A DNA stretch of 61,848 nt, taken from Candidatus Poribacteria bacterium (GTDB lineage Bacteria; Poribacteria; WGA-4E; WGA-3G). This document shows, piece by piece, positions 1 through 61,848 of this stretch. Numbering within the stretch: position 1 is the first letter of the stretch; every line of letters begins with the position of its first letter. Under the pieces are notes generated by a model. That model made no database searches. It was not told where the DNA came from and saw only the letters and a list, made by a program, of their open reading frames with translations. The stretch spans positions 1 to 61,848 of the forward strand of contig JAGWBU010000007.1 in assembly GCA_021295735.1 (NCBI GenBank), read 5' to 3'. The translations under genes were made by a program, and so were the position numbers.

Positions 1-53
1 TAGGATAGGATACCCTATTTTTACTATAACCGCAACCTCTCTGGACATCAGTG

Positions 54-86
54 TTTCTACAAAAACTTTACACACCCCTGTAAAGC
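54..86. repeat. 33-bp direct repeat, copy 1 (copy 2 at 312-344)
   Basis: The stretch beginning TTTCTACAAAAACTTTACAC is repeated exactly at 312-344. Each copy contains the element end TTTACACACC followed by CCTGTAAAGC. The two copies bracket the inverted-repeat element at 88-334, so the leader looks like tandem or nested insertions of one repeat family. Confidence 0.85.
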
Positions 87-87
87 G

Positions 88-334
88 GGTGTGTAAATAT
101 TTGGTTACATAGGTTCAATTTGCAATGATTACGCGGCGTTTCCCACTGTAGGGCGGGGTCCCTGTGCCCCGCCACTTCACAGGACGTGCCATGCAACGGG
201 CAGGCACCAAATCAAGAAACCAACGGTATGAACGACATTTAGTCATTCACCGGGTATGAATGCCTTTTGGCATTCCCCGGAGACCCGCCCCTACAATAGG
301 AGTTGTGCGGATTTCTACAAAAACTTTACACACC
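88..334. mobile_element. Small non-autonomous element, family A (copy 1)
   Basis: The element is bounded by GGTGTGTAAA (88-97) and its inverse TTTACACACC (325-334). Inside are a GC-rich hairpin (GGGCGGGG, then CCCTGTG, then CCCCGCC, near 151-173) and a second hairpin with GAATGCC/GGCATTC arms near 258-276. A second copy with the same two asymmetric ends and the same GC-rich core lies at 40300-40475 in the other orientation. There is no coding capacity. The size and layout suggest a MITE-like repeat; the mobilising enzyme is not in this window. The 1-484 region otherwise holds no gene. Confidence 0.7.
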
Positions 335-436
335 CCTGTAAAGCAGATGTATAAAAGTTTTGTCAATTGTCTGAACGAATCAATGCTAAATTACATACGC
401 TAATACGGAATTTGCAAGCGTTTCTTCAAAATTCTG

Positions 437-465
437 TTGCTTTTTGTTTAATAAATCGTTAAAAT
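437..465 (+). promoter_or_regulatory. Candidate sigma-70 promoter for the PhyH gene
   Basis: TTGCTT (437-442) is followed after 17 bp by TAAAAT (460-465). It lies just upstream of a strong ribosome-binding site (AAGGAGGAG near 474-482) and the ATG at 485. Confidence 0.5.
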
Positions 466-484
466 TTTAGACAAGGAGGAGACT

Positions 485-1282
485 ATGGTTGAACTGACAT
501 CAGAAGACATAGAATTTTTTAGAGACAACGGTTATTTGATTAAGCGGAACGTGCTAAACCCAGAACTCTTGGAACGCGCACGGGCGAAGTTGTGGGAGGG
601 TGCGCCAGAGGGTAGACTGCGCGAAGACCCAGAAACATGGGTCGGTCCCTTCAAACCTGAAGAAGAGAATGAAGATAATTCAAATCGGCGAAAAGGGTTT
701 CGGTGGAATTACCGTGAACCCGGGGGTGAAGAGTGGATGGTTAGACTACTTGCCACCGACCCGAACGTCTGGCGAATGGCGGAACAGTTTTTAGGTGAGG
801 GAAACTTGGTGGTACCCAAACGCGTGCGAGGCATTTATTGCACACTGCCCTATGGAGATGTTCCAAAAAAGTCGAGCGGGTGTCATGTTGATGCACATCC
901 GTTCCATCTTGGCGTTGTTGGTTATATTGATGACGTGCCACCTGAGGGCGGTGGGTTTACCGTTTGGCCGGGAAGTCACAAAGTCTTCTATTACGACTAC
1001 AAATCGCAATATAAGAACGAACCGACACCGCAATACGATGTTGATAGAGAACGTCTTAGTAGAGAACCGGGTGTTGATTGCTACGGTAATGCGGGTGATA
1101 TTGTCTTCTGGCATCATCGCATCGGACATGCTGCGGGACACAACTATTCACGTCAGATTCGGCAGGCTGTCCTATACGATTTCAGAAAAACGGAATTGTC
1201 AGAAACACAAGAAGAACCACCTAATGAAGATATGTGGCGAGATTGGCCTGGCATTAAAGCATTGGAAAAATCTCAGAATTAG
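485..1282 (+). CDS. Phytanoyl-CoA dioxygenase (PhyH) family protein
   Basis: The 265-aa protein belongs to the PhyH branch of Fe(II)/2-oxoglutarate-dependent oxygenases, which hydroxylate small organic substrates in the cytoplasm. The metal-binding H-x-D is visible as HVD at residues 134-136, followed by the GGGFTVWPGSH strand typical of the family. The distal histidine is in WHHRIGHAAG (about 209-218), and a downstream arginine (RQIRQA) fits the 2-oxoglutarate carboxylate site. Length is normal. The ATG is preceded by AAGGAGGAG at ideal spacing and by a plausible promoter. It stands alone and converges on the isomerase-like gene. Family assignment is secure; the substrate cannot be told, since these bacteria carry many paralogs. 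Confidence 0.9.
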   Translation: MVELTSEDIEFFRDNGYLIKRNVLNPELLERARAKLWEGAPEGRLREDPETWVGPFKPEEENEDNSNRRKGFRWNYREPGGEEWMVRLLATDPNVWRMAEQFLGEGNLVVPKRVRGIYCTLPYGDVPKKSSGCHVDAHPFHLGVVGYIDDVPPEGGGFTVWPGSHKVFYYDYKSQYKNEPTPQYDVDRERLSREPGVDCYGNAGDIVFWHHRIGHAAGHNYSRQIRQAVLYDFRKTELSETQEEPPNEDMWRDWPGIKALEKSQN

Positions 1283-1293
1283 ACTGATTTCAA

Positions 1294-1346
1294 TGTAGGG
1301 CGGGGTCTCTGTGCCCCGCTAAATGCCAAAAAGCGCATTTGGCGTT
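1294..1346. repeat. GC-rich hairpin repeat between convergent genes
   Basis: A TGTAGGGCGGGGTCTC / TGTGCCCCGC hairpin is followed by a second palindromic unit made of AAATGCC and GGCATTTG-like arms. The same modules recur at 150-175, 40340-40425, 50690-50715 and 55640-55665. Here it separates the convergent PhyH and isomerase genes and may also act as a transcription stop; no T-run is seen. Confidence 0.6.
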
Positions 1347-1388
1347 GCTTCACCTCACCAAGCACCAGCGTAAAATAATTACTTTTCG

Positions 1389-2210
1389 TTACCTTAGCCC
1401 TAATTCATTTAATATACCTGCCATCATATCATAGGCAATCTGTGCCTTCTCCATCCGCATGTGCGGAAATGTTTCCACAGAGATATACTTATCGTATCCG
1501 ACTTTACCCAAACTCTCAGCAAAAGTTCTGAAATCCAGCTCATCACCTACCTCACCCGGAATGAGAAATGTACTGTAGGGATACATTCCTGTTACACCTT
1601 TCACGTGGCAGTGTGCGGTAAGATGTCCTAACTTTTCGGTAACTTCGGCAATATCTTCTCCCAAGTGATAAAAGTTTGTGATGTCGTTGAGTGCCTTCAG
1701 AGAGTCGAAACCCACATGTTCAATCAAAAGCGTGACTTTAGGTGATGAATCGATAGTATTTGCCTCGTGATTGTGAATATTCATCGTAATCCCAAGTTTC
1801 TCAGCACGTTGGCAAATCGGTTTAAGCACATCAACAAGGAGTTTCCAAGCAAACGCATCGCCTTTGTCCCCACCATAACCCGTAAGAAAATTCACGCCGT
1901 GCGCGCCAAGTGCTACCGCCACATCCTGAAGCAAGGAATAGTGATCAATCGCTGACTGCTTGTCCTCTAATGCCAGTTGATACAAGCCTTTTCCAGTAAA
2001 CGGATTGATGACAGATACCTCTAAGCCGTGGTCAGTTGTCATCGTTTTGACTTCTTTGAGTAGGTCGGTCGTTACCTCGCCAGAGGGGATATGTGCTTCT
2101 GGTCCGCACATCATCTCTATTGCATCGTAGCCGACTTCGGAGAGGATTGTGATTACTTCTTGTAGTGTGAGGTCTTTCATGCCACCTGCGTGGTATGATA
2201 TGCCGATCAT
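1389..2210 (-). CDS. Sugar phosphate isomerase/epimerase family (AP endonuclease 2-like TIM barrel)
   Basis: The 273-aa protein has the fold and motifs of the xylose isomerase-like TIM-barrel family: an N-terminal strand with ISYHAGG, EMMCGPEAH, then MNIHNHEAN, the metal-site segment NDITNFYHLGED (a D-x-x-N-F region), CHVKGV, and ISVETFPH near the end. The conserved Glu, His and Asp residues fit a divalent-metal-dependent sugar isomerase or epimerase. Such genes usually work with Gfo/Idh oxidoreductases in sugar or inositol breakdown; one Gfo/Idh gene is at 40567 but not adjacent. The start ATG follows an imperfect purine-rich stretch. Family is solid; substrate is unknown. Confidence 0.85.
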   Translation of the reverse strand: MIGISYHAGGMKDLTLQEVITILSEVGYDAIEMMCGPEAHIPSGEVTTDLLKEVKTMTTDHGLEVSVINPFTGKGLYQLALEDKQSAIDHYSLLQDVAVALGAHGVNFLTGYGGDKGDAFAWKLLVDVLKPICQRAEKLGITMNIHNHEANTIDSSPKVTLLIEHVGFDSLKALNDITNFYHLGEDIAEVTEKLGHLTAHCHVKGVTGMYPYSTFLIPGEVGDELDFRTFAESLGKVGYDKYISVETFPHMRMEKAQIAYDMMAGILNELGLR

Positions 2211-2267
2211 TGAGATTTTACCTTTTCCACCTTAAGTGTATATGTCCATGGCGATTGCCGAAATTCT

Positions 2268-2894
2268 TTATAATCTTTGCCACATTGGAATAGCCACCGT
2301 TAGTTCGTCTTGCAATACCTCAATCTCTTGGGATAAGAAAGAGAATAATTCCATCATTATTTGAGTTGTGTCATCTTCTAAACGATTTCCAATCAATTGT
2401 TCAAGTTCCTCCTGTAATTGGTAGACTTCTTTTAATCGTGACCATTTGTGAATTCTGGTTCTACGTTGGTGCTGCAGCCATGCGCGGTTGAGGCGAAGTG
2501 TTGAGATATGGTATTCACCACAAGGCGTGAGCTCATGAAGTAAACCATCATCAGATTCAACAAAAATGAGTGCCACTATCCTGTTCACGACATGGATCCG
2601 CGAATCGATAACCATAACTTAACTGTTCGTTTGTTGGCCATTTATCGTGTTTTATCATATTGCACGGGATACATACCCAATACAGATTTGTGTAGTCGTT
2701 AACTGGTCCACCTCTACTACGTGGTTTGAAGTGATCAATGCAAAAGACTTGCGGACCGCCCATCACTTGTTCATCACGCCGCAATAAGCACAGCGAGAAC
2801 CGAAGTCTCTACGTAGATAAAACTCAGCATTCCGATAACCATCTCTGCCTCACATCACAGGTGGTGATTCCTGTCGAAGGATTCGAGGCTCCAT
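2268..2894 (-). pseudogene. Decayed HNH endonuclease gene
   Basis: On the minus strand the reading begins MEPRILRQESPPVM and then hits an in-frame TGA. It resumes as FYLRRDFGSRCAYCGV, carrying the first CxxC pair. A 1-nt loss near 2766-2776 shifts into FCIDHFKPRSRGG...LYWVCIPCN, which holds the HNH core and second Cys pair. An extra T in a T-run near 2564-2568 then shifts into DDGLLHELTPCGEYHIST. Joined, these give a complete HNH protein of about 205 residues. Three separate lesions show it is dead. The 3' end of the neighbouring antitoxin-like gene lies 8 bp away. Its original role (homing, restriction or other nicking) cannot be told. Confidence 0.85.
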
Positions 2895-2902
2895 CCTTTG
2901 AT

Positions 2903-3322
2903 TCACATCACTTCCTTTAACTCGCGCAATTTCGCAATCGCGTCCTTAAATCTTTTCTCCCAATTTTCCTCTTGGGCCAGGGCTCGGTTCTGCATTGATT
3001 GTATGAGTGGTTGTGCAGCTTCCGTATCATCCAGTTCTTTATCTAACTGTGCTAATTTGACTTCCTCTTCAGGTGTTAAACCAGTAGAAAACTTTCTATC
3101 TTGCAATTCATGATAAGCCTTAAGGAGATCCTCAGGAAGTTCATAATCAAATGCATTTTCATCTTCAACTGGATGCCATTTACGATACTCACCCATTGGA
3201 ACGATCGCTGCAACAGGCTTTCCATTATGTTCAAGCACAAGACTCTACTGTTCTTCCCAACTTGCTCGTAGTAAGTTTTCAATCTGAGTAGGCAGCTGGT
3301 CCAACGAAATCGTTTTATTCAT
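2903..3322 (-). pseudogene. Phd/YefM-like antitoxin gene with an in-frame TAG
   Basis: The minus-strand frame starts MNKTISLDQLPTQIENLL at the ATG of 3322, directly behind AGGAGG. It meets a TAG at 3245-3247 (codon 26), then continues in the same frame as SLVLEHNGKPVAAIVPMGEY to a stop at 2903. The HNGKPVAAIVPM stretch is the Phd/YefM signature. The rest is a long charged, helical C-terminal region (KELDDTEAAQ, WEKRFKDAIAKLRELK), so the full frame is 139 codons. No toxin gene follows; the next gene is the broken HNH. It is either a nonsense-inactivated antitoxin-like orphan or is re-initiated downstream (GTG/CTT just after the stop). Confidence 0.75.
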
Positions 3323-3353
3323 GGAATGCCTCCTGTTCAAGTTTCGTTTCAAT

Positions 3354-3359
3354 ATTATA
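3354..3359 (-). promoter_or_regulatory. Extended -10 promoter for the antitoxin-like gene
   Basis: Reading the minus strand, TGGTATAAT (extended -10, TATAAT complement at 3354-3359) lies about 32 nt ahead of the ATG at 3322, with AGGAGG between. The -35 region is weak, as expected for an extended -10 promoter. Confidence 0.5.
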
Positions 3360-3394
3360 CCAGATTCTTTAATGTTTTACCCATACTAAATTTA

Positions 3395-4849
3395 TTATAA
3401 TTCTCGACTTGCCACAATATACGCCTGCAAATGTCTCAACGCACTCCCATCATCCATCACTGACTTTGTGCGCTTGATTGCATCGTGTGGGTCAGGACAG
3501 ATGCCTAACAGATAATCCACCATAGCTGCGTTCAACAGAATCCTGTCGTAAATATGTCCTTTTTCACCTGATAATGCGGCGACTCCGGCTTCTGCGAGGG
3601 CACCTGCTGTTACAATCTCTGGTCGCGGATTCAGAGCATATTCAAACCCGTATATTTTGGGATCAATATCCAAAGCAAAGTCTTCACGTTTGCCTTTAAT
3701 GCATCGGAAACCCTGAGAATAGTTGACTGCCATCCTATCCGGCGTAGAGGGTTTTCCGAGGCGGAGTGCGTAATGGCTCGTGCCTTCTTCCCCTTTAACA
3801 GCAACTGCAGCCTGCAATCCGCGTTCCAACGCCATTTGGAGTAAGGGTTTTTCATAACCGATATGATAATATCCAAGCACCATGTAGTTTGCTTTTCGGG
3901 CAGTAAAGAATTGTTGTGCCTTTTCAGTTGCAGCCCACGGCGGACGTTTCTTGATATGCACCCGTAACTCACGGACACCATAAGCACCAGGCGAATACTC
4001 ACGCTGACTGATATATCCAAATCCGACCGATTTATTTGTGATGAGTGAAGCAGTCTGTTCAAGAGATAGATCAGTTTTTGCCCCGAGTGCCTGCAAAATG
4101 GATTCTTCGGTGACTCCATTCTTCGGAGGCATCACATCAACACTATGAAGGAGCGAGGGTTCTCCTAACGCTGCACGGACAGCCGCAACAAAAAGTGTCG
4201 GACGAAAATAACGTGTTGCACCGTCGTAAGGTTGACCGAAATGCGTAAGTGTATCCACATCAATTGGAGAAACCTGTTCTGGACCGAAATAAGCATCAAG
4301 ATATCCCCGCACTTCCTCATAAGTTTCTCGGTTCATCCGTTGTCCGATAAGTGCTGCGCCCTTGAGGGCTGGTTTTACTTCATCGCTAATAATAGCCTCA
4401 CACATCTGTCGGGTTTCTGTATAACTCAGATGTTTTGCCCTCAGTATCTTATCCAATGCCTTGACAACAATTGCTTCTGTCAAATTTCTCGGAACATATC
4501 CAAGTTCAGGATTCATGAGAAATTGTATTTCTTTGGGAAGAAGTGACAGTAATGTAGATCGGTATTCCTGAAATGCTGCTTTTTCAGCTTGAGACCATTG
4601 CGTTGCCTCTGGAAAATACTTGCGGAGCGTCATCGCTACAAAGAACGCTCCCATTTGTGCCTCCGAAACCGTCTCTTTTTCATCTAAATTCCCTTTCAAC
4701 GACTTCAAAATAGTTTCGAGGATAGCATCAGGTTGGGGGCCATCATTAGACTTCTTACCTAACGGACGTGTTTGATGCGGGCCGGTGCAAACTCTCGCTT
4801 GCGCTTCAAGCAAATCTTCGTTAGGACCGGGATATTGTGGTGTGTACAT
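3395..4849 (-). CDS. Anthranilate phosphoribosyltransferase-like protein (glycosyltransferase family 3 fold)
   Basis: The 484-aa protein resembles the TrpD / thymidine phosphorylase superfamily. It has an N-terminal helical domain with repeated acidic helices, then HFGQPYDGATRYFRPTLFVAAVRAALG, LLHSVDVMPPKNGVTEESILQALG, YISQREYSPGAYGVRELR and YYHIGYEKPLLQMAL; the last parallels the helix after the pyrophosphate-binding loop. It is roughly 140 residues longer than TrpD, and the classic GTGGD loop is not evident, so enzymatic TrpD activity is doubtful. No trp genes are nearby. It is transcribed divergently from hen1-pnkp with its own good promoter. Homology at fold level is likely; reaction unknown. 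Confidence 0.65.
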   Translation of the reverse strand: MYTPQYPGPNEDLLEAQARVCTGPHQTRPLGKKSNDGPQPDAILETILKSLKGNLDEKETVSEAQMGAFFVAMTLRKYFPEATQWSQAEKAAFQEYRSTLLSLLPKEIQFLMNPELGYVPRNLTEAIVVKALDKILRAKHLSYTETRQMCEAIISDEVKPALKGAALIGQRMNRETYEEVRGYLDAYFGPEQVSPIDVDTLTHFGQPYDGATRYFRPTLFVAAVRAALGEPSLLHSVDVMPPKNGVTEESILQALGAKTDLSLEQTASLITNKSVGFGYISQREYSPGAYGVRELRVHIKKRPPWAATEKAQQFFTARKANYMVLGYYHIGYEKPLLQMALERGLQAAVAVKGEEGTSHYALRLGKPSTPDRMAVNYSQGFRCIKGKREDFALDIDPKIYGFEYALNPRPEIVTAGALAEAGVAALSGEKGHIYDRILLNAAMVDYLLGICPDPHDAIKRTKSVMDDGSALRHLQAYIVASREL

Positions 4850-4883
4850 TTTCTGATTCCTCTATTTTAGTATCTGTTGGTTA

Positions 4884-4912
4884 AATATACCACAGGGGAA
4901 GTTTATAGTCAA
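4884..4912 (-). promoter_or_regulatory. Promoter for the TrpD-like gene
   Basis: On the minus strand, TTGACT (4912-4907) and TATATT (4889-4884) are separated by 17 bp, ending about 35 nt before the ATG at 4849. It is divergent from the hen1 promoter, with the two -35 boxes only about 30 bp apart. Confidence 0.65.
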
Positions 4913-4942
4913 ATCTAAACCGAAAATGTCCTTTTAAAAAAC

Positions 4943-4971
4943 TTGACATGAGCCAGAAAACAAGATATAAT
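4943..4971 (+). promoter_or_regulatory. Perfect-consensus sigma-70 promoter for hen1-pnkp
   Basis: TTGACA (4943-4948), a 17-bp spacer and TATAAT (4966-4971) match the consensus exactly. Transcription would start near 4978 and leave a leader of about 60 nt before the hen1 ATG, which has no clear Shine-Dalgarno sequence. A promoter this strong implies high or steady expression unless a repressor intervenes. Confidence 0.75.
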
Positions 4972-5036
4972 AGTGAACGCTGATACAAGCACCTATTTTG
5001 AATCCGCTATTAGATTAACCCACTCAATTCATTGTA

Positions 5037-6479
5037 ATGCTATTAACAATCACAACGACCTATTCTCCTGCGACAGACCTTGGGTTTTTGTTGCATAAAC
5101 ATCCTGAACGGCTTCAAACTTTTGACCTTGCTTTCGGACAGGTGCACGTCTTTTACCCTGAAGCGAATACGGAGAAATGTACTGCTGCATTACTACTTGA
5201 GATTGATTCCGTTGGACTGGTGCGCCGCTATCACGGACAGGTTCGGGATAATTTCGCGCTTGCCGAATATGTCAATGACCGTCCTTATGTCGCTTCTTCG
5301 TTTATGAGCGTAGCAATCGCAAAAGTCTTTAGCAGCGCGCTATCTGGAAAAAGTAAAGATCGTCCTGAACTTGTTGAAACACCAATACCTTTAAGTGTAA
5401 AGTTGTCCACATTGCCGTGTCGAGGTGGTGAAATTTTCTTGAGACGCCTCTTTGAGCCACTCGGCTATACTGTCCATGCCGAACGACACGTGCTTGATGG
5501 ACGGTTTCCGGATTGGGGAGAGAGTCGTTATTTTAGTGTCACACTTGATAAAATTTGTCGTTTAAGTGAATTTCTCAAACATCTTTATGTTTTAATTCCC
5601 GTGCTTGACGATGAAAAACATTATTGGGTTGACGAGGCAGAGATCGAAAAACTATTAAAACACGGTAATGATTGGCTTTCTGATCATCCAGAACAAGAGT
5701 CTATTGTTAACCGTTACCTGAAATATCAACGTAGACTTACCCGTCAAGCACTCTCTCTATTAGGCGAGACAGAAGTTGATGATGCAGTGCAGGCACAAGA
5801 AGAAGAGCAAATTGAAGACCGTATCGGTCTAAACGAAATTCGTTTAACTAAGACGACTGAAGTTATCAAACAGTCTGGCGCAAAACGTGTTTTGGATTTA
5901 GGGTGTGGCGAAGGAAAACTTCTCCGCAATCTGTTGAAAGAAAAACAGTTTGAAGAGATCGTGGGGATGGATGTTTCGCATCAATCACTGAAAATCGCAC
6001 AAAAGCGATTGCATTATGATAGATTACCAGAAAAGCAGAAACAACGTCTCAACCTATTACAAGGATCGCTCTGCTATCGAGATAAACGTTTAGAAGGATA
6101 CGATGCCGCAGCTGTAATAGAAGTAATTGAACATTTAGACGCCTCACGTCTTTCTGCCTTTGAAAGGGTTCTATTTGAATTCGCATGCCCACAAATTGTT
6201 GTTTTGACAACGCCAAACGTAGAATATAATGTTAAGTTTGAGAATCTGCCAGCGGGACGATTTCGACACAGAGACCACCGTTTTGAGTGGACACGGACAG
6301 AATTTCAATCTTGGGCGTCACATATTTCCAAACGTTTCGGTTATGCGTTTACGTTTCATCCAATCGGACCAACGGATGAAAATGTTGGTTCACCCACTCA
6401 AATGGCAGTGTTTTCGCGTGAGAGTGGTGATAAATCGGGATTAGAAATCCCTCCTACAAGAGAGTTTAGTGAGAGTTAA
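5037..6479 (+). CDS. hen1: RNA 3'-terminal 2'-O-methyltransferase Hen1 (bacterial RNA repair)
   Basis: The 480-aa protein matches bacterial Hen1. Its N-terminal half starts MLLTITTTYSPATDLGFLLHKHP, the characteristic N-terminal domain that partners with the Pnkp ligase. The C-terminal half is a SAM methyltransferase: DLGCGEGKLL (about 286-295), then the metal-site segment EVIEHLD (about 361-367), TTPNVEYN, and RHRDHRFEW (about 409-417). Bacterial Hen1 methylates the 2'-OH at the broken RNA end before ligation, protecting the repaired site from being cut again. pnkp follows after 61 bp on the same strand, the usual pairing. The start codon at 5037 fits homologs even though no ribosome-binding site is visible. 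Confidence 0.95.
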   Translation: MLLTITTTYSPATDLGFLLHKHPERLQTFDLAFGQVHVFYPEANTEKCTAALLLEIDSVGLVRRYHGQVRDNFALAEYVNDRPYVASSFMSVAIAKVFSSALSGKSKDRPELVETPIPLSVKLSTLPCRGGEIFLRRLFEPLGYTVHAERHVLDGRFPDWGESRYFSVTLDKICRLSEFLKHLYVLIPVLDDEKHYWVDEAEIEKLLKHGNDWLSDHPEQESIVNRYLKYQRRLTRQALSLLGETEVDDAVQAQEEEQIEDRIGLNEIRLTKTTEVIKQSGAKRVLDLGCGEGKLLRNLLKEKQFEEIVGMDVSHQSLKIAQKRLHYDRLPEKQKQRLNLLQGSLCYRDKRLEGYDAAAVIEVIEHLDASRLSAFERVLFEFACPQIVVLTTPNVEYNVKFENLPAGRFRHRDHRFEWTRTEFQSWASHISKRFGYAFTFHPIGPTDENVGSPTQMAVFSRESGDKSGLEIPPTREFSES

Positions 6480-6540
6480 AGGCTCTGAAAAGTTATTTGC
6501 TGTATTGATCTGAAACCGTTGGTAATTTATTTTAGAAATT

Positions 6541-9105
6541 ATGCTTATCAAAATTCCTGACCCATCGCTTGTGATCCTTATTGGTGCTTCAGGTTCAGGT
6601 AAATCTACTTTTGCAAAGAAACATTTTAAGTCGACTGAGATCCTTTCGTCTGATTTCTGTCGTGGTATTGTTTCTGATGATGAAACCGACCAGTCTGCCA
6701 CGACTGATGCGTTTGAGGTGTTGCATTTCATTGCTGCGAAGCGACTCGCAGCCGGAAAATTGACGGTGATTGATGCAACAAACGTTCAACCTGATGCGCG
6801 AAAATCGCTGCATGCACTTGCGAGGGAATATCATTATCTAACTGCTGCAATTGTCTTTAACCTGCCAGCAAAACTCTGTCAAGAGAGAAATGATGTGCGT
6901 CCAGATCGAGATTTTAAGCCGCATGTCGTTCGGAACCAGACCAGTCAACTACGTAGATCGCTACGTGGTCTTAAGCGTGAAGGTTTCCGTAACTTTTTAT
7001 ATGTCATGTCTTCATCAGAAGAAGTTGAAGCGGCACAAGTTGAACGGCAACCTTTATGGACAAATCGCACAGATGAAACAGGTCCATTTGACATAATCGG
7101 CGACGTTCACGGGTGTTTTGATGAACTTGTTGCGTTACTAACAAAACTCGGTTATGAAATTTCAAATCTAACAGAAGGTGAGACTCTTGTTAAACATCCA
7201 CAAAATAGAAAAGTCCTGTTTGTAGGGGATTATGTTGACCGAGGTCCAAAGGTTGTTGAAGTATTACGACTGATCATGGAAATGCACAAAACAGGTATAG
7301 CAATTTGTGTTCCGGGAAATCATGATACAAAACTTGCTCGCGCGCTCAGGGGCAAAAATGTTACTAAAACACACGGCTTAGCAGAATCGCTTGCGCAATT
7401 GGAGGATGAATCAGAAGAATTTAAGACTCGCATTGCAGAATTTATTGAGGGTTTAGTAAGCCATTATTTTCTTGATAATGGCAAGCTGGTGGTAGCACAT
7501 GCTGGTATGAAACAAGAGCTTCAAGGGAGAGCGTCCGGGCGCGTCCGAGAATTCGCTCTCTACGGTGAGACCACTGGAGAAACAGATGAATTCGGCTTAC
7601 CTATTCGGCTTAATTGGGCGGAAGAATACCGCGGGACTGCGACTGTTGTTTACGGGCATACACCGGTTGCTGAACCGCAATGGATAAATCGCACAATCAA
7701 CATTGATACAGGATGTGTTTTCGGAGGTAATTTGACAGCATTGCGGTATCCTGAAAAAGAACTCGTATCTATCCCTGCCCACCAAACATATTACGAACCT
7801 GTTAAACCACTGTTTGATGAATCGGACAACAAGACTTCATCAGAAAAGCGAATTGATGAAGGTATCTTGGACATCAATGATGTGATAGGGCGGAGAGTTA
7901 TCAGCACTCGTTTAAATCACAATGTAACAGTCCGCGAAGAGAATACCATCACAGCACTTGAAGTAATGAGCCGTTTTGCAATAGACCCTAAATGGCTCAT
8001 CTATCTACCCCCAACAATGTCACCTACTGAAACGACAAAAATTTCAAACTTACTGGAACATCCTTCTGAAGGCTTTGCTTACTATCGGAATCAGGGCGTG
8101 TCTCAAGTTGTTTGGCAGGAAAAGCACATGGGATCGCGTGCTGTTGTTATCGTATGCCAAAGTGCTGAAACTGCAAAGAAGCGTTTTAGCATATCAGACG
8201 ATAGAATTGGCGTCTGTTATACGCGCACTGGTAGACCCTTTTTTGACGACGCCTTGATGGAAACTGAACTACTGAAACAGGTGAAGGAGGCAGTAGATAG
8301 GACGGGTTATTGGGAAACTTTAAACACTGATTGGATGTGTCTTGATTGTGAGTTGATGCCGTGGTCAGTAAAAGCGCAAGCGTTATTACGACAACAGTAT
8401 GCCCCGGTTGGAACATCTGCTCGTGTCGCTGTAGAAGATGCAGTGATTTCGTTAGAAGCTGCTAACAAGCGAGGGATTCAGGTAAAAAATATATTGGACA
8501 CTTATCAGCAGCGCACGATTGCTGTTAGCGAATACGTTAAAGCCTATCAGCAATATTGTTGGCAGGTGCAATCTATTGCCGATATTAAACTTGCTCCGTT
8601 TCATCTGTTGGCAACGGAAGGCACGGTGTATTTTGATAAAGACCATGTGTGGCACATGGAAATGCTTTCTAAACTTTGTAACGCTTCTGAGGATAATATG
8701 TTGTTTGCTACTTCGTATGGCACGGTTAATTTAACTGACCAAGCGAGCGAAACAGCTGCGATCTGTCAATGGGAAGAACTTACCGCACAGGGTGGTGAAG
8801 GTATCGTTATCAAACCTTTGAATTACATCGTTAAAGGCAAGCGCGGGTTAGTTCAACCTGCTGTTAAGTGTCGAGGACGAGAATATCTCCGAATAATTTA
8901 TGGTCCTGAATACACATTACCCCACAATTTAGAACGTTTGCGCGCAAGAGGGTTATCGCATAAGCGTTCTCTTGCTATCCGTGAATTTGCGTTAGGTGTA
9001 GAGGCACTTGAACGGTTTGTGGGGCGGGAGCCATTGTCAAAGGTTCATGAGTGTGTTTTCGGCGTATTAGCACTTGAAAGTGAAACTGTTGATCCAAGAC
9101 TTTGA
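6541..9105 (+). CDS. pnkp: Polynucleotide kinase-phosphatase-ligase (Pnkp), RNA repair
   Basis: The 854-aa, three-domain RNA end-healing and sealing enzyme appears complete. The kinase P-loop GASGSGKS is at residues 15-22. The metallophosphatase carries GDVHG (about 187), GDYVDRGP, GNHD and YGHTPV. The ligase-like adenylyltransferase has the nucleophile lysine in EKHMGSRAV (K528) and later motifs including GGEGIVIKP. Pnkp restores 5'-phosphate and 3'-OH ends on cleaved RNA and, with Hen1, seals them. Known Pnkp/Hen1 pairs counter tRNA-cutting ribotoxins. Length is normal. It sits in an operon with hen1; no anticodon-nuclease toxin gene is recognisable nearby. Confidence 0.95.
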   Translation: MLIKIPDPSLVILIGASGSGKSTFAKKHFKSTEILSSDFCRGIVSDDETDQSATTDAFEVLHFIAAKRLAAGKLTVIDATNVQPDARKSLHALAREYHYLTAAIVFNLPAKLCQERNDVRPDRDFKPHVVRNQTSQLRRSLRGLKREGFRNFLYVMSSSEEVEAAQVERQPLWTNRTDETGPFDIIGDVHGCFDELVALLTKLGYEISNLTEGETLVKHPQNRKVLFVGDYVDRGPKVVEVLRLIMEMHKTGIAICVPGNHDTKLARALRGKNVTKTHGLAESLAQLEDESEEFKTRIAEFIEGLVSHYFLDNGKLVVAHAGMKQELQGRASGRVREFALYGETTGETDEFGLPIRLNWAEEYRGTATVVYGHTPVAEPQWINRTINIDTGCVFGGNLTALRYPEKELVSIPAHQTYYEPVKPLFDESDNKTSSEKRIDEGILDINDVIGRRVISTRLNHNVTVREENTITALEVMSRFAIDPKWLIYLPPTMSPTETTKISNLLEHPSEGFAYYRNQGVSQVVWQEKHMGSRAVVIVCQSAETAKKRFSISDDRIGVCYTRTGRPFFDDALMETELLKQVKEAVDRTGYWETLNTDWMCLDCELMPWSVKAQALLRQQYAPVGTSARVAVEDAVISLEAANKRGIQVKNILDTYQQRTIAVSEYVKAYQQYCWQVQSIADIKLAPFHLLATEGTVYFDKDHVWHMEMLSKLCNASEDNMLFATSYGTVNLTDQASETAAICQWEELTAQGGEGIVIKPLNYIVKGKRGLVQPAVKCRGREYLRIIYGPEYTLPHNLERLRARGLSHKRSLAIREFALGVEALERFVGREPLSKVHECVFGVLALESETVDPRL

Positions 9106-9192
9106 TGTACCTCTCAACTTACCTGATCGAATGCGCTAAAGAAATAGAGTCTATCTCGAATTTTATGAAGAATATTTGTTAAATAACAACAA

Positions 9193-10092
9193 ATGCTACA
9201 AATGAAAGCACTACATTTTCAACTATATTTTTTTATATTTATCTTCGCTTTTGTATTCACGGTTTGCGGATGTCAAGATTCAACTTCAGTTAATGGTGGC
9301 AAAAACGATTCTGAAGTCGTTCTAAGAGACTATCTACTTTCAGAGGACGAAACGTGGGAACCTGAGAAAACCTATATTGTGCAAGGAACATTTGAGGTAT
9401 TGCCTAACGTTGTGCTTGAGATATTGCCCGGAACTGTCGTCAAATTTGGGCGTGATGCACATCTCAATGTAAGGGGAATACTGAAAATAGGAACGCCGTT
9501 GGTGTTCGGGGCGTTTAGTGAACCGGTGCACTTAACTTCGAATAGTATTAATCCACGAATTGGCGATTGGCACGGCATCCAATTTGACCACACACATGAT
9601 TCCGAGAGTTTCTTGAGAGGAACAGTAATAGAATATGCTACGGTTGCCCTTGACATCAAAACGACTTCTCCGACAGTGGCAGATTGTACATTCCGATATA
9701 ATGAAACCGCAGTTGCTCTGGATGGAAGTACCGCAAAAATTCAACATAATGCAATTCATGATAATGACATCGGTATTAGCACCGTAGGTCGCCAAACCCG
9801 ACCCCGAATTGAAAGAAATAACATCATAAAAAATGATACAGGTATTTTCTGTGAGAATGTACAATCCATCGTTCAGAATAATAACTTTGAAAACAACAAT
9901 TTCGCGCTAAAGTTAAATGTAAAATTTGATTTTGGAATTCCCAACAATTGGTGGGGAACAAGTGTCAATGAAGTAATCGACAAGACCATTCTTGATTCCA
10001 ATGACGCAAACATTATTACGAAACCTCTTGGAACGGTAAATTATGAACCGATCGCCGAAACACGTTTTGACGGTGCTGGTCCTCGGGAGTGA
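9193..10092 (+). CDS. Right-handed beta-helix repeat lipoprotein
   Basis: The 299-aa protein has a hydrophobic N-terminus ending in a lipobox (FTVCGC; cysteine near residue 29), so it is probably a lipoprotein. After YLLSEDETWEPEKTYIVQGTF comes a series of short beta-coil repeats (VLPNVVLEILPGTVVKFG, SPTVADCTFRYNETAVAL, KIQHNAIHDNDIGIS, PRIERNNIIKNDTGIF) typical of parallel beta-helix, pectate-lyase-like folds. NNWWGTS near residue 255 is a common cap. Such proteins bind or cleave polysaccharides. It lies 7 bp upstream of a glycosyltransferase gene and may belong to the surface-polysaccharide locus. ATG at 9202 is an equally good start. Enzymatic role unproven. Confidence 0.8.
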   Translation: MLQMKALHFQLYFFIFIFAFVFTVCGCQDSTSVNGGKNDSEVVLRDYLLSEDETWEPEKTYIVQGTFEVLPNVVLEILPGTVVKFGRDAHLNVRGILKIGTPLVFGAFSEPVHLTSNSINPRIGDWHGIQFDHTHDSESFLRGTVIEYATVALDIKTTSPTVADCTFRYNETAVALDGSTAKIQHNAIHDNDIGISTVGRQTRPRIERNNIIKNDTGIFCENVQSIVQNNNFENNNFALKLNVKFDFGIPNNWWGTSVNEVIDKTILDSNDANIITKPLGTVNYEPIAETRFDGAGPRE

Positions 10093-10098
10093 TGGATT

Positions 10099-11301
10099 AT
10101 GTTAACAGTTCTGAATATATCTCAAAATCATTATATTCGCGGTGGCTCTGACAGATATTTTTTTACGATGGGTGAGTTGCTGCAAAAACATGGCCACAAG
10201 GTAATTCCATTTACTGCAGCGAGTTCAAAGAATGAACCAACTGAGTGGGATCAGTATTTTCCGCGTGCAGCAAATTTTGAAAATCCTGGACCGGTTGACC
10301 TGCTGCGTTTTTTATATTCACGCGATGCTGTTAAATCAATTCAGCGTTTGTTAGACAAAACAGATGTAGATGTCGCACACTTTCACATCTACTATGGTAA
10401 ATTGACCGCCTCAATTTTGGGAAGTCTTAAAAAAGCAGGAATTCCTCTAATTCAGACATTGCATGAGTATAAATTAACTTGTCCTGTCTACAGTCATCTG
10501 TCAAACGATGAGATTTGTGAGGACTGTGAAGGCAAACACTTCTGGCGTGCACTTCCAAAAAAGTGTAACAGAGGTTCAATTGCACGTACTGCCCTGAGTG
10601 TTACCGAGTCCTATGTTTCACGACAATTAGGTGCGGTTGAAAAGTTTGACCATTTCATTTCTGTATCTCATTTTCTGAGAAAAAAGATGATACAGTATGG
10701 AATTCCTGAAGAAAAGATTTCAACGGTTCACAACTTTACAGATGTCTCTCACATTACACCGAATTTTTCTGTCGGAGATTATATACTCTATTTCGGACGG
10801 GTGCATCGGAGTAAAGGTATTTTGACACTAATTGAGGCTGCAGCGCCTCTGAAACAAGTGCCTCTCTATATCGTCGGTGATGGTGAAGCAATGCCTGAAG
10901 TTCAGCAAATTATAGAGCAAAATGGGTGTGAACATATTCACCTTTTGGGTTTTAAACAGGGGGACGAACTCCGCGATCTGATTCTGAATAGCATCTGTAC
11001 TGTTTTGCCATCCGAATGGTATGAAAATTGCCCAATGTCAGTTTTAGAATCTTTTGCTTACGGAAAACCGGTAATTGGTGCAGATATTGGTGGTATACCA
11101 GAATTAATTGAAAACGAGGTTGACGGTTTTCTCGTTCCTTCTGCTGGAACAGAAGCCCTACGAGAAAAATTGCTATGGATGTTTGAACATAAAGATAAAG
11201 CCGCTGAGATGGGAAAAACTGGACGCCATAAAATGGAAACCGAATTTAATGCTGATATTCACTATGAAAAGATTATGAATGTTTATCGGAAGTTTTTGTA
11301 A
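10099..11301 (+). CDS. Glycosyltransferase family 4 protein
   Basis: The 400-aa GT-B fold retaining glycosyltransferase has an N-terminal acceptor domain beginning MLTVLNISQNHYIRGGSDRY, HFHIYYGKL and QTLHEYKLTCP. A Cys-containing stretch (CEDCEGKHFW...KKCNRG) is common in polysaccharide GT4 enzymes. The C-terminal donor domain has YILYFGRVHRSKG, LPSEWYENCPMSVLESFAYGKPVIG and IGGIPELIE, the E-x7-E region. It probably adds a sugar to the lipid-linked repeat unit at the inner face of the membrane. It is 7 bp behind the beta-helix gene. Donor and acceptor sugars unknown. Confidence 0.92.
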   Translation: MLTVLNISQNHYIRGGSDRYFFTMGELLQKHGHKVIPFTAASSKNEPTEWDQYFPRAANFENPGPVDLLRFLYSRDAVKSIQRLLDKTDVDVAHFHIYYGKLTASILGSLKKAGIPLIQTLHEYKLTCPVYSHLSNDEICEDCEGKHFWRALPKKCNRGSIARTALSVTESYVSRQLGAVEKFDHFISVSHFLRKKMIQYGIPEEKISTVHNFTDVSHITPNFSVGDYILYFGRVHRSKGILTLIEAAAPLKQVPLYIVGDGEAMPEVQQIIEQNGCEHIHLLGFKQGDELRDLILNSICTVLPSEWYENCPMSVLESFAYGKPVIGADIGGIPELIENEVDGFLVPSAGTEALREKLLWMFEHKDKAAEMGKTGRHKMETEFNADIHYEKIMNVYRKFL

Positions 11302-11444
11302 AATTAAAATGAAAATATTGTTTTCTTTATAGCTATGATGTGCTAAAATAGTTTCGTAAGTTATATGAGACAGCAGTGACCAATTGGCACTGAATGCTGC
11401 AATCTCATTAATCAATTTATATCTCAAAGTATGAAAGGATTTAA

Positions 11445-12053
11445 ATGGTAAAATTTCAGTTAACAATAATTTTGATATTGCTTGGATGTGCCGTATTTAT
11501 ATCGTGTGAGAAAGCACAACAAGTGGTAAAGCCCACCCTGCCAGATATGGATCCTATGGATCCTGTAGACAACATAATGCCTCCAGATAAAATGATGGAA
11601 GGATCTCCTGTCGTAATTAACGAATTGATGGCAGATAACGATAATACCGTCCCTGACCCGCAAGGCGACTATGACGACTGGCTTGAATTGCACAATCTTA
11701 CCGATATGGCGTTATCGTTAACAGGACTGTATCTGAGTGACAAAGAGGACAATCCTACAAAATGGGTATTTCCAGAAAACACTGTAATTCCGGCAAACGG
11801 ATATTTGATCGTCTGGTTAGATGAAGATCATGATGACGAAGATGCTACAGAAGGGGTGCATGCCAATTTCAAGTTGTCTAAAGGTGGCGAAACGGTCATG
11901 CTTGTGGATACCGATGCGCGCGGTAATCAAGTGCTGGATAGCATTACATTTGAAGAGCAAGAAACGGACGTTGCCTTTGGGCGTTGGCCAAATGGCACCG
12001 GTGATTTTCAAGCTATAGTGGCAACACCTGGAGCAGAAAATAGAGCAGAATAG
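11445..12053 (+). CDS. Lipoprotein with lamin-tail domain
   Basis: The 202-aa lipoprotein has signal peptide and lipobox at VFISCEK (cysteine near residue 21), a Pro/Met/Asp-rich linker (DMDPMDPVDNIMPPDK), then a lamin-tail (LTD) immunoglobulin-like domain. Its hallmarks are VVINELMADND, DWLELHN, LTGLYLSD, WVFPENTVIPANGYLIVWLD, HANFKLSKGGETV and VAFGRWPNGTG. In bacteria LTD domains are found on secreted nucleases and surface proteins and are thought to be adhesive or targeting modules. An inverted-repeat terminator-like structure follows at 12074-12130. Role inferred only. Confidence 0.85.
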   Translation: MVKFQLTIILILLGCAVFISCEKAQQVVKPTLPDMDPMDPVDNIMPPDKMMEGSPVVINELMADNDNTVPDPQGDYDDWLELHNLTDMALSLTGLYLSDKEDNPTKWVFPENTVIPANGYLIVWLDEDHDDEDATEGVHANFKLSKGGETVMLVDTDARGNQVLDSITFEEQETDVAFGRWPNGTGDFQAIVATPGAENRAE

Positions 12054-12073
12054 CAAGCAGGTTTGAAAACCAT

Positions 12074-12130
12074 AAGACTGGCAGATAGGTAGAGAACAAA
12101 TCGCTGTATCTTTCCTATCTTTCCAGTCTT
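12074..12130. terminator. Inverted repeat, probable terminator after the LTD gene
   Basis: AAGACTGG (12074-12081) and AGATAGG (12083-12089) pair with CCTATCT (12114-12120) and CCAGTCTT (12123-12130), followed by TTTCAAA. It fits a bidirectional or weak intrinsic terminator ahead of the LRR gene. Confidence 0.5.
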
Positions 12131-12180
12131 TTTCAAATTGAATAGAGTTTCTAAAGTTTGATTAAAGGAGCATTGATCGC

Positions 12181-14301
12181 TTGAAATTTTCCATATTTAT
12201 AGAATCGACACACATAAGGTTTGCGAGGCAGAACCAGAAATTTACCAAGGCAGTCATACTGATTTTTATCTCGTGTGTGTTCTTTTTAGGACATCACCGG
12301 ATGGCAACTGCACAGACCGTCCACATTCCTGACCCCAAACTCCGTGGTGCTCTTGAACTTGCACTGGGCAAAGAGGCAGGTGACGCTATCACTCAGGCGG
12401 ATATGGCGAGTTTGGAATCGTTTGATGCGTTTGAATCTGGTATTCGCAATATAAGTGGACTTGAGTTTGCTGTTAATCTTACTACGCTGCATCTTGGGAT
12501 CAATCGTGTTGCAGATTTAACCCCGCTCAAAAATTTGACAAATCTGATGCTATTAGATCTTCACCGCAATCAGAGAATATCAGATTTAACCCCGCTCAAA
12601 AATTTGAAGAATCTGACCTGGCTATCCCTTAGAGGTAACAATATATCTGACATCTCACCACTTAAGGATTTGACAAACCTAATATACCTGCATATTGGGT
12701 ATAACCACACTCTATCAGATTTATCTGTCCTCAGTGTTTTAACAGACCTAACATTCCTGGACATTGAAGCAAATAACGTTTCAGATCTGTCCCCCATCGC
12801 AAAGCTGACTAATCTAACATACTTGGACTTCGACAGCAACATTATATCTGATGTGTCACCTCTCAGAAATGTTACACAACTGATCCATTTGGATGCTTCC
12901 GATAACATAATACCTGATGTGTCACCTCTTAAAGATATGACAGCACTGAAAAACCTTGATCTTGATAGCAATCGGTTATCGGAAATATCAGTAGTTCAAA
13001 GTATGACAAATTTAGTAGTGTTAGATATTCATGACAATGATATATCTGATATTTCTTCTGTCAAGAATCTGCAATCACTGAAGAAACTTGATTTTGATGA
13101 CAATAATATATCAGATGTTTCACCTCTCAAGGATTTGATTCATCTGAAGGTGTTAGATCTTGATGGTAATAAGATATCGGATGTTTCGCCATTAAGAAAT
13201 ATGATATACCTAACTGAACTCGATCTTGATGGTAATAAGATATCGGATATATCGCACCTAAAGAATTTGACAAATTTGACTGTGCTGGATCTCCACAATA
13301 ACCAGATATCGGATGTATCTCCACTAAGAGATATGATACATCTCACAGACCTTGATCTTGATGACAATGATATTACTGATGTATCTCCGCTAAAAGATAT
13401 GATATACCTAACCGTATTAGATCTTGATGGTAATAAGATATCGGATATATCTCCGTTAAATGATATGATACATCTCACAGATTTAGATCTCCACGACAAC
13501 AATATTGTTGATGTATCGCCACTAAAAAATATGATAGGACTGACATACCTTGATCTTAGCAACAACCGTATATCGGATTTCTCCCCGATAGCTGGATTGA
13601 TAAGTAATTTAGAGGAATATTATAATAGCAACCAAACAATTCCTATCTACAAACCAGAGGATGTGAACCGCGATGGTGTTGTCAATATTACAGATATTGT
13701 CTTAGCCGCAACCAACTTTGACGATCCTAACTTAGCGGCACTTGCACAGATAAACCTTTACCCAGATGTTAACAATGATGGCATTGTGGATATCAGAGAC
13801 TTAGTCCTAATTGCTGCTGAGATAGGTTCAGCTGCTGCGCCTACACTCAGTAAACATTCAGTTAAAACATCTAATCTTACTCCCGAAGATCTCACGCAGT
13901 GGATCCGACTTGCAAAGCAGCTTGATGTCCAAGCGCCACGTCTCCTAAACGGGATTGCTATTCTGGAGCAGCTTCTGGTAGTTCTTACGTCCATAGAAGA
14001 ACTACCGAGTGCAACAGCATTGCTGGCAAACTATCCAAATCCGTTTAACCCTGAAACGTGGATACCGTATCAGTTGGCAAAACCAGCAGAGGTTAGCATC
14101 TCAATTCATTCTGCGGATGGGAAACTTATAAAGACGCTGAAGTTGGGGCAATTGCCTGCAGGCACATATCACAAGAAATCTCGATCGGCATATTGGGATG
14201 GTCGTAATGAGCTTGGTGAACCTGTGGCAAGTGGAATCTATTTCTATACGTTTTCTGCTGATAGTTTCACCGCTACAAGAAAAATGGTTATCTGGAAGTA
14301 A
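12181..14301 (+). CDS. Secreted leucine-rich-repeat protein with dockerin-like repeats and C-terminal sorting domain
   Basis: The 706-aa protein has a TTG start supported by AAAGGAG 10 bp upstream and by the signal peptide it gives (AVILIFISCVFFLG...ATAQ). Residues about 90-470 hold 17 internalin-type LRR units of 21-22 aa around N-x-I-S-D-[IV]-S-P-L. Then come two dockerin-like Ca-binding repeats (DVNRDGVVNITD, DVNNDGIVDIRD; about 495-545), a helical linker, and the C-terminal module NYPNPFNPETWIPY...AYWDGRNELGEPVASGIYFY...MVIWK. That module is shared with the proteins at 14353, 26489 and 28579 and probably directs export or surface anchoring by a T9SS-like route. Likely a surface binding protein. 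Confidence 0.9.
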   Translation: MKFSIFIESTHIRFARQNQKFTKAVILIFISCVFFLGHHRMATAQTVHIPDPKLRGALELALGKEAGDAITQADMASLESFDAFESGIRNISGLEFAVNLTTLHLGINRVADLTPLKNLTNLMLLDLHRNQRISDLTPLKNLKNLTWLSLRGNNISDISPLKDLTNLIYLHIGYNHTLSDLSVLSVLTDLTFLDIEANNVSDLSPIAKLTNLTYLDFDSNIISDVSPLRNVTQLIHLDASDNIIPDVSPLKDMTALKNLDLDSNRLSEISVVQSMTNLVVLDIHDNDISDISSVKNLQSLKKLDFDDNNISDVSPLKDLIHLKVLDLDGNKISDVSPLRNMIYLTELDLDGNKISDISHLKNLTNLTVLDLHNNQISDVSPLRDMIHLTDLDLDDNDITDVSPLKDMIYLTVLDLDGNKISDISPLNDMIHLTDLDLHDNNIVDVSPLKNMIGLTYLDLSNNRISDFSPIAGLISNLEEYYNSNQTIPIYKPEDVNRDGVVNITDIVLAATNFDDPNLAALAQINLYPDVNNDGIVDIRDLVLIAAEIGSAAAPTLSKHSVKTSNLTPEDLTQWIRLAKQLDVQAPRLLNGIAILEQLLVVLTSIEELPSATALLANYPNPFNPETWIPYQLAKPAEVSISIHSADGKLIKTLKLGQLPAGTYHKKSRSAYWDGRNELGEPVASGIYFYTFSADSFTATRKMVIWK
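13150..13580 (+). repeat. DNA-level near-identical LRR units
   Basis: Within the LRR gene, the nucleotide motif GATCTTGATGGTAATAAGAT followed by ATCGGAT recurs around 13157, 13223 and 13427, and ATGATACATCTCACAGA recurs near 13333 and 13465. This identity in third positions points to recent unit duplication or gene conversion. Confidence 0.75.
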
Positions 14302-14352
14302 TTTTGAATTCATTTCCGTATAAGGTATCTCACAGAATATATAAGGAGAAAA

Positions 14353-16977
14353 ATGCGAATTTTCATAACATTATTGTTCATTTTTTGCCTACTGTCTACA
14401 GCGTCAAGTGAAATTCAATTTGAAAATGTCTCGCATCAGGCTGGTATCACACGTATCGGTGAAAGTTGGGGAAATGCGTGGGGAGATTTTGATGGAGATG
14501 GATATCTTGATCTATGGGCTACTAACCACAGACACAAACCGAGTCTATATCGTAACAACGGTGATGGTACTTTTACAGATATTATTGATGTGGTCTGGGA
14601 TGCAAATCCTTATGCAGATACACACGGTGTTGCCTGGGCAGACTATGATAACGATGGTGATCAAGATTTAATTATCCTATCCGGTAGTGGTGGTGGTTTA
14701 AGTAGTGGAACACACAATAACCACGCAAACCATTTCTACGTCAATGAAAACGGTATACTTATAGAACGCGCCGCTGAACTTGGGGTAGATTACCCTCTTT
14801 TACGAGGGAGAACTCCTCTCTGGTTTGATTGGAACGGTGATGGCAAGCTTGATGTCCTTCTTACCGGGATAACCAATACGGATAGTAACGGTAACTTGGT
14901 GAAATCTGCATTATTTGGTCAAACACTCAGTGGGTTTGAAAATGAAAGTGATCAGGCAGGTTTTTGTCTTGAAAAGAGCGCGGCTCTGGCACAGTTAGCC
15001 AGCATAACCCCCGCCGGAACGATGCATCTGGTGGTAAGTTACCACCGTTATCCTCTTGTAGTATATGATACATCAAGTATACCTTTTACCAATATAATTG
15101 AAAATCTGACAATTCCTAACGGTTACTCTGTGCAGGATGCTGTCATTGCTGATTTTAACGGAGATTTGCTTTCAGACATCTTTTTCGCGCGCGGGCTTTA
15201 CCAGTCCTTTGTTGGACAGGTAGATGCTAACACATTGGAATTGAACCTACGGCGAAGCACTGGAATAGAAAAAGGCTTGAGCTTTAAAACGGCAGGGGAT
15301 GTATCTTATGAAATCTATTCAGAGTGGGGCCCTCGGGTCAACTTGGTCAAAATTGGGGTCGTTGGGCATCAAGTTATAGAATTTCAAGATGGTGAATTTG
15401 TAGGGGTCATGCCAACACTAAGAGCTGCTACATACAAAGTTACGCTATCTCCTAATGATCCGAAAGTTGTTGGTCTCAAGGCGCGCCCACAAAATGAGAA
15501 CTTTGGCGTCTACGTAGGCTATGAACCGGAGACCCAAAAATGGACATTTTTAACAAATGATCGTCCTGTATCTACGATAATCAGATCATCTAAACCTATA
15601 ACCGAAATAGAGACAATAAACTTTTCTATAACAGACCTAAAGGAACAACCTCCATCTCGTCTTCTGATTAACAATGGCGGGAACATTTTCCATGTCTCAT
15701 CTGCTTTAGGTGGCCCTGACACATTCTCAGATGGGCGGTGCGTTGCTGCAGGCGATTTTGATAATGATATGGATATGGATATCTATGTTGCCCGTTCAAG
15801 AACAAGTGAAAATTCTCCAAATCACCTTTATGAAAACCTTGGGGACGGCTCATTCATAGAACGCGCTATTTCAAGTGGGATAGTTGGAAGCATGCAAGGT
15901 AGAGGACAGAGTGCTACAGTAGCAGACTACGATAGGGACGGTTATCTTGATATCTTCGTCACAAACGGTAGAGGTGAATACCCATTTAGTGAAGGGCCTG
16001 ATCAACTCTTTCGCAATATCAGTAGTGGCAACAATTGGCTGCAGATTGACTTGGAAGGCACTGTCTCAAATCGGGATGGTATCGGGACACGGGTGTTTGC
16101 AACGACACCTGATGGCAAAACCCAATTACGAGAAAACGGTGGTGGAATTCATTGGGCTCAACAAGATCAGAAACGGATTCATTTTGGACTTGCACAGAAT
16201 GATAAAGTTAGCGAATTGGCCATCTATTGGCCCAGCGGAATACTTCAAATGTTGACTGACATTGAAGTTAACCAAGTATTGCACGTTGTTGAAAGTGGCG
16301 TTCAAACGCGACGTCCTGGTGATGTCAATCAGGATGGACAGATTGATATACTTGACCTCCTTATTGTCATTGCACATTTTGGAGAGTCTCCTCCCTCAAA
16401 CGCGCGAATTGATGCTAACAAAGATGGAGAGGTAAACCTTGATGATGTTGTTTGGATTATCCAGATAATTGAGGGAAACCAGAACACCGCCGCACCTGTT
16501 CAGAAACATCGAACTGTTGTAGTGTCAAATAACATGTTAAATCGTTTCCCCTCGCTGATAGAAACTGATATTGCGCTTCTCTATTCTTTTTATCTAAAAA
16601 TTGAAGAAATACAAAGCGACTCCACACAAATAGAATTGGTAAAACGATTTTTAAGACGTCTACTGATGCCGGGCAATGGTCCCATGGAAACACAGCTTCA
16701 TGTGAATTACCCGAATCCTTTTAATCCTGAAACATGGATACCTTATCAACTTGCCGAGGATGCTGAGATTACTATACGCATTTATGACACAACCGGTAAG
16801 GTTGTCCGGACGGTTTTTTCTGGACATCAGACATCAGGGTATTATATCAACCGGAGTAAAGCCGCATATTGGGATGGCAGGAACGAATCAGGAGAGGCTG
16901 TTGCGAGCGGTGTCTATATCTACGAACTCACAACACCAAAAACTAAACAGACAAAACGACTTGTAGTCCTAAAATAA
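14353..16977 (+). CDS. Secreted FG-GAP/VCBS-ASPIC (UnbV-type) protein with dockerin-like repeats and C-terminal sorting domain
   Basis: The 874-aa protein has signal peptide ITLLFIFCLLSTASS. It contains FG-GAP/VCBS beta-propeller blades with Ca-binding loops such as DFDGDGYLDLW, DYDNDGDQDL, DWNGDGKLDV and DFDNDMDMDIY. An ASPIC/UnbV domain follows (GNNWLQIDLEGTVSNRDGIGTRV, about 560-640). Dockerin-like repeats DVNQDGQIDILD and DANKDGEVNLDD (about 657-700) precede the C-terminal NYPNPFNPETWIPY / AYWDGRNESGEAVASGVY module. Ribosome-binding site ATAAGGAG precedes the ATG. Probably a large cell-surface or secreted binding protein linked to the glycan locus. Partner unknown. Confidence 0.9.
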   Translation: MRIFITLLFIFCLLSTASSEIQFENVSHQAGITRIGESWGNAWGDFDGDGYLDLWATNHRHKPSLYRNNGDGTFTDIIDVVWDANPYADTHGVAWADYDNDGDQDLIILSGSGGGLSSGTHNNHANHFYVNENGILIERAAELGVDYPLLRGRTPLWFDWNGDGKLDVLLTGITNTDSNGNLVKSALFGQTLSGFENESDQAGFCLEKSAALAQLASITPAGTMHLVVSYHRYPLVVYDTSSIPFTNIIENLTIPNGYSVQDAVIADFNGDLLSDIFFARGLYQSFVGQVDANTLELNLRRSTGIEKGLSFKTAGDVSYEIYSEWGPRVNLVKIGVVGHQVIEFQDGEFVGVMPTLRAATYKVTLSPNDPKVVGLKARPQNENFGVYVGYEPETQKWTFLTNDRPVSTIIRSSKPITEIETINFSITDLKEQPPSRLLINNGGNIFHVSSALGGPDTFSDGRCVAAGDFDNDMDMDIYVARSRTSENSPNHLYENLGDGSFIERAISSGIVGSMQGRGQSATVADYDRDGYLDIFVTNGRGEYPFSEGPDQLFRNISSGNNWLQIDLEGTVSNRDGIGTRVFATTPDGKTQLRENGGGIHWAQQDQKRIHFGLAQNDKVSELAIYWPSGILQMLTDIEVNQVLHVVESGVQTRRPGDVNQDGQIDILDLLIVIAHFGESPPSNARIDANKDGEVNLDDVVWIIQIIEGNQNTAAPVQKHRTVVVSNNMLNRFPSLIETDIALLYSFYLKIEEIQSDSTQIELVKRFLRRLLMPGNGPMETQLHVNYPNPFNPETWIPYQLAEDAEITIRIYDTTGKVVRTVFSGHQTSGYYINRSKAAYWDGRNESGEAVASGVYIYELTTPKTKQTKRLVVLK

Positions 16978-16990
16978 AAAGGTAAAGAAT

Positions 16991-17986
16991 ATGAAAAAAA
17001 CCTCATTGGTCACTGGTGGAGCCGGTTTTATGGGTGCTCATCTTGTTAATGAGTTACTGCGTGACGATAATCATCAAATAGTTGTACTTGACGACATAAG
17101 CGGTGGATTTCTGGAAACCGTCAACCCTGATGTGACATTCGTCGAAGGTAGCATACTTGATGCTCCACTCATAGACCAACTCTGTAAACAATATAATTTT
17201 AATTACATCTATCATCTTGCGGCGTATGCAGCAGAAGGCTTGAGCCATTTCATCAAACGATTTAATTATCAAAACAATCTCATCGGAAGCGTTAACTTGA
17301 TAAATGCCGCTGTGAACTATAATGTTGAAAGGTTTGTGTTTACCTCTTCTATCGCAGTTTACGGTGAAAACCAACTTCCGATGCACGAAGAACTCATACC
17401 GATGCCTGAAGATCCTTACGGTATCGCTAAATATGCTGTGGAACAGGACCTTATTGCTTCTAAACGTCTCTTTGGCTTAGACTACACAATTTTTAGACCA
17501 CACAATGTCTATGGTGAACTCCAGAATATCAGTGATAAATACCGAAACGTCATCGGTATCTTCATGAATAAAATTATGCAGGGTGAACCTTTGATTATCT
17601 TTGGGGATGGAGAACAGACACGCGCTTTTACACATATTGCAGATGTGGCACCACATATTGCTCGCTGCGTAGATATACCAGAAGCCTCTTGTGAAGTTTT
17701 TAACGTCGGTTCGGATAAACATGTTTCTGTCAATGAATTAGCAGATTTAGTCATGACAGCCATGCAAAAGGAGGTCCCCGTAAAACATCTTCGCGAGAGA
17801 GAAGAGGTGAAACATGCCTATTGCGCACACGAAAAATTCCACAAGGTTTTCGGGAAAACGTCACTTGTTTCGCTTCCAGAAGGTTTGGGAAGAATGGCGG
17901 CGTGGGCAAAATCTGTTGGGCCACGTTCAGTTCCAGAGTTTAGTAATATTGAAATTCGCAAAAACCTGCCTGAAGGTTGGAAATAA
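16991..17986 (+). CDS. NAD-dependent epimerase/dehydratase (UDP-glucose 4-epimerase-like, extended SDR)
   Basis: The 331-aa extended short-chain dehydrogenase has the NAD-binding TGGAGFMGAHLV at the N-terminus, acidic VLDDISGG, YHLAAYAAEG, the catalytic TSSIAVYG serine segment and the Y-x-x-x-K in YGIAKYAVE. FRPHNVYGE and GDGEQTRAFTHIADVA are typical of nucleotide-sugar epimerases. It probably supplies an NDP-sugar for the polysaccharide made by the surrounding genes. The gene follows the UnbV gene by 13 bp with a purine-rich site, and the flippase gene follows 28 bp later. GalE, WbpP and related enzymes cannot be told apart here. Confidence 0.9.
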   Translation: MKKTSLVTGGAGFMGAHLVNELLRDDNHQIVVLDDISGGFLETVNPDVTFVEGSILDAPLIDQLCKQYNFNYIYHLAAYAAEGLSHFIKRFNYQNNLIGSVNLINAAVNYNVERFVFTSSIAVYGENQLPMHEELIPMPEDPYGIAKYAVEQDLIASKRLFGLDYTIFRPHNVYGELQNISDKYRNVIGIFMNKIMQGEPLIIFGDGEQTRAFTHIADVAPHIARCVDIPEASCEVFNVGSDKHVSVNELADLVMTAMQKEVPVKHLREREEVKHAYCAHEKFHKVFGKTSLVSLPEGLGRMAAWAKSVGPRSVPEFSNIEIRKNLPEGWK

Positions 17987-18014
17987 TTTTCTCCATCAGT
18001 GACTTGAAATCGTC

Positions 18015-19337
18015 ATGGTGAAAAAACTCCTACGGCACAACACCTTTTGGGTAATGGTGATTACCTTTACTGGAATGGCGTTTGGTCTCATATTCCATGT
18101 ATTAATCCCAAGACGTTTTAACGTAGGACCAACCGCGGATGCTCTGATCGCTGCATTGAAGGTCGTATTGTTAGTTGATACCATTGTGAGGGAAGGTGCT
18201 AAGTTTAGCCTCGTCCCACTTTTTATAAAAGAGGAAAAATTAAAAAACAGCACCGAATATCAATATTTCATAAACGGTATCCTAAATTTTTCGCTCGCCA
18301 CAGGTGTAGTTATCGCTATATTTATAGAGATTTTTGCACCATGGATTGCTATCGGATTACTATCAAATAGTTCTACAGAAACGCGAGCGGAAATGACAAT
18401 CTTATTACGGCTTTTTGCGCCACTTGTTATCTTCGGTTGTGGAAGCACGATACTCGGTGCCTTTTTGAACAGTCAGAAACGTTTCAAAACCGTGGCACTT
18501 CGAAATGCCTTACCACCAGGAATAGCAACAGTGGTTTTTTTGCTGTTGTGGGGAACAGAAAAACTTCCACATTGGGTCACGATAGCTTATGCCAGCGGAT
18601 TTGTTGTATACTTTGGATGGTTGTGTATCGGGATGCGTCACACAGGACACCGTTACAAGTTAAAATGGCTTTCAATAGACACACTACGTTCCTTGAAAAA
18701 CACTATTACTTTGCCAACGCTTGGATTTGCAATACGACAACTCAGTGCTCGTTTGTTAGTTGAAGTATATTTGATTGAGAAACTGGGAGAAGGTGCCATA
18801 ACACTTTATAACAGTGCATTCCGTATCTTTTCAGCCGTACAGACGCTGATTGGTATAAGCATTGCAACCACTAGTCTACCTGATATGGCCACACACAATT
18901 CGGAAGAAAAAAAGTTAAAATTGAAACGTATCCTCTACCGAAACGTCGTGATAGCGCTGTGCATAGCACTTCCTGCGACTCTACTGCTCCTTCTAAGCCA
19001 TGCAAAAATCGCCTCGCTTATGTATGGACGGAGTAATCTCGATCAAGTGGCGATTCAACAGATAGGACAACTGCTTTTCTATCTCAGTATTGGTATGGTT
19101 TTCTCATGTCTTATACCTATCTTGAATGCAGGATTATATGCACAAAGAACGTATCGGCTTGTTTTTAGAAACATGGTAACGATGGCAGTTTTAAATTTTG
19201 CTATGGCTTATGGATTTGTAACAGCATGGGGTCTTCTTGGTATAGCATTGGCTGTTTCAGTCACTGCAGTTCTTGCCGTTGGAAATCTGGTATACCTACT
19301 TCAAAAGACCGGAATTTCCTTGCTACCACAAAAATGA
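18015..19337 (+). CDS. MurJ/MviN-like polysaccharide flippase
   Basis: The 440-aa polytopic membrane protein of the MOP flippase superfamily shows about 12 hydrophobic segments. Segments such as GPTADALIAALKVVLLVD, RLFAPLVIFGCGSTILGAFLNSQKRF and the late GQLLFYLSIGMVFSCLIPILNAGLYAQ resemble MurJ (lipid II flippase). It is shorter than housekeeping MurJ (about 500 aa or more) and sits between an NDP-sugar epimerase and sulfotransferases. It therefore most likely plays the Wzx role, moving an undecaprenyl-linked glycan unit across the inner membrane. The ATG at 18015 lacks a strong ribosome-binding site. Substrate inferred from context only. Confidence 0.85.
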   Translation: MVKKLLRHNTFWVMVITFTGMAFGLIFHVLIPRRFNVGPTADALIAALKVVLLVDTIVREGAKFSLVPLFIKEEKLKNSTEYQYFINGILNFSLATGVVIAIFIEIFAPWIAIGLLSNSSTETRAEMTILLRLFAPLVIFGCGSTILGAFLNSQKRFKTVALRNALPPGIATVVFLLLWGTEKLPHWVTIAYASGFVVYFGWLCIGMRHTGHRYKLKWLSIDTLRSLKNTITLPTLGFAIRQLSARLLVEVYLIEKLGEGAITLYNSAFRIFSAVQTLIGISIATTSLPDMATHNSEEKKLKLKRILYRNVVIALCIALPATLLLLLSHAKIASLMYGRSNLDQVAIQQIGQLLFYLSIGMVFSCLIPILNAGLYAQRTYRLVFRNMVTMAVLNFAMAYGFVTAWGLLGIALAVSVTAVLAVGNLVYLLQKTGISLLPQK

Positions 19338-19405
19338 TGCATGATTTTAGATGAATTGAACCTAAATGATTGCAATGGGCATCGGTTTTAATTCTGGACA
19401 GATTT

Positions 19406-20389
19406 ATGAGTACTTCTACAAAAAAAGTCGGTGATTATCAATACTTAATAGTAGGAGGAACAACAAAGGCAGCAACCACGTCGCTGTTTGCCTATCTTGC
19501 AGACCATCCCGCAATTTGCGGTGCTACCTATAAGGAGACACGATTCTTCCTTGGCAGTAATTATCCCTTGCCTTCAAAATATAGATACACTGGAGATGTG
19601 GAGGAATACAATCTTCTGTTTCCGCTTTGTGATGAAAATCAAGTCCGGCTTGATTCAACACCGGATTATTTGTATTGTCCACATGCGCTTGAACGAATTG
19701 CTAAATTTCTGCCACATGCAAAGTTAGTCTTTAGTCTTCGCGAACCGATTTCACGTTTAGTTTCATGGTATCGGTTCGCGAAACAAATTGGTAAATTACC
19801 GCAAGATCTTAGTTTTGATGCTTATGTTAAAATGCTTTTTGACGTTGTAGAAGAACAGCCACAAATGGACAATATGTCTTTTGATGCAAAACCAATTCAC
19901 GAACAGTACATGCAGGCACTTAGGCAAGGATGTTATGCTTCCTATCTGAAGGAATATTTTAAACAATTTGAGTCAAATCGTCTCTACACCCTCTTTTATG
20001 AGGACCTTGCGGTACACCCTTCAAAAGTTCTTACAGACTTATGCAACTTTGCTGGTATAGATGCTAAATTTTACGAAGATTACGCGTTTAAAGTCACGAA
20101 TCGTACCGAAACAATGAAAAATACTGAGTTTCATAAAAAGTATAGAGACTTCCGATTTCGCTTACGTCGGTGGACACATAACAAACCAATAATTCACAAT
20201 CCTTTAAAGTTACTGAGACGAAAAATTGAACCTCTTTACCTTCGATTAAACACACGTCCTACCGAGAACGTCAACATGTCAGAAGTTACGCAGAACCGAT
20301 TAGTGGATTATTACAAAAGCGATGTGCGTGATCTCACAGAATTAATCGGTAAAATGCCGCCCTGGGAGCAATTTTCTTCCTTATCTTGA
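19406..20389 (+). CDS. PAPS-dependent sulfotransferase (1 of 4)
   Basis: The protein is about 327 aa when started at the ATG of 19406, a better fit to the family than the upstream TTG at 19370. It transfers sulfate from 3'-phosphoadenylyl sulfate to a hydroxyl or amine, usually on a carbohydrate. The 5'-phosphosulfate loop is GGTTKAATTSLF and the 3'-phosphate motif is LREPISRLVSWYRFA, both intact. EDLAVHP and the C-terminal helical region are as in heparan sulfate-type enzymes. It lies between the flippase and a second sulfotransferase, suggesting modification of the locus polysaccharide. Acceptor unknown. Confidence 0.9.
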   Translation: MSTSTKKVGDYQYLIVGGTTKAATTSLFAYLADHPAICGATYKETRFFLGSNYPLPSKYRYTGDVEEYNLLFPLCDENQVRLDSTPDYLYCPHALERIAKFLPHAKLVFSLREPISRLVSWYRFAKQIGKLPQDLSFDAYVKMLFDVVEEQPQMDNMSFDAKPIHEQYMQALRQGCYASYLKEYFKQFESNRLYTLFYEDLAVHPSKVLTDLCNFAGIDAKFYEDYAFKVTNRTETMKNTEFHKKYRDFRFRLRRWTHNKPIIHNPLKLLRRKIEPLYLRLNTRPTENVNMSEVTQNRLVDYYKSDVRDLTELIGKMPPWEQFSSLS

Positions 20390-20429
20390 CACAAGATATG
20401 AGGTCTTGTTTTATTCAAGGAGATTCGTT

Positions 20430-21335
20430 TTGGCTAATAAGTTAATTCAACTCATGATTGTGGGAACACAAAAGTCGGGGACGTCTTCGTTGCTGCGTTA
20501 TTTAGCACAACATCCTGATATTTATACGCATCTACAACCTGAGATGACTTTTTTCCTTCAAGACCATGAATATAAACGCGGGTATGAATCGGCATTTGCT
20601 AAATACTTCTCTCAGTGTCCAGAGAGTAAAAAGCTTATTGCTAAAAATGTAATGGTTATGCACTCACCAGAGATAATGCAACGAATTTATGAACATAACC
20701 CGGAGATACATCTTGTTGTCCTTCTGCGAGAACCTGTGGCACGCGCATACTCCGCATATTGGTGGGCAAGACGTAGAGGTTGGGAAAACATCAAGACTTT
20801 TGAAGAAGCACTCGCTGCTGAGGAAGCACGTCTCAATGAAGATTGGTTTAAATGGCGCCAGTGTGGTTATCGTTATAATAGCACTTATTGTTTGCACATT
20901 AAAGATTTAATTGCCCGATTTGGGGAAAAAAATATCCATTGCTTTTTGACCGATGAATTGAAAGAAAATTCGCAAGCAGTATGCAAAAGACTTTTTAAAC
21001 TTCTCAATATTCGCGACAATTTTGAACCTGCAGTAGATGAACAACACAATCAAGCAGCAATACCTCGGTCTGAAAAGTTTAGTTTTCTTTTTACACAATT
21101 CCTATCCTCTCATAACCCACTGAAACGTGCGATTCGCAGACTTGTGCCGAATGCTGCCGCCTATAAAATGAGAAAAACAATCTTGAACTGGAACGATAAA
21201 CCTTTCACGCCTCCGCCAATAAACCCGAAAACACGCGAAGAATTGGAAAGTTATTTTAAACCTTTTAATCAAGAATTAGCTGAATTATTAGGACAAGATT
21301 TATCATACTGGGATACGCATAAGACATCTATGTAA
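20430..21335 (+). CDS. PAPS-dependent sulfotransferase (2 of 4)
   Basis: I place the start at TTG 20430, 7 bp after AAGGAG, giving about 301 aa (MANKLIQLMIVG...); the frame is open to 20406. The PAPS 5'-loop GTQKSGTSSLLRYL is near the N-terminus. The 3'-phosphate motif is LLREPVARAYSAYWWARR, and the late TDELKENS and DLSYW regions are family-typical. It differs clearly from the neighbouring sulfotransferase, so this is not a recent duplication and the two probably act at different positions of the same polymer. Confidence 0.9.
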   Translation: MANKLIQLMIVGTQKSGTSSLLRYLAQHPDIYTHLQPEMTFFLQDHEYKRGYESAFAKYFSQCPESKKLIAKNVMVMHSPEIMQRIYEHNPEIHLVVLLREPVARAYSAYWWARRRGWENIKTFEEALAAEEARLNEDWFKWRQCGYRYNSTYCLHIKDLIARFGEKNIHCFLTDELKENSQAVCKRLFKLLNIRDNFEPAVDEQHNQAAIPRSEKFSFLFTQFLSSHNPLKRAIRRLVPNAAAYKMRKTILNWNDKPFTPPPINPKTREELESYFKPFNQELAELLGQDLSYWDTHKTSM

Positions 21336-21378
21336 CGTTCAAAACCAATATTCCTCTTGTCCGGTTAGTGTGTGAAAA

Positions 21379-22728
21379 ATGTTAATAATCTATTTCCTCA
21401 CAGGATACGTCGCTTTTGAAGAGTTTGTGCTGAAATTTCTTCCTGTCAGTGATGCTGTCTACTCCTACCTAAGATTCTTAGGTGAATTGTTTATCTACGC
21501 AGCATTTGCAAAACTTGTTATTCACAAGCTCTACAAGGGAATTCCCTTCGTCAAAACAGCAATAGATATCCCGGTTATCGGGTTTTACATCGTAGTTTTT
21601 ATTTCTATGGTGATAAACCGTTCGCCATTGATTGGGAGTCTTTATAATATTCGTCCATTCGCGCGGTATATCGTTCTCTTTTATCTGATTGCTAATTCAC
21701 CTTTGTCTGAAAAACGGATTGCGACTCTTCTACGGATAATTTTGTGTGTTGGTGTAGCGCAACTCTTTACAGGTATGATTCAATGGGCGGGTGGTCGTAG
21801 TGCTTTTGACTTCTTCCTTCCGCGAGCGTCAACGCTTGAAGTGGGTGGCTTCACAAAAGAGTATAGATTGCTTGAACTTGGTCGAGAAATTGGAAGTATC
21901 TACGGCACTTTAGGAGATACGGTTATTTACGGGGTGTTTATGATTCTTGTTCTTGTCATTTTTCTTTCACGTGTAAGACGGTTAGCGTATCTGAATCTAC
22001 TCGGTATAGTTGTATTGTTAATGTTTATTGCGCGTTCTTATTCACGCGCTGCTACTTTTTCTGCGATTCTTGCTTGTGCAGCATGGTACTTTTTTCACTA
22101 CGGTTGGAAGAAAACACTACGCTTATCGTTAGCGATATTACTTGTCTTCGGAGTTGTCTTAGCAATAGTGAACCCGTTTGGTTTGGAATATGTTAATCCG
22201 AGAAAAGCAAAAGTTGGTTTGGTAGGAAATCTAACAGGTGTGTTCTCTGGTTCTTATGTGCGTGTTGCGCAAAAACAGAGACTCGGTGCATTAATTGGAA
22301 ACGTACCGACAGTTCTCGCAAACAAACCGATTTTAGGATATGGTGCAGATCAGAATAGCACAATTGAAAAACTGAATATGAGCAAACGTTCATTTCTTTT
22401 GAAAGTACTGAGTAAAAGGGGATTTAAGGATGTGTATTGGGTGGCTATCCTCTGTTTCTATGGTTTATTAGGGTTAGGTTTATTCAGTCTAATATTTCTC
22501 CGCCTTTTCATTGCAGCGTTAAGTCTTTACAAGCGTGCAGTGAGTAGATACACAAAGGAAATAGCAATGGTAATGCTTTGTCTCGTTACAGTTACTGTAT
22601 TCCTGCTATTTTTTAATCGGACACTTGAATTTCGCGGCTATGGATTCTATTTTTGGCTATGTGCAGGACTAATGTTTGCAAGTGACGCTTCACTTAAAAC
22701 CTATAAACCGCTAAGGATTACTTTATGA
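21379..22728 (+). CDS. O-antigen ligase/polymerase-like membrane protein (Wzy/WaaL family)
   Basis: The 449-aa polytopic inner-membrane protein has about 11 hydrophobic segments and a large periplasmic loop (about 270-345, containing RAKVGLVGNLTG, VAQKQRLGALIG and KPILGYGADQN) between late transmembrane helices. The ARSYSRAAT segment and the GYG motif are typical of the O-antigen ligase/EPS polymerase (Wzy_C) family. It probably polymerises lipid-linked repeat units after flipping. The last 4 nt overlap the start of the glycoside hydrolase gene (ATGA), so the two are translationally coupled. Confidence 0.85.
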   Translation: MLIIYFLTGYVAFEEFVLKFLPVSDAVYSYLRFLGELFIYAAFAKLVIHKLYKGIPFVKTAIDIPVIGFYIVVFISMVINRSPLIGSLYNIRPFARYIVLFYLIANSPLSEKRIATLLRIILCVGVAQLFTGMIQWAGGRSAFDFFLPRASTLEVGGFTKEYRLLELGREIGSIYGTLGDTVIYGVFMILVLVIFLSRVRRLAYLNLLGIVVLLMFIARSYSRAATFSAILACAAWYFFHYGWKKTLRLSLAILLVFGVVLAIVNPFGLEYVNPRKAKVGLVGNLTGVFSGSYVRVAQKQRLGALIGNVPTVLANKPILGYGADQNSTIEKLNMSKRSFLLKVLSKRGFKDVYWVAILCFYGLLGLGLFSLIFLRLFIAALSLYKRAVSRYTKEIAMVMLCLVTVTVFLLFFNRTLEFRGYGFYFWLCAGLMFASDASLKTYKPLRITL

Positions 22729-24350
22729 GAAATGTTGACCAAGAGCGAACTGATAAACGGAAATCATTTTCATCAATAGCATTTTTATTGTCTATCATTT
22801 TAGTAATATGTCTGCTATTCTTAGTAGTAATTCGTGGTTGTGAGAAAAAATCTCTAATTTCTGGAGGAGTCCGCTTTGAGGTTAACACACAAGCAAAAAC
22901 TCGTTTGAGAAAAGAACTTTTTGGCTTCAATACGAATATGATAAGTGGAGATTATGGATATCTTGATACAGATTTTTTTGCTCTAACAAAAGCACTTCAA
23001 CCGAAAACATTAAGATTCCCTGGCGGCACAGTTGGCAATTTCTATCATTGGAGAATTGCCGGTTTTGTTGAAGATGAAATGGGGTCAACTCTCAGTCCTC
23101 AACTTAATAGGCGAAATAAAGGGAATTACGTTAGGCTCCAAAAGCGGCGGAACGGCATAATTTCATTTGACGATTTTATGCAGTTGTGCCAAGAATTGAA
23201 CATAACGCCTATTGTCGTTGTTAATTTGTGGACGGGTACTCCCAATGAGAGCGCTGAATGGGTGCGTTATGCCAAAACAAAGGGATACAAGATTACACAT
23301 TGGGAACTTGGCAATGAGTATTATCTTCCGCATTATGCCAACAAATTTCGCACTGCTGAAATCTATATGAAGGAAGCAAAAAAACATGCCTTAGCAATGA
23401 AAGCTGTTAATCCTGATATAAAAGTGTCTGTATGCGCGACTCCTGTAGCTTTCCACAAAGAGGGATGGTTAATAAAAACAGCACAACGCAAATGGGATGA
23501 AAAGCTCGCTGAGAACACTTATCCCTTAACAAATAGTTGGTATGATGCATACACTGTGCATGTCTACGCCTATAAAGCAGTACGAAAAACAGATATTGAG
23601 ATGATGCGGGGTTATCTCTTCGGATGGATTCACTTCGGCATTGAAGAGGCCATGGAGTACTATGAAAATTTATTTCCTAATAAGGAGATGTGGGTAACAG
23701 AGTGGAATATTGCTAATCCTGCGAACCGCGTCGCTAATACACAACTTCATGCAATGTACGCAGGCGATTTTTTTCTGAAATTGCTCAGTATACCAAACAT
23801 AACACAAGCAAACTTTCACGTGATTACTGGTCCGGGCAAAGGATTTCCAGTTTTTTCGCGGATTACGCCTGCATCAAAACGCACCTTTTGGAAATATGGT
23901 GGGGAACCAGAATCAGATTTTGGAGATACAATTCGCCGTACTGTCTACTATTCTTTTCAATTAATAGGTGAAGCATTTGCAGAATCAGATACGCAGTTTG
24001 CTGTATCTACACAAAATTTACCGATGCTTGAAGGACAATTGGAATATAAAGGTAAACAGATGGCGGGGATTCAGGTTCAAGCGATCGGAAACACTGAAAC
24101 CGTCTACATTTTGGTTAGCAATCGCACCTCAGATGATCTGTTCCCACAACTTGCTATTGATGGAAAACGGTTCAAAAGCGAAGTCAGATATCGTTATGTT
24201 GCCAATGAGAGTCTCACTGCAACCAACGGCGGCAATGCTGAAATGGAAGGCTCAGGCAAAATTGAGGTGCGTGTTGAGGAATGGGCAGGAAATACCGCAG
24301 AACTCTTGATTCCTAAGAACAGTTTTGGTGTGATTGAGGTCAGAAAGTGA
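22725..24350 (+). CDS. Membrane-anchored glycoside hydrolase (alpha-L-arabinofuranosidase-like, clan GH-A)
   Basis: The 541-aa protein begins with a short basic segment and one hydrophobic stretch (IAFLLSIILVICLLFLVVI) ending RGCEKK. That could be a lipobox, but the Arg two residues before the Cys makes a plain membrane anchor more likely. The catalytic domain resembles GH51/GH39-type arabinofuranosidases: LRFPGGTVGNFYHW, WELGNEYY with the acid/base Glu in NE, and MWVTEWNIAN with the likely nucleophile Glu. It faces the periplasm. Start and stop codons overlap the polymerase and sulfotransferase genes by 4 nt each, so it probably trims or edits the nascent polysaccharide. Confidence 0.82.
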   Translation: MRNVDQERTDKRKSFSSIAFLLSIILVICLLFLVVIRGCEKKSLISGGVRFEVNTQAKTRLRKELFGFNTNMISGDYGYLDTDFFALTKALQPKTLRFPGGTVGNFYHWRIAGFVEDEMGSTLSPQLNRRNKGNYVRLQKRRNGIISFDDFMQLCQELNITPIVVVNLWTGTPNESAEWVRYAKTKGYKITHWELGNEYYLPHYANKFRTAEIYMKEAKKHALAMKAVNPDIKVSVCATPVAFHKEGWLIKTAQRKWDEKLAENTYPLTNSWYDAYTVHVYAYKAVRKTDIEMMRGYLFGWIHFGIEEAMEYYENLFPNKEMWVTEWNIANPANRVANTQLHAMYAGDFFLKLLSIPNITQANFHVITGPGKGFPVFSRITPASKRTFWKYGGEPESDFGDTIRRTVYYSFQLIGEAFAESDTQFAVSTQNLPMLEGQLEYKGKQMAGIQVQAIGNTETVYILVSNRTSDDLFPQLAIDGKRFKSEVRYRYVANESLTATNGGNAEMEGSGKIEVRVEEWAGNTAELLIPKNSFGVIEVRK

Positions 24351-25405
24351 AACCGGATAAAATGTTTTTTGTTGTAGGGAATAGCCGAAGTGGAACAACA
24401 ATGATGGGACGTATTTTGGGGAAGCATTCTGATGTTTATACTTTTGGCGAACTACATTTTTTTGGACAGTTGTGGTCTCCCGCATCCTCATCTGAATTAG
24501 ATAAACAGAAAGCAGAAAAAATGGCTTCGCAGCTACTCTGTATTCAGCGCGAAGGTTACCGCACGCATGGTAAGCCAAGCAGTTTTCTGCCAGAATCCCG
24601 GCGTTTTCTTAGTGAATTTGCCGAATATCCTGTAACACCCGACCTTCTTTTTTCAGCGTTCCTTCATTACGAAACATTAAGAAACAGTAAAACTATTCCT
24701 TGTGATCAAACGCCTCGCAATGTATTTTACATCGACAACATCCTACAATTTTATCCACAAGCAAAGATTATCAACATGATTCGGGATCCGCGCGATGTAC
24801 TCCTATCGCAAAAGCAAAAATGGAAACGTCGCTTCCTCGGAGGCACCGATATGCCGATGAAAGAGACGCTCCGTGATTGGATTAACTATCATCCTATTAC
24901 TATCAGTCGAATCTGGCAGACCGCTGTTTCCGCCGCAGATAAATTTGCTGATAATGAACGCGTTATTTCAATTTACTTTGAAAAACTACTTACATCTCCT
25001 GAAGCCACGGTTTATGATGTTTGTCAATTTACAGGTATTGATTACGCGACTGCAATGATTCAGGTGCCGCAAGTTGGTTCATCTGTTAACACAGATAAAC
25101 CTGACCAACTCGGTATAAACCCAACTCGTGCAAGTAACTGGCAATTTGGTCAAAATGGAAAAAAAGATGCTGATCTTATCCCGTCCGAAAACCGAAGAAC
25201 ACTCTCTAACACTGAAATTTACATATCCCAAAAAATAAATAGAACACTGATGGAAAAGCATAACTATGTTTCTATTTCAATTCGTCCAAACGTTTTTAGT
25301 TTGGTTGTTAATATCCTTGCATTTCCAATTAAATTGGCTGCAGCATTTGTCTGTAACCTTGATAGAATAAAGAACATCCGTGAAACTATAAAAAGACGTC
25401 TGTAG
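24347..25405 (+). CDS. PAPS-dependent sulfotransferase (3 of 4)
   Basis: The 352-aa protein uses a GTG start overlapping the glycoside hydrolase stop (GTGA). The PAPS 5'-loop is VGNSRSGTTMMGRIL and the 3'-phosphate motif MIRDPRDVLLSQKQKW. The C-terminus has a hydrophobic segment (VFSLVVNILAFPIKLAAAFVC) and a basic tail, which could place it at the membrane. It has the RSGTT rather than KSGT type loop and so belongs with sulfotransferase 4 at 25429 rather than with those at 19406 and 20430. Acceptor unknown. Confidence 0.9.
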   Translation: MKPDKMFFVVGNSRSGTTMMGRILGKHSDVYTFGELHFFGQLWSPASSSELDKQKAEKMASQLLCIQREGYRTHGKPSSFLPESRRFLSEFAEYPVTPDLLFSAFLHYETLRNSKTIPCDQTPRNVFYIDNILQFYPQAKIINMIRDPRDVLLSQKQKWKRRFLGGTDMPMKETLRDWINYHPITISRIWQTAVSAADKFADNERVISIYFEKLLTSPEATVYDVCQFTGIDYATAMIQVPQVGSSVNTDKPDQLGINPTRASNWQFGQNGKKDADLIPSENRRTLSNTEIYISQKINRTLMEKHNYVSISIRPNVFSLVVNILAFPIKLAAAFVCNLDRIKNIRETIKRRL

Positions 25406-25428
25406 CCAAATATTGATCCAATGAAAAC

Positions 25429-26430
25429 ATGATTGCCCAACTTAATTCTGACTATATCATAACGCGTCCCACAAAAGCAATAACTCGTCTGATAAGTTAT
25501 ACCCTTTTTGAAGGACGTCCTGTAACAACAAAAGGTAGGTGGATAAATCCGATCATATTTTCTATTCTCAAAAGGGCTGCGAGAAGTAGTAGGCGATTCA
25601 CACCTGTTGAAAAACCTATCTTCATTCTTGGCACGGGGCGAAGTGGAACTACAATCTTAGGGGTAGTGCTTTCCATGCATAAAGATGTTGGGTACCTGAA
25701 TGAACCGAAAGCGATGTGGCACCTCATCCATCCACATGAGGACATCATCGGCAACTATAGTTTAAACCACGCGAAGTACCGCCTCACAGATGAAGAAGCA
25801 ACAGACAAAATGTGTCAACGTGCTGCTCAGATGTTTGGTGCTTATTTGTCAGTTACTGGTTCAAAACGACTCGTTGATAAATACCCAGAACTCATCTTCA
25901 GGGTTGATTTCGTCAAGGCCCTTTTTCCCGATGCACGTTTTATCTTCCTCGTGCGAAATGGGTGGGATACGTGCCATTCAATTGCCAACTGGTCAAAACG
26001 ACTCGGTGTTCAAGTTAATGACGAAAACCACGATTGGTGGGGTGTGAACGACCGCAAATGGAAACTAATAGTAGATCAATTGGTTACTACAGACGCAGAC
26101 TTGAAAAATATTGTTGAGGACGTGAAAAATTTTGATCGACATTTAGACAGGGCGGCGCTTGAATGGATATTGACTATGCGTGAAGGGCTGCATCTAATGC
26201 AAATCTTACCCGATTGTACCTACAAAGTTCATTTTGAAGAATTAACATCAAAACCTGAGGAAACGCTTTCGGCTCTATGTGATTTTTGTGAACTGCCAAT
26301 GGACAAAACCTTTCAGAATTATGCGCGGCATACCCTAAATCCGGTGCCGCCAAGAGAACCTTTTGATTTACACCCAAAGATAGCACCGATTTTCTATGAC
26401 ACGATGTCAAGTTTAGGGTATAATAGTTAG
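25429..26430 (+). CDS. PAPS-dependent sulfotransferase (4 of 4)
   Basis: The 333-aa protein has an N-terminal extension of about 65 residues before the PAPS loop ILGTGRSGTTILGVVL. The 3'-phosphate region is FLVRNGWDTCHSIANW, with N in place of the usual D/E after R. VDKYPE and HFEELTSKPEETL match the family. It ends the sulfotransferase group; the two sulfatase genes follow 58 bp later on the same strand, so sulfation and desulfation functions are probably co-transcribed or at least co-located. Confidence 0.88.
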   Translation: MIAQLNSDYIITRPTKAITRLISYTLFEGRPVTTKGRWINPIIFSILKRAARSSRRFTPVEKPIFILGTGRSGTTILGVVLSMHKDVGYLNEPKAMWHLIHPHEDIIGNYSLNHAKYRLTDEEATDKMCQRAAQMFGAYLSVTGSKRLVDKYPELIFRVDFVKALFPDARFIFLVRNGWDTCHSIANWSKRLGVQVNDENHDWWGVNDRKWKLIVDQLVTTDADLKNIVEDVKNFDRHLDRAALEWILTMREGLHLMQILPDCTYKVHFEELTSKPEETLSALCDFCELPMDKTFQNYARHTLNPVPPREPFDLHPKIAPIFYDTMSSLGYNS

Positions 26431-26488
26431 TGGACTTTCAAATAGATTCGGTAAAAGACTATTCTAATCTACACAAAAGATCGTACTT

Positions 26489-28579
26489 ATGAAACGAAAT
26501 TCAATCCTGCCAGTACAAGATCACCCTTCTCAAAAACGTCCTTTTACCCGACGCGATTTCCTTTCGACCAGCTTGAAAGCAGGCGCGGCAGCTTTTACCA
26601 CAGGACTTTTACCCAAACTGCGTGCAGATGGCGCGGGACAATACAATGTATTGTTCATCGTCGTAGACGACCTACGTCCTATGCTAGGCTGCTATGGCCA
26701 TTCAGAAATGCATACTCCTAACATTGATAAGCTTGCTGAAAGAGGGATCCTTTTCAACCGATCCTATTGCCAAATTCCGTTGTGTCACCCCTCCCGGACA
26801 TCAATGCTAACTGGATTAAGACCTGACACAACAAGAGTTTTCTTTAATGGAAACGATTTTCGTGAGAAGTTACCAGATGCAGTAACACTTCCACAGCATT
26901 TTAAAGCCCACGGTTACCACACCCAATCTGTTGGAAAAATTGGTCATAACGCGGCAGCACAGGATGATGCAAACTCATGGAGTGTGCCTTCATGGTTACC
27001 ACCATGGATCCCCTTTAATCCTTTACATATTCCTGTCTGGCGGGCACTTGATGTTGAAGATAACGATCTGTCAGATGGCAGAACCGCTGAAAAAGCAGTT
27101 TCGGTTTTGGCAGAGATACAACACACAAACTTTCTCCTCGCTGTTGGCTTTGAGAAACCGCATCTGCCCTTTTATGTGCCACAGAAATATTACGATCTCT
27201 ACACACAACAAGACTTCTCTCTGCCTGCAACTACCACGCTACCGAATGATGCCCCTGATATCGCAAATAACAAATTAGATGGGCTGAGAGAATATCTTGA
27301 TATTCCTGATGAAGGACCTATATCAGATGAGGAAACATTAGAATTGATGCGAGCTTACGCTGCATCAACAAGCTACATGGACGCACAAGTTGGTTGTGTG
27401 ATCCAACAGTTAGATACGCTGGGTCTTTCAGAAAAAACCGTGGTTGTTTTTGTTGGTGACCATGGTTTCCATCTTGGAGAGCACGGCACTTGGCGAAAGC
27501 ATACTCTTTTTGAAGTTGCGCTTCGATCTCCTATGATTATCTGTGTTCCTGGACAACAATCTAATGAAACAGATGCTCTGACAGAACTCGTTGATATATA
27601 CCCAACGTTATGTGAAGCGTGTCAAATACCTGTGCCATCACAATTAGAAGGTTTTAGTTTGATGCCTGTCATTGAGGCACCGAGTCGTCCATGGAAAACA
27701 GCCGCTTTTAGTCAGCTGAAACGAGGCACCACAAATGGGAAGTCTATACGAACTGCCCAATACCGATATACTGAATGGGGAAATAATGGGATAAAAGGAA
27801 AAGAACTTTACGATTATCTCGCTGAACCAGATGAAACAGTCAATATTGCTAATCTAACGGAAAATGCTGAACTTGTTACCGATCTTAGTAAACGATTAAT
27901 GGCTGGCTGGCAAGATGCTTTGCCAGATATACAAGAACTAACTCCTGTTCCAAAAACGTTACCTTGGGATATAAATGACGACGGTATTGTCAATATCCAA
28001 GACCTGGTTCTCGTTGCCAACGATTTTGGTGCAGAAGTACCGGCACACGCGAAAACAGACGTGAATCAAGACGGCAGTGTTAACATTATTGACTTAGTTC
28101 TGGTTGCAGCACATTTTGGTGAATCTACGCATGAGGCCGCACCTGAAAATTCAACCGGTATCTCATCAATGCATATTAACAACATCGAAAAGTGGATCAC
28201 TGAAGCACGCCAATTAGATAACGGTTCAGTAATTTTTCGCAAGGGAATTTCGAAACTGGAAGAGCTGATGAATGTTGTTGTGCCAGAAAAAACCACTCTC
28301 TTGGCCAACTATCCAAACCCTTTCAATCCAGAAACATGGATTCCTTATGATTTGGCATCAGATGCAAATGTTCAAATTGATATTTATGACCTGAAGGGCA
28401 ACCTTATCCGTCAACTAACAATTGGTTATCAGACTGCTGGCACGTATCGCACCCGATCGCGTACAGCGTACTGGGACGGACGTAATGCAGTTGGGGAACC
28501 TGTTGCAAGTGGGGTCTATTTTTACACACTCCAAGCGGGTCAGATGAAAGCCACACGTCGAATGGTAATTATAAAATAA
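26489..28579 (+). CDS. Secreted sulfatase (iduronate-2-sulfatase-like) with dockerin-like repeats and C-terminal sorting domain, copy 1
   Basis: The 696-aa protein has a twin-arginine-type signal (TRRDFLSTSLKAGAAAF) suggesting folded export. The sulfatase core has VDDLRPMLGCYGH metal-binding residues, the CHPSR signature with Cys99 that must be oxidised to formylglycine, GFEKPHLPF, and GDHGFHLGEHGTW. It most resembles iduronate-2-sulfatase-like enzymes (S1 family), which remove sulfate esters from sugars. Dockerin-like repeats DINDDGIVNIQD and DVNQDGSVNIID (about 490-545) and the NYPNPFNPETWIPY C-terminal module follow. No formylglycine-generating enzyme is in the window. Tandem paralog at 28579. 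Confidence 0.93.
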   Translation: MKRNSILPVQDHPSQKRPFTRRDFLSTSLKAGAAAFTTGLLPKLRADGAGQYNVLFIVVDDLRPMLGCYGHSEMHTPNIDKLAERGILFNRSYCQIPLCHPSRTSMLTGLRPDTTRVFFNGNDFREKLPDAVTLPQHFKAHGYHTQSVGKIGHNAAAQDDANSWSVPSWLPPWIPFNPLHIPVWRALDVEDNDLSDGRTAEKAVSVLAEIQHTNFLLAVGFEKPHLPFYVPQKYYDLYTQQDFSLPATTTLPNDAPDIANNKLDGLREYLDIPDEGPISDEETLELMRAYAASTSYMDAQVGCVIQQLDTLGLSEKTVVVFVGDHGFHLGEHGTWRKHTLFEVALRSPMIICVPGQQSNETDALTELVDIYPTLCEACQIPVPSQLEGFSLMPVIEAPSRPWKTAAFSQLKRGTTNGKSIRTAQYRYTEWGNNGIKGKELYDYLAEPDETVNIANLTENAELVTDLSKRLMAGWQDALPDIQELTPVPKTLPWDINDDGIVNIQDLVLVANDFGAEVPAHAKTDVNQDGSVNIIDLVLVAAHFGESTHEAAPENSTGISSMHINNIEKWITEARQLDNGSVIFRKGISKLEELMNVVVPEKTTLLANYPNPFNPETWIPYDLASDANVQIDIYDLKGNLIRQLTIGYQTAGTYRTRSRTAYWDGRNAVGEPVASGVYFYTLQAGQMKATRRMVIIK

Positions 28580-30669
28580 TGGAAAGGTTCATGAAAAACG
28601 ATAAGCAACAGAAAGTATCCTCTTACCCGTTTACTCGACGAGATTTCTTATCAACAACTTTGAAGGTAGGTGCTGCCGCTTTCACGACAGGACTTTTGCC
28701 CAAACTCAGAGCAAATGCTGATTGTCAGTACAATGTGTTGTTTTTCATGGTTGATGATCTCCGTCCACTATTTGGATGCTACGGTCATTCTGAGATGCAT
28801 ACACCGAATATTGATGCCTTGGCTAAGCGAGGCACGCTTTTCAACCGGGCGTATTGCCAATATCCACTCTGTAATCCATCTCGAACTTCGATAATAACCG
28901 GTTTGCGGCCGGGTACAATTGGTGTAACAGATAATTCAGCGGATTTTCGAGATCACCTGCCAAATGCTGTGACATTACCACAACAATTCAAAGTGCATGG
29001 ATATCATACTCGGGCGATTGGTAGAGTTTTGCATATCCATGAACTCCAACATGATGAGCGTGCCTGGAGTGTTCGATCTTGGGGGCCTGCCTGGATACCA
29101 TTTGATAAAGCGACAACACCGTCATGGAAAGCCCTGGATGTGGATGATCATGAATTACGGGATGGGCGTACCGCGGAGAAGGTAGCAGAAGTATTAGCAC
29201 AAATTCAAAATCAACCTTTTTTTCTTGCTGTTGGTTTTTACAAACCACATCTACCTTACAACGCTCCACAGAAATACTTCGATTTATACAATTCCCAGAC
29301 TTTTAACATAGATACTGATGCTACAACACCAGAAAACGCGCCGCGTATAGCACGAACTAATTGGAATGAAATTAGATCCTATGAAGATGTTCCTAATGGA
29401 ACAACACCTGTTTCTCAAGAAAAAATATTAGAATTGACTCGTGCTTATGCTGCGTCAGTAAGTTATACAGATGCTCTTGTTGGCCGTGTTCTGGCGCAAT
29501 TAGACGCTCTCAACCTTACGGATAATACAGTTGTCGTTCTTGTCGGTGACCACGGCTATCACCTTGGAGAGCATGGAACATGGGGTAAAAATACTCTTTT
29601 TGAGGTATCTGCACGTTCACCGTTAATTATCAGCGTGCCAGGACAAACTTACCCCGACACCAAAACTGATGCCTTAGTTGAATTGGTTGATATCTATCCG
29701 ACGTTGTGTGATGCCTGTCAACTACCTATTAGTTCTGAATTGGAGGGGATAAGTATGATGCCTATCGTTGAACAACCGACTCGGGCGTGGAAAACTGCCG
29801 TCTTTAGTCAACTTAATCGGGGAGGTACCAACGGGAATTCTATACGAACAAAACAGTACAGGTATACTGAATGGGGAAACAATGGGCAACGCGGACGAGA
29901 ACTCTACGACTATCACATTGACCCAAATGAAACAGTCAATATTGCTAATCTTCCGGAAAACAGTGATCTTGTAGCAGACCTTAGTAAACAACTTCATGCT
30001 GGTTGGGAGGCGGCGTTGCCAGATGCGTCAGAACAAATTACAGTTCCACAAACATTACCATGGGATATAAACAACGATGGTGTCGTTGATGTCCGAGATC
30101 TCATATTAGTTTCAAACAGTTTTGGGAAAGAGACTCCAGAACATCCGAGAGCAGATGTGAATAAAGATGGAAAGGTTGATATAATAGATTTGTTATATGT
30201 TGCATCGCATTTTGGGGAATCTTGTATTGCATCAGCATCCTCAACATCCGTTTCATCAGACCATGTTGAAAACATTTCTGAATGGCTCACTGAAGCATAT
30301 CAAGCAGATGACGGTTCCGACGTTTTTCGCAGCGGAATTGCGAACTTAGAAGCACTGTTTAACACCGTAACCCCTAAAAAAACAACCCTTCTTCCGAATT
30401 TCCCGAATCCTTTCAATCCAGAAACATGGATTCCTTATGATTTGGCACAAGATACAGATGTAGACATTGATATCTATAATCTGAAGGGAGAAATCATTAG
30501 AAAGCTGAATATGGGTTATCAGGCTGCAGGCACTTATCGGACAAAAGGAGGGGCAGCGTATTGGGATGGGCGTAATTCTGAGGGTGAACTTGTTGCAAGC
30601 GGTGTCTATTTTTATTCACTCCAGGCGGGTCAGATGAAAGCGACACGCCGAATGATAATTATAAAATAA
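28579..30669 (+). CDS. Secreted sulfatase, tandem paralog, copy 2
   Basis: The 696-aa protein overlaps the stop of copy 1 by one base (TAATG). A second in-frame ATG at 28591, behind GGAAAGG, is an equally likely start. The layout is identical to copy 1: TRRDFLSTTLKVGAAAF Tat-type signal, VDDLRPLFGCYGH, CNPSR with Cys98 as formylglycine precursor, GFYKPHLPY, GDHGYHLGEHGTW, two dockerin-like repeats and the NFPNPFNPETWIPY module. Conservation is strong but the two differ throughout, so the duplication is old enough for a difference in substrate position. Both probably act on the sulfated glycan outside the cell. Confidence 0.93.
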   Translation: MERFMKNDKQQKVSSYPFTRRDFLSTTLKVGAAAFTTGLLPKLRANADCQYNVLFFMVDDLRPLFGCYGHSEMHTPNIDALAKRGTLFNRAYCQYPLCNPSRTSIITGLRPGTIGVTDNSADFRDHLPNAVTLPQQFKVHGYHTRAIGRVLHIHELQHDERAWSVRSWGPAWIPFDKATTPSWKALDVDDHELRDGRTAEKVAEVLAQIQNQPFFLAVGFYKPHLPYNAPQKYFDLYNSQTFNIDTDATTPENAPRIARTNWNEIRSYEDVPNGTTPVSQEKILELTRAYAASVSYTDALVGRVLAQLDALNLTDNTVVVLVGDHGYHLGEHGTWGKNTLFEVSARSPLIISVPGQTYPDTKTDALVELVDIYPTLCDACQLPISSELEGISMMPIVEQPTRAWKTAVFSQLNRGGTNGNSIRTKQYRYTEWGNNGQRGRELYDYHIDPNETVNIANLPENSDLVADLSKQLHAGWEAALPDASEQITVPQTLPWDINNDGVVDVRDLILVSNSFGKETPEHPRADVNKDGKVDIIDLLYVASHFGESCIASASSTSVSSDHVENISEWLTEAYQADDGSDVFRSGIANLEALFNTVTPKKTTLLPNFPNPFNPETWIPYDLAQDTDVDIDIYNLKGEIIRKLNMGYQAAGTYRTKGGAAYWDGRNSEGELVASGVYFYSLQAGQMKATRRMIIIK

Positions 30670-30711
30670 ATTTGGTTTCAATATAAATTATTCTATGGAG
30701 GCTGTAATCAG

Positions 30712-32352
30712 ATGATTTTACGCATCCTTCTACTATTATGCTTAGTTACACATTTCTGGTGTTTACCTTGCGCCAATGCCGCATCGCTTATAAACGTCCC
30801 ACTTAATCCAGATATAAGCGATTTTAATACTGAAACCTACCGCTTTATTCATCGTTTACTTAACAAACGTGTGGTGTCCGGTGTAGCGCGAGGTTCTTTA
30901 CCGTTTACGCGAAAACAGGTTGCATCTTTTCTGGTGGAGGTGTCTCAAAAACTTGATAGCGGCGAACTGACGTTGAGCGTCAACGATCAGAAACGTCTAA
31001 AGGAATTGTTAGCCTTTTACTCGGAGGTTGGAACACAAACTCCTCCCAATCGGCGGGCACATTTGTTTACTCTCAGTGACGACACCACCTACCGTTTTTC
31101 ATTTGATTTAAGGGGGAGACAGCGAACAATTACCAGGTTAGTGGACAACATGTCTGAAAAAGAACCGGTTGAAGGCACTATGTTCGTCACAACATGGTTT
31201 CCGCATCTCTATGGACAAGTCAAAGAGGGTTTTGCGTTCACAACAAATATGGCATACAGATGGCTATATGGAGATATTTTTGACGATTTTTATCCAGATG
31301 AATCTAAATATAGGCAGCTGGAGGGCGAACTGCAAATTGGACAGAAGTACCGAACAGCGATTAATGCTTACCTAAAGTTTAACTTCCCTTGGTTTGAATT
31401 GCAATTTGGACAAGACAATCTCCAGTGGGGGCCCGGCTATCACGGCAATCTATTGATTTCTCCAAACCCAATTGCAATAGACATGTTAAAGTTGCAAACT
31501 ACATACAAAACTACCACTTTCACAGCATTCACGGGTATTTTAGAAGATAGATTAGACGAAATTAATGAAAAATATATTTCGGGACATAGGTTGGAAGGAT
31601 ATTTCTGGGATAGATTGGGTTTAGGTATATCTGAGGTAATCATTTTCGGAAACCGTTTTGAGCCGGGGTATCTCAATCCGGTCAATATCTACTTGATTAA
31701 CGAACAGACAATTTCACGTGCAGATAGTCGGGTTCCTGGTAGTGGCGATAATATCCTGATAAGTGCGGATATACGCCTGCGTCCTATAGACAATTTTGAA
31801 ATATATGGCGAGGTAATGATTGATGATGGAAATCCAGTATCTGTTTTTAAGCATTGGGATACAAAATTCGGAATCCTCGGCGGCATTTATCTTACTGATC
31901 CGTATGGACTGTCAGATACTGATTTTCATGTAGAATACGCTTTTATTAATCAATATGCATATACACACATCAATCCTGTAAACGTTTACAAACACTTTAC
32001 GACACCGATTGGACATCATATCGGTTCTGATGCGGATAATCTATGGATTGAACTGCGGAGACGTTTTACAGATAAGCTTGAAACTGTTTTCGGGTACGAG
32101 CTTGAACGCCACGGTGAAGGAAACATAGACAAAAATCATCCATCTGACGCCCCAAAAGATGACGTGTGGACACCACTATCTGGGGTTACAGAAAGTGAGC
32201 ATCGTTTAAAGATCGGTTTTAATTGGGTTACTCTTGGTCATTATTCATTTTATGGCGAATGGGCAAGGATTTGGAGACGAAACTTTGAAAATCGTCAAGA
32301 TGCACATGAAACTGGAAATGAAATCCAAGCGAAAGCACTTTATCGATTTTAA
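30712..32352 (+). CDS. Capsule assembly Wzi-like outer-membrane protein
   Basis: The 546-aa protein has signal peptide LLLLCLVTHFWCLPCANA. The mature start (SLINVPLNPDISDFNTETYRFIHRLLNKRVV) and a C-terminal series of alternating aromatic strands (ELQFGQDNLQWGPGYHGNLL, FHVEYAFINQYAYTHINPVNVY, KIGFNWVTLGHYSFYGEW) match the capsule assembly Wzi / surface-exposed barrel family. It probably anchors or organises polysaccharide at the outer membrane. Ribosome-binding site TATGGAGG precedes the ATG. It suits the end of a polysaccharide export pathway; no Wza or Wzc gene is in the window. Confidence 0.83.
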   Translation: MILRILLLLCLVTHFWCLPCANAASLINVPLNPDISDFNTETYRFIHRLLNKRVVSGVARGSLPFTRKQVASFLVEVSQKLDSGELTLSVNDQKRLKELLAFYSEVGTQTPPNRRAHLFTLSDDTTYRFSFDLRGRQRTITRLVDNMSEKEPVEGTMFVTTWFPHLYGQVKEGFAFTTNMAYRWLYGDIFDDFYPDESKYRQLEGELQIGQKYRTAINAYLKFNFPWFELQFGQDNLQWGPGYHGNLLISPNPIAIDMLKLQTTYKTTTFTAFTGILEDRLDEINEKYISGHRLEGYFWDRLGLGISEVIIFGNRFEPGYLNPVNIYLINEQTISRADSRVPGSGDNILISADIRLRPIDNFEIYGEVMIDDGNPVSVFKHWDTKFGILGGIYLTDPYGLSDTDFHVEYAFINQYAYTHINPVNVYKHFTTPIGHHIGSDADNLWIELRRRFTDKLETVFGYELERHGEGNIDKNHPSDAPKDDVWTPLSGVTESEHRLKIGFNWVTLGHYSFYGEWARIWRRNFENRQDAHETGNEIQAKALYRF

Positions 32353-32507
32353 GGTTTAACCTGAAGTTCACTGCTGTTTCCCTTCACTGATGGAGTGGAA
32401 TTACAAACCACAATTGGAATAACATTTTAAATGAAGATTCATGTTGGTTAACGCATCAAAGAAATTGTTTTGTAAGAGTATTTTGGTATCATTCGGAAGG
32501 ACTTAAG

Positions 32508-33629
32508 ATGAAAATTCGCGTGTTGGGTATTCGAGGACTTCCAGCAACTTATAGTGGGCTGGAAACCATCATGGGAGAACTTGCACCGCGCTGGGTAGAA
32601 GCGGGACATGAAGTCACTGTCTATTGCCGAAAAGCAGTTTTTAAAGAGAGACCACGCGAATGGAAAGGCATTAAGTTAGTCTATTTACCGAGCATAGAAC
32701 ATAAAGTATTTAGTACCCTCAGCCACAGTTTTTTAGCAACTTTACACGCTTCGTTTTCACCTTCTGATGCTATTTTGGTATGGAATGCTGGCAATGGTCC
32801 CTTTGGTTGGTTTTTCCGTATTGCTGGCAAAAGTGCTGTTATCAATGTTGATGGAATGGAATGGCTTCGTCCAAAGTGGAAAGGTATAGGTGCAGTCTAT
32901 TTCAAATGGGCAGCAAAGATGGCGACTTCCGCGTTTCCTATTGTGATTACCGATGCCGAAGAAATGAAAAGACTTTACCTTGAAGAATTAGGTGCTGAGA
33001 CAACATATATCGCTTACGGAGCAAACATTGAACCGTCTGAACACCCTGAAATACTTGAAACTTATGGACTTGAATCACGAAATTACTATTTGATTGCAAG
33101 CCGTCTTGTTCCTGATAATAATGCGGACCTGATTTTGGAGGCATTTGTCAACTCAAATAGCCAGAAAAAACTCGCAATAGCAGGTGGTGCTGACTATAAG
33201 GGCAACAAACTTGAAAATGAATTTTTAGATAAATTGAAAAGCATCGCTAATGAAAACGTAATCTTTTTGGGACACATAGATAGTTCTGAACATATAAAGG
33301 AATTGCACCATAACTGCTTTGCTTACATTCATGGACATCAGTTTGGTGGCATCAATCCTTCCATTTTGAAGGCGTTAGGATTTTCTAACTGCATTTTGGC
33401 ACTAAATACACCGTTCAACCATGAAGTCTTGGAAGGCGGGACTTACGGTGTACTCTTTGACAAAACTTCGGAGGCTCTCAAAGCCGAAATTGAGACGTTA
33501 GAACAGAATCCAGAGAAGGTTGACGACTTCCGCCAACGTGCCCCTGAACAAATCCGAAAACGATTCAACTGGGATCATATTGCGGAACAATATCTTGATG
33601 TTTTTGAAAAACTACAGAAGAAAAAGTGA
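32508..33629 (+). CDS. Glycosyltransferase, DUF1972/GT4 type
   Basis: The 373-aa protein begins MKIRVLGIRGLPATYSGLET, the diagnostic N-terminus of the DUF1972 glycosyltransferase group, rhamnosyltransferase-like enzymes of O-antigen and exopolysaccharide loci. ITDAEEMKRLY, YIAYGANIEPSE, YYLIASRLVPDNN and FGGINPSILKALGFSN (donor site) follow. It has its own upstream gap of 155 bp and an AAGGAC-type ribosome-binding site. It is followed after 27 bp by the initiating sugar transferase, so the two likely start the lipid-linked unit. Sugar unknown. Confidence 0.9.
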   Translation: MKIRVLGIRGLPATYSGLETIMGELAPRWVEAGHEVTVYCRKAVFKERPREWKGIKLVYLPSIEHKVFSTLSHSFLATLHASFSPSDAILVWNAGNGPFGWFFRIAGKSAVINVDGMEWLRPKWKGIGAVYFKWAAKMATSAFPIVITDAEEMKRLYLEELGAETTYIAYGANIEPSEHPEILETYGLESRNYYLIASRLVPDNNADLILEAFVNSNSQKKLAIAGGADYKGNKLENEFLDKLKSIANENVIFLGHIDSSEHIKELHHNCFAYIHGHQFGGINPSILKALGFSNCILALNTPFNHEVLEGGTYGVLFDKTSEALKAEIETLEQNPEKVDDFRQRAPEQIRKRFNWDHIAEQYLDVFEKLQKKK

Positions 33630-33656
33630 AATCTACTAATTTCGTGTAGGTAAAGG

Positions 33657-34322
33657 ATGATGGCACATTTGCCAACAAAATTTTGCGTTTCCAAAACTGA
33701 CTTTGCATATATGAACGACACAGCAGCACAGACTTCAGTTAAAAGACTTTCCTCCTTCTACGCAAAGCGAGGAAAATATTTGCTTGATTTTGTAGCGGCA
33801 TTTTTCTTAATTCTACTCTTTTCCCCTTTCATGATAGTCATAGCAATACTCATTAAACTCACCTCGCGTGGACCAATTTTTTTCTCACATAAACGGGTCG
33901 GTATAAATAATAAACTCTTTGTCATTCACAAGTTCAGGAGCCTTCATATTGATACGCCCTCCTATTCAGAAAAGCCCGATTCAACTGAAGATATTCGTAT
34001 TACATCGGTTGGTAAATGGATTCGGAAAACGAGTTTAGATGAATTACCCCAGTTATTTAACGTGATTAAGGGGGAAATGAGTCTTGTCGGTCCCCGACCA
34101 GAAATGCCGTTTCTTGCTGAAAATTACGAGGAATGGGAAAACCAACGCCATCTCGTGCGTCCAGGAATGACAGGACTTTGGCAGTTAAGTCCATGTCGAC
34201 GCGGGTCAATCCGTGAAGGAATTCCTGTTGATTTGGAATACATTGAGAATTTGTCCCTATGGAACGATTTCAAGATACTGCTCCGTACTTTCAAAGTTTT
34301 TTGGGATGACAACACCTATTAA
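33657..34322 (+). CDS. Initiating sugar transferase (undecaprenyl-phosphate phosphoglycosyl transferase)
   Basis: The 221-aa protein is the monotopic phosphoglycosyl transferase core (PglC/WcaJ/ExoY superfamily) that puts the first sugar-1-phosphate on undecaprenyl phosphate. A re-entrant hydrophobic helix (LLDFVAAFFLILLFSPFMIVIAILI) is followed by FFSHKRVG, FVIHKFRSLH, the catalytic DE in KTSLDELPQLFNVIKGEMSLVGPRP, and RPGMTGLWQLS. It lacks the extra transmembrane helices of full-length WcaJ/WbaP, so it is the short form. Starts at 33657, 33660 or 33711 are all possible. Confidence 0.93.
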   Translation: MMAHLPTKFCVSKTDFAYMNDTAAQTSVKRLSSFYAKRGKYLLDFVAAFFLILLFSPFMIVIAILIKLTSRGPIFFSHKRVGINNKLFVIHKFRSLHIDTPSYSEKPDSTEDIRITSVGKWIRKTSLDELPQLFNVIKGEMSLVGPRPEMPFLAENYEEWENQRHLVRPGMTGLWQLSPCRRGSIREGIPVDLEYIENLSLWNDFKILLRTFKVFWDDNTY

Positions 34323-34362
34323 CTCATAGAGGATTGATCCTAACTTCCATTAGAACGCATAT

Positions 34363-34725
34363 ATGAAACTAACTCTTAGGAATTTCAAAAAGATTTTGCA
34401 GTGCAGTTTTGGACTCAAGTGTCCACGATGTGAGGAAGGTTCACTCTTTCAAAAAAGGTTCAAGATGTTTACACACTGCCCTGTGTGTAATTTGAAGTTT
34501 GAACGCGAACAAGGTTATTTCATCGGTGCAATGTATCTCAATTATGGTGCAACGGTGCTCCTTGCCTTTCCGGGCTACTTTATCTTTGGTGTTTTCACAC
34601 CTATCCCTTTCGTAGTAAATTTTGGCATTTGGGGTTTAGTTTCCGCTGTATTCCCTATCTTTTTCTATCGCTATTCAAAAAGTTTGTGGTTGAACTTTGA
34701 CTACACACTTAACCCAAGTAATTAA
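34363..34725 (+). CDS. DUF983 family membrane protein
   Basis: The 120-aa protein has an N-terminal zinc-ribbon-like pair of Cys motifs (CPRCEEG and CPVC near residues 20-45), then two hydrophobic helices (YGATVLLAFPGYFIFGVFTP and FVVNFGIWGLVSAVFPIFFY). This is the DUF983 arrangement: a small inner-membrane protein of unknown function found widely in Gram-negative genomes. It is the last same-strand gene of the polysaccharide block, 40 bp after the initiating transferase, and converges on the SDR gene. Confidence 0.85.
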   Translation: MKLTLRNFKKILQCSFGLKCPRCEEGSLFQKRFKMFTHCPVCNLKFEREQGYFIGAMYLNYGATVLLAFPGYFIFGVFTPIPFVVNFGIWGLVSAVFPIFFYRYSKSLWLNFDYTLNPSN

Positions 34726-34752
34726 TAATTCCAAAAATCTATTTACACCCAC

Positions 34753-35505
34753 CTACCTTGTGAAGATCTGCCCACGCATGTAAGAGCCTTCATCAGAGGC
34801 AAGAAACGTTAGTATTCGGGCAACACCTGCTGGATCACCAAGCGATTTCTGTGCATTGGCAACAGCTGCATCAGGATCATTTCCATCTCGCTTGGCAGAC
34901 TCTGCAATTTGTCCGAGTTTTAGCGGTGTAGCAAGTCCACCGGGACATATTGTGTGCATGCGGATGTTGAGAGAACCAACTTGACCTTCTACAGTCATCA
35001 CAAGACCATTAACGCCTCCTTTACTTGAGGCATACGCGACTGAGGAACTTCCCCCACGAACCCCTGCTCCTGAAGCAATACAAAGAATAACACCGCCGCC
35101 ACTTCTGCCCATTACGGGAACAGCATGTTTGAGGGTGAAAAAAGTGCCTTTAAGATTGACATCAATTACTGAATCAAAGGTAGCTTCCTCAAAATCTTCA
35201 ATTCGGACACTTGGACCTCGTAAAACTCCTGCGGAAGTTACTACCGTATCAATTCTTCCATACGATTCATCAGCAGTTTTTATGAGTTGAGCAACTTCAG
35301 ATTCAGAAGTGACATCGGTTTGACAGAATTTCGCTATCCCCCCGTTTTTTACAATTGTTTGTAAGGTTTTTTGTCCATCAACCTCATTAATATCTCCAAT
35401 AACGACTTTCGCACCAGCTTCTGCATAAGCAATCGCAGTTGCAGCACCAATACCTGTGGAGGCACCAGTGATAACCGCTACCTTACCTGAAAGTTGAATA
35501 TTCAC
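34753..35505 (-). CDS. SDR family NAD(P)-dependent oxidoreductase
   Basis: The 250-aa classical short-chain dehydrogenase has the cofactor loop TGASTGIG near the N-terminus, GDINEVD (acidic, favouring NAD), SAGVLRG, the catalytic Ser in CIASGAG and Y-x-x-x-K in YASSKGG, and ICPGGLATPL. Length is standard. FabG, alcohol and sugar dehydrogenases share this pattern, so the substrate is open. The ATG is preceded by a weak AGGAGAAT-type site. It faces the glycan block and has no obvious operon partner. Confidence 0.9.
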   Translation of the reverse strand: MNIQLSGKVAVITGASTGIGAATAIAYAEAGAKVVIGDINEVDGQKTLQTIVKNGGIAKFCQTDVTSESEVAQLIKTADESYGRIDTVVTSAGVLRGPSVRIEDFEEATFDSVIDVNLKGTFFTLKHAVPVMGRSGGGVILCIASGAGVRGGSSSVAYASSKGGVNGLVMTVEGQVGSLNIRMHTICPGGLATPLKLGQIAESAKRDGNDPDAAVANAQKSLGDPAGVARILTFLASDEGSYMRGQIFTR

Positions 35506-35642
35506 AGATTATTCTCCTAATGAATGAAGATATAAAAGAGTATAGGATGAATCCGTTTAGAAGGCAAGTGATATTTGAATGAACGAAGAATAAGAGGAGG
35601 CTGCCACATTACATTGATGGCAAAGTTTAAGGGAGTATGTGT

Positions 35643-35756
35643 TATAGTAAAATCCACAATTACCTGGACATTGGCAAGGTTAGGAAACCTCTCCAGCGCA
35701 AGTGTGTAGGGATTGTTGTTTATTGAAATGTGAACGTATTTTCGGATTTTACTATA
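35643..35756. mobile_element. Small inverted-repeat element, family B (copy 1)
   Basis: Perfect 13-bp terminal inverted repeats TATAGTAAAATCC (35643-35655) and GGATTTTACTATA (35744-35756) bound 114 bp with no coding capacity. Inside is TTGGCAAGGTTAGGAAACC, which recurs as TTGGCACGGTTAGGAAACC at 51825-51843. A diverged copy with the same ends lies at 38593-38738. The right end abuts the glycosyltransferase remnant, suggesting the insertion truncated it. Confidence 0.75.
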
Positions 35757-35760
35757 AAAT

Positions 35761-36066
35761 GCAATCCGTACTTAGAAACACCAAAACGGCGTGGATGATG
35801 TTTCACTTTGATCTCCCCAACACGTTAGCCTGTTTGGTATGCCAATATAGGGATATACCGATGCAGGTTTTCGTAGAGATGAAGTTCTTTTGCGACTTCA
35901 GCCCGATATACCTTGAACCCGCAATTCATGTCATGGAGTTTCACACCGGTGAGCCAAGCGGTAACGCTGTTGAAAATGAAAGAGAAAGCGCGCTTTTCGA
36001 ATGGGTCCTTACGGGGAACTTCCACCCAGAAACGACATCATAGTTTCCGTTATCAAGTGCGTCTAA
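35761..36066 (-). pseudogene. Glycosyltransferase family 2 (dolichyl-phosphate mannosyltransferase-like) remnant
   Basis: Reading the minus strand: LDALDNGNYDVVSGWK, then a frameshift near 36022-36030 into PRKDPFEKRAFSFIFNS, VTAWLTGVKLHDMNCGFKVY and ENLHRYIPILAYQTG, an in-frame TAA at 35825-35827, and then RVGEIKVKHHPRRFGVSKYGL in the same frame. This is the C-terminal half of the catalytic domain of a GT2 polyprenyl-phosphate glycosyltransferase. The 3' end stops at family-B element 35643-35756 and the 5' end stops at a TTTGGTATTA repeat end. The gene is clearly dead and truncated on both sides. Confidence 0.85.
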
Positions 36067-36161
36067 TACCAAATTGACGTGATTTTTCTTGTTTTTTTAG
36101 TGCTTTTTCCGTCTTCCGCTCCAGCGGAGCGGTATGTGAAGACAATGAATCAAATGAATTT

Positions 36162-36288
36162 GGTATTATACCAATTCTATAAATGAATTTCCCTTTCGAA
36201 TTAGAATGTCCGAGGCGCAGCATGCCACAAGCGCATGCTGCGTTGATTCTTAAAAGGTATGTTATTTTATAGAAATGGTATTAGTACC
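36162..36288. mobile_element. Small inverted-repeat element, family C, with central hairpin
   Basis: Imperfect 22-bp terminal inverted repeats begin GGTATTATACCAATTC (36162-) and end AGAAATGGTATTAGTACC (-36288). In the middle a perfect 10-bp stem, CGCAGCATGC (36216-36225) / GCATGCTGCG (36233-36242), is present. No ORF. The end sequence TTTGGTATTA also occurs at the truncation points of the GT2 remnant (about 36062-36070) and of the TIR-like gene (about 50645-50656). Apart from this element, 36289-36403 shows nothing recognisable. Confidence 0.65.
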
Positions 36289-36403
36289 GTTACATCAGCA
36301 CCCTCATGTTGCTGAAGGGTTTCGGCAATGGATTCAATAAAAAGGGGCAGTTATGTCATCAGAAAAACGTGGATACCCATGTGTAAATATACAAACTTTT
36401 ATC

Positions 36404-37189
36404 TCATCTATTTTGTAGTTCTTTATATTCCGCCTCTGATATGGGGTTTAGCGTTCCCCCAACTGCATGTGTTTCCTTTAGAAGTTGTAAAAACGATTCC
36501 TGTTCCTGAGTGTGTAATTCAGGATAGAGAGCTTTCAAAGCTTCTATCCCGGAGATCTCTTCCTCAATTGTCCTTTCTTTCCCTCCCACAATTTTTTTCA
36601 AGTACGCATACGCGGCCCTAACTTCTAGCGTATCTCCGAACTGTTTGATGAGCACATTAAGATCAGCGTTATATGTAGACCCTATGGGTCCTTTTTTCAG
36701 GCTCCACGGATCTTGCTTCTTAACAGACGCAGGTGTATTAGCCGCGTCGTCTCTCCAATCGTAATTCTTATCCGTGAGAACATCCTCCGTGTCGATATTT
36801 TTTTCAGGAATAATGTTATCTATAACGTGAGTTTGATAATTAACTGGACAGGCAAAAATTGAACAGAGAACGGGCATATTTGCTGAAAAAATCGTTATTC
36901 CCTTATCAGAGAGACTTTAAGAGGAAATGTGGAAGTTCTAACTATTTATCAAACTCACGTTATCTATACCTGAAACATTTACAGTTTTATTTGCATCAAC
37001 CGTTTGAGCCTCTGGCGGTACCTCAATGTGAACTTCTGAAGTCGAGTTGGTGTTGTTAGTATCTAATGGTACAGATGCAGGAACTTTTGGGGAAATGTTT
37101 CCAACCGGCTCATTTCTGTTTTCTCGGAACAAAACCCAACTGGTGCCCAAAACGATCAAAAGAATGACGGTGAGAATGAGCTTTTTCAT
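36404..37189 (-). pseudogene. Membrane-anchored protein of unknown function, split by a 138-bp element
   Basis: The minus-strand start is MKKLILTVILLIVLGTSWVL at ATG 37189, behind AAGGAGA: a single N-terminal membrane helix, then a Pro/Asn/Thr-rich linker. The frame runs to NVSGID, is interrupted by an inverted-repeat element (36824-36961) that brings in a stop, and resumes after the element as NIIPEKNIDTEDVL to the stop at 36404. Removing the element plus one copy of the 6-bp duplication joins the parts exactly in frame and gives a 213-aa protein with a helical C-terminal half (VRAAYAYLKKIVGG, IEEEISGIEALKALYPEL). I do not recognise the family. Likely inactive now, although the N-terminal 83 codons may still be made. 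Confidence 0.85.
36824..36961. mobile_element. 138-bp MITE-like insertion with perfect 16-bp terminal inverted repeats and 6-bp target duplication
   Basis: Left end AACGTGAGTTTGATAA (36824-36839) and right end TTATCAAACTCACGTT (36946-36961) are perfect inverses. ATCTAT flanks both sides (36818-36823 and 36962-36967) as a target-site duplication. The interior has no ORF of note. Element plus duplication is 144 bp. It interrupts the gene at 36404-37189. Confidence 0.9.
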
Positions 37190-37279
37190 TAGGAATCTCC
37201 TTATTGTAAGGTCCCAATACATACATGTCGCACTTTAATGCAACTTGAAGCAATATGTATTGGGACGAATAGAATTCTC

Positions 37280-37481
37280 AAAGTTGCTAACTTGAAGTCT
37301 GTCCACTGCAACTTTGCACTGTAACTGGAGGCATAGGCACAACGATAGTTGGGTGTTGAATGGCCGGTGCCCCGTGTTGAGGGTGGTTTGGTTGATTCAT
37401 TATATGATGAACTCATAGCGAGTAACATCTAAGAATCGTTGAAAGTAACTCGATAGTTTATCATTAAACTCATAGCGAGTA
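37280..37481. repeat. Short intergenic repeats upstream of the split gene
   Basis: Two features lie in the 37190-37493 gap. One is an 8-bp stem, AAAGTTGC (37280-37287) / GCAACTTT (37308-37315), around TAACTTGAAGTCTGTCC; the same core recurs at 54364-54394. The other is the direct repeat AACTCATAGCGAGTA at 37410-37424 and 37467-37481. No gene is supported here. Confidence 0.6.
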
Positions 37482-37493
37482 CGAGCTAAGAGT

Positions 37494-38393
37494 TTAACTT
37501 TTCAAACTAAAGCGATATGGAATGCGAAGACGTTGCGTAACGGCTACTTTGCCTTGCATCGCAGGTGTGAATAACGAGGATTTGAGTGCCTGAATCGCTG
37601 CTTCTTCACAACCAAGACCACTAATTCTTGTAACTTCAATAATCCGTATGTTCTGTGCTTTTCCATCTATGCCTATAGTGGCTTCAAGAACGACTAATCC
37701 CTCTTGGTGAGTAGATCGGGCAGATTCAGGATATACAGGATCAACTTTTTTGAGGAAGGTAGCGTTTTGGGTTGGTTCATTGATAGTCGGCATGTTTAAT
37801 GGAAGAGCATCTATCTGTAAGCTGTCTGAACCTACTACTGACAAATCCGAGTTCCGCTCAACCCGTTGCGGGGCAACGTTAACAGATGAAGTAAAAACTG
37901 GCTTCGTTCCAACTGACACTGTGACAGGGGGTTCAACATCAGATAAAGAGTTTTGTGGCGCATTCAGGGTGAAATTTGCTGTTAGTGTCGGGGTTTGGGC
38001 CAATGTCGTGACCTCAGAGGTTTCTGTCGTTATCACAGGCGTAATCGGACGTACCGTCTGAAGTTGTTGACGATGTAAACGAATAGGTTGTGGGACAACT
38101 AATTTCGGTATATGTTTTTTTATGGTAGGGAGTATAGCAACAGGTTTCGGAGTAGACATAGAAAAAACATCAATTTGCATAGCGTTGCTGTTACTATCTG
38201 TCGTTCTAACGGAAGATAGACCGATAATTGATATACCTATTAGATGCAAACAGACTGACAACATAAAAGACGTATTCGGTAAGAAACTACTGGAAAAAAG
38301 TTTTCCAATACCAAAACCTTTATGCGAACTCGGCTGTTGACTTCTTTTTGCGAAATATAAGAATTTGTTCACAATTTGGACAACTGTGTTCAT
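37494..38393 (-). CDS. TonB family protein (C-terminal TonB domain)
   Basis: The 299-aa protein has one N-terminal hydrophobic helix (SFMLSVCLHLIGISIIGL, about 42-60) and a long Thr/Val/Pro-rich periplasmic stretch. A C-terminal TonB domain follows (KKVDPVYPESARSTHQEGLVVLEATIGIDGKA.. in part, then ALKSSLFTPAMQGK). TonB couples inner-membrane proton motive force to outer-membrane transporters; single-helix proteins of this type also act in envelope assembly. No ExbB/ExbD genes are nearby. The N-terminal 40 residues before the helix are unusual for TonB, so a later start is possible. Confidence 0.85.
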   Translation of the reverse strand: MNTVVQIVNKFLYFAKRSQQPSSHKGFGIGKLFSSSFLPNTSFMLSVCLHLIGISIIGLSSVRTTDSNSNAMQIDVFSMSTPKPVAILPTIKKHIPKLVVPQPIRLHRQQLQTVRPITPVITTETSEVTTLAQTPTLTANFTLNAPQNSLSDVEPPVTVSVGTKPVFTSSVNVAPQRVERNSDLSVVGSDSLQIDALPLNMPTINEPTQNATFLKKVDPVYPESARSTHQEGLVVLEATIGIDGKAQNIRIIEVTRISGLGCEEAAIQALKSSLFTPAMQGKVAVTQRLRIPYRFSLKS

Positions 38394-38592
38394 TTTCTAT
38401 ACACCTTTTTACTATTCTATCTCTAAATCCTTCTGTAAAACCCTATAATGCCTGTTGTATCAACACAACTCTATTCTATTCCCTTTTACACTTTGAACTA
38501 TGTTAAGCAAATTTCGTGCCATTTATTACCGTATCAACTAATTGTAAAAATTTTTACATTGCTGTTTCCAAGCCATTCAGTTTTCGAGTTTC

Positions 38593-38738
38593 TTATAGTA
38601 AAACCCATAATTATTTTTACGTTTTATTCTTATGTGGATTTCAAACACACGATAAATTTAAGAGGCGCAATGAATTGCGCGACTACAAATACCGCTAACC
38701 TTCAGAAAATGTAAATATATTTTTGATTTTAACTATAA
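38593..38738. mobile_element. Small inverted-repeat element, family B (copy 2, diverged)
   Basis: Ends TTATAGTAAAACCC (38593-38606) and GATTTTAACTATAA (38725-38738) are imperfect inverses and match the ends of the element at 35643-35756. Inside lies the module GCGCAATGAATTGCGCGAC (within 38661-38689) shared with 60405-60433. The rest of the 38394-39018 gap shows no gene. Confidence 0.6.
38661..38689 (-). repeat. Dispersed repeat, family D (copy 1 of 3)
   Basis: On the minus strand this begins TTTGTAGTCGCGCAATTCA and continues TTGCGCCTCT. Copies are at 60405-60433 (identical over 29 bp) and 61677-61700 (diverged). It contains a GCGCAAT/ATTGCGC palindrome. Confidence 0.8.
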
Positions 38739-38743
38739 CATTT

Positions 38744-38812
38744 TGCGACGGTCGCGATCACCGAATCAACGCTAAATAAGCGTTTGGTATTTGTCGGGTC
38801 GCTCCTACAAGA
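38744..38812. repeat. Dispersed palindromic repeat, family E (GTAGGAGCGACC type)
   Basis: GGGTCGCTCCTAC at the right end, AATCAACGCTAAAT in the middle and GCGACGGTCGCGA at the left match, in inverse orientation, the unit at 55616-55675. Related GTAGGAGCGA units occur at 57647-57672 and 61801-61848. Confidence 0.65.
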
Positions 38813-39018
38813 AGAAACTTTGGATGGAAGGCAGAAATTATTGGAGAATTGAATGTTGCTGATCAGTTCCTTTTGAGTGTATTGAATTAGTTTAAATTTC
38901 AAGGAATTTTGACATTTATTGCAAGCCAATAATTATTAAGTCAGTGCGGTAGGCGCGGTTTCAAACTGAACCTATAAGAGATGATTAATTTTTCAGATTA
39001 CACGCAGCTGAAATTTGC

Positions 39019-40224
39019 TTACGTCCGATAATCGGCATTAATTCGGATATAATCATAAGAATAATCGCATGTCCACATCGTTATCTCAGTATTGCCAGCG
39101 CGTAGGTCAATGGTAATTCGAACGGGATCATTGTCAAACAATTGAGTGGCTTTTTCCTCGTCGTAGCCAGCATCCATTCCGTTTTTGACAAGGAGATAGT
39201 CTCCAAGCAGCACGTCTACCTGATAGGGATCAAATTCCGCGCCTGATTTACCGATCGCCATCATAATTCGTCCCCAGTTGGCATCGTTAGCAAAAACGGC
39301 AGTTTTGACGAGTGGAGATTCCGCAACAGCACGGGCGGCTTTTTCCGCATCACTCCGGTTTTTAGCGCTTTTTACAACAACTTCAACAAGTTTAGTTGCC
39401 CCTTCACCATCGCGTGCCAGCATTTTTATTAATTCAGTGCAGACAAATTGCAATCCATCACAAAAGACTTCAAAATCTTTACCTTTGGCATCAACTATCT
39501 CGGTATTTTTTGCACCACCTGTTGCGAGAATTATCACAGTGTCGTTCGTGCTTCGGTCAGTGTCAACGGTTAAAAGATTATAAGTGTTATCTACAACATC
39601 GGTTAAAGCAGACTGGAGTGTATCGCTGTTGATGTTAACATCTGTAGTCAGGTAAGAAAGCATAGTCGCCATATTCGGGGCAATCATCCCTGAGCCTTTG
39701 GCAATCCCACCAATTCTTACAGGTTTTCCATTAATTTCTATTTCAAGAGCAGCAGATTTCGGGTGTGTATCAGTGGTCATAATGGCTTCAGCGGCATCGC
39801 CTCCGCCACCATCACTAAGTGCATTAACAGCGATCTGAATTCCGTCCTCAATTTTATCCATCGGTAACTGCTGTCCAATAACACCTGTAGAAGAGACAAG
39901 CACGAGATTTTGATCTATGCCGAGTTGTTCCGCCGTTGTGTTCACCATGCGTTGCGCGTTCGTCATCCCAAGTTCACCAGTACATGCATTGGCATTTCCA
40001 CTATTGATTATAATTGCTTGTGCTGTTGGATTGCTGAGATTTTGACGACATACCAAGACAGGGGCAGCGGTAACGCTGTTTTTTGTGAAAACACCTGCAG
40101 CAGTTGCAGGTACATCGGTGACGATAAGAGCCAAATCTTTGAATTCTGTTTTTTTTATGCCAGCGTGAACACCTGCAGCTTGAATACCTGGGACAGCAGT
40201 AATCCCACCATCTATCTGTTTCAT
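39019..40224 (-). CDS. argJ: Bifunctional glutamate N-acetyltransferase / amino-acid acetyltransferase ArgJ
   Basis: The 401-aa enzyme recycles the acetyl group from N-acetylornithine to glutamate in arginine biosynthesis; many ArgJ proteins also make N-acetylglutamate from acetyl-CoA. ArgJ is made as a precursor that cuts itself before a Thr, visible in [15 protein letters not shown] with Thr187. [36 protein letters not shown] and the C-terminal [12 protein letters not shown] are hallmark segments. Ribosome-binding site AAGGAGAG precedes the ATG. It stands alone with its own promoter; no other arg genes are in the window. Confidence 0.97.
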
Positions 40225-40254
40225 GAATCTCTCCTTACGAATTGTGTAGCAGGA

Positions 40255-40283
40255 ATTTTAATATATAATGGTGGAATTGTCAA
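40255..40283 (-). promoter_or_regulatory. Promoter for argJ
   Basis: On the minus strand TTGACA (40283-40278) is followed after 17 bp by TAAAAT (40260-40255), about 30 nt before the argJ ATG at 40224. Confidence 0.65.
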
Positions 40284-40299
40284 ATGGAAACATTTATCT

Positions 40300-40475
40300 G
40301 GTGTGTAAAGTTTTTGACAAGAACTGTCCAACTCTTATTGTAAGGGCGGGTCCCTGTGCCCGTTCGTTGCTTGGCACATCCTATGCAATGGCGGGGCACA
40401 GGGACCCCGCCCTACAGTTGAAAACGCAAAAGATTCTTCGAAAATTGAACCAACGTAACAAAATATTTACACACC
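40300..40475. mobile_element. Small non-autonomous element, family A (copy 2)
   Basis: Ends GGTGTGTAAA (40300-40309) and TTTACACACC (40466-40475), with asymmetric subterminal sequences AGTTTTTGAC and AAATATT that match the element at 88-334 in opposite orientation. The core holds two GC-rich arms, GGGCGGGTCCCTGTGCCC and GGGGCACAGGGACCCCGCCC, which can pair with each other. It lies between the divergent argJ and Gfo/Idh promoters. Confidence 0.75.
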
Positions 40476-40500
40476 CACCTTTTTCAATCCTATATTTTTC

Positions 40501-40528
40501 TTGACATTCGACAAGAGGTATATACAAT
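40501..40528 (+). promoter_or_regulatory. Promoter for the Gfo/Idh gene
   Basis: TTGACA (40501-40506) and TACAAT (40523-40528) are 16 bp apart, starting 25 bp after the family-A element. The gene's ATG is at 40567. Confidence 0.65.
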
Positions 40529-40566
40529 AAAGAGACCAAATGTTTTTGAATTGCGGAGGAGAATTT

Positions 40567-41568
40567 ATGGCGAAAATACGGATGGCACAATACGGGACTA
40601 AACATGGACACGCACGCGGAAAGCTGCAAGCGATGCTTGTTAATCCCGATGTTGAGGTAGCGGGTGTATTTGAACCTGATAAAGAGCGGCGTGCACAACT
40701 TCACGCGAATGGCGGTGGGTTCAACGACATCCACTGGTTTTCAGATGCAGCGGAGATATTAGAAGATAATACGATTGTCGCTGTTGCATCTGAGGGGAAC
40801 AATGCAGAAAGTTTAGATCAGACAGAAGAAATTGTTAATGCTGGTAAACACGTGTGGTACGATAAACCCGCAGGTGAAAACTGGGAGCAGTGGCAGCGTG
40901 TTATTAACACAGCGAAAGAAAAATCGCTATTGGTTCAGATGGGGTATATGCTGCGGTATCATTCCAGTTTTAAACAGGTGACCGGATGGGCAAGATCAGG
41001 ATTCCTCGGAAACGTGTTCTCAGTTCGCGCGCATATGTCCACTAATATATCCAAGGAAGCGCGCACACGGATTAGTCAGCACATTGGCGGTATCTTTTTT
41101 GATTTAGGTGGACATGTGCTGGATCAAATTGTGTGGATGTTGGGCAGACCTGAAAAAGTTACCGGTTTTCTACGCAACGATGGAGGGTCAGTGGAACCTT
41201 TTAAAGATAACACGCTTACTGTCTATGAATTCGAAAAGGGCATGGCATTTATCTCGATTTCTGCTTTGGAACCGCGTCCAATGGCACGACGGTTTGAAGT
41301 TTATGGCACTGAAGGCAGTGCTATTATCGTTGAACCGTTTGAGCCGGGACATACGATTCGGCTCTGTTTACAAAGTGCTAAGGAAGGATATTCACAGGGT
41401 GAACAGATTGTTGAGATAGATGGTGAGAGTCGTCAACGGTTGTATGAATTAGAGTTAGATGCTTTTTTGGCAACTATTGCTGGCACGCAGCCGCCTGATA
41501 GACCTATATCACATGAATTATTAGTTCAGGAAACGCTTCTGCGGGCAACGGGGTTGATAAAACATTAA
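40567..41568 (+). CDS. Gfo/Idh/MocA family oxidoreductase
   Basis: The protein is about 333 aa from ATG 40567, chosen because GGAGGAG lies 6 bp upstream; the frame is open to 40540. The N-terminal Rossmann domain (MAQYGTKHGHARGKLQAML, VAGVFEPDKERR) lacks the textbook GxGxxG but is positioned as one. It continues with AGKHVWYDKPAGEN, where the EKP-type lysine is conserved as DKP, and IFFDLGGHVLDQIVWMLG with the catalytic His. These enzymes oxidise or reduce sugars and inositols with NAD(P). It converges on the ThuA gene, and Gfo/Idh and ThuA proteins are often functionally paired. Substrate unknown. Confidence 0.9.
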   Translation: MAKIRMAQYGTKHGHARGKLQAMLVNPDVEVAGVFEPDKERRAQLHANGGGFNDIHWFSDAAEILEDNTIVAVASEGNNAESLDQTEEIVNAGKHVWYDKPAGENWEQWQRVINTAKEKSLLVQMGYMLRYHSSFKQVTGWARSGFLGNVFSVRAHMSTNISKEARTRISQHIGGIFFDLGGHVLDQIVWMLGRPEKVTGFLRNDGGSVEPFKDNTLTVYEFEKGMAFISISALEPRPMARRFEVYGTEGSAIIVEPFEPGHTIRLCLQSAKEGYSQGEQIVEIDGESRQRLYELELDAFLATIAGTQPPDRPISHELLVQETLLRATGLIKH

Positions 41569-41592
41569 TATAACGGAACCTCCACAAGAATA

Positions 41593-41617
41593 TAGGCGCG
41601 CTTAGAAAGCGCGCCTA
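41593..41617. terminator. Perfect 11-bp stem hairpin between convergent genes
   Basis: TAGGCGCGCTT (41593-41603), a 3-nt loop and AAGCGCGCCTA (41607-41617). It lies midway between the converging Gfo/Idh and ThuA genes and could stop transcription in both directions, but the same GCGCGCTT unit also appears in dispersed repeats (55697-55707), so it may be a repeat first. Confidence 0.5.
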
Positions 41618-41634
41618 CCTGAAATTTGTATCAA

Positions 41635-42300
41635 TTAATTTTCTAAACCACCTGCCCACTTGATACATCCAACAATGTGGTCGTGGAACCAGGGTTGACT
41701 CCATAACCCATCTGGATGACCGAGTGCAGTATACATGACACGACCCTCACCGTAGGTATGACACCATCCGAGCGCATAGTCATCATCATCTCGGTTGCCA
41801 CGAGAAACATCAATTGAATCGTTGTCCAAACGCATTAGGACATGTGTCTTCTCGCGCGACCAACTTTTGAACGTGTAAATTTCATCAACGACCTTGAAAC
41901 TTTCACCGAGCATCCGAGTTGCGGGGTGATTCGTATCTTCAACAATGACGTTAACCTCTTCGTGCCACGGATGTCCGTTAAAATAGCCTCCAAGCATTTC
42001 GCCATATTCCGGCCAATCGTAGAAGGTATCGGTAGCGTTGTGGATTCCGAAGAAGCCTTTGCCGTTGCGAATAAAATTAAGCAGTGCCTCTTTTTGGGAA
42101 TCATCAAACGGTAAATTTCCTGTTGTTGCAAATGCGACAATGTCCTGTTTTGCTAAATTATCTTCGGTGATTCGGTCACAGCGATGCGTTGTTACAACTC
42201 TCCAGCCGTTTGCTGCACCGATTTCTTTCAGAGCTACCTCGGCATTCGGTAAGTAACTATGTTCGAAACCAGCAGAATGGCGTAACATAAGTATGTTCAT
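41635..42300 (-). CDS. ThuA domain protein (glutamine amidotransferase-like fold)
   Basis: The protein is 221 aa from the ATG at 42300, chosen because GAAAGGAAA precedes it; the frame extends to 42324. MNILMLRHSAGFEHSYLP, NGKGFFGIHNATDTFYDWPEYGEMLGGYFNGHPW, YTFKSWSRE, LGWCHTYGEGRVMYTALGH and the terminal HDHIVGCIKWAGG are classic ThuA features. ThuA proteins act in trehalose and other disaccharide use, often with a dehydrogenase that makes 3-keto-sugars. The convergent Gfo/Idh gene at 40567 could be such a partner. Family sure, reaction not. Confidence 0.93.
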   Translation of the reverse strand: MNILMLRHSAGFEHSYLPNAEVALKEIGAANGWRVVTTHRCDRITEDNLAKQDIVAFATTGNLPFDDSQKEALLNFIRNGKGFFGIHNATDTFYDWPEYGEMLGGYFNGHPWHEEVNVIVEDTNHPATRMLGESFKVVDEIYTFKSWSREKTHVLMRLDNDSIDVSRGNRDDDDYALGWCHTYGEGRVMYTALGHPDGLWSQPWFHDHIVGCIKWAGGLEN

Positions 42301-42478
42301 TATATTTCCTTTCGGAACTTGCAATTTGCTGGATATTATATAGGATTTTATAAAAAAATGGTAACATAAAAAATAAATATTAAAGCATTAACAAATCAAC
42401 AGATTCAAAAAAGATTGGCAAATCGCAGCTTTTTATGGCATTATTATGTAAAGAGATTTTAGATAAGGAGAAAAGACG

Positions 42479-43426
42479 TTGAAATTTTTAAAAAAAGGTG
42501 AAAAAAATAAAGAAACACCTAATTCGACAACACAATCACATCCTCAATTGAAGGTTATCAGCGGTTCTGAAGTTTCTGGCAAGCGCACGCAGCAACCCAA
42601 TCCTCAACAGCAACAAGCCCCGCAACAGAACATAACATTACCAAATATAAAGTATAAAATTGCAGTTGCAAGTGGAAAAGGTGGTGTTGGCAAGTCAACC
42701 GTTGCTACAAATTTGGCGATTTCGCTTGCAAAGATTGGTGCCGCAGTTGGATTGATGGATGCTGACGCTTATGGACCCAGTATTCCTACAATGATGGGTA
42801 TTCAAGACAAACCACTCACCAGTCCAGAGCGAAAACTCATCCCCCTCGTGCGACACGACATTAAACTGATGTCAATTGGGTTTATGGTGCCTGAAGAACA
42901 AGCGATGATTTGGCGCGGACCGATGCTGCACAGTGCAATCCGCCAATTTCTGAGCGATGTAGATTGGGGTGAATTGGATTATCTCATTATTGATCTACCT
43001 CCCGGTACAGGAGATGTTGCACTTACCTTAACGCAGGCAATTCCACTTACAGGTGCGGTTATTGTCACGACGCCACAAGATGTCGCTTTGGCAGATGTGC
43101 GACGTGGGGTTGCTATGTTTGAACGTCTCGGCGTACCGATTTTGGGAATTATTGAAAATATGAGTTATTTTCTTTGTCCACACTGTAATGAAAAAACGGA
43201 GATTTTCAGAGCAGATGGCGGTAAAAATACAAGTGAACGGTTCGGTGTAGCTTTTTTGGGAGAAATTCCACTTGACGCAGAAGTTTGCACGGCAGGTGAT
43301 TTAGGTGTGCCGATAGTCGCAGGGCATCCAGCGTCACCACAATCCGCAGCTTTTGGTGCTGTCGCAAACGAATTAAACACAGTGCTGCAGGAGAGTGCAG
43401 AGGAGGATGAATTGACTATTCTCTAA
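42479..43426 (+). CDS. Mrp/NBP35 (ApbC) family Fe-S cluster carrier ATPase
   Basis: The 315-aa protein uses a TTG start behind AAGGAGAAAAG. An unusual Gln/Pro-rich linker (QPNPQQQQAPQQN, about residues 40-52) precedes the ATPase, and the usual N-terminal MIP18/DUF59 domain is missing. The deviant Walker A is ASGKGGVGKST, with DADAYGPSIPTMMG, DLPPGTGD and TTPQDVALADVRRG following. The bridging Cys pair CPHC binds an Fe-S cluster at the dimer interface. It delivers 4Fe-4S clusters to apoproteins in the cytoplasm. A good intrinsic terminator follows. Confidence 0.94.
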   Translation: MKFLKKGEKNKETPNSTTQSHPQLKVISGSEVSGKRTQQPNPQQQQAPQQNITLPNIKYKIAVASGKGGVGKSTVATNLAISLAKIGAAVGLMDADAYGPSIPTMMGIQDKPLTSPERKLIPLVRHDIKLMSIGFMVPEEQAMIWRGPMLHSAIRQFLSDVDWGELDYLIIDLPPGTGDVALTLTQAIPLTGAVIVTTPQDVALADVRRGVAMFERLGVPILGIIENMSYFLCPHCNEKTEIFRADGGKNTSERFGVAFLGEIPLDAEVCTAGDLGVPIVAGHPASPQSAAFGAVANELNTVLQESAEEDELTIL

Positions 43427-43452
43427 GTAGATGTAATTTACAAATAATAACT

Positions 43453-43486
43453 AAAGTCGTTGCTGATGAAGCAACGACTTTCTGTT
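43453..43486. terminator. Intrinsic terminator after the Mrp gene
   Basis: Perfect 11-bp stem AAAGTCGTTGC (43453-43463) / GCAACGACTTT (43471-43481) with a 7-nt loop, followed by CTGTTT. It lies between the convergent Mrp and GGCT-like genes and may serve both. Confidence 0.75.
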
Positions 43487-43521
43487 TAAAAGTTATTCAA
43501 TATTGAGAATAAGGTTGGGAG

Positions 43522-44016
43522 TCAAATGGTGCCTGAATCTTCGTCTAAGAGTTTTATGTCCATCGCATCAGCAATAAGACGCATTGCATGCTGGAGTAAG
43601 TCACCTTTTTTGACGAGGTCCTGGGTCGGTGATTTCCCAAGATTTCTATTTAAGTCTTCAAGTGGTGAGAGTCCAAAGTTCTCCATCCCTTCCAACATAC
43701 CTTCAAGATAACCGAGTCCTGGCAATTCTATGTCCCGTGCATTGTCAAGCATCCGGTAAAACATGATGTCGCCATCATAGTATTTTTCATATAAAGATGG
43801 GTACCCCTCATATCTGTCAAGCAATTTCTCATCCTCCGGCGAAATTTCCCAGAGTCCTCCCTTAACGGACTTGTCTTGAGCTGGCATTAAATCAGCGTAG
43901 TACCGAAAAACGAGTTGGTAGCCCTGAAGCGTATATGCACCGAGGGGAACAGCGTTTTGACATCGCCACTGCATGTGTTTGATATTGAGATTTGAGCCAT
44001 AGGCGAAATACTTCAT
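43522..44016 (-). CDS. Gamma-glutamylcyclotransferase-like (GGCT/AIG2) family protein
   Basis: The protein is 164 aa from the ATG at 44016 (MKYFAYGSNLN); the frame extends five codons upstream to an ATG at 44031. The N-terminal FAYGSNL is the substrate-loop signature of the GGCT/butirosin-like fold, and the likely catalytic Glu is in DRYEGYPSLYEKYY. GGCTs release 5-oxoproline from gamma-glutamyl peptides, but many bacterial homologs have other or unknown substrates. It is 3' of a discoidin-like lipoprotein gene on the same strand with a 59-bp gap. Confidence 0.88.
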   Translation of the reverse strand: MKYFAYGSNLNIKHMQWRCQNAVPLGAYTLQGYQLVFRYYADLMPAQDKSVKGGLWEISPEDEKLLDRYEGYPSLYEKYYDGDIMFYRMLDNARDIELPGLGYLEGMLEGMENFGLSPLEDLNRNLGKSPTQDLVKKGDLLQHAMRLIADAMDIKLLDEDSGTI

Positions 44017-44075
44017 GGTTCTACCCTGCATAGTTTAAACTTGAATTGCAAACCAATGTCAAAAAATGTTCTATC

Positions 44076-44744
44076 CTATTCCAATATCGTATTAAGTTCA
44101 TCTTCACGTTGTGTATCAGATTTTGCAGCTGCCGTTTCTTCAGCAGATTTATAGCCATAAATCTCAATTTCGTTGATTCTGGCTTGGTAACTGGAATAAA
44201 ATCTCCTGCCACCGGCAAAACCGTACGTTCCTCTTTCCATCGGCGTAGTGCCTCGGTAAAACTCCGCCTTTTCTTTTCGTCTGTTGGCACCTTCATCTGT
44301 TAAGTCTGTAACTACAATTCGAATATGATCTGTCGGAAAAGCGTATAAGAAAGGAATCACAATAGGATATGACTTGACAGATTTTATCTCTTTTATTAAT
44401 TCCCAGTCAGTTTCAGAAAGAGCACTACCACCTTTATCTGCGTAGATGTTAAGCTTTTTGATATTCTCTGTATGGATAACGATCCGTCTGATGTTCTTTT
44501 TTTCTGGTAACTTGATTGAAACAGCGGATCCCCAACTTGATCCATACATGTAGCGTTGTCCAATAGTCTTTGTCTCACCGACGGTGTTGAGATCTCCATC
44601 AATCATTTGCGGACTGGATGAATTGACACCTTCCATCAACGCGTAGTTTTCGCTCCATTCTTGTTCTGTAAGCAAAATATGACACCCTACCATAAAAACT
44701 GCAAAACTGAAAAATATCAGCAAAAAGGTGATTCGATAAAACAT
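44076..44744 (-). CDS. Lipoprotein with discoidin-like (F5/8 type C) fold
   Basis: The 222-aa protein has signal peptide and lipobox FMVGCHIL (Cys near residue 21). The mature part contains NSSSPQMIDGDLNTVGETKTIG, then VSIKLPEKKNIRRIVIHTENIKKLNIYA, HIRIVVTDLTDEG and ARINEIEIYGYKS. This is the sequence rhythm of discoidin/F5-8C beta-sandwich domains that bind carbohydrate or surfaces. No catalytic residues are recognisable. Promoter-like boxes precede it. Probably a periplasmic or surface sugar-binding lipoprotein; the fold assignment rests on pattern only. Confidence 0.72.
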   Translation of the reverse strand: MFYRITFLLIFFSFAVFMVGCHILLTEQEWSENYALMEGVNSSSPQMIDGDLNTVGETKTIGQRYMYGSSWGSAVSIKLPEKKNIRRIVIHTENIKKLNIYADKGGSALSETDWELIKEIKSVKSYPIVIPFLYAFPTDHIRIVVTDLTDEGANRRKEKAEFYRGTTPMERGTYGFAGGRRFYSSYQARINEIEIYGYKSAEETAAAKSDTQREDELNTILE

Positions 44745-44771
44745 TTGAACACTCTTATAGGTCGTTATTAG

Positions 44772-44799
44772 TGTATATATTAAAATTGAGTATTGACAA
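44772..44799 (-). promoter_or_regulatory. Candidate promoter for the discoidin-like lipoprotein
   Basis: On the minus strand TTGTCA (44799-44794) and TATACA (44777-44772) are 16 bp apart, 28 nt before the ATG at 44744. The 44800-44956 stretch beyond it holds no gene. Confidence 0.45.
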
Positions 44800-44956
44800 C
44801 GTTTTCAGTACATATCAATTGTTGATGATATCATAACATATTTTTCAAAAAAGTCAAGAAAATCGCCTTCCATCCAAGATAGCATCTAACTTGCTCATAA
44901 GAGTTTATCATCAATACAATATGAGATTTACACTATTGCATAAATCCGATTTAAAT

Positions 44957-45391
44957 TTATTTTGGGATACGCCGCACCCACAACAGCAATGCAACATTCA
45001 TGCCACCCACGAAACCAAAAACGTAAGATTGTATTCCTGCTAACTGAGCCATCGATCTAATTAAGATAATCCCAGCGACTGGTAAGCCAAGGGCGAAACA
45101 AGTAAAATATGTCAAACTTTTCGCGCCTTTTGCTTGCCAGAAAGTTATCTCCCGTCTCAAGACTTGTAGATAAGACTTCTCCCAAAGTCGTGACGTCCAT
45201 TTACCTTGCATAAACCCAAGTACGATACCGAAAGCATATCCGAAATTTGACCAGCGCAGATCAATCCACGGAAATTTAGAAATCGTTGCGACCCATAACA
45301 CCTGCCCCAAAAATGTAACGATGATAAATGCCCAAAAGACAGGCAATTTCATATAGAAGGGGAGTAGCCGGCGCGACAATTTATTATTCAT
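44957..45391 (-). CDS. Small polytopic membrane protein of unknown function
   Basis: The 144-aa protein has four hydrophobic segments: FWAFIIVTFLGQVLWVATI, FGYAFGIVLGFMQG, YFTCFALGLPVAGIILI and SYVFGFVGGMNVALLLWV. A basic, Trp/Arg-rich loop (KWTSRLWEKSYLQVLRR) lies in the middle and both ends are basic. I do not recognise a family. Its start overlaps the purQ stop by 4 nt (ATGA), so it is translationally coupled to purQ, although no purine role is known for such a protein. Confidence 0.75.
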   Translation of the reverse strand: MNNKLSRRLLPFYMKLPVFWAFIIVTFLGQVLWVATISKFPWIDLRWSNFGYAFGIVLGFMQGKWTSRLWEKSYLQVLRREITFWQAKGAKSLTYFTCFALGLPVAGIILIRSMAQLAGIQSYVFGFVGGMNVALLLWVRRIPK

Positions 45392-46188
45392 GAAAAATTC
45401 GCTTTCGCGTAATTAACAGCGTTTTTGAAAATCGCGAGCCCGTCACCTTCTTCAGGTAGGTCTTCTCGTGTCCAACGGGGATGGTTGTATTTTGTTAAAA
45501 AGCGTTCAGGATGAGGCATTAAGCCGAAAATTCTCCCTGTTACATCACAGATGCCTGCAATATCCGCATCAGAACCGTTGGGGTTGTGTGGGTACCCGGT
45601 TTTGTCTGAAGATGATTGCTTTATATTTCCATATCGGAATACAATTTGGTTGTTCGACTCTAATTCTTCCAATACGTCAGATGGTGCAGTAAATCTACCT
45701 TCGGCATGTGCTACTGGGAGATAGAGGTGTGATTTGATACCTTTTGTAAAGACACAAGGACTCTGTTGTGTGTCCAATTCAACCCATCTACATTCAAATT
45801 TTGCTGATGTGTTCATTGCTAAAGTGGTACGCTGGGTGATTGTTGTATTGCCGTTATCTGCCCCTGGCAACAACCCTGTCCGTACAAGCACCTGAAACCC
45901 GTTACATATTCCAATTATTAGCTTATTGTCAGCAACAAACTGATTGAGAGTGTTTCTCAGCTTATGTTTCATCTCTACAGCAAGCAGAATACCGGCGGCA
46001 ATATCATCGCCATAAGAGAAGCCGCCCGGAATAGCAAGAATCTGATAATCGGATAGGTTTGTCTTGCCAAATATGAGGTTTTGAATGTGGATTAACGAAG
46101 TTTCTGCCCCTGCGAGTTGAAATGCTACATCTGTTTCAGCATCGCAGTTTGTGCCTGCTGTTCGTAAGATAAGTACCTTCGGTTTCAC
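45388..46188 (-). CDS. purQ: Phosphoribosylformylglycinamidine synthase subunit PurQ (glutamine amidotransferase)
   Basis: The start is GTG at 46188, behind AGGGAGA, giving 266 aa; the open frame runs up to 46245. PurQ is the glutaminase that feeds ammonia to PurL in step four of purine synthesis. The N-terminal VLILRTAGTNCDAET, FGGFSYGDD-like PGGFSYGDD, the nucleophile Cys in GICNGFQVL, and the His/Glu pair in LMPHPERF are intact. purL lies 73 bp upstream on the same strand. The third subunit gene, purS, is not seen in the window. Confidence 0.96.
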   Translation of the reverse strand: MKPKVLILRTAGTNCDAETDVAFQLAGAETSLIHIQNLIFGKTNLSDYQILAIPGGFSYGDDIAAGILLAVEMKHKLRNTLNQFVADNKLIIGICNGFQVLVRTGLLPGADNGNTTITQRTTLAMNTSAKFECRWVELDTQQSPCVFTKGIKSHLYLPVAHAEGRFTAPSDVLEELESNNQIVFRYGNIKQSSSDKTGYPHNPNGSDADIAGICDVTGRIFGLMPHPERFLTKYNHPRWTREDLPEEGDGLAIFKNAVNYAKANFS

Positions 46189-46261
46189 AATTATCTCCCT
46201 GTAGCATAAACTTTCCAGTTTGTGCAATCTTAATAAGTAAAACACATGGATCGTTAAAAAG

Positions 46262-48658
46262 TTATGAATGCAATGGTGTTTGCCATGCAGATTTTAGCGT
46301 ATCAATTGAACTTTCTACAACGCGTTTACCTGTTAATCCATTGATGACAAATTCTGGTGTTTTTGTAACAGCACCGAGGCAACCTATCGGCACGCCATCT
46401 ATGTAATTTTCAAAAGCCACTTGGTGTTTCGGTTCAATTTCAACGAGAAAACGACTATTCGACTCAGAGAATAGCAGAAAATCATCAAAAGTAATTTCTT
46501 CTCCGGTAGGCACGGTGCTGAGATTTAGTGACATGCCGTATCCACCTGAAAAAGCCATCTCCGCTGCTGCAACGCCTATACCGCCTTCAGAGCAGTCGTG
46601 GCAAGAACGCACTAATCCACCCTTAATGGCAGCACTGAGTGTATTCATCGTTAACTTTCCTTCGTCTGGACGGACAACTGGAGCAGTGTTACCGATAAAG
46701 TCATGGATACCAAAATAATGTGAACCACCCAATTCAGCATAAGTGTTGCCAACGACATAGATGAAATTGCCCGGAGATTTCACATCCATTGTAACCGCGT
46801 TGCGAATGTCCGGCATAACACAGATTGCGGATATAAGGAGCGTTGAAGGAATTGCGCGTTGCTCGCCTGTTGTTGTATCACGGTATTCGTTGTAAAGACT
46901 ATCTTTTCCTGATATGAAGGGGGTACCGTAAGCGGTAGCAATGTCGTAGCACGCCTTCGCTGCACGCACTAACGCGCCAAGCCTGTCAGGTTTATCAGGA
47001 TTGCCCCAACAGAAATTGTCTAATAAAGCCGTTTTTTCAAGTGTTCCGCCAACTGCAACTATGTTTCGAAGTGCTTCATCAATTGCTGATGCTGCGCTAA
47101 TATACGCATCAACATCGCTATATTTCGGGTTGATGCCGTTTGCAACGATGACCGCTTTCTCACTCCCTATAACCGGTGTCGTGACACACGCATCGCTTGG
47201 TCCATCATTTTCGACACCGACGAGAGGTTTGATAACAATACCCCCTTGTACCTCGTGGTCGTACTGACGGATGACAGATTCTTTACTGGCGATGTTTGGA
47301 CTGGCAAGGAGTCGACACAAGTCTTCGGCGTAGTTTTCGGTTTGGCTGTCTCGCGATGGCATTTCTTGATGTTGTGACGGTTGCCAAGTCGCTTTTTTAA
47401 CGTGTTGTGGTAAGCCTTTGTGCAGAAATTCCATATCTAAATCCGCAACTACTGCGCCTTCGTAAAAAACCTGTAATCTGTGAGTATTTGTAAAACTGCC
47501 AAGCACTGTTGCCTCAACCATCTCTGCCTCACAGATTTCCATCAGTTTGTCAAGATTTTCAGGTGGAACAGCGAGGACCATCCGTTCTTGTGCTTCAGAT
47601 AACCAAATTTCCCACGGCGCCAATCCTTCGTATTTCAGCGGGACACGTTCAAGATGAACCTCTGCGCCTGTATCCTCACCCATTTCACCGACAGCAGATG
47701 AAAAACCGCCTGCGCCGCAGTCTGTTATGGAACGGTACAGGTTGCGATCGCGTGCCTGTATTAGGGCATCAACAATTTTCTTCTCCATAATCGGATTGCC
47801 GATCTGCACAACGCTGCCAAGGCTTTCAGAGGTATCGTCCAACTCTGCTGATGAGAAGGTGGCACCGTGAATCCCATCGCGCCCCGTACGTCCACCGATA
47901 GCAACAATTAAATCACCGGGTTCAACGGATTTGTCACATCTATCTCTTGGTATTAGTCCGACGTTACCACAAAAGACGAGTGGATTTGCAGTATAGCGCG
48001 TATCAAATAGAATTGCCCCGTTTGCTGTAGGAATACCCATTCGGTTGCCGTAATCACGAACACCAGCAACAACACCTTTGAATACGCGTTTGGGGTGAAG
48101 TGTTCCCTTCGGCAATTTCTCATAAGGTGTGTCCGGTAATCCAAAGCAAAACACATCGGTATTCAGAATCGGTTTTGCACCGAGTCCTGTACCGAGAGAA
48201 TCTCTAATGACGCCGCCAATGCCGGTACCTGCACCACCGTAAGGTTCAATTGCTGAAGGATGGTTGTGCGTTTCTACTTTGAAAACGAGATTGAACGTCT
48301 CATCAAATTCGATGATACCCGCATTGTCTGAAAAGACGGAGACACACCAAGGTTTGTCTATCTCTTCAGTAGCGCGTTGAATGTAGGTTGGAAACAAGCC
48401 ATCAATCTGCTCAGGTTCCTTGCCCTCTTCAGAATAGAGAATAATGCTTTTAAAGGTTTTGTGAACGCAATGCTCTGACCATGTTTGTGCTATAGTCTCA
48501 AGTTCCACATCGGTTGGGTTGCGTTGCAGTGTTGTAAAATGAGACTGAATTGTCTGCATCTCAATCAAGTTCAGCGATAAAGTCCCTTCTCGACTGGTCC
48601 GCATCAATTCAGCATCATCTGCATTTAGAATTTGAAATTCATTTACCTTATTGGACAT
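46262..48658 (-). CDS. purL: Phosphoribosylformylglycinamidine synthase subunit PurL
   Basis: The protein is about 798 aa from ATG 48658 (MSNKVNEFQ), which is preceded by CGGAGAA; the frame is open to 48787. It is the small, separate PurL type that works with PurQ and PurS to make FGAM from FGAR and ATP. WSEHCVHKTFK, KVETHNHPSAIEPYGGAGTGIGGVIRD, GGRTGRDGIHGATFSS, DCGAGGFSSAVGEMGED and the C-terminal SCHDCSEGGIGVAAAEMA are signatures. It is somewhat longer than typical small PurL. Start of a purL-purQ-membrane protein operon. Confidence 0.96.
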   Translation of the reverse strand: MSNKVNEFQILNADDAELMRTSREGTLSLNLIEMQTIQSHFTTLQRNPTDVELETIAQTWSEHCVHKTFKSIILYSEEGKEPEQIDGLFPTYIQRATEEIDKPWCVSVFSDNAGIIEFDETFNLVFKVETHNHPSAIEPYGGAGTGIGGVIRDSLGTGLGAKPILNTDVFCFGLPDTPYEKLPKGTLHPKRVFKGVVAGVRDYGNRMGIPTANGAILFDTRYTANPLVFCGNVGLIPRDRCDKSVEPGDLIVAIGGRTGRDGIHGATFSSAELDDTSESLGSVVQIGNPIMEKKIVDALIQARDRNLYRSITDCGAGGFSSAVGEMGEDTGAEVHLERVPLKYEGLAPWEIWLSEAQERMVLAVPPENLDKLMEICEAEMVEATVLGSFTNTHRLQVFYEGAVVADLDMEFLHKGLPQHVKKATWQPSQHQEMPSRDSQTENYAEDLCRLLASPNIASKESVIRQYDHEVQGGIVIKPLVGVENDGPSDACVTTPVIGSEKAVIVANGINPKYSDVDAYISAASAIDEALRNIVAVGGTLEKTALLDNFCWGNPDKPDRLGALVRAAKACYDIATAYGTPFISGKDSLYNEYRDTTTGEQRAIPSTLLISAICVMPDIRNAVTMDVKSPGNFIYVVGNTYAELGGSHYFGIHDFIGNTAPVVRPDEGKLTMNTLSAAIKGGLVRSCHDCSEGGIGVAAAEMAFSGGYGMSLNLSTVPTGEEITFDDFLLFSESNSRFLVEIEPKHQVAFENYIDGVPIGCLGAVTKTPEFVINGLTGKRVVESSIDTLKSAWQTPLHS

Positions 48659-48807
48659 TCTTTTCTCCGTTATTCCAAAGTTAAACCGCAGCCAAGCTGC
48701 AATGTTGGACACATCCAGAAGCGTAGCTAAAACGCAAGGATAGACTGAGACCTGCCAAAGAAATATTTCGCTGCGTGATAAATCCACGTGTCGTTTTTGT
48801 CTCTGTA

Positions 48808-49865
48808 TTATTCTGAGTGTTCATTATGGTTTTCATCTTCGGTAAGTGCGTCAACTTCTGCCCGAAGTTCCTCAAGCGTTTGGGTAGTGGCGGCTTTCTC
48901 AAAAAGCATCTCAAGCCAGTTTCGGTCATCGAGGCTGCGAATCATTTCAGCAAGTGGTTCGGGCACATAGTGAAATCGGAGTTGTAAGAGTTTGAGAATA
49001 TCTTCCCGTTTGGCTCGCGTTTCGCCTTGTTGTAAGTAATGTTCTGCCATGCTCTGCATGAGTTGTTTCTCCTTCTCTGATGTGTCCAAAAACGGATGGT
49101 TCTCAGAAACTATTTGATCTAACACCGGCCGCTCAACAATCGGACGACGGTAGAAAATAAGTAGGTGAAGATAGTAAATTGTCTGTTGCCACAACGAACG
49201 CTCTGCCTCGGGGAGGCCACGCAGATAATTACCGAGACGCAGCAGTGCCGCAATAAACGCTTCTGTCCCAGCGGTTTCCTGTTTCAGCACCGTCAGTAAC
49301 CACCCGAATGGATGATTGGACTGCAGCAGCGTCTCATCAGCCTCGCGCTTGACATTAAGCAAAAGCGCATCAAATTTCGGGACAAAGCGGTTGAGTGCTT
49401 CCGGCAAGTCCATCAACGTCTCCAGCGAAGGAAACGTCTCCCATTTCTGATCACCGGTATAAAAAATGATCGGGATGATCGGTTGAAATCGCCACTCCCG
49501 GCGTTGGCTGTCCCATATCTGACACATATAAAACAACAGACGGAACCCCATCGTCCGATCCACTGTGGATTGATGCTCCAGGAGAATATAGACCAGCACC
49601 TCCGATGTCGCCCTGGTGTTATCCTTGTCTCGGAAGGGTAAAAGATAAACCATGTCAGACTCTTGTTCCCGCAGGTTGTCAGGGATAAAGTGGTACTCTT
49701 GATCTCAACCTTACTAAAATCAAGGCACTCAACGATGTCGCTGGCGATGATTTCAAGGAGCCCGCGGAGGTTCTCTGTGTTTTCTAATAACCATTTCGCG
49801 CTTCGGTCCGGAAACTGTTCAACACGTGTTTTTAAAGCCTCAAGTATGTCGTTGATGTCTAACAT
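48808..49865 (-). pseudogene. Rpn-family PD-(D/E)XK nuclease (recombination-promoting/putative transposase), frameshifted
   Basis: The minus-strand gene opens MLDINDILEALKTRVEQFPD...WLLENTENLRGLLEIIASDIVE...VEIKSTT. It loses one T in a T-run near 49686-49689, and continues in the next frame IPDNLREQESDMVYLLPFRDKDNTRATSEVLVYILLEHQST to the stop at 48808. The ESDMVYLL and LEHQS segments carry the acidic and Glu/Gln nuclease motifs. Rpn proteins are DNA nucleases linked to RecA-independent recombination and, recently, to phage defence. Joined, the gene is about 352 codons and otherwise intact. Real inactivation, slippage or sequencing error are all possible. Confidence 0.85.
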
Positions 49866-50108
49866 AATGGCATCTTCTTTGCGCCCGGCCCGTGCTGGCG
49901 TTTCCTTTTTTAATTATACGGCTTCTCGCTTGTTTTCTCAAGTTTTTGTTTAGAGATGGCACTTTGTCTGGAATATAAACACAACCAATATTTACGCATC
50001 AGTTATTTCGGCAGGGAGGTTGTCAATAATGCAAGCAGATTCTACAATGACAAAAACGATGCGTTTAATCGCTGTGCCAAGGTAACGCAGGGAACCTCCT
50101 AACATCTT

Positions 50109-50142
50109 GCAGTATTGCAAGCTTTCAAGATTGCAATACTGC
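50109..50142. repeat. Perfect 12-bp inverted repeat in the 49866-50238 gap
   Basis: GCAGTATTGCAA (50109-50120), a 10-nt loop, TTGCAATACTGC (50131-50142). A weaker GGAGGTT / AACCTCC pair flanks it (near 50016 and 50094). The gap holds no gene; the palindrome could be a terminator-like hairpin or another repeat. Confidence 0.6.
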
Positions 50143-50238
50143 ATCATTGCAATTTATCAGTTTGGCAGGTTGGGTAGGTTTGCGAAAACAACTTTGTCTG
50201 AATCTCGGATTATCACGGATTGAAAGAAACTGGATGTA

Positions 50239-50795
50239 CTATCTACCAGCTTGCTGAGAGGCTTTTTCTATCCAATTCCCGAGATTCTGATAACCATCAT
50301 CATTAACCCAATCATAGTATGAACAACAAGGATAAACAAGGTTAGGTTTATCAGTAGGTGTGAAGTTAATTGGTGGTTGTCTAAAAGGACTTTTGCCTTT
50401 TGTAGAAGTCCACCCGTGTCTATCTTTTACATTATGGATATACACTCCAAGCAAACCATTCCCTTTTTCAATTCTTTGCACAATTTCATACTTAACCCAT
50501 TTGCTATCAGCGGTATGACTACCAATTAGCACACAAGTTACAGAAGTGCCATCTATCTGCTTATTTATCCACCGTTTAATAGCAAGATCGGTATTTCTTT
50601 TAAGCGTTTCGATTTGGGCACTGTCAACAAAACCGGCTGCAGTATAATACCAAATTAACGAGAATTGCATTGTTTTCATTGCCGATGGTAAGGGCGGGCA
50701 CAGAGACCCGCCCCTACGATTTCAACCCAACTGTGTCGGACTTGATTAACACGCCAAACATCGTCCCAATCAAAACTGAAGAATACGTGCCTCAT
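50239..50795 (-). pseudogene. ThsB-like TIR (MTH538/DUF1863) domain protein interrupted by a short repeat
   Basis: The minus-strand start at ATG 50795 reads MRHVFFSFDWDDVWRVNQ and then VRHSW, the canonical N-terminus of DUF1863/ThsB-type TIR proteins. A GC-rich dispersed repeat (about 50650-50726) then introduces a frameshift and stop. The frame resumes AAGFVDSAQIETLKRNTDLAIKRWI, TSVTCVLIGSHTADSKWVKYEI, GNGLLGVYIHNVKD to 50239. KYEI contains the likely catalytic Glu. Removing 77 bp between the two TTGG copies restores one 159-aa frame. TIR proteins of this family make or degrade NAD-derived signals in anti-phage defence. It follows a membrane-protein gene by 12 bp. Confidence 0.85.
50650..50726. 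mobile_element. Short GC-hairpin repeat inserted in the TIR-like gene
   Basis: It contains GGGCGGGCACAGAGACCCGCCC, in pieces GGGCGGGC/GAGACCCGCCCC, the same hairpin module as at 150-175, 1296-1318 and 40340-40425. A TTGG (minus strand) occurs at both edges (50727-50730 and 50650-50653). One end carries TAATACCAAATTAACG, an end sequence also seen near 36064-36078. Boundaries are therefore uncertain by about ten bases. Confidence 0.7.
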
Positions 50796-50807
50796 AGCAT
50801 CCCTATA

Positions 50808-51218
50808 TCAATTAGAAAAATAAGTAATTACACTCACAAAAAGGACCTCTATTAGATAAAAAATAATAAGCGTAATTGAAAAAAATGCAGATATCCAACT
50901 ACATTTCGGCTCATTTTTATGTTTTTTGGGGTCCATCTCAAAATCGGTATTTTCCTGCTGGCTAATTTCCTTGTAGATTTCTCGGAACCGTCTTTCCTGC
51001 ATAAGGAAATATCCATCTAAACCCCAAAACCCCATAACAGGAATTAGGAGCACAAGGTTAAAATATGGACTTGGTAAATCAGGTTTAGCGATTAAGACCA
51101 TTGCTGCAACGAGGATTGTCATGCTCCAGCTTTTTAAGAGAAAACTGTTGCGTCCCAAACGGTTAATAACGGCTTGTGTCATTTCCAGATGCTTTACGAC
51201 TTTTTCGGTGCCATTCAT
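50808..51218 (-). CDS. Multi-pass membrane protein paired with the TIR-like gene
   Basis: The protein is 136 aa from ATG 51218, chosen because GAGGAGGAC lies just upstream (frame open to 51260). It has a cytoplasmic amphipathic start (VVKHLEMTQAVINRLGRNSFLLKSW), two helices forming a hairpin (MTILVAAMVLIA and NLVLLIPVMGFWGLDGYFLM), a charged cytoplasmic stretch (QERRFREIYKEISQQEN), and a last hydrophobic helix (FFSITLIIFYLIEVLFVSVI). The layout recalls SLATT-like membrane effectors of nucleotide-signal defence systems. It is the first gene of a two-gene unit with the TIR-like gene; I infer it could be the effector. Family not certain. Confidence 0.7.
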   Translation of the reverse strand: MNGTEKVVKHLEMTQAVINRLGRNSFLLKSWSMTILVAAMVLIAKPDLPSPYFNLVLLIPVMGFWGLDGYFLMQERRFREIYKEISQQENTDFEMDPKKHKNEPKCSWISAFFSITLIIFYLIEVLFVSVITYFSN

Positions 51219-51621
51219 AGATTTGTCCTCCTCAATAAATCTGGCAATTTGACCGTGCAATCTTGGGGCAATTCGTTCCAGTTATCTCTACAACAGTAAT
51301 ATTGAGGGAGTTATATCGGACGAATTATACCAAAAATCGCACCCTTAATTGTTTGACACTTGCCATATTATACAATCTATAGATGAGTGTGTCAACATCC
51401 ATTTCAGGCACTATACACATTACCTCACTTCAGAGTAACAATTCTCACCCAAAAACAATTACCGATATCGCTTATATGTTCCGTTCCAGTTCAAATAGCG
51501 CAGATTTTGAGGAGCACTTGGACGGTATACTCTTTCAAAAAGCATACGACGAGAAACACCTTTTCCAATCAACCCGAAAATATTCGAGACAGATTCAGCC
51601 CAACGCTTCACATTCTCATAG

Positions 51622-51846
51622 TCATAGAGTGGTGTCCCAAGATTGAGACAGCAACATCTCTTTTGCAGTCCCTCTATTCTGATGGTCACTTGATTCACCA
51701 GTGCTCACCTTGATAGCCTCGGTAAAAGCAGCAATGGCTTCCTTGTATTTACGTTCATTTATTTTCTGAAGACCTTGTTTTCTATATTGAGAGGCAGCAA
51801 GTTGAATTAATTTAGAGAAAAATTTGGCACGGTTAGGAAACCGCAC
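51622..51846 (-). pseudogene. TPR-domain fragment
   Basis: The minus-strand frame contains YRKQGLQKINERKYKEAIAA and FTEAIKV, a clear TPR helix pair, then the start of a second unit (NRGTAKEMLL) before a stop. The 5' end begins within a TTGGCACGGTTAGGAAACC repeat also present at 35672-35690. Short, without a start codon of its own, and flanked by repeats, it is probably a remnant of a larger gene. The 51219-51621 stretch before it holds nothing else I can support. Confidence 0.5.
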
Positions 51847-51906
51847 CTACAGAGTTTTGAAAATTATAATTACCGTAATATTTTTTAAACTTCATTAAAA
51901 AAGTAG

Positions 51907-51935
51907 TTGACATGTTTTATGAAGTTTTGTATACC
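51907..51935 (+). promoter_or_regulatory. Promoter ahead of the structured region and the 52248 gene
   Basis: TTGACA (51907-51912), a 17-bp spacer and TATACC (51930-51935). Transcription would begin near 51942, right at the start of the self-complementary region, leaving a leader of about 300 nt before the ATG at 52248. Confidence 0.55.
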
Positions 51936-51941
51936 TTACAC

Positions 51942-52145
51942 AAGGTGTTAAAAAATGCACAGAAAGTGTGTGTTACACCGGGGCACGTTTCACCCAGCAA
52001 AATGTTGGGGCGCGCTGACAGTGGAAAAGTGAAACACCACTATCAGCGCGTGGCCATGCCATAACCATACTATGACAGGGCTGGTTTTCATTTTAGCACA
52101 AACATCACTCTGATGCAATAGTAATATGGAAACCAGCGCGCCCAA
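51942..52145 (+). ncRNA. Candidate structured RNA or long 5' leader with pseudoknot potential
   Basis: Several nested pairings are visible. TTGGGGCGCGC (52005-52015) pairs with GCGCGCCCAA (52136-52145). CGCGCTGACAGTGG (52011-52024) pairs with CCACTATCAGCGCG (52037-52050, 13 of 14). GTTTCAC (51987-51993) matches GTGAAAC (52029-52035) inside that hairpin's loop, which would form a pseudoknot. GCTGGTTTTCAT (52080-52091) pairs with ATGGAAACCAGC (52126-52137, 11 of 12). Some pairings compete, as in switch-like leaders. No known riboswitch class is recognised. It could also be a palindromic repeat; no second copy is in the window. Confidence 0.45.
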
Positions 52146-52247
52146 AGGTTAGAGTTGACAGTAACGTTTACTTTTTATTTTCCTGCCAACTTCTCCTTTG
52201 TGGTCTGTCAATAATTTGTATTTTGATAAATATGAAGGAGAACACAA

Positions 52248-53063
52248 ATGAAAAGTTTTAGATCGATCGGTATCGCCGTGGCGATGTTACTTTCCTTGTC
52301 TTTGTTCGGAATGGTCAATAGTAGTCAGGGCTTTGAAATCACTTCTATGTCTGTTGAGAACGGCGCCTCTGGCTGCTACGTATCTTTGACAGCAAATGAA
52401 GATATAGATTGGATTGACTGGTATATAGACAATGAACATGTCTATACTAGTATGCATAATAGTGGCACAAGAAGTGTCTATGAAAACATTGGTTATCTTG
52501 TCGGTAGTCCGTTCGGGAAAACATATACGATAAAGGCAGTGGCGTGGTTTTCTGATGCGGAGAATAATACGTTCACCTCTAACACTGATTCCTACAGCGC
52601 GAGTGTCTACAGCGCGCCACAAACGGGCACAAAGACGGGAAGCTGGACGATGGCGCAAATGTCCGCATCAATGGATGTCGGCTGGAACGGCCGCACCGCA
52701 GAAGTCATTGGATCAGCAAGCGTTACAAGCTACAGTGAAGAGCCAATCAACTATGGGTTTAATATATTTTATAATGTTGTCCGCTTAACACCCTTAGGCA
52801 ATGCGGCAGATACACTATGGAACCAGCCTCCGGGACTCTTCCGAGGGGGAAGGCTTGAGGCAAACCCCGGATCGTCTGATAGTGCGCCGCCTTACTCTAA
52901 ATCCGACTCCTTTGATGGGAGCAATCTACTAGAAGGTCACAAGTATCTTGTTCAAGCGGAGATCACTGCCACCGCACAACCCATAGACGGCGGAGCAAAT
53001 ATAGATGAACTCAACGTCTCCGACTCCGAGGAACTCAATCTTTCTGATCCTCCGCTTAATTAA
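52248..53063 (+). CDS. Secreted protein of unknown function
   Basis: The 271-aa protein has a clear signal peptide (IGIAVAMLLSLSLFGMVNSSQG). AAGGAGAA precedes the ATG. The mature protein looks all-beta: an N-terminal part rich in aromatic and Ser/Thr residues (ITSMSVENGASGCYVSLTAN, WIDWYIDNEHVYTS) suggests an immunoglobulin-like domain, and the acidic C-terminus (ELNVSDSEELNLSD) is low-complexity. I recognise no family. It follows a promoter and a 300-nt structured leader, so its expression may be controlled post-transcriptionally. A perfect 10-bp hairpin lies just downstream. Confidence 0.8.
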   Translation: MKSFRSIGIAVAMLLSLSLFGMVNSSQGFEITSMSVENGASGCYVSLTANEDIDWIDWYIDNEHVYTSMHNSGTRSVYENIGYLVGSPFGKTYTIKAVAWFSDAENNTFTSNTDSYSASVYSAPQTGTKTGSWTMAQMSASMDVGWNGRTAEVIGSASVTSYSEEPINYGFNIFYNVVRLTPLGNAADTLWNQPPGLFRGGRLEANPGSSDSAPPYSKSDSFDGSNLLEGHKYLVQAEITATAQPIDGGANIDELNVSDSEELNLSDPPLN

Positions 53064-53083
53064 TAACTTTCTGCTATTCTATT

Positions 53084-53113
53084 GTCTGCGGGCTCTCATA
53101 AAGGCCCGCAGAC
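53084..53113. terminator. Perfect 10-bp stem hairpin between 52248 and 53136 genes
   Basis: GTCTGCGGGC (53084-53093), a 10-nt loop and GCCCGCAGAC (53104-53113), 20 bp after the stop codon. There is no T-run after it, so it may be a Rho-type or processing hairpin rather than a strong intrinsic terminator. Confidence 0.5.
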
Positions 53114-53135
53114 TCTACACGAAAGGAGCTTTGCC

Positions 53136-54152
53136 ATGAGAATGAAACGTTGTCCAACACTTTTGCATCTGTTCGGCTGTCTTGCTATTTTCTTGCTTTG
53201 TCAGTTGAATGGCACTGCAAAAATAGTGTTTGATGCGAAAATAAAACACGCTGGAGATACGCGCTATCATATCTATGCGATGGAGGATGACGGCAGCAAC
53301 TTACGCAGAATTACGCCCCCCCATCGTTATGATACTGCGGCGCGATGGTTTCCTGATGGCAAACGGATCGTGTTCGAAAGAGACTGGGGGGAAGGCAAAT
53401 GGAACACAGGGACAACAATACATAGAGAATTATTCATCATAGATGAAACAGGACGCAATGAATACAGCTTTATCGTGGACCCCCATCGAAAAGACACAAG
53501 CCCCGACCCCTCTCCAGATGGTAGGTACATCGCCTTTGACAGTCGCCGGACAGGAGAGTTAGATATTTACGTCTACGACTTAGCACGTGACAAACTCACT
53601 GCGCTGACAAATAACGAAATAGAAGGCGGGTGGACCCAAGCGCCGCGTTGGTCTCCTGACGGTAGCCGGATTGTTTATCACAATGGAGAGGCTATCTGGG
53701 TCATGAATGCTGATGGTGGCAAAAAAGAACAGATCGTCCCTGCCCCTGCCACCCTTACTGTTCGTGGTTATGCGTGCTGGTCCCCCTCCGGTAGATACAT
53801 CATGTATCATGAGGTAGATCTGAAGCCCGTAGCGAGACGCCTTATTATTCATAAGGTGTCCACGAACGCGCGCGATGTCCACAAGCTCCCCACACCGGAG
53901 GGGAAATATGGGCAGGTGGCCGGTTTAACGTGGATGGGTGATGATAACACCGTGCTGCTTTCATATCAAGAAGCGGGGGGTACCCGTAATATCTATCGGT
54001 ATGATCTGAATAGCCGTCGGATGACGAAACTCACCGATTTTCCACAAGGGCATGCTTACTTTCCGCATTGGGTTGAAGGACCGCTTGCCGTGTCTCCTGC
54101 GGGGAAAGTGACGACTCGCTGGGGATATTTGAAGCAGGAATTAGCGCAGTAG
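53136..54152 (+). CDS. TolB-like beta-propeller protein (PD40 repeats)
   Basis: The protein is about 338 aa from the ATG at 53136, chosen for AAAGGAG upstream and the signal peptide it gives (LLHLFGCLAIFLLCQLNGTA). It contains six or so PD40 blades with motifs IYAMEDDGSNLRRIT, ARWFPDGKRIVF, SPDPSPDGRYIAFDSRR, PRWSPDGSRIVYH, ACWSPSGRYIMYH and TKLTDFPQGHAYFPHW. These are TolB-type propellers, but the N-terminal TolB domain is missing, and no tol-pal genes are nearby. Likely a periplasmic binding protein rather than TolB itself. A clear terminator follows. Confidence 0.88.
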   Translation: MRMKRCPTLLHLFGCLAIFLLCQLNGTAKIVFDAKIKHAGDTRYHIYAMEDDGSNLRRITPPHRYDTAARWFPDGKRIVFERDWGEGKWNTGTTIHRELFIIDETGRNEYSFIVDPHRKDTSPDPSPDGRYIAFDSRRTGELDIYVYDLARDKLTALTNNEIEGGWTQAPRWSPDGSRIVYHNGEAIWVMNADGGKKEQIVPAPATLTVRGYACWSPSGRYIMYHEVDLKPVARRLIIHKVSTNARDVHKLPTPEGKYGQVAGLTWMGDDNTVLLSYQEAGGTRNIYRYDLNSRRMTKLTDFPQGHAYFPHWVEGPLAVSPAGKVTTRWGYLKQELAQ

Positions 54153-54178
54153 GACACAAAAAAACCGATTTCTAACAC

Positions 54179-54215
54179 AGGCAGGTACCCATTTGGGTAT
54201 CTGCCTATTTCTTTT
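54179..54215 (+). terminator. Intrinsic terminator after the PD40 gene
   Basis: AGGCAGGTACCCA (54179-54191) pairs with TGGGTATCTGCCT (54194-54206, one G-U pair), followed by ATTTCTTTTT. The rest of the gap to 54440 holds GTAGGAGGGG-type and TTGCTAACTTGAA-type (54364-54394) repeats and no gene. Confidence 0.75.
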
Positions 54216-54494
54216 TATTGAATGTAAACCTGAAAAAGTGATTTACGTTAAAATATATGTTATAATAATATAACCCAAGTTGCCACCTATTTCGCAAATG
54301 CTCTTGTAGGAGGGGTTTCTAACCCCGATTTAGAACAAAAAACATATCAGTAAAAAGCAGTGTTTGCTAACTTGAAATCTTGTCCGTAGCAACTTAGGTT
54401 AATATAGAGTAAATTTTTAACAAAAATAGATACAGAGGAGGTGCTATTTCATAGAGTTCCCTACGCAGGTTCTTATGAAACTAAGCATGCTTTT

Positions 54495-55607
54495 ATGATG
54501 AGATATTTCGCACTACTTTTATCAGTAGTTTTTTTTCTGCCAACCACAGTTTTTGCGGGTCCAGGTCGGACAGGTGCGCAAATCCTTAACTTAGGCGGCG
54601 GTGCTCGTGCCAGAGCCATGGGTGATGCATTTTCCGCTATGTCTGGTGATGTTACCACATCGCTTTGGAATCCAAGCGGGTTGGCGGAGATGCCAGAAAG
54701 TAAATTACGTTCTGGTAAACAAGGGGCGCAAGCCTCTATGTTTTATACGGATTATAGCGGACCATTCGGTGAAGCAGGTGAAGGCTTATATTATACATTC
54801 ATTTCTGGGGCAATGCCGCTGGGAAATGCTGGAACTGTTGGTGCTACGCTTCAGTTACAAGGGCAAGGCACTATTCAAGTAACAAGCGATTCTCCTGATG
54901 TTCTCCGTGAAGAAAGCCTCGGCACCAACATGGCTTTGACCTTCTCTTATGCAGACGCTATAACCGGCTCTTTGACAGCAGGCATCAACGGTAAGATGAT
55001 ACGGATGGTACTTGGTAGAGAAACAGGCAGTTCTTATGCTGTTGATTTAGGAATGCAGTATCTTCTTCCGTTGGATTTAGTGCCTACAACTTTAGGTGTG
55101 GTAGTCCAGAACATAGGACCTGGTATCTCTTTTATTGATGAAAACCAAGCAGATCCATTACCGAGAATGCTTAGGGTTGGAACTTCTACGATTCTCTATC
55201 GTGATAGGTATAACCATCTTCGCTTTGTTAGTGGAATCGCCGCATATATTGATAAATTGACGGAGAATGAGACGGAATTAGCCGCAGATTTAGAACGGCT
55301 TAACGTAGATAGAACTGAAAAACTTACCCAAGAACAGCTGCTGTCTGATAGAGGCGTAGGTATTCGCGCATTTGAATGGCGACATCTGCAAAAGAATCTT
55401 GGTTTAGAGTACTGGCTCGGTAACCTATTGGCATTACGCGTAGGCTACAAGTCTGAGCCGGGTATTGACCTGCCTGAGTTAACAGATTATTTCACCTACG
55501 GTATTGGCGTGAAGGTGTATCTATTTAATATAGATTTGACATACGGGCCCCGTTTCGGTCCCAGCCAAGCACGGCTTATTGAAGCGACAGGAATCGTCGC
55601 CTTTTAA
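54495..55607 (+). CDS. PorV/PorQ family outer-membrane protein
   Basis: The protein is about 370 aa from ATG 54495, the start that gives a clean signal peptide (RYFALLLSVVFFLPTTVFA); the frame is open to GTG 54441, where AGGAGG overlaps. The mature N-terminus AGPGRTGAQILNLGGGARARAMGDAFSA, followed by SLWNPSGLAEMP, is the PorV/PorQ (UPF0164-like) signature of FadL-type barrels. The C-terminus alternates aromatic strands (LFNIDLTYGPRFG). In Bacteroidota, PorV helps the type IX system attach proteins to the surface. That fits the four NPFNPETWIPY-tailed proteins here, but the link is inference. Confidence 0.85.
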   Translation: MMRYFALLLSVVFFLPTTVFAGPGRTGAQILNLGGGARARAMGDAFSAMSGDVTTSLWNPSGLAEMPESKLRSGKQGAQASMFYTDYSGPFGEAGEGLYYTFISGAMPLGNAGTVGATLQLQGQGTIQVTSDSPDVLREESLGTNMALTFSYADAITGSLTAGINGKMIRMVLGRETGSSYAVDLGMQYLLPLDLVPTTLGVVVQNIGPGISFIDENQADPLPRMLRVGTSTILYRDRYNHLRFVSGIAAYIDKLTENETELAADLERLNVDRTEKLTQEQLLSDRGVGIRAFEWRHLQKNLGLEYWLGNLLALRVGYKSEPGIDLPELTDYFTYGIGVKVYLFNIDLTYGPRFGPSQARLIEATGIVAF

Positions 55608-55615
55608 ATTAGTCT

Positions 55616-55675
55616 GTAGGAGTGACCTCGAATCAACGCCAAATGCGCCTTTGGCATTTGGCGGGTCACGACTTT
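55616..55675. repeat. Dispersed palindromic repeat, family E (copy 2)
   Basis: GTAGGAGTGACC, then AATCAACGCCAAATGCGCC / TTTGGCATTTGGCG hairpin, then GGGTCACGAC. It matches the unit at 38744-38812 in inverse orientation. A GGCGCGCTTTGTAAGCG unit follows at 55695-55712. The gap to 55780 has no gene. Confidence 0.65.
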
Positions 55676-55780
55676 CAGTTAAGACGGATAATAATGTAGG
55701 CGCGCTTTGTAAGCGTACCGAGTGACTACGTATTAAAAATTCTAAAATCTACTATTTTTATTTGAGGTAGTACCATCAAA

Positions 55781-56581
55781 GTGAAATCGAACCTTACAAT
55801 TTTTTTGTCTCTAATTATTTTATGTCTATCGTCTGGTATATGCCTATCATCCAATGGTTCCCAGGTGAGTCCACTCACAAATTTCTATCTCGATTCTAAT
55901 CTCGGAATCCGAGTGTTGATAAACCAATCTACTGTCTCTACGACAGCAAACGAAAGTCTTGTCCCGCGAAAGTCCGCAAATGAGGCGTTTCTTTATTCAC
56001 TTGCCATTCCAGGCATGGGGCAACTCTACACCGGCGCAAAGCACGGCTATATTTACACGGCTGCTGAAGTGGGGCTGCTTGTAACCTATTTTATTTTGCG
56101 GAACAACGCTGTAAACACACGCGACGATTACCGAGAAGTTGTCAGACAGAATATAATCTTTGAAGGCCCCGGTAATTTTGAAGCATGGGATCCAATTGAG
56201 GATTTTGAACACGCCACACAATATGAGAACTGGAATCATGTCTATGACTCAGAGGAAACCCGAACACGGACAGGTAAATGGTACTGGAAAGACCTGGATC
56301 CATTACTGAAAAATGAACGAGATGGTACTATTGAGTTTGACTCGAAATATCGGTTGGAGGCTTTTGACCTAAGACAAAAAGCAAATGATACATTTCAAAG
56401 TGCACGTACAGTTTTAGGTTTGGTGATTTTCAACCATGTTTTCAGTGCGGTTGAAGCGCGTATTACTGCTAAACGTTGGAATCAAAAACAGCAACAGACC
56501 CGTTCCGTTGAAATTGATTTGCAAACTGATATGTCAACAGGGACACTGACTGGAGTACTCGTTCTAAAGAAAAAGTTTTAA
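55781..56581 (+). CDS. DUF5683-like membrane protein
   Basis: The 266-aa protein has a GTG start with a weak GAGGTAG upstream. A signal peptide (LTIFLSLIILCLSSGICLS) is followed by a linker. The diagnostic PRKSANEAFLYSLAIPGMGQLYTGAKHGYIYTAAE segment, split here as two motifs (SLAIPGMGQLYTG and TAAEVGLLVTYFI), is the DUF5683 hairpin of small transmembrane helices. DUF5683 proteins occur widely in Bacteroidota-like envelopes and have no known function. It lies between PorV/PorQ-like and DapA-like genes. The C-terminus is mostly beta (TRSVEIDLQTDMSTG). Confidence 0.75.
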   Translation: MKSNLTIFLSLIILCLSSGICLSSNGSQVSPLTNFYLDSNLGIRVLINQSTVSTTANESLVPRKSANEAFLYSLAIPGMGQLYTGAKHGYIYTAAEVGLLVTYFILRNNAVNTRDDYREVVRQNIIFEGPGNFEAWDPIEDFEHATQYENWNHVYDSEETRTRTGKWYWKDLDPLLKNERDGTIEFDSKYRLEAFDLRQKANDTFQSARTVLGLVIFNHVFSAVEARITAKRWNQKQQQTRSVEIDLQTDMSTGTLTGVLVLKKKF

Positions 56582-56593
56582 TAGGAGGAATAT

Positions 56594-57532
56594 ATGCCAT
56601 TAGCGTTACCACTTTTATTAGACGCTCTAAATTCCGTTACAGCAATTCCAATTATTCCTTTCAAAGGTAATAAGATTGATTATGTTGGGCATACAAAGAA
56701 TATTGATTATTTGATGAGTCACAACTACCTTGATGAAGGACGAAAACGCGTTATCGCAATTGCGGGTACCAGTCTAATACACCACATTGCTGAAACGCAG
56801 CAGTTACGCCTCATTGAAAAAACAGGTCAACAGATGGGTGATGACGGTATCCTCATATCTGGAATTGTTCCGAATCCGATTCGGCAAGCGGGACAACTTA
56901 TTGAAGCGCAATCTGAACTTAACAGACCCCCAGATGCATTTCTATTGATGCCGTTAACAGGAATATCCAATCCAGAGGGTGTCTATGAAGAATATATGAA
57001 ATTCGCAGAAAACTACGGCAGTAAATGCCACGCGCGTTTTCTTTATTATTTTCGGCAAAAGCGCGATTTAGCAGCAGTCGTCCGGTTATTGAATGATTCA
57101 CCACATTTTATTGGGGTGAAAATTGGAACAGATGAAGAAGCTATACAACCACTCATTGAAGGCATTGGCAACAGTGGAATTGTGATGTGGGGTATCGGTG
57201 ACAGATGCACGCGCCCAGCACAACTTGGTACGAAAGGACATACATCTGGTATTGCAGTCGCATTTGCGCGTGCTTCAGACGAAATCAATAACGCACAACG
57301 CCGTGGTGATTACGAAACCTCTGCACGCATTGAAGCTGACATTGCACCGCTTGAAGAGATCCGTTTCATGAACGAGCGCGTCTATAACTATTCCGCTGTA
57401 GTTGAAGCGATGATTTTAAGTGGTTTTGACGATGTTGAAGCAGGTAGCGGAGGTCCATTTAACCCGCGCGTCCCACCCAAAATACAGAAACAACTCCAAG
57501 TATTGACACAGGATTTAAAGCGATACCATTAG
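56594..57532 (+). CDS. Dihydrodipicolinate synthase family (DapA-like aldolase)
   Basis: The 312-aa class I aldolase of the DapA/NAL TIM-barrel family has an AATAGGAGGAA ribosome-binding site. The family's substrate-site pattern is altered to AIAGTSLIHHIAETQQ, where typical DapA has GTTGE. The conserved Tyr is in RFLYYFRQ and the Schiff-base Lys in FIGVKIGTDEE. RPAQLGTKGHTSGIAVA is equivalent to the late substrate loop. The divergent GTTGE loop suggests a keto-acid aldolase other than DapA. It follows the DUF5683-like gene by 12 bp. Substrate unknown. Confidence 0.9.
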   Translation: MPLALPLLLDALNSVTAIPIIPFKGNKIDYVGHTKNIDYLMSHNYLDEGRKRVIAIAGTSLIHHIAETQQLRLIEKTGQQMGDDGILISGIVPNPIRQAGQLIEAQSELNRPPDAFLLMPLTGISNPEGVYEEYMKFAENYGSKCHARFLYYFRQKRDLAAVVRLLNDSPHFIGVKIGTDEEAIQPLIEGIGNSGIVMWGIGDRCTRPAQLGTKGHTSGIAVAFARASDEINNAQRRGDYETSARIEADIAPLEEIRFMNERVYNYSAVVEAMILSGFDDVEAGSGGPFNPRVPPKIQKQLQVLTQDLKRYH

Positions 57533-57584
57533 GTATAAGGCGCTTAAGACAGAAACAAACAATTGAAGAGTGGAATGATTTGGG

Positions 57585-57672
57585 AGTGTGTAAAGTTTGA
57601 TTAGCCCTCCTTCCTTGTAGGTGTGCTTATAAACACTATTTCTTCTTGTAGGAGCGAGGTCTACCTCGCGAC
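57585..57672. repeat. Intergenic repeat fragments
   Basis: GTGTGTAAAGTTTGA (57586-57600) is a half-copy of a family-A end, and GTAGGAGCGAGGTCTACCTCGC (57650-57671, in parts GCGAGGT / ACCTCGC) is a short family-E-like hairpin. No gene lies between 57533 and 57741. Confidence 0.6.
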
Positions 57673-57741
57673 ATCCCTAATCTGCGGAATCCATTTTGTA
57701 GCGTTCGCTGGTTTTAACTACAACCGATAAGGAGATATAAG

Positions 57742-58577
57742 ATGAAATTGCAAACGTTTCTCGTTATTTCGCTTTATCTTTTCACTTTGACGCTATCGTT
57801 TGGTGAAGATAAAAATCCACTTGAAAAGAGTGAGGCGTTAATCACAGAGTTAAAGTTTTATGATGCCCTGGTCGCGCTGGAACCTTTGTTGATGACAGAT
57901 CGAAAAAGCGATGAGCAAGAGAAAGCACTGTGGCTCGCAAACATGCTTTCTGAAAAACTAAGTGATATTCTTGATGAAGAAAAATGGGAAGCACAAAAGC
58001 AGAAGGACCCTGACCTTAGAAAAGTTGCCTATACAAAAGTAATGAATAAAATCAAAACCATCAATGAGTACGGGGCTCGTTTCACTTACTTTGAAATGGG
58101 GGCGGCTATTTGTATTATTATGGCTTCCTGAAACGCTTGGTTGAGCTTTATCCAAACAGTAGTTGGCGTCCTGCAGCTGAATACTATCTTATACAAGAGG
58201 GCTATCCAATACCTCAAGATGCGCAAAATAACCTCAAAGCACTGTATGCCTATGTCAAGAAGTACGAGAAAAGTGGACTTACTGATCTCTACATGGCTTA
58301 CTTTGACATTGCGCGTATAAACCACGGTCTTTGGGTGTTTTTGGCACATCCGGAAGATGATCCTTTTGGTAGTGCGGCTGAATACAGCAGTGGCAACCCT
58401 GAAGAGGATAAAGAACTTGCTGCAGGACACAAAGTGGAAGCACTGAAGTATTACGCGAAATACATTCTGAGCGGATATCAGGGGGGATACCCAGGTCAGA
58501 GAAAGAGTGTATTTGCAAGCTATGAAGAATTAAAGCAGAACAAAGCGACAGGATACGAATTTCTTGTTATTGATTGA
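57742..58577 (+). pseudogene. Secreted helical (TPR-like) protein, frameshifted at a G-run
   Basis: The frame begins MKLQTFLVISLYLFTLTLSFG (signal peptide) behind AAGGAG and reads LEKSEALITELKFYDALVAL and GARFTYFEMG. It loses frame at a G-run near 58096-58103 and continues one frame over as GYLYYYGFLKRLVELYPNSSW, EEGYPIPQD-like QEGYPIPQD, YLKKYEK-like YVKKYEK and YILSGYQGGYPG to 58577. The joined protein would have about 277 residues. FYDALVALEPLL and RLVELYPNSSW have the feel of TPR-type helices. The shift is in a homopolymer, so sequencing error is as likely as real loss. Family unknown. Confidence 0.75.
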
Positions 58578-58650
58578 AAGTGGAAGGATGATATAGGATT
58601 CAACTTAAATATCATTAGTAATACAATACATCTAAAGAGAGACTCCACCT

Positions 58651-60366
58651 ATGTCTTTTGATAGTTTAGCCTTACGCCTTGTTACGCACGAGTTCCACCA
58701 GACCCTTTTAGGCGGCGCAATTCGGCACATTGAACAAGCAAACCCAACCACATTTTCATTTAAGGTTGGACAAGGTGCACAAACTCACTGGTTTTGTTTA
58801 TCTGCTCATTCCGTCCATGCCCGTACCCACCTAATTCAGAAACCGCCTCCCGGTCAAAAGCAATCCTATTTCGCTGATTTTCTTTCAACACATCTCAAAC
58901 ACGGTACTATCACAGGGATTGAACAACTCGGTTGGGATCGTATTTTGAAAATAACCGTCCGACCCAAATCTGACGAACCGATACAGCCATCTCCGAAAGC
59001 AATCATCGCTGAATTTATGGGGAAACACAGCAATATCATTCTGATTGACGAAACCGATGACAGAATTTTGGAATGCCTGAAACATATTGACGAAACAATG
59101 AGCCGATACAGAGAAGTGTTGCCCGGTGAGACCTACGCCTTGCCACCTCAGCAGGACAAGTTAGATCCATTGACTCTGGATAAAGAGACTTTTAAGGAAC
59201 TTTTCGAGATATCAGACGTCGCTTGGAAATCACTTTTTAGTAAGATAGATGGTTTGAGTCCAACACTTGCGAAGGAGATTGTTGCCCGTTCAGAAAAAAC
59301 TGGACTATGGGAGGCATATCAACAAGTTATTGCGTATTTTGACCCAAAGGACGCTTCGCCACAATTAATCGTAGATGGAGAAAACCCAATAGCTGCCACA
59401 CCAATGCCGTTACATCAATTTTCAAATGCTACCTCTCAAACTTTTGACACGATGAGCGAAGCACTCACCGCCTACTACGATGCAATCACTTTGAAAGAGA
59501 AGATGGTATCGGAAAAACACACTCTTATACAGGCGTTAGAAAAACAGAAAAATCTGCTACAGCGGAAGGAAAAAGGACTATACGAAGATTTGGAACGGGC
59601 GGAAAAATCTGATGATTATCGCATTCAAGGCGAACTTATACTTGCAAATCTTAACAAAATCGCTCGCGGACAAAAACAGGTTTCATTGCAAAATTACTAT
59701 AGTCCTGAACTCGAAACACTAACGATCCCGCTGAATCCAGAGCAAACCGCTTCCGAAAATGCCCAATCTTATTTTAAAAAATACACCAAAGCAAAACGTG
59801 GATATTCGCAAATACAACAACGGCTTGCTGCGCTTGAAGCGGAACAAGAGGTGCTCCGTACTTATGGATACAAAGTCGAATCTGCGGATACGCTTGAGAC
59901 ATTAAGTCGTCTCCATGCGGAATTTACTGAAAATGGATACCTGAAAACACAGCAGCGTGGCAAACATCAGCAGGAAATAAGTAAAGGTCCTTTCCGAAAA
60001 TATATTTCTACCAACGGTTTTCATATCTATGTCGGTCGTAATAGCCAATCCAACGATCTACTTTTGCGTCAGATTGCCAAACCGCGTGATATGTGGCTTC
60101 ATGCCAAACAGATTCACGGGTCGCATGTCATTATCCGTAACCCAGAAAACCGACCGGACATTCCAATGCCCACCTTATTACAAGCCGCGCAGCTTGCCGC
60201 ATACTTCAGCAAAGCACACCACTCCAGTTATGTTCCTGTAGATTATACTTGGGCACGCTATGTTGTGAAACGTAAAGGCAACGTTGCGGGTTACGTCCAC
60301 TATACACACGAAAAAACATTGTATGTGGAGCCTGCGGTCCCTTCCTCAAATAATAATGATGCTTAA
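58651..60366 (+). CDS. NFACT-family protein (RqcH/Rqc2 homolog)
   Basis: The 571-aa protein has an N-terminal NFACT-N domain (MSFDSLALRLVTHEFHQTL, LGWDRILKITVRP, AEFMGKHSNIILID). A helix-hairpin-helix region (SPTLAKEIVARSEKTGLWEA) and a long coiled coil (about 280-420, KEKMVSEKHTLIQALEKQKN) follow. The C-terminal NFACT-R RNA-binding domain has FRKYIST, GFHIYVGRNSQSNDLLL, MWLHAKQIHGSHVIIRN and TWARYVVKRKGNVAGYVHY. In bacteria RqcH binds split 50S subunits and adds alanine tails to stalled chains, marking them for degradation. Length and layout are standard; it stands alone with a GAGAGA-type site. Confidence 0.92.
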   Translation: MSFDSLALRLVTHEFHQTLLGGAIRHIEQANPTTFSFKVGQGAQTHWFCLSAHSVHARTHLIQKPPPGQKQSYFADFLSTHLKHGTITGIEQLGWDRILKITVRPKSDEPIQPSPKAIIAEFMGKHSNIILIDETDDRILECLKHIDETMSRYREVLPGETYALPPQQDKLDPLTLDKETFKELFEISDVAWKSLFSKIDGLSPTLAKEIVARSEKTGLWEAYQQVIAYFDPKDASPQLIVDGENPIAATPMPLHQFSNATSQTFDTMSEALTAYYDAITLKEKMVSEKHTLIQALEKQKNLLQRKEKGLYEDLERAEKSDDYRIQGELILANLNKIARGQKQVSLQNYYSPELETLTIPLNPEQTASENAQSYFKKYTKAKRGYSQIQQRLAALEAEQEVLRTYGYKVESADTLETLSRLHAEFTENGYLKTQQRGKHQQEISKGPFRKYISTNGFHIYVGRNSQSNDLLLRQIAKPRDMWLHAKQIHGSHVIIRNPENRPDIPMPTLLQAAQLAAYFSKAHHSSYVPVDYTWARYVVKRKGNVAGYVHYTHEKTLYVEPAVPSSNNNDA

Positions 60367-60404
60367 TCGTTCCTAAATCATTGATTTCATTAAAACAACG
60401 CGCG

Positions 60405-60433
60405 TTTGTAGTCGCGCAATTCATTGCGCCTCT
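60405..60433 (+). repeat. Dispersed repeat, family D (copy 2)
   Basis: TTTGTAGTCGCGCAATTCA continuing TTGCGCCTCT, identical to the inverse of 38661-38689. It follows the RqcH-like gene by 38 bp. The rest of 60434-60586 shows no gene. Confidence 0.8.
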
Positions 60434-60586
60434 TTTTAACGTCTTTTGAGGTGTTGTTTCACACTTCCTGCATTCAAACTGAAAATTGAATGGCTCTGTA
60501 GTTACGTATTTTGTTTGACAGATATAGAGTGAATAGGTAAAATGTAGTGAATTATTCTGCTAAGTTTATACATAAGGAGCATATTA

Positions 60587-60784
60587 ATGTCCACATTAGA
60601 AATATTCATTAGAGGAGCACTACAATACCTGGTACCAACCTTATTTTTTACTGTGATTCTCGCGATTACTATTGCATGGGGTATTAGATTAGGTGGAATG
60701 TGGCTTTTGAGAGAGGCTTCTAACGATGTACACCTTGAAGAATGGTTGAGACGGATATTCAACAATTCTGATAATAAGTCGTAG
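60587..60784 (+). CDS. Small single- or double-pass membrane protein
   Basis: The 65-aa protein has ATAAGGAGC 9 bp before the ATG. One long hydrophobic stretch (IRGALQYLVPTLFFTVILAITIAWGIRLGG, in two parts around residues 8-38) and a short charged tail (REASNDVHLEEWLRR). The good ribosome-binding site and codon use like its neighbours argue for a real gene. It lies 31 bp before a CBM9-like gene on the same strand. No family recognised. Confidence 0.6.
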   Translation: MSTLEIFIRGALQYLVPTLFFTVILAITIAWGIRLGGMWLLREASNDVHLEEWLRRIFNNSDNKS

Positions 60785-60815
60785 AAAAGAATTTCTACAC
60801 CCAAGGAGTAAAAAG

Positions 60816-61619
60816 ATGATCAAATCAGCAATGCTATCTACCATCTTATGTGTTCTCTTTGTCTTTTCAGTGAGGGGAGATTTCCTTCCAGAGGAAAACA
60901 GTGACGCGTTCGGACTGAAATATGGAGAATCGATTGCCGGTATCCCACCGAGTACGCCAAAAATTGATGGAAAACTTGACGATTGGAGATACGCTGTCTG
61001 GGTAGCCTTCGATTCAGAGAAGGAACTACTACGTGGTAAAGGCACATGGCAAGGAAAAGACGATCTTACAATGACATGGTCAACAATGTATGATGAAAAG
61101 AATTTCTATTTTGCTGCAGCAGTCCGAGATGATGAGTTTACACCAGCGGCAAATCCCGCTGAGTCGTGGAAAGGTGATACAATTTTCTTGTATATTGATT
61201 GGGAAAAAATAGGAGCCGGACAACCTGCATGTAAACCCAACTTTGCACGTATCAATAATAAAGCACGTGTTACTGACTACAGTGCTGTGAAAAATGCAGA
61301 TCTTCCTAATTCTGATATTGCCATTGTTCCAACACCTGAATTAGGAAAGGGCGGCATGATTTACGAAGTAGCAATGCCGTTTGCATGGCTAACAAAAGTG
61401 AAAATAGAACAAGGATCCGAAGTCGGGTTTACACCCGGGTATGAGGAAGGCACGGATGATCTTGAAAAGAAGGGGGATCTTGTGTTTATGGATTGGCACG
61501 GTTTGAATCCAGATGATTCAGCAAATCTTGGTTTGCTGAAGTTTGAGGGTCCGCTTTCTGTTGATTCAACAGGAAAATTAGCGATCACCTGGGGTCAATT
61601 GAAAAATTTTGGGCAATAA
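60816..61619 (+). CDS. Secreted CBM9-like (DOMON-type) sugar-binding protein
   Basis: The 267-aa protein has signal peptide SAMLSTILCVLFVFSVRG and CAAGGAG upstream. The mature domain begins with IPPSTPKIDGKLDDWR, the classic start of the CBM9/DOMON-like beta-sandwich (PxIDGxLDDW). FYFAAAVRDDEFTP, WKGDTIFLYIDWEK, YEVAMPFAWL and GFTPGYEEGTDDLE carry the Ca- and sugar-binding strands. Such modules bind sugars or haem; as a single-domain secreted protein it probably binds carbohydrate. It is the last gene in the window. No catalytic domain seen. Confidence 0.85.
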   Translation: MIKSAMLSTILCVLFVFSVRGDFLPEENSDAFGLKYGESIAGIPPSTPKIDGKLDDWRYAVWVAFDSEKELLRGKGTWQGKDDLTMTWSTMYDEKNFYFAAAVRDDEFTPAANPAESWKGDTIFLYIDWEKIGAGQPACKPNFARINNKARVTDYSAVKNADLPNSDIAIVPTPELGKGGMIYEVAMPFAWLTKVKIEQGSEVGFTPGYEEGTDDLEKKGDLVFMDWHGLNPDDSANLGLLKFEGPLSVDSTGKLAITWGQLKNFGQ

Positions 61620-61676
61620 AATTGCATATTTATGATAAATTATAAAAATAAGTAGACATTTTCTTTGGGTTGGTGG

Positions 61677-61729
61677 TTTGTAGTCGCACAATTCATTGCC
61701 AAATGCGCTTATGGCATTTGTTGATTTTC
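61677..61729. repeat. Dispersed repeat, family D (copy 3) joined to a GCCAAATGCG hairpin
   Basis: TTTGTAGTCGCACAATTCA followed by TTGCCAAATGCGC / TTATGGCATTTG, so family D and the family-E middle hairpin are fused here. No gene between 61620 and the window end. Confidence 0.65.
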
Positions 61730-61800
61730 GCAAACACTACCCATAGGTGTCAATTTAGCGATAGATCCTCTTGTGGGAGGGCTTTGTCCGCCCGATGTCT

Positions 61801-61848
61801 TCTGTAGGAGCGACCTCCTGGTCGCGACCAGGAGGTCGCTCCTACAGA
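61801..61848. repeat. Perfect 48-bp palindrome at the window end
   Basis: TCTGTAGGAGCGACCTCC (61801-61818) through the centre GGTCG|CGACC to GGAGGTCGCTCCTACAGA (61831-61848): all 24 pairs match with no loop. It is a family-E unit in head-to-head form. Its position at the exact edge of the window may reflect a contig end. Confidence 0.9.

What the first reader, a model, noticed from the sequence alone, without database searches (positions are those of the whole stretch)
36404..37189. A 138-bp element with perfect TIRs and a 6-bp duplication splits a gene; excision restores it exactly
The sequence shows 16-bp perfect terminal inverted repeats (AACGTGAGTTTGATAA and its inverse), ATCTAT on both flanks, and a gene whose two halves rejoin in frame (NVSGID + NIIPEKN) when element plus one ATCTAT is removed. 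That is direct evidence for a recent, still-recognisable transposition by a non-autonomous element in this lineage. The 6-bp duplication and the TIR sequence should identify the transposase family.
Basis: seen in the sequence. Interest (0 to 1): 0.75.

Follow-up and report, generated by a model that had tools for sequence, protein, structure and literature searches.

The report
Small IS982-type jumping element splitting gene
A short, gene-less piece of mobile DNA has landed inside a gene of a bacterium related to sponge symbionts; it is one of many similar pieces that seem to borrow the moving enzyme of a known type of bacterial insertion sequence, so it is a clear but ordinary case.

Summary
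It breaks a 213-codon gene after 83 codons; distant relatives carry both halves in one frame. The genome (inferred: Candidatus Poribacteria) holds 136 places with these ends (control 3). Of 31 paired copies read, 25 have 6-9 bp target duplications. A second copy splits a DNA methylase gene whose 70% identical relative lacks it.

In the home assembly the likely parent is seen as its two ends at three contig ends. So this is a MITE, probably moved in trans by IS982 transposase; Cardinium offers a precedent.

Caution: 11 of 13 copies of this type lack central bases in a pattern that suggests assembly trouble, so the true window copy may be about 159 bp. Ends and duplication are unaffected. New member of a known kind.

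The parts
36825..36960 (.). non-autonomous element (MITE), 136 bp as assembled; two longer sister copies in the same genome are 158-159 bp
36825..36839 (+). inverted end ACGTGAGTTTGATAA
36946..36960 (-). inverted end ACGTGAGTTTGATAA (reverse strand)
36817..36824 (.). target duplication TATCTATA, left copy
36961..36968 (.). target duplication TATCTATA, right copy
36969..37189 (-). 5' part of the interrupted gene (N-terminal hydrophobic stretch, likely membrane anchor, and start of linker)
   Evidence: 'membrane anchor' is read by eye
36404..36816 (-). 3' part of the interrupted gene (rest of linker and more conserved C-terminal part)
37197..37202 (-). AAGGAG, likely ribosome-binding site of the interrupted gene
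   Evidence: read in the sequence; the label is from general knowledge
36938..36940 (-). first in-frame stop (TAG), inside the element; leaves an 83-codon stub

Best explanation
A miniature inverted-repeat element (MITE) without a transposase gene was inserted by an IS982-family transposase acting in trans on its ends, duplicating 8 bp (TATCTATA) inside a gene for a small, probably membrane-anchored poribacterial protein of unknown function, and so breaking that gene. Shown: the ends, the duplication, many sister copies with duplications, autonomous IS982 elements with the same ends in relatives, and both ends of such an IS982 at home contig ends. Inferred: that this transposase moved this copy, that the home genome holds a working transposase, and that the event is fairly recent.
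For: Home genome: 136 matches to the 15-bp end with at most one mismatch, control 3; 38 whole or partial matches to the 150-base query. Of 31 paired copies found in 80 home loci, 25 have duplications of 6, 7, 8 or 9 bp (2, 10, 10, 3); pairing left flanks with other copies' right flanks gives 5 or more in 1.6% of 930. One-contig relative G010: 13 of 17 pairs picked have 6-8 bp; control 6 of 272 at 5 or more. Independent empty site: copy L004 sits in a DNA methylase gene (PF01555, 47.2 bits, cut-off 26.7, on its relative L243); in 19 of 19 relatives fetched the protein runs through without the insert, the closest at 70% identity with the same residues on both sides of the junction, the rest at 43-47%. 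Partner: a 303-residue frame in G010 scores 256.9 bits with the IS982 transposase model (cut-off 130) and 217.5 with PF13612 (cut-off 27); full-length elements in many Poribacteria loci end in the same sequence, and with two changes in Bacteroidales. The bases just inside both ends of the window element fit IS982 copy L156 best of the copies compared (score 49.0; L150 47.5). Home contig ends C76 (68 identical, 3 mismatches, 2 gaps) and C3 (70 identical, 7 mismatches, 2 gaps) match the two ends of L156; C108 equals C3 over 78 bases.
Against: No IS982 transposase close to the G010 one is assembled in the home genome: 3 weak protein matches, 31-45% identity. 6 of 31 paired home copies show no duplication beyond TA (one of them has a masked flank), and 4 of 17 in G010 have 0-3 bp. 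16 of 28 autonomous copies with readable flanks show fewer than 4 bp. L156, the best-fitting parent, has a broken transposase frame (two pieces). The window-type interior matches none of five IS982 bodies tested, so it is not a simple deletion derivative of those. The broken gene has no close ortholog: 22 of 58 family genomes (own included) have any match, at 25-53% identity outside the window gene.
Confidence: 0.94

Rival explanations
1. The 136-bp form is an assembly product: a copy of about 159 bp sits at this site, and the assembler lost central bases when joining two contig ends that each ran about 77 bp into the repeat. Ends, duplication and gene disruption stay true.
For: 11 of 13 N-free copies of this type lack 24-41 central bases; the longer arm is 75-79 bp in 8 of 9 junction types (71 in the ninth); chance 2.6e-5 if breakpoints were uniform, with the arm range chosen after seeing the data. 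Of 16 contig ends lying within 200 bases of a listed end sequence whose element runs off the contig, 14 run in 74-78 bp and two (C111, C118) 137 and 182 (positions, a capped list; contig lengths). In the one-contig relative 15 of 17 copies are 153-162 bp and two 144-145.
Against: Nine different junctions, one shared by three copies, would also fit true deletions that start near the middle; the middle of a 159-bp element lies close to 77 bp by coincidence.
Confidence: 0.6
2. True internal deletions: longer copies lost parts of the middle, for example by interrupted gap repair after cut-and-paste movement, and some shortened forms then spread.
For: Three copies (L008, L009, L010) share one junction and have duplications of 7, 8 and 8 bp of different sequence.
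Against: Same arm length as the depth of contig ends; no copy of 118-136 bp among 17 in G010; only 0-1 bp of shared sequence at the junctions.
Confidence: 0.35
3. The element is a working part of the gene (an in-frame insertion, or a start for the 157-codon downstream frame).
For: Element plus duplication is 144 bp, a multiple of three; an ATG inside the element opens a 157-codon frame.
Against: The eighth codon after the junction is a stop; 14 related places bridge the site without it; no ribosome-binding-like sequence before that ATG (by eye).
Confidence: 0.03

Closest known systems
MITECca01, the MITE derived from ISCca4 (IS982 family) in the Cardinium endosymbiont of a spider (PMC9769881; parts 1 and 2 of 3 read)
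   Same: Short gene-less element with ends of an IS982-family element and high copy number (169 there); found mostly between genes, less often in genes, in an animal-associated bacterium
   Different: Other phylum; about 240 bp; one main type plus a second, against four interior classes among 22 N-free copies here; intact copies of its parent are assembled, here only ends of a likely parent
IS982 family insertion sequences (PMC7335449; abstract, passages and section 4 read)
   Same: Ends starting AC, variable duplications (2-10 bp there, 6-9 bp here); partner elements of about 1 kb with an IS982 transposase
   Different: The window element has no transposase; Poribacteria are not named in the main text of that paper (0 occurrences)

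Membership tests
IS982 family (the autonomous partner in relatives) | IS982-type transposase | tested here: met
   NF033520 256.9 bits, cut-off 130, one G010 frame
IS982 family (the autonomous partner in relatives) | total length 845-1282 bp | tested here: met
   985-1045 bp in 28 copies kept by a 950-1060 bp filter; pairs outside that range were not counted, and the 28 include two Bacteroidota copies
IS982 family (ends) | ends begin with AC | tested here: met
   ACGTGAG; the boundary is partly chosen by this rule
IS982 family (ends) | consensus AC(N)6T(N)5TT | tested here: inconclusive
   AC and T at position 9 met, TT at 15-16 not (sequence; rule)
IS982 family (ends) | direct repeats of 2-10 bp, variable | tested here: met
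   6-9 bp in 25 of 31 home copies
MITE | short, no transposase gene, inverted ends, target duplication, many copies | tested here: met
MITE | ends shared with an autonomous element | tested here: met
MITE | moved in trans by that element's transposase | not testable with these tools
   needs an assay
MITE as internal-deletion derivative of its parent | interior derived from the parent's body | tested here: not met
   no match of the window-type interior to five IS982 bodies; only the outermost bases at each end resemble L156. The home parent's body is unknown

The most novel reading that the evidence does not exclude
In Poribacteria one IS982 end sequence acts as a general mobile frame: repeatedly, unrelated fillers (four interior classes, 88-568 bp among 22 N-free copies), partly made of the genome's own dispersed repeats, have been enclosed between these ends and spread, rather than arising as deletion products of the parent; the central shortening of copies would then record how the element is repaired when it moves.
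Probability: 0.2. Interest if true: 0.45.

Novelty: new member of a known kind. Interest (0 to 1): 0.22.

Why it matters
It ties a large crowd of repeats in Poribacteria to one transposase family, gives a way to recognise them (ACGTGAGTTTGATAA ends with mostly TA-bordered 6-9 bp duplications), accounts for at least two broken genes and for contig breaks in this genome, and warns that assembled lengths of such repeats in draft genomes may be wrong. Four searches of the held papers gave no report on MITEs or IS982 in Poribacteria, judged from listings.

Tried and rejected
Rfam: 0 matches in the window at gathering scores; tRNA or tmRNA: 0. Phage and plasmid records: no match to the element. Direct search for the parental transposase in the home genome: 3 weak matches; the end sequences at contig breaks were then recognised instead. 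A further, degenerate end of this kind lies inside contig C141 (88% over 56 bases) and was not followed. Close ortholog of the broken gene: none. No Pfam or NCBIfam match up to E 0.1 for either half. The first clustering of interiors joined 30 of 31 copies through composite or N-bearing copies; repeated with the 9 N-bearing copies dropped and a 50% coverage rule, it gives four classes of 13, 6, 2 and 1. The biological reading of the central deletions is kept only as a rival. Home places without a fetched locus (part) were not examined for duplications.

Full report
What is there. The window holds, at 36825-36960, a 136-bp element with perfect 15-bp inverted ends and 8-bp flanking repeats TATCTATA. 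Published IS982 elements begin with AC in 57 of 69 cases and have direct repeats of 2-10 bp when present (PMC7335449, section 4), which favours the 15-bp + 8-bp reading; home copy L012, with AATTGATA on both sides, fits it without mismatch.

The gene. On the minus strand, 37189-36404, a gene starts after a likely ribosome-binding sequence and is stopped by TAG at 36940-36938 inside the element, leaving 83 codons. The flanks form one frame of 213 codons. In 58 genomes of the family, 22 (own included) have a match; of 38 places other than the window gene, 14 run across the junction with no stop, at 25-31% identity. An alignment with four relatives shows the shared layout: hydrophobic N-terminus, variable linker, more conserved C-terminal part; the insertion lies in the linker. 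No family model matches either half. So the halves very likely belong together, but no close ortholog with an empty site was found.

The family of elements. In the home genome the 15-bp end occurs 136 times with at most one mismatch (control 3); all places in the capped listing are exact. In 80 home loci I found 31 pairs of ends (at most 2 mismatches each, 60-900 bp apart), 88-703 bp long; 25 have direct repeats of 6 (2), 7 (10), 8 (10) or 9 (3) bp; 6 have only TA, one of these with a masked flank. Swapping partners gives 5 or more in 1.6% of 930. The repeats mostly read TA...TA. In the one-contig relative G010, 72 places carry the end (control 1), and 13 of 17 short pairs picked from them have repeats of 6-8 bp. 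Among 39 genomes (own included) 24 match the 150-base query, but many of those matches cover only about bases 83-145, an interior stretch that in other genera also occurs without the left end.

An independent empty site. Home copy L004 lies in a DNA methylase gene; 132 bp of element plus repeat interrupt it. In 19 of 19 relatives fetched, the protein runs on without the insert; the closest, in G042, is 70% identical with the same residues around the site, the others 43-47%, and it matches PF01555. This shows that at least this sister copy is an insertion with a duplication.

The engine. In G010 four copies of about 1.01 kb with these ends (L099, L100, L102, L103) carry long transposase frames of 288-303 codons; a fifth (L101, 1.17 kb) has it broken. 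One intact frame scores 256.9 bits with the NCBI IS982 model (cut-off 130). Related frames occur in 47 of 58 family genomes at E up to 0.001, the home genome's weak matches included. Named records show the hosts to be Candidatus Poribacteria, and similar ends (two changes) in Bacteroidales; G010 has the contig length and copy positions of OY282386.1. That the home genome is a poribacterium is inferred from this kinship. Of 28 full-length copies with readable flanks (two from Bacteroidota), 10 have repeats of 6-8 bp, one 5, one 4 and 16 fewer.

The parent at home. The home assembly has no good transposase match, but contig ends C3 and C108 carry one end, and C76 the other end, of an IS982 close to L156 of a sister species: 70 and 68 identical positions, 7 and 3 mismatches, 2 gaps each. 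The bases just inside the window element's ends also fit L156 best on both sides taken together, narrowly ahead of L150; L156 itself has a broken transposase frame. The simplest reading is that the parent is present in more than one copy and was not assembled.

A caution on length. Two of 13 N-free copies of the window's type are 158-159 bp; 11 lack 24-41 bp of the middle. In 8 of 9 junction types the longer arm is 75-79 bp (71 in the ninth). Contigs that end inside such elements run in 74-78 bp in 14 of 16 cases and 137 and 182 bp in the other two (positions, lengths; one search held 10 of the 14). G010 has 15 of 17 at 153-162 bp. I think it more likely than not that the shortening, the window copy included, is an assembly product; reads are needed.

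Comparison. A close precedent is MITECca01 of Cardinium, an IS982-derived MITE with 169 copies (PMC9769881, parts 1 and 2 of 3 read). Here the window-type interior matches none of the five IS982 bodies tested, and 22 N-free home copies fall into four interior classes of 13, 6, 2 and 1. Searches for Poribacteria with miniature inverted-repeat, IS982, transposase plus insertion sequence, or mobile genetic elements plus transposon gave 0, 0, 4 and 7 papers; by their listings none is about this subject. The finding is sound and mostly ordinary.

Noticed in passing
window 36166-36284: A second dispersed repeat with imperfect inverted arms (36168-36196 and 36253-36281, 79% complementary); 46 matches, itself included, in the home genome.
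   Followed up: partly
L004 1501-1638 (G000:C60:35832-35969): Another copy of the same element interrupts a DNA methylase gene.
   Followed up: yes
G000 contig ends C3, C108, C76: Contigs stop 74-77 bp inside an IS982 element whose body is missing from the assembly.
   Followed up: partly
window 37410-37434 and 37467-37491: Two copies of a 25-bp direct repeat, 88% alike, downstream of the gene at 37494-38393.
   Followed up: no
L015 1501-1640: A copy that lacks one inverted end but seems to have TACGTA on both sides, as if a truncated element had moved (by eye).
   Followed up: no
L204, L206, L220: Bacteroidales IS982 elements have the end ACGTGAGTTCGATAT, two changes from the poribacterial one.
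   Followed up: no
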